This document shows positions 1 through 11,212 of a stretch of 11,212 nucleotides of DNA, piece by piece. The position numbers and the translations under genes are program-made. The first letter of the stretch is position 1, and every line of letters starts with the position of its first letter. Location of the stretch: contig JAISRW010000158.1 of the NCBI GenBank assembly GCA_031273405.1, positions 1 through 11,212 of the forward strand, written 5' to 3'. Source of the stretch: Treponema sp. (lineage in GTDB: Bacteria; Spirochaetota; Spirochaetia; Treponematales; Breznakiellaceae). The notes below the pieces were generated by a model. It did no database searches and was not told where the DNA came from. It saw only the letters and a program-made list of their open reading frames with translations.

Positions 1-798
1 CTTTCCCAGGCCGGGTTTGCGGAACCGCCCAAAACCATTGCCGAATTTGAACGCTGCCTGGAGGCGGTCTCAAAACTGCCGGGGGATATTATTCCCTACG
101 GCGTGGCCACTAAAGACGCTACCGCGGCGAATGATTTTATGCCCTGGCTGTGGACCTTCGGCGGCCGTATATATGACGCGGGTGGCAATGTAACGGTGAA
201 TAGCGCCCAGGGTGTTCAGGCCCTTGCCTGGTACAAAAGTCTGATGGATAAAAAATATATCAGAACCAATATGAGCCGTTTTGATTCCCGCAAGCTTTTT
301 GCCCAGGGCCGCATCGCTTTTTATGACGACGCCATTCTTGCCAAGGGCATCCTCACGGGCAACGGAATTCCCGCGGACCGGCTTTCCCAGCTTGCCCGCC
401 CCATGGTGCGGCCGGTGCTCAAGGCCGGGGATACTTCCCGATCCATGATGTGGGGCCACATGCTGGTGGTATTCGATAAGTCTCCTTCCAAAAGCGATGC
501 GGTGGCCTTTGCGAAACACCTGGTCAGCCAGCCCGTATCCATGCGTTACTTTACCCAGAATGGTATGCCCCCGGTTCTGAAGCCCGTACTTGCCAGTCAG
601 GAGGTACAAAGCGATTTTTGGGTAAGCAACTGGAGTAAAATTACCGCCACCGGAGAATTGGGGGAATTTGATTTGAGCCCCCAGAAAAATCAGCTTACCA
701 CGATCCTCGTGGAAGAACTTCAGGCCTGCCTTATGGGGGATAAAACCCCCCAGCGGGCCGCCGATGATGCCGCATCGCGGCTAAAAACCGTCAGGTAA
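1..798 (+). CDS. ABC sugar transporter solute-binding protein (family 1), C-terminal part, 5' truncated
   Basis: The reading frame is open from the first base to a TAA at 796-798, giving 265 residues of a protein whose N-terminus, including any lipoprotein signal, lies outside the window. It resembles extracellular solute-binding protein family 1, which captures sugars or oligosaccharides outside the membrane and hands them to the permeases. Supporting features are the aromatic segment MPWLWTFGGRIYDAGG near residues 46-61, typical of the ligand cleft, the following NSAQGVQALAWYKSLM helix, a MMWGHMLVVF strand, and a late RYFTQNGMPPVLKPVL segment matching the 'runs out of frame, G-x-P' helix of the family. 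Full-length members have about 410-450 residues, so roughly 150 are missing. Two CUT1 permease genes follow directly. The substrate cannot be read from the sequence. Family assignment is confident; specificity is unknown. Confidence 0.9.
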   Translation, partial: LSQAGFAEPPKTIAEFERCLEAVSKLPGDIIPYGVATKDATAANDFMPWLWTFGGRIYDAGGNVTVNSAQGVQALAWYKSLMDKKYIRTNMSRFDSRKLFAQGRIAFYDDAILAKGILTGNGIPADRLSQLARPMVRPVLKAGDTSRSMMWGHMLVVFDKSPSKSDAVAFAKHLVSQPVSMRYFTQNGMPPVLKPVLASQEVQSDFWVSNWSKITATGELGEFDLSPQKNQLTTILVEELQACLMGDKTPQRAADDAASRLKTVR

Positions 799-818
799 TG
801 TAAAGCTGTTCTTTTACA
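799..818 (+). other. Small hairpin between binding-protein and permease genes
   Basis: TGTAAA at 799-804 pairs with TTTACA at 813-818 around an eight-base loop, starting directly after the stop codon. In many binding-protein operons a hairpin at this point protects the upstream mRNA and helps make more binding protein than permease. That role is inferred; the stem is short and A/T-rich, so it may be chance. Confidence 0.3.
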
Positions 819-855
819 ATTTAAGGTAAAAGAGCGGCGGATGAAGGAGCGGCCC

Positions 856-1749
856 ATGACCGGATTGGAAAAAAGAAAAGGAATCAGCGCCGGACAAACC
901 GGATTTTTGCTGGCCTTGCCGGCAATAGCGGTTTTTTGTGTCATCATCCTCTATCCCTTTATCAATTCCATGGTCATGGGCTTTACCAACAACAGCCTGC
1001 TTTCCCAGGAAACCGCATTTATAGGTTTCGGAAATTACCGGCAGTTGATCACCGATCCCAATTTTTTCGGCGTATTAAAAAATACCGTAGGTTTTGTGAC
1101 AGCCGCCACTTTGCTCCCCTTTGTGACGGGGTTTATCTGGGCGGTTATATTAAACACCAAATTCCGTTTTTCAGAACTGCTCCGGGGAATCACCCTGGTG
1201 AACTGGATCATCCCCGGAGTGGCTATAGGTTTTCTCTGGATGTGGATCTTCCACGGCGAATACGGGGTATTTAACGGGCTTCTGAAATTCTTGGGAATGA
1301 CCAAGGGGAATGTCAACTGGCTTGGCTCCTCAAAAACCGCCATGGCGGCGGTGGTGATTGCCCGGACATGGCAAATGCTGCCCTGGTATATGGCCTTTCT
1401 TTTGGGGGGCCTCCAGGGGATCTCCATGGATCAGCTTGAAGCGGTCAGGATGGACGGCGCGGGGAATCTGCGGGCCTTTTTCTACATCATATTGCCAGAA
1501 ATGAAGGGCATTATCTCCCTGGTTCTTATCCTGGGAACTATCGGCAATCTCCAGCATTTTGATCTTATCTGGGTTATGACCGAGGGGGGGCCGGCCCGGG
1601 CTACCACTACTTTTTCCATTGAAGTGTACCGGAACGCCTTTAAATACTACAACATGGGCTTTGCCGCCGCGGTGGGAACCATCTGGGCGGTTCTATTGTG
1701 CTTTTTTAGTTTTATTTACATACGCCGGGTTCAGGAGGGGGGAGAATGA
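856..1749 (+). CDS. CUT1-type ABC sugar transporter permease, MalF/UgpA-like
   Basis: This 297-residue inner-membrane protein forms half of the translocation channel for the sugar bound by the upstream gene product. Hydrophobic segments lie near residues 15-37, 75-100, 112-132, 160-185, 216-240 and 268-288, consistent with six membrane spans. The cytoplasmic EAA loop that docks the ATPase is clear: EAVRMDGAGNL from residue 195 and LPEMKG from residue 213. The ATG at 856 is preferred because AAGGAG lies six bases before it. An in-frame ATG at 841 has only a weaker purine-rich upstream stretch and would add five residues. The last four bases, ATGA at 1746-1749, overlap the next gene's start, implying coupled translation and a 1:1 heterodimer. 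The sugar carried is not identifiable. Confidence 0.93.
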   Translation: MTGLEKRKGISAGQTGFLLALPAIAVFCVIILYPFINSMVMGFTNNSLLSQETAFIGFGNYRQLITDPNFFGVLKNTVGFVTAATLLPFVTGFIWAVILNTKFRFSELLRGITLVNWIIPGVAIGFLWMWIFHGEYGVFNGLLKFLGMTKGNVNWLGSSKTAMAAVVIARTWQMLPWYMAFLLGGLQGISMDQLEAVRMDGAGNLRAFFYIILPEMKGIISLVLILGTIGNLQHFDLIWVMTEGGPARATTTFSIEVYRNAFKYYNMGFAAAVGTIWAVLLCFFSFIYIRRVQEGGE

Positions 1750-2603
1750 AAAAACGGATCAGCGCCAAACCCCGGTTGTTTTTACCTACCCCGGGGTTCC
1801 GTATTTTCTTTTGGGTCTTTTTGGTTGCAATCGGGGGCTTTGTTTTTTTCCCCCAGTTCTGGATGATCAACACATCGTTTAAGACATCGGCAGATACCTT
1901 CAGGCTCACGGTCTTTTCAAATCCCACGGTGGAAAATTTCAGGAATGTTATATCCAATCCCCGGATATTGACCTATTTAAAAAATTCCCTTTTTGTTTCC
2001 CTGGTCTCGAGTTTTTTCGCCACCTTTGTGTCGGTTTTTGGGGGCTATAGTTTTTCTAAATACCGTTACCGGGGCAGAAAGTCCCTGATGACCCTGGTTA
2101 TGATGAGCCAGGCCTTTCCCCAGGCGATCCTGCTTGTCTCGATTTATCTTATGATGAAACGTTTCGGGCTGCTGGATAATTATCTTTCGATTATTTTGTC
2201 GTATATCACCTTTACCCTGCCGGTGGGGACCTGGACCCTCAAATCCTATTTTGATCAGATCCCCAATTCCCTCATCGAGTCCGCCAGGGTGGACGGGGCC
2301 GGAACGATGACCACTATTTTCCGTATCATCCTGCCCCTGGCAATCCCCGGCATGATCTCTATCGCCATCTACGGTTTTGTCTGGAGCTGGAACGATCTGA
2401 TCTATTCCCTCACCCTGATAACCCAGGGGAATCTCCGCACCCTGGCCCCCGGCCTCCAGCTTACCTATCTGGGAGAATTCCAGAGCAACTGGGGCAATAT
2501 GATGGCCGCCTCCCTCTTCTCGTCGATTCCGGTTACCGTTATGTTTATATTCCTCCAGCGTTACTTCATTTCCGGCCTGACCTCCGGGGCAGTTAAAGGA
2601 TAG
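1746..2603 (+). CDS. CUT1-type ABC sugar transporter permease, MalG/UgpE-like
   Basis: This 285-residue protein is the second channel subunit. It has a short basic N-terminus followed by a long hydrophobic stretch near residues 18-38, then further membrane segments. The EAA loop reads IESARVDGAG from residue 178 and LPLAIPGM from residue 197, the usual form for MalG-type subunits. The tail region with the W-SWNDLIYSL segment and the C-terminal QRYFISGLTSGAVKG motif is very typical of this family. The start overlaps the previous stop (ATGA) and is preceded by AGGAGG at 1733-1738. No ATP-binding protein gene follows: the operon ends at a terminator about 34 bases downstream, so the ATPase must be encoded upstream or elsewhere, as is common in CUT1 systems with a shared ATPase. 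Confidence 0.94.
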   Translation: MKKRISAKPRLFLPTPGFRIFFWVFLVAIGGFVFFPQFWMINTSFKTSADTFRLTVFSNPTVENFRNVISNPRILTYLKNSLFVSLVSSFFATFVSVFGGYSFSKYRYRGRKSLMTLVMMSQAFPQAILLVSIYLMMKRFGLLDNYLSIILSYITFTLPVGTWTLKSYFDQIPNSLIESARVDGAGTMTTIFRIILPLAIPGMISIAIYGFVWSWNDLIYSLTLITQGNLRTLAPGLQLTYLGEFQSNWGNMMAASLFSSIPVTVMFIFLQRYFISGLTSGAVKG

Positions 2604-2636
2604 CCGTCCGGCAACGCGCATAATGGACAACAAATG

Positions 2637-2662
2637 AAAAGCGGGCTTTAGGCCGCTTTTTT
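2637..2662 (+). terminator. Rho-independent terminator of the sugar importer operon
   Basis: AAAAGCGG at 2637-2644 and CCGCTTTT at 2653-2660 form an eight-base-pair stem with an eight-base loop, running into six T residues (2657-2662). It lies 33 bases after the last permease stop. The A-run before the stem gives it some terminator character on the minus strand too, so it could also stop readthrough coming from rpoB. Confidence 0.85.
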
Positions 2663-2665
2663 GGA

Positions 2666-2717
2666 AGCTTTTCCCATCGAACCGGAGATTCGCACTAACC
2701 GAGTTTTGGGAAAAGCT
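2666..2717 (-). repeat. 52-base palindromic repeat, copy 1 (rpoB downstream spacer)
   Basis: AGCTTTTCCCA at 2666-2676 is a perfect inverted repeat of TGGGAAAAGCT at 2707-2717. Read on the minus strand, the whole 52 bases align without gaps to the plus strand at 7251-7302 in the rplJ-rplL spacer, with 42 of 52 identical and 8 of 10 differences being transitions. The internal motif GCGAATCTCCGGTTCGATGG is shared with further elements at 2963-2983 and, in part, 10526-10536. It looks like a small dispersed REP- or MITE-like intergenic element; no coding capacity is seen. Confidence 0.8.
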
Positions 2718-2782
2718 CAGGGCCTTCACAAATTGATGAAAGAATTTCGGCATCAAGCTCCTTTGTGCGCCTGCGAACGGAG

Positions 2783-2845
2783 AACCACGAACCTTCGGTT
2801 CGAAGGTTCGTCAGACCTACGGTCTGCTTCGACTTGGTGGTTTTT
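2783..2845 (+). repeat. Three-way-junction palindrome
   Basis: An outer stem AACCAC (2783-2788) with GTGGTT (2837-2842) encloses two hairpins: CGAACCTTC (2788-2796) with GAAGGTTCG (2802-2810), nine perfect pairs, and CAGACC (2812-2817) with GGTCTG (2821-2826). One base (2788) is claimed by both the outer stem and the first hairpin. Five T residues end the element at 2841-2845, so on the plus strand it could act as a backup terminator. It has the look of a structured intergenic repeat rather than a gene; whether it is transcribed is unknown. Confidence 0.6.
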
Positions 2846-2931
2846 CGTCTTCATTCTCAATTTACGGGGAAGTTTAGGGCTTGCCCCGAGCCTGCCGGTT
2901 ACGGGATGTCCCAGTTCCAATATCCTCCCCT

Positions 2932-3037
2932 AGGAGTTTGTTGCGCTTTGCGCATAAAACCTCACATCGAACTGTAGGTTCGCAACCGCCTGATCGGCGG
3001 TTTTTGAGACTTCATGCGCGAAACGCGGCAAACTCCT
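2932..3037. repeat. 106-base palindromic element just downstream of rpoB
   Basis: The 24-base left arm (2932-2955) and right arm (3014-3037) are inverted copies with 20 of 24 matches, all four differences being transitions. The ends AGGAGTTTG and CAAACTCCT match perfectly. Between them sit a small hairpin (CGAAC 2969-2973 with GTTCG 2978-2982) and a strong one (AACCGCC 2984-2990 with GGCGGTT 2996-3002). The segment at 2963-2983, read on the minus strand, shares 18 of 21 bases with the core of the 52-base repeat. The right end lies only 11 bases beyond the rpoB stop, so rpoB mRNA would carry this structure at its 3' end. Confidence 0.75.
2984..3005 (+). terminator. Terminator-like hairpin inside the palindromic element
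   Basis: AACCGCC (2984-2990), loop TGATC, and GGCGGTT (2996-3002) are followed by T residues up to 3005. Polarity fits plus-strand transcripts, so it would block readthrough from the sugar importer operon into the rpoB antisense strand. On the minus strand no T-run follows, so it is not an obvious rpoB terminator. It may equally be just part of the surrounding repeat. Confidence 0.5.
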
Positions 3038-3048
3038 AACTCCGGGCT

Positions 3049-6000
3049 CTAAAAATTCGAGCCGCTCTTGGCGATCAATTCCTCGTCCCGTTCGGTAAGG
3101 GGAATCTGTTTGTTCTTGTTGTCATAGATGGTGAGGTCCAGCGCCAGGCCGCGCAGTTCCTGTACCAAGACATTGAAGGATTCGGGAATCCCGGCGGTGG
3201 TGGAAGGCTCTCCCTTTACAATGGCCTCGTAGATCTTCGACCGGCCGGTCATGTCGTCGGACTTGATGGTGAGGAGCTCCTGCAGGGTATTGGCGGCGCC
3301 GTAGGCTTCCAGGGCCCAGACCTCCATTTCCCCCAGGCGCTGGCCGCCGAACTGGGCCTTTCCGCCCAAGGGCTGCTGGGTCACCAGGCTGTAGGGGCCC
3401 GTAGACCGGGCGTGCATCTTGTCGTCCACCAGATGGTGAAGCTTGAGGAAGTAAATAATCCCGCAGAAAATGGGATTAACAAAAGGCTCGCCTGTGCGGC
3501 CATCCCTGAGCACGGTCTTGCTGGTTACCGGGAGCCCCGCCTCTTTGAGCTTCTCCTCGATCTGAGCGGTGGAGGGAGACTGAAACACCGGCGCCGAATA
3601 CCATTCGTCCAGGGTGGAACCCGCCCAGCCAAGCTCGGTTTCAAGGAGCTGGCCTATGTTCATACGGGAGGGAACCCCCAGGGGGGTAAGGCAGAGATCC
3701 AGGGGAGTGCCGTCTTCCATATAGGGCATGTCCTCTTCGGGGAGGATCCTGGCGACAACGCCTTTATTGCCGTGGCGGCCGGCCATCTTGTCGCCTTCCC
3801 GAAGCTTGCGCTTGGTGGCGATGAGGACCTTGACCACTTCGTCGACCCCGGGGTTAAGGTCGTCCCCCTCGGCGCGCTTAAGCCGCTGGATGTCGATGAT
3901 GGTCCCTTCGATACCGTGGGGCACCCTGAGGCTCGAATCCCGCACCTCCTTGGCTTTTTCACCAAAGATCGAATTGAGAAGCTTGAATTCCGGCGTAGTT
4001 TCGGTCTCGCTTTTGGGGGTCACCTTGCCGACCAGTATATCCCCTGAACGCACTTTGGCGCCTACCCGGATGATTCCGTCTTCGTCCAGGTTGTCGAGGC
4101 TCTTTTCCGACGTGTTGGGGATATCCCGGATTATCTTTTCCGGCCCCAGTTTGGTCTCCCTCACTTCAATCTGAAATTCCTTGATATGGATGGAGGTGAA
4201 CATATCGTCCTTTACCACCCGTTCTGAAATCAGGATCGAATCTTCGTAGTTGTACCCGTTCCAGGGCATAAATCCCACCAGGATATTCCGGCCCAGGGCA
4301 AGCTCCCCGTTTTTTGTGGCCGGCCCGTCGGCAACCACCTGGCCCGCGGCGATCTTCTCCCCAACTTTGACTATGGGCCGCTGGTTATAGCAGGTGTCCT
4401 GGTTGGTCCGCTGGTATTTCACCAGCTTGTAGGTGTCAAAGCCGTCGGCTGTGGCTTCGGGAATCGCGCTCGAGGCGTCCTCCGGCTTGATGGCAATCTC
4501 CTGGGAAGTAACCCGCACTACGGTCCCGTTCCGCCGGGCCTTGACAAGAACCCCCGAATCATAGGCGCACTTCCCTTCCATGCCCGTACCAACCCTAGGC
4601 GGGTCGGGAAAAACCAGAGGCACCGCCTGGCGTTGCATGTTGCTTCCCATGAGGGCCCGGTTGGCGTCGTCGTGTTCCAGAAAGGGAATGAGCGAAGCGG
4701 ATACCGAAATAATCTGCTTGGGAGACACATCCATGTACTGAATGTCCTCGGGGCCCCGGGTGGTATAATCCCCCTGACGGCGGCAGGAAATTTGATCGTC
4801 CGCGAAAGAACCGTTGGGGGTAAGTTTGGCCGACGCCTGGGCTATATAATAACGGTCCTCGTCCATGGCCGAAAGGTACTCGATCTCTTTGGTCACTACT
4901 CCCTTCACCACCTTGCGATAGGGGGTTTCCAGGAAGCCGTATTCGTTAACCCTGGTATAATTTGCCAGGGACACAATGAGGCCGATATTCGGGCCTTCCG
5001 GTGTTTCAATGGGGCACATGCGGCCGTAGTGGGTATAGTGGACATCCCTGACCTCAAAGCCCGCCCGGTCCCGCGAAAGGCCTCCGGGCCCCAGGGCGTT
5101 AAGCCGCCTCTTGTGGGTCAGCTCCGCCAAGGGGTTCACCTGATCCATAAACTGCGAAAGCTGGCTGGAACCGAAGAATTCCTTGATAACCGCGACTATG
5201 GGCTTTATGGAGATGAGATCCTGGGGCTTAATGGTATCGGTTTCTTTAAGACTCATGCGCTCCCGGGCGATACGGTCCATGCGGCTAAAGGCTGTTTTCA
5301 TGACATTGGCCATGAGCTCGCCCACAGAACGCACCCGCCGGTTCCCCAGGTGGTCAATATCGTCGATGTTTTCGTCGCCTATATACACTTTGATAAGGAA
5401 TTTCATGGTCGCGATGATATCGTCTTTTGTGAGGGTATAATCCTTCTTGACCGACTCATTTTCTGCAATTCTGAGGTCGAATTTCTTGTTCAGTTTATAG
5501 CGCCCTACCCTGCCCAGGTCATAGCGCCGGGGAGTAAAGAATATGCTGTTGAGATCCTTTTCCGCCGCGTCCACGGTGATGGATTCTCCGGGCATGAGGA
5601 CCGAGTAAACCGCCGAGAGAGCGTCTTCCCTGGAGGGTTCGTCCCGGTTGGGATCTTCCTTGACGAATTTGATCTCCTCCCGTTCAAAGCAATTGAGAAG
5701 CATGGGTGAATTGAGGGAACCATCGGCCTCAAAATCGATGACCTCCACCGATTTGACGCTGTTGGCGAGAAGCTCGTCCACATCATGGGGATGAAGCTTG
5801 TCGCCGGCGCGGTAGAGCTTTTTCTTGCCCTCCCTGGAATTCTCATCCGGCGTGGAGACCCATACGGCCTTAGCCAGCACGCGGCCCGAGAATTTTTCAC
5901 GGGTCTCCCTGTCGTCCTCAACCTCCAAGACCTGGATTTTATAGAAAGAACGGATGATCTCTTCCCGGTTCTCGTAGCCCAGGGCCCGGAGGAAAATGGT

Positions 6001-6597
6001 CCCCAGGATGCGCTTTTTCCGGTCAATCTTGGCGTAGATAAGCTCTTTTTTCTGGTCGATTTCGAATTCCAGCCAGCTTCCGCGGTAGGGAATGATCCTG
6101 GACGAAAAGATGCCTTTCTCGTGGCTGAAAACAACGCCCGGGGACCGGTGGATCTGGGAAACCACAACCCGTTCCGCACCGTTGATGATAAAGGTCCCCC
6201 TCTCGCTCATGATGGGAATATCTCCCATATAGATGTCTTTCTGGCGTATTTCGCCGGTTTGCTGGAAGATAAGATTTATCCTGGCTTTGAGAGGAACCGA
6301 ATAGGTCAGCCCTTTCTGCTTACATTCCTGTTCGGTGAGCTTTATGCTTTCCTCATCCAAAGTATAATATTCATACTCCAATATCATATCCCCGTTGGGA
6401 CTTTCGATAGGGAAGGATAACTTGAACACTTCTTCCAGACCCTGGAGATCCGGTTTTTGCTTTTTCCTGAGCTTTTCCCGCTGAAGGAAACGCTCATAAG
6501 AACAGAGCTGAATATCGATGAGATCCGGCAGATCCATCACATCCTGGATATCCTTACCAATATACGTCCGTTTGGCGACAGTTTTTACTTTTGCCAT
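3049..6597 (-). CDS. rpoB: DNA-directed RNA polymerase subunit beta
   Basis: This 1182-residue protein is the beta subunit of RNA polymerase and forms one jaw of the DNA channel, the active-centre wall and the rifamycin pocket. Family landmarks in order: an N-terminal protrusion with [15 protein letters not shown], the Rif region beginning [16 protein letters not shown] at residue 474 and continuing [20 protein letters not shown], then [28 protein letters not shown], the active-centre motif [10 protein letters not shown] at residues 937-946, and the C-terminal clamp segment [20 protein letters not shown]. Residue 500 is Asn (codon at 5098-5100) where E. coli has Ser531, a state linked to natural rifampicin resistance in treponemes. 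The start follows AGGGGG five bases upstream. Length and motifs are complete. Unusually, rpoC does not follow; a repeat-rich spacer and a convergent transporter operon do. Confidence 0.99.
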
Positions 6598-6645
6598 TCC
6601 TTCCCCCTGGTATTTTTCCCGATATATTTTGAAATTACGAAAGGC

Positions 6646-6691
6646 TTCCGGCCGGGACCGGAAACCCCATCCCGGCCTTGAAGGGCCGGGA
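6646..6691 (-). promoter_or_regulatory. Paired hairpins in the rplL-rpoB spacer
   Basis: The 128-base rplL-rpoB spacer contains two GC-rich stems: TCCCGGCC (6670-6677) with GGCCGGGA (6684-6691), eight perfect pairs with a six-base loop, and TTCCGG (6646-6651) with CCGGAA (6658-6663). Neither is followed by a T-run on the minus strand. In E. coli this spacer holds an attenuator and an RNase III site that set beta levels below those of L12. A similar processing or partial-termination role here is inferred from position and structure only. Confidence 0.45.
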
Positions 6692-6725
6692 CTTATGAGA
6701 AAAACAAACTGTTAATTCTGCGAAT

Positions 6726-7118
6726 TTACAGAATTTCAACCGTACCGCCGGCGGCAGTGATTGTTTCTTTGATTTTCGCGGACTCATCCTTGGAGATATT
6801 CTCCTTGAGGGGCTTGGGAGCCCCTTCCACGAGGTCTTTGGCTTCTTTGAGGCCCAGGCCGGTAACGGCCCGAACTTCCTTGATGACCGCAATCTTTTTA
6901 GATGCGTCAAAGGCCTTGAGAATAACCGTGAATTCCGTCTGTTCCTCCGCGGCTTCCGCGGGAGCGGCCCCGGCGGGGGCGGCTCCCGCAGCGGCAATCG
7001 CTACAGGGGCGGCGGCGGAAACACCGAATTTCTCTTCCATGGCCTTAACCAGTTCCGAAACCTCCAGAACCGTCATGGAAGCAATCGCTTCTAAAATCTC
7101 TTCTTTTGTGGCTGCCAT
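6726..7118 (-). CDS. rplL: 50S ribosomal protein L7/L12
   Basis: This 130-residue protein is the flexible stalk protein, present in multiple dimers bound to L10, that recruits elongation factors to the ribosome. The N-terminal dimerisation domain spans about residues 1-33 ([21 protein letters not shown]). An Ala/Gly/Pro hinge follows at about 34-57. The C-terminal factor-binding domain starts at [15 protein letters not shown] and contains the conserved [20 protein letters not shown] and [13 protein letters not shown] segments. Length is normal. GAGGAG lies eight bases before the ATG. It sits between rplJ and rpoB, the classical order. The 198-base gap separating it from rplJ is longer than the other gaps in the cluster and carries a dispersed palindromic repeat. 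Confidence 0.98.
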
Positions 7119-7202
7119 ATTATCTTCTCCTCAATAAATTTACGCGGACCATACGAAACGCGCCGGGACATGCCCGTTAAAACCCGACAGAACAGCAGCG
7201 GC

Positions 7203-7216
7203 GGAACCTTGGTTCC
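7203..7216 (-). other. Short hairpin in the rplJ-rplL spacer
   Basis: GGAACC (7203-7208) and GGTTCC (7211-7216) form a near-perfect palindrome with a two-base centre, between the 52-base repeat and rplL. The stretch immediately upstream on the minus strand is T-rich (AATTTTTGG). Function is unknown; it may contribute to mRNA processing between the L10 and L12 coding regions. Confidence 0.35.
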
Positions 7217-7250
7217 CAAAGCCTGAAGGGCCTGTAAATCCAAAAATTAG

Positions 7251-7302
7251 AACGTTTCCCAAACCCCGGTTAGCGCGAACCTCCGGTTTGACGGGAAAGA
7301 CT
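7251..7302 (+). repeat. 52-base palindromic repeat, copy 2 (rplJ-rplL spacer)
   Basis: This aligns end to end with the minus strand of 2666-2717 (42 of 52 identical). It can fold by pairing TTTCCC (7255-7260) with GGGAAA (7293-7298) and AAACC (7261-7265) with GGTTT (7285-7289), so the rplJL transcript would carry a long hairpin 14 bases after the rplJ stop. It lies in the opposite orientation to copy 1. Presence inside an essential ribosomal operon suggests it is tolerated or has been adopted as an mRNA structure. Confidence 0.75.
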
Positions 7303-7316
7303 CAGTAGGTGCAAAA

Positions 7317-7865
7317 TTACGCCCCGCCGCCTTCGGCCTTCTTGTCGGCGATGGCTTTAACGGTACGCACCAGCCGGGCGGGGATATCGTTGAGGGCCGC
7401 CGCCAGGTTCCGGGCGGGACCGTTCATTACCGACATAAGCATGGAAATAAGCTCCAGCCTGCCGGGGAGCCGGGAAAAAGCCGCTACCTGCCCGGCGTCA
7501 TAAACCGCATGCCCCAAAAGCCCCCCCTTAACACGGAGGGCCGGAACCTCTCTCGCAAAGTCCAGGAGAATCTTGGCGACCTCGTTGGCATCCTTGGGGC
7601 TTATGGTCACCGCCGTGGGGCCTGTCAGATAGCCTGACACATCCGGGGCGGAGAGCTGTTCAAAGGCAATCCGGGCAAAGTTATTTTTGACAACCTTAAA
7701 GCGCGCGTCTTTGTCCCGAAGCCGCCTGCGGAGAGCGGTAATCTGCTCTACCGTAAGACCCCGGTAATCGGCAAAAATAAAGTCGGCTGAACTCTTGAAG
7801 TTTTCTTTGAGCTCATCAATAGCCTGGGTTTTAGAGTCTTGTATTTTTTTCGCTACAATAGCCAT
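7317..7865 (-). CDS. rplJ: 50S ribosomal protein L10
   Basis: This 182-residue protein anchors the L7/L12 dimers to 23S rRNA at the base of the stalk. The N-terminal rRNA-binding domain is recognisable from FADYRGLTVEQITALRRRLR, followed by KVVKNNFARIA and the GPTAVTISPKDANEVAKIL segment. The C-terminal helix that carries L12 dimers runs to a small-residue tail (KKAEGGGA). Its ATG lies three bases after the rplA stop, and its ribosome-binding site AGGAGG is inside the last codons of rplA, so the two are translationally coupled. In E. coli a long leader upstream of rplJ mediates L10 feedback; there is no space for it here, so any L10-dependent control must act elsewhere. Confidence 0.98.
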   Translation of the reverse strand: MAIVAKKIQDSKTQAIDELKENFKSSADFIFADYRGLTVEQITALRRRLRDKDARFKVVKNNFARIAFEQLSAPDVSGYLTGPTAVTISPKDANEVAKILLDFAREVPALRVKGGLLGHAVYDAGQVAAFSRLPGRLELISMLMSVMNGPARNLAAALNDIPARLVRTVKAIADKKAEGGGA

Positions 7866-7868
7866 AGT

Positions 7869-8549
7869 TTAGTCCTCCTTGCTCACAGAGACCCATACGC
7901 CCGGGCCCATAGTAGAAGCCACCGAAATGGTCCTGACGAATTCGCCCTTGGCGTCCACAGGCCGCTTCCTCTGGATTTCGGCAATTACAATCTGAACATT
8001 CTCGGCAAGCTTTTCCGCTTCCATCGAAACCTTGCCTACCGCCAGGTGGACCACTCCGGTCTTGTCGGCCCTGAATTCGGTACGGCCCTTGCGGAGTTCG
8101 GCCAGGGCGCCTTTGAGGTCGAAAGTTACGGTACCGGTCTTGGGGTTGGGCATGAGGCCCTTACGGCCGAGAACCATTCCGAGCTTGCCGACGTCTTTCA
8201 TCATGTCCGGGGTGGCGACGGCCACGTCAAAGCCAATCCAGCCGCCCTTAACCTTTTCGATGAGGTCATCGGCGCCCACAAAGGCCGCTCCGGCGTCCTG
8301 GGCTTCCTTTTCTTTTTCAGGCTTGCAAAAAACCAGAATCTTTTTCTCTTCTTTAAACTGGTTGGGAAGCACGACGGTATCCCGAACGGACTGGCTTTTC
8401 TTGAGGTTTACCTTTACCGAAAGATCCACGGTTTCATCGAATTTCGCGGAAGCCATAGATTTTACCAAATCCATGGCTGCTTTAAGCTCGTAGGCGTCGG
8501 CGGGATTGTATTTCTTAATAGTTTCCCTGTATTTTTTCCCCCGTTTCAT
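7869..8549 (-). CDS. rplA: 50S ribosomal protein L1
   Basis: This 226-residue protein forms the mobile L1 stalk at the E site and in many bacteria represses its own operon by binding mRNA. The diagnostic motif [14 protein letters not shown] is present, with MKRGKKYRE at the N-terminus and [16 protein letters not shown] near the C-terminus. The ATG at 8549 is chosen because it begins the canonical N-terminus and is preceded by GGAGGTG. The frame stays open further upstream, but that stretch overlaps rplK and encodes arginine/histidine-rich sequence unlike L1. The start overlaps the rplK stop (ATGA). Length is typical for the family (about 225-235). Confidence 0.98.
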
Positions 8550-8977
8550 TTTTCCACCTCCACGCCCATGGACCGAGCAGTGCCGGCGATGATCTTCATG
8601 GCGGCATCGATGTCGTTGGCCGAGAGATCGGCCATCTTCAGCCTGGCGATTTCTTCGCACTTCGCTTTTGGAAGCTTGCCTACCTTGGTTTTGTGGGACT
8701 CGGGGGACCCCTTTTCAAGACCCATGGCTTTTTTGATAAGCACTGCGGCCGGCGGGGTTTTGAGTATGAAGGTAAATGACTTGTCCGCATAGACGGTGAT
8801 GACCACAGGAATCACGAGCCCCGGTTCCATGCTCTTTGTCCGGTCGTTAAACTGCTGGACAAACTGGGGGCTGCTGACGCCGTGAGGTCCCAATGCGGGC
8901 CCGACAGGGGGCGCCGGAGTGGCTTTCCCCGCAGGGCACTGCAATTTGATAAGGGCGGCAATTTTTTTCTTTGCCAT
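8546..8977 (-). CDS. rplK: 50S ribosomal protein L11
   Basis: This 143-residue protein binds 23S rRNA in the GTPase-associated centre and forms part of the thiopeptide-binding site. The N-terminal domain has the conserved proline-rich [20 protein letters not shown], and the C-terminal rRNA-binding domain ends with [15 protein letters not shown]. The segment after GPHGV is [19 protein letters not shown], where most bacteria have a form like N-I-M-E-F; to my recollection the form here is that of treponeme L11. GGAG lies six bases before the ATG. It is the first gene after nusG, 66 bases downstream, and overlaps rplA by four bases. Confidence 0.98.
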
Positions 8978-8989
8978 AAAAACTCCTTC

Positions 8990-9037
8990 GTAGTGTGCCC
9001 GGCTGCCGCCGGACTAGCGGGGGAAGCCCCCTCCTAC
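8990..9037 (-). promoter_or_regulatory. Structured leader upstream of rplK (possible L1 feedback site)
   Basis: The 66-base nusG-rplK spacer can fold into a branched structure. GTAG (8990-8993) pairs with CTAC (9034-9037), enclosing CCGG (8999-9002) with CCGG (9009-9012) and GGGGG (9019-9023) with CCCCC (9027-9031). In many bacteria L1 binds a structured leader before rplK to shut down rplKA translation, and this is the expected place. I do not see a clear match to the L1 rRNA-site mimic, so the role is a guess from position. Confidence 0.35.
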
Positions 9038-9043
9038 TTATTG

Positions 9044-9601
9044 CTACAGCTTCTCTACCTGTAGAAGATCAACTTCCACAGGGGTGTTCCGGCCGAAAAT
9101 GCCGACCATCACCTTGAGCTTATTCTTTTCCTGGTTCACTTCTTCGATGGTCCCGGTAAAAGACTCAAAAGGACCATCGATGATCTTAACCTGTTCCCCG
9201 GCGGCAAAGGACTGGCGGGCCCGCGCCGGACGCTCGCCCTTGATCTCGCCGGATTTTTGGAGTATCCCCCTGGCTTCGTCGCCGGTAAGGGGATTGGGTT
9301 TCCGATCCGCTGGGGTGCCTACGAAGCCGGTGACTCCCTGAATCTTTCTGATTTTAGAGGTGGCGGCCTTCCAATCCTGATCGGGGAGATCCATTTCTAC
9401 CAGAATATAACCGGGAAGAAATTTGCGGATCTGGGTCTTTTTCTTGCCGTCCCGGACTTCCACCACTTCTTCTGAGGGGACTTTGACATCTCGGACCACT
9501 TCTTTGTCCAGTTCCCCCATTTCGGTCATCATACGGATGGTCTTTTCTATTTTATTCTCATACCCTGAATAAGTATGGAGGACATACCAGCCCGTAGCCA
9601 T
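9044..9601 (-). CDS. nusG: Transcription termination/antitermination protein NusG
   Basis: This 185-residue protein binds RNA polymerase at the clamp, where its NGN domain suppresses backtracking and pausing, and its C-terminal KOW domain contacts Rho or ribosomal protein S10. The NGN domain starts with the canonical WYVLHTYSGYENKIEKTI and continues through RKFLPGYILVEMDL and IQGVTGFVGT. The KOW domain spans about residues 130-185, with GEQVKIIDGPFESFTGTI and the final FGRNTPVEVDLLQVEKL. Length is normal, without an extra insertion domain. CAGGAG precedes the ATG by about 12 bases. It lies 54 bases after secE, the standard neighbour. Confidence 0.98.
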   Translation of the reverse strand: MATGWYVLHTYSGYENKIEKTIRMMTEMGELDKEVVRDVKVPSEEVVEVRDGKKKTQIRKFLPGYILVEMDLPDQDWKAATSKIRKIQGVTGFVGTPADRKPNPLTGDEARGILQKSGEIKGERPARARQSFAAGEQVKIIDGPFESFTGTIEEVNQEKNKLKVMVGIFGRNTPVEVDLLQVEKL

Positions 9602-9655
9602 ATTTCGTTTTTTCTCCTGCCCGTAACAACGCCCTAAGGGTTTTACGTTTTTCGG

Positions 9656-9835
9656 TTAAAAGATCGCCTGCACACCAAGGAGCAGCAAAACATCCACCAG
9701 GCCCAAAACCGCGGCTATGATTAAGGTGGAAACAATAACAACCTTGACTGAGCTTATTACAGCTTCCCGGCTCGGCCATATAACCTTCCGGAGTTCAGCG
9801 TAAGATTCTTTTATAAACTGAACAATCTTGCCCAT
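9656..9835 (-). CDS. secE: Preprotein translocase subunit SecE
   Basis: This 59-residue single-span inner-membrane protein clamps the two halves of SecY in the protein-export channel. The short amphipathic N-terminal helix contains the family signature ELRKVIWPSREAV (residues 14-26), followed by one hydrophobic membrane segment at about 29-57. It is the short, one-span form found in most bacteria, unlike the three-span E. coli protein. AGGAAGG lies seven bases before the ATG. Its position just before nusG is nearly universal and supports the call. A 248-base repeat-filled stretch separates it from tRNA-Trp upstream. Confidence 0.96.
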   Translation of the reverse strand: MGKIVQFIKESYAELRKVIWPSREAVISSVKVVIVSTLIIAAVLGLVDVLLLLGVQAIF

Positions 9836-9878
9836 GCCGTCCCTTCCTACTTTAGTTTAAATCCCAAGCACAACAGAC

Positions 9879-9937
9879 TCGAAGCCTACTGCCTCTGTTC
9901 GCTGTGCTAGAAACACTCCCAAGCGCAGTAGGCTTCG
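9879..9937 (-). repeat. 59-base repeat, copy A, containing a tRNA-Trp 3'-end fragment
   Basis: This matches 10043-10101 at 55 of 59 positions, all four differences being transitions, at an offset of 164 bases. CGAAGCCTACTGC (9880-9892) and GCAGTAGGCTTCG (9925-9937) are a perfect 13-base inverted repeat. The 18 bases at 9920-9937 equal the 3' end of the tRNA-Trp gene with two changes, but the rest of the tRNA is absent. It lies between secE and tRNA-Trp. Confidence 0.85.
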
Positions 9938-9977
9938 CCTTCCAGCCCTCAACCTCCTGTTTCGGGCTTCCAGTCCG

Positions 9978-10041
9978 GGGTTTAGCCCTGCCGGGGCCAT
10001 TCATGGCCCCTTTTCCTCCCGCAGGTCGGCGGGCTAAACCC
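9978..10041. repeat. 64-base nested palindrome between the two 59-base repeat copies
   Basis: GGGTTTAGCCC (9978-9988) and GGGCTAAACCC (10031-10041) form a perfect 11-base outer stem. Inside, GGGGCCA (9993-9999) pairs with TGGCCCC (10004-10010) around TTCA. TTTT follows the inner hairpin on the plus strand only. The right arm ends one base before copy B of the 59-base repeat, suggesting that the two elements are parts of one composite unit. Confidence 0.75.
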
Positions 10042-10042
10042 T

Positions 10043-10101
10043 TCGAAGCCTACCGCCTCTGTCCGCTGTGCTAGAAACACTCCCAGGCGCAGTAGGCCTC
10101 G
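10043..10101 (-). repeat. 59-base repeat, copy B, overlapping the tRNA-Trp 3' end
   Basis: This is the partner of 9879-9937. Its last 18 bases (10084-10101) are the 3' acceptor and T-arm strand of functional tRNA-Trp. The sequence at 10044-10056 is complementary to part of this tRNA segment: in minus-strand RNA all 13 positions pair, with two G-U wobbles. The primary transcript therefore carries an anti-tRNA sequence about 27 bases beyond the tRNA 3' end. Confidence 0.85.
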
Positions 10102-10156
10102 AACCCACGACCTGCGGTTTTGGAGACCGCTGCTCTACCAACTGAGCTATACGCCT
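10084..10156 (-). tRNA. trnW: tRNA-Trp (anticodon CCA)
   Basis: A complete 73-base cloverleaf: acceptor AGGCGTA/TGCGCCT (one G-U pair), D arm GCTC/GAGC, anticodon stem GCGGT/ACCGC with loop CTCCAAA (anticodon CCA), a five-base variable loop AGGTC, T arm GTGGG/CCTAC with loop TTCGAGG, and discriminator G as expected for tRNA-Trp. The CCA end is not encoded. It begins eight bases after the rpmG stop and upstream of secE, the common bacterial order. Its 3' end is shared with the 59-base repeat. Confidence 0.97.
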
Positions 10157-10164
10157 AATTCAGC

Positions 10165-10338
10165 TCATTTCACTTTGGTCTCTTTGTGCAGAGTATGCTT
10201 CCGATCAAAGGGACAATATTTACTCAAGGTCAGCTTTTCCTGGGTATTCCGCCGATTTTTTTGGGTGGTATAATTCCGCCGCTTACATTCGCTGCACTGA
10301 AGCGCCACCAACTCTACGGCCTGTTTTTTACTCGCCAT
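10165..10338 (-). CDS. rpmG: 50S ribosomal protein L33
   Basis: This 57-residue basic protein of the large subunit lies near the E site. The sequence [20 protein letters not shown], followed by [18 protein letters not shown], is typical L33. The ATG at 10338 is chosen because it starts the usual [12 protein letters not shown]-terminus and GGAGG lies just upstream; an earlier in-frame ATG at 10371 would add 11 residues not typical of L33. Zinc-binding L33 has two CxxC pairs. Here the first (C15, C18) is intact, but the second is CPFD, with Asp at residue 45, so only three cysteines remain. This could be a Cys3-Asp/His zinc site or an intermediate on the way to the zinc-free form. It lies between tRNA-Thr and tRNA-Trp, as in many bacteria. 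Confidence 0.97.
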
Positions 10339-10422
10339 ATATTCCTCCGTTAAAACACAAATAAGGCGCAAAACCCTCGATCAGACAAACAAAGCGCCGC
10401 CGGCTTGTCTTTTCGGTCTTCT

Positions 10423-10548
10423 CTAGCAGCCTGTTGCACTTGTAGGTTTTTTGCATATTCATGCAAAAAACCTCGATCAACGGGCATGCTTTCGGAGTTT
10501 GCCCCAAATTTATACCTTGCAAACTCCCATCGAACCACAGGCTGCTAG
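10423..10548. repeat. 126-base nested palindromic element between rpmG and tRNA-Thr
   Basis: Perfect outer arms CTAGCAGCCTGT (10423-10434) and ACAGGCTGCTAG (10537-10548) enclose two hairpins: a perfect 13-base stem AGGTTTTTTGCAT (10444-10456) with ATGCAAAAAACCT (10461-10473), and GGAGTTTGC (10494-10502) with GCAAACTCC (10519-10527). The GGAGTTTG/CAAACTCC pair also bounds the element at 2932-3037, and CCCATCGAACC at 10526-10536 is identical to 2673-2683. A partial sister motif (GCAAAACCCTCGATCA, 10368-10383) lies between it and rpmG. It would be transcribed between tRNA-Thr and rpmG. Confidence 0.8.
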
Positions 10549-10557
10549 AAGACACAA

Positions 10558-10630
10558 AGCCCTCGAACGGAATCGAACCGTTGACCTTATCCTTACCATG
10601 GATATGCTCTGCCAACTGAGCTACAAGGGC
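10558..10630 (-). tRNA. trnT: tRNA-Thr (anticodon GGU)
   Basis: A complete 73-base cloverleaf: acceptor GCCCTTG/CGAGGGC with one wobble, D arm GCTC/GAGC, anticodon stem TATCC/GGATA with loop ATGGTAA (anticodon GGT), variable loop AGGTC, T arm AACGG/CCGTT with loop TTCGATT, and discriminator T. The CCA end is not encoded. It is the first gene of the cluster, directly after a good promoter, and tRNA-Thr upstream of the rpmG/tRNA-Trp/secE group is common in bacteria. Confidence 0.97.
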
Positions 10631-10639
10631 ATGCTGACA

Positions 10640-10669
10640 AGTCTACCGAATCTGAATAAAAAGAGTCAA
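10640..10669 (-). promoter_or_regulatory. Sigma70-type promoter of the tRNA-Thr/rpmG/secE/nusG cluster
   Basis: On the minus strand TTGACT (10664-10669) and TAGACT (10640-10645) are spaced 18 bases apart. The -35 matches consensus at five of six positions and the -10 at four of six. The tRNA-Thr 5' end is ten bases beyond the -10 box, so initiation would begin within a few bases of the mature tRNA, as is usual for stable-RNA promoters. A TATAAT further upstream at about 10712-10717 lacks a matching -35. Confidence 0.7.
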
Positions 10670-10942
10670 TAGGGCAACCCCGCAAATGCCGTCTGTCAGA
10701 GTGAATGTATATTATAGAAGATTTATGTTGATAAATAGGCACCTCTGGAACGGCGCGGCGCTTGCGGATGAGCAAAAACAATCCGGACAGTCATGGTCGT
10801 GTACGCATTGCTTCCGCGTCAAACGCGGCGTTAGCGGCGTTTTCAGCTCATGCGGCGTATGTGAAATGATAAATCTAGCGCCGCTCTGTTATCTTCCTTC
10901 TATTATATGCACACGCGAAGGGGACTGCACTAACGGGGCTAA
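10670..10942. other. Spacer upstream of the cluster promoter, no gene recognised
   Basis: A plus-strand frame is open from 10686 to 11120, but its translation has no recognisable domain, no convincing ribosome-binding site, and runs through a tandem repeat. I see only small palindromes: CCGCGT (10814-10819) with ACGCGG (10823-10828), and AGCGGCG (10833-10839) with CGCCGCT (10879-10885). A/T-rich sequence around 10705-10735 may help the tRNA-Thr promoter as an upstream element. Confidence 0.5.
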
Positions 10943-11103
10943 GGCTCGCGCCCGTGTCGGGCAGAGGCTCGCCCCCGTGTCGGACAGAAGTCCACACATG
11001 GGTCATGTACAGATTCGTACCCGACCCATGTACCGAATCGAACCTAGGCCATGTACGAATTTGCGTCCATATCAGGCAGAGACCCGCGTCCGTACGGGCG
11101 AAA
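10943..11103 (+). repeat. Degenerate 23-base tandem repeat, seven units
   Basis: Units begin at 10943, 10966, 10989, 11012, 11035, 11058 and 11081, exactly 23 bases apart. Units 1 and 2 (GGCTCGCGCCCGTGTCGGGC and GGCTCGCCCCCGTGTCGGAC, each followed by AGA) match at 21 of 23. Units 3-5 share CATGTAC at the same phase (11004, 11027, 11050). Unit 6 ends GGCAGA like unit 1, matching it at 15 of 23 with every difference a transition. There are no spacers, so it is not a CRISPR. The period is not a multiple of three, arguing against a repeated protein. Confidence 0.75.
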
Positions 11104-11128
11104 GGCGACTGAATGGGTGACGGCGGGT

Positions 11129-11212
11129 TCAGTCCGGCAGGAAGGTTTTGTCAATATCGGCAGCAATCCGGCTGGAAAGACGCACGGCAAGCTCCTTTCG
11201 GATTTTGAGCGG
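11129..11212 (-). CDS. C-terminal end of an unidentified protein, 5' part outside the window
   Basis: The minus strand is open from the window edge to TGA at 11129-11131, encoding 27 residues ending IAADIDKTFLPD. The composition, with alternating hydrophobic and charged residues (KIRKELAVRLSSRIAADIDK), looks like a real amphipathic C-terminal helix, and the opposite strand reads less naturally. I do not recognise the family. It is transcribed in the same direction as the tRNA-Thr cluster and ends 26 bases from the tandem repeat. No terminator hairpin with a T-run is visible between them. It is too short for certainty. Confidence 0.5.
   Translation of the reverse strand, partial: PLKIRKELAVRLSSRIAADIDKTFLPD

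Follow-up and report, generated by a model that had tools for sequence, protein, structure and literature searches.

The genes rpoB and rpoC encode the two large subunits (beta and beta') of one enzyme and are nearly always neighbours on one message. In the 11,212-nt stretch of DNA analysed here (the window), the upstream half of the canonical rpoBC operon is in place, with secE, nusG, rplK, rplA, rplJ, rplL and rpoB lying in this order on the minus strand, and rpoC is missing from its place behind rpoB. Has the pair been separated in the organism, or has an assembler joined rpoB to sequence that does not belong there? A sequence-only reading of the window had raised both possibilities. We regard a real separation as likely, because separations of this pair are frequent in the family of treponemes that we searched.

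The sequence downstream of rpoB

The earlier description of the locus is accurate: in place of rpoC, rpoB is followed by 445 bases of repeats and then by a convergent sugar-transporter operon, as confirmed by ORF calling and Pfam searches (Table 1). No rpoC start lies within about 300 nt of rpoB on the same strand, this side of rpoB holding 2.6 kb of another operon, and the full RpoC of a relative (1435 aa) gave no match in the window (best E value 0.35), which rules out a hidden or decayed rpoC inside it. A truncated rpoB as the reason for the missing gene is likewise ruled out, the rpoB ORF and its model match being intact. The NCBIfam models of fused beta/beta' proteins, PRK09603 and PRK14844, appeared in the NCBIfam search below their cut-offs. 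Judging from RpoB, whose best listed match in the family (genome G115) is 90% identical, the source organism belongs to the treponeme family represented by the 195 genomes searched or stands near it; viral contigs searched with the same protein returned a single partial match (65%), of no use. An Rfam scan of the window returned two tRNAs and nothing else.

Table 1. Features of the window, with positions in nucleotides
Position	Strand	Feature	Evidence
1-798	+	Sugar-type ABC transporter, solute-binding protein, 5' part missing at the window edge	Pfam SBP_bac_8, E 2e-12
841-1749	+	ABC transporter permease 1 (sugar type)	ORF; Pfam BPD_transp_1
1746-2603	+	ABC transporter permease 2 (sugar type), convergent neighbour of rpoB	ORF; Pfam BPD_transp_1
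2604-3048		445-nt spacer with hairpins and dispersed repeats, at the expected rpoC start	Stems, folding, RpoC search
2637-2660		Hairpin with A-run and T-run, possible terminator common to rpoB and the ABC operon
2787-2811		Perfect 11-nt stem
2931-3038		108-nt hairpin directly 3' of rpoB; 34-nt arms (2931-2964, 3005-3038), 79% complementary
3049-6597	-	rpoB, RNA polymerase beta, 1182 aa, intact	ORF; NCBIfam TIGR02013, 1750 bits
6726-7118	-	rplL (L7/L12)	ORF; named from translation
7317-7865	-	rplJ (L10)	ORF; named from translation
7869-8549	-	rplA (L1)	ORF, start set by eye; named from translation
8546-8977	-	rplK (L11)	ORF; named from translation
9044-9601	-	nusG	ORF; named from translation
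9656-9835	-	secE, 59 aa	ORF; named from translation

The minus strand of the spacer folds better than shuffled sequences (z = -6.4, with none of 100 shuffles equalling it). The possible terminator is, taken alone, not above chance, one terminator-like structure being found on the minus strand against a mean of 1.4 in the shuffles; its reading as a plus-strand terminator was made by eye. Sigma70-like promoters were sought between positions 2400 and 3250, and none was found. Of nine genomes searched for parts of the spacer, three hold dispersed copies, namely G113 (at least 41 matches), G102 (at least 19) and G146 (2); the other six gave no match at E ≤ 1e-3 among the best 40 candidates scored, and the plasmid records searched gave no match either. 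A diverged copy of the spacer repeat (84% identity over 49 nt) also lies between rplL and rplJ in the window, where there is no break. The idea that the repeats caused the break is thus not borne out, given their dispersal in three of the nine genomes and this second copy in an unbroken spacer. Note that the join between rpoB and the transporter genes rests on a single record and that an assembler could misjoin a spacer so rich in repeats, two points that count against a split in the window.

The transporter operon is rare in the family: with the best 12 candidates per genome scored, permease 1 has a single relative at E ≤ 1e-60 in the 195 genomes, 81% identical, in G017. There, the operon keeps this gene order and is found about 327 kb away from an rpoBC pair that is adjacent, though frame-shifted in the record. 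The arrangement seen in the window was not met in the other family genomes, on the same search for permease 1. The best NCBIfam matches of permease 2 are GlcU and MalG, both under their cut-offs. In GC content the ABC genes (49-55%) are close to the core genes (52-57%), a point in favour of a real join.

Separations and inserts in related genomes

That rpoC normally lies close behind rpoB, as the sequence-only reading had assumed, is confirmed by the rpoB loci fetched from species genomes. Out of 80 such loci, 76 extend for 1 kb or more past rpoB, and rpoC begins 13-285 nt after rpoB in 75 of these, the sole exception being L005, from genome G005. Six loci (L001-L005 and L008) belong to genomes of the window's family; among the loci with room that are not known to be part of this family, the pair is adjacent in 70/70. 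A comparison family, that of G007, was sampled evenly (195 genomes, 134 with both places listed), and the pair is adjacent in 133 of the 134, a count that leaves out 15 genomes with an rpoB but no listed rpoC place as well as one of two G335 rpoB copies; the rpoC match lies 23-265 nt (median 31) after the rpoB match. In the remaining genome, G203, the rpoB match stops at residue 1082 and rpoC is on another contig. This family includes better-assembled genomes and is therefore an imperfect control for chimeric contigs.

The picture is different in the 195 genomes of the window's family, of which 121 have an adjacent pair, 8 carry an insert of 0.8-1.9 kb between the two genes, 20 have the genes separated and 46 are unassigned. 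Adjacency was read in 110 genomes from the matches, rpoC following rpoB on one contig after a gap of 24-317 nt, these gaps being measured between matched ends and hence slightly longer than the true spacers, and in 11 more by reading the ends (G037, G064, G100, G104, G116, G145, G155, G158, G163, G170 and G193). The distance between the two genes on the same contig is also longer in this family (median 89 against 31 in the comparison family; Mann-Whitney p = 5e-9, in a comparison that counts the eight inserts and ignores relatedness). Among the unassigned genomes are G122 and G110, with 445 and 293 nt after rpoB, and G140, whose rpoB is cut.

Ten of the separations are seen from both sides (G005, G086, G090, G091, G111, G113, G123, G124, G141 and G143), with other sequence running for at least 1.2 kb behind rpoB and for at least 0.9 kb ahead of rpoC. 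Five are seen from the rpoB side alone (G050, G089, G093, G108 and G149) and five from the rpoC side alone (G076, G084, G085, G142 and G179), each with at least 1.0 kb of other sequence. G142 was counted although a second rpoC match at a contig end means that the genome may be mixed; in G037, which has an adjacent pair as well, an additional rpoC contig with different upstream genes was set aside, since that genome, too, may be mixed. Contig ends alone are ruled out as the source of the counted splits, at least 0.9 kb of other sequence having been demanded. In all genomes with a split, the pair is spread over contigs; in the four in which it lies on a contig of at least 3 Mb (G144, G146, G019 and G017), it is adjacent, a contrast that tells against a real separation.

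The same border holds differing accessory DNA in related genomes, 8 of the 195 having inserts and 20 having other sequence there. In seven of the eight inserts there is one ORF of 587-610 aa, the three that were scanned being Cache-HAMP-MCP chemoreceptors; the eighth, in G147, holds a 202-aa ORF with no Pfam match. Among the separated genomes, G108 and G111 have genes after rpoB in common (65-87% identical), and G113 carries at rpoB a GH42 beta-galactosidase gene whose product is 80% identical to one in the G111 island. Assembly accidents do not account for all the splits in the family. In G111, the last 119 nt of the rpoB contig are exactly the first 119 nt of the rpoC contig, an overlap of the kind often left between neighbours in a de Bruijn assembly; it implies an order rpoB, sugar-use island, rpoC, collinear and on one strand, with an island of about 22.6 kb by arithmetic from the contig distances and the overlap. 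A minus-strand gene directly follows rpoB there, and the ten island proteins scanned comprise a GH67 alpha-glucuronidase, the GH42 beta-galactosidase, two ABC permeases, a solute-binding protein, two Gfo/Idh/MocA oxidoreductases, an AraC regulator, a PIN-domain protein and an NADH:flavin oxidoreductase. Ten genomes were compared in this way, and the nine besides G111, which are G089 and eight with two-sided splits (all but G091), showed no such overlap. Elsewhere, G123 has a xylulokinase gene 1.4 kb upstream of its rpoC, and the neighbours of the split genes include tRNA synthetases (G124 and G090), DNA methylases (G005 and G141) and an OLD-type ATPase (G086). Integrase or transposase families were absent from the island proteins scanned, which represent part of the island ORFs.

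Tree positions of the splits and candidate promoters of detached rpoC

On an RpoB tree (FastTree, 117 rows, drawn with a midpoint root), the window pairs with G144 (support 90), and the two group with G194, G195 and G197 (support 97); rpoB and rpoC are adjacent in all four of these nearest rows. Because its close relatives are all adjacent, the split in the window is a separate and probably young event, or else an error. Seven of the other splits (G005, G086, G089, G090, G091, G141 and G143) share one region of the tree, with five in a single supported clade, and the neighbours of both rpoB and rpoC vary from genome to genome among these seven. The other split genomes are scattered. Adjacent and split states require 9 changes on the tree with the window, 8 without it and 5 when two-sided splits alone are scored; this count covers 113 of the 117 rows (G122, G110, G140 and the outgroup G007 being left out), scores the insert genomes as adjacent and lacks the five genomes split on the rpoC side alone, which are absent from the tree. 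Uncoupling of rpoB and rpoC is thus best read as recurrent in the family, the window probably being one more, young case.

A detached rpoC would need another promoter. With dinucleotide shuffles as background, a sigma70-like site was found within 150 nt before rpoC at p ≤ 0.05 in 6 of 15 split genomes against none of 63 adjacent loci, which include some genomes twice and in which these 150 nt are mostly rpoB coding sequence. The putative sites of G005, G076, G086, G141 and G142 have 11 of 12 consensus bases and that of G143 has 9; not all of them are independent, since the sites of G005 and G076 are similar and both lie 47 nt before rpoC. Nine of the 15 detached rpoC genes, including those of G111, G113, G123 and G124, have no match at this threshold, with narrow misses in G084 (p = 0.067) and G179 (p = 0.070). 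Under looser settings, with 250 nt scanned and single-base shuffles as background, 7 of the 15 reached p ≤ 0.05. Most of the passes sit in the part of the tree with the seven grouped splits, a position that fits an order of events in which the break came first and a dedicated rpoC promoter would have arisen later. The prediction that a true split would put beta and beta' under separate promoters finds support in some relatives, where sequence matches to sigma70-like sites precede the detached rpoC, and not in the genome of the window.

Separation, insertion, relocation or misjoin

The choice between a true split and a join error tips towards the former, given the 20 of 195 family genomes with separated genes (against 121 adjacent), the ten two-sided cases and the candidate promoters before some detached rpoC genes. 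An assembly error, in which contigs or strains were joined through the repeats of the spacer while the true genome reads rpoB-rpoC, strikes us as unlikely, even though parts of the spacer occur dispersed in relatives, the nearest rows of the tree are adjacent and the window is a single record. A misjoin through exact words is made less likely by the 16% difference, over 49 nt, between the window's two repeat copies; the matched ends of adjacent rpoBC pairs are 23-317 nt apart, not 445 nt or more; a hairpin between convergent genes is a normal gene end; and the comparison family shows no clear false split, its one non-adjacent genome having a cut rpoB.

If the separation is real, as we believe, rpoC may have stayed downstream on the same strand, past an island that begins with the ABC operon, so that the pair would be interrupted and not relocated. 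We give this reading something close to an even chance. It finds a parallel in G111, where such an order is implied by the 119-nt overlap, with a minus-strand gene after rpoB and sugar genes inside, and in the smaller inserts of the eight genomes; however, G111 provides the single bridged island, the other nine genomes compared lacking an overlap, and the differing neighbours of the seven grouped splits fit relocation or reshuffling. Relocation through an inversion or translocation breakpoint just after rpoB, which would leave rpoC unlinked, is a possibility that we entertain more tentatively. A convergent operon would be expectable at an inversion breakpoint, the relative of the ABC operon in G017 lies far from rpoB, and the tree-grouped splits differ in housekeeping or accessory neighbours on each side; yet the breakpoint of the window was not seen in another genome.

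Either way, a real separation would mean that the conserved rpoB-rpoC junction was opened on the chromosome of the organism. The ancestral secE-nusG-rplKAJL-rpoB unit would now end at rpoB, its transcripts presumably terminating in the hairpin-rich 3' region, with the accessory sugar-transporter operon sitting convergently past it, while rpoC would either lie behind an inserted island, as implied in G111, or be unlinked, and would depend on a different promoter. Insertion may have come first and reshuffling later. For the family as a whole, we lean, with modest confidence, towards the view that the rpoB-rpoC junction is a recurrent insertion point, opened several times independently and filled with sugar-use, chemoreceptor or other accessory genes, and that some splits, probably the older ones, have acquired a strong rpoC promoter of their own, which would turn the supply of beta and beta' into separate regulatory units. 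Repeated splits beside close adjacent relatives amount to a natural experiment, which asks whether RNA polymerase can be assembled in balance when the operon linkage is lost; such a family also bears on how a gene that loses its operon gains a promoter and on how accessory DNA enters essential operons. In practice, rpoBC adjacency is not a safe assumption when such genomes are binned or checked.

Linkage of the two genes is known to vary. In Helicobacter and Wolbachia, rpoB and rpoC are fused, which likewise shows that the linkage of beta and beta' can change, albeit in the direction opposite to the separation described here. In some cyanobacteria and in chloroplasts, the rpo genes are dispersed and rpoC itself is split into rpoC1 and rpoC2; rpoB and an rpoC-type gene lie apart there too, whereas the relatives studied here have an undivided rpoC (1435 aa in G008) and show the separation repeatedly within a single family. 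The border also resembles the insertion sites of genomic islands, at which a conserved gene border holds differing accessory genes in related genomes: in the relatives it holds sugar-use, chemoreceptor, DNA methylase and OLD-type ATPase genes. Unlike such sites, it lies inside an essential operon and not at a tRNA gene, and no integrase or transposase was seen among the scanned proteins. According to excerpts of PMC8046335, the secE-rpoBC-str-S10 cluster is interrupted by gene insertions at the rpoBC/str, str/S10 and rplL/rsmC borders, and many species then lose the neighbourhood altogether. The present case looks similar in that a conserved transcription and translation cluster is opened by inserted genes and the neighbourhood is then lost in many descendants, and differs, as far as those excerpts go, in that the break falls one step deeper, between rpoB and rpoC, in spirochetes outside that study. 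PMC13067680 contains no occurrence of rpoB or rpoC, and among the open-access papers listed, judged by titles and the beginnings of abstracts, none dealt with separated bacterial rpoB and rpoC. The separated state thus has precedent, and its recurrence within one family seems to be new.

Finally, the permeases of the window are 22-27% identical to those of the G111 island. The sugar transporter of the window fits the gene content of the relatives' islands, but such genes may simply be common in these genomes.

Genes beside rpoB and rpoC in the window's family

In seven genomes of the window's family (G087, G096, G097, G127, G189, G190 and G191; loci L169–L175), rpoB and rpoC are separated by a single ORF of 587–610 aa that shares their strand. 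Because all three of the ORFs that were scanned among these seven genomes encode Cache–HAMP–MCP chemoreceptors, RNA polymerase and a chemoreceptor may be co-transcribed in these organisms. In G086, where rpoB and rpoC are separated, the region downstream of rpoB (L159) holds an OLD-type ATPase gene adjoining a 375-aa ORF, as well as an 813-aa ORF that has no Pfam or NCBIfam match; these genes possibly constitute a defence locus.

Judging from translations, rpoC is followed by other ORFs in family members L001, L003, L004 and L008, versus an rpsL-like ORF in loci L009–L012, so that the link between rpoC and the str operon also appears to have been lost in the former four. In G017, where the two genes are adjacent, rpoB and rpoC appear in the sequence as many frame-shifted pieces (L308, G017:C1:2318000-2331000), probably through sequencing errors.

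Repeats in the window

Parts of the spacer after rpoB, which shares an inverted repeat with the rplL–rplJ spacer, occur in many copies in the family genomes G113 and G102. The second copy of the direct repeat extends into the tRNA-Trp gene at one of that gene's ends; the repeat may have arisen by partial duplication of the tRNA or may have been left behind by an insertion. The tandem pair lies near the window's right end, in a stretch without identified gene.

Repeats and associated tRNA gene, window coordinates
Feature	Position	Length (nt)	Likeness
Inverted repeat, spacer after rpoB	2670-2718		84%
Inverted repeat, rplL–rplJ spacer	7250-7298		84%
Direct repeat, first copy	9879-9937	59	93%
Direct repeat, second copy	10043-10101	59	93%
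tRNA-Trp gene	10083-10157		
Tandem pair	10936-10981	23 (each copy)	87%
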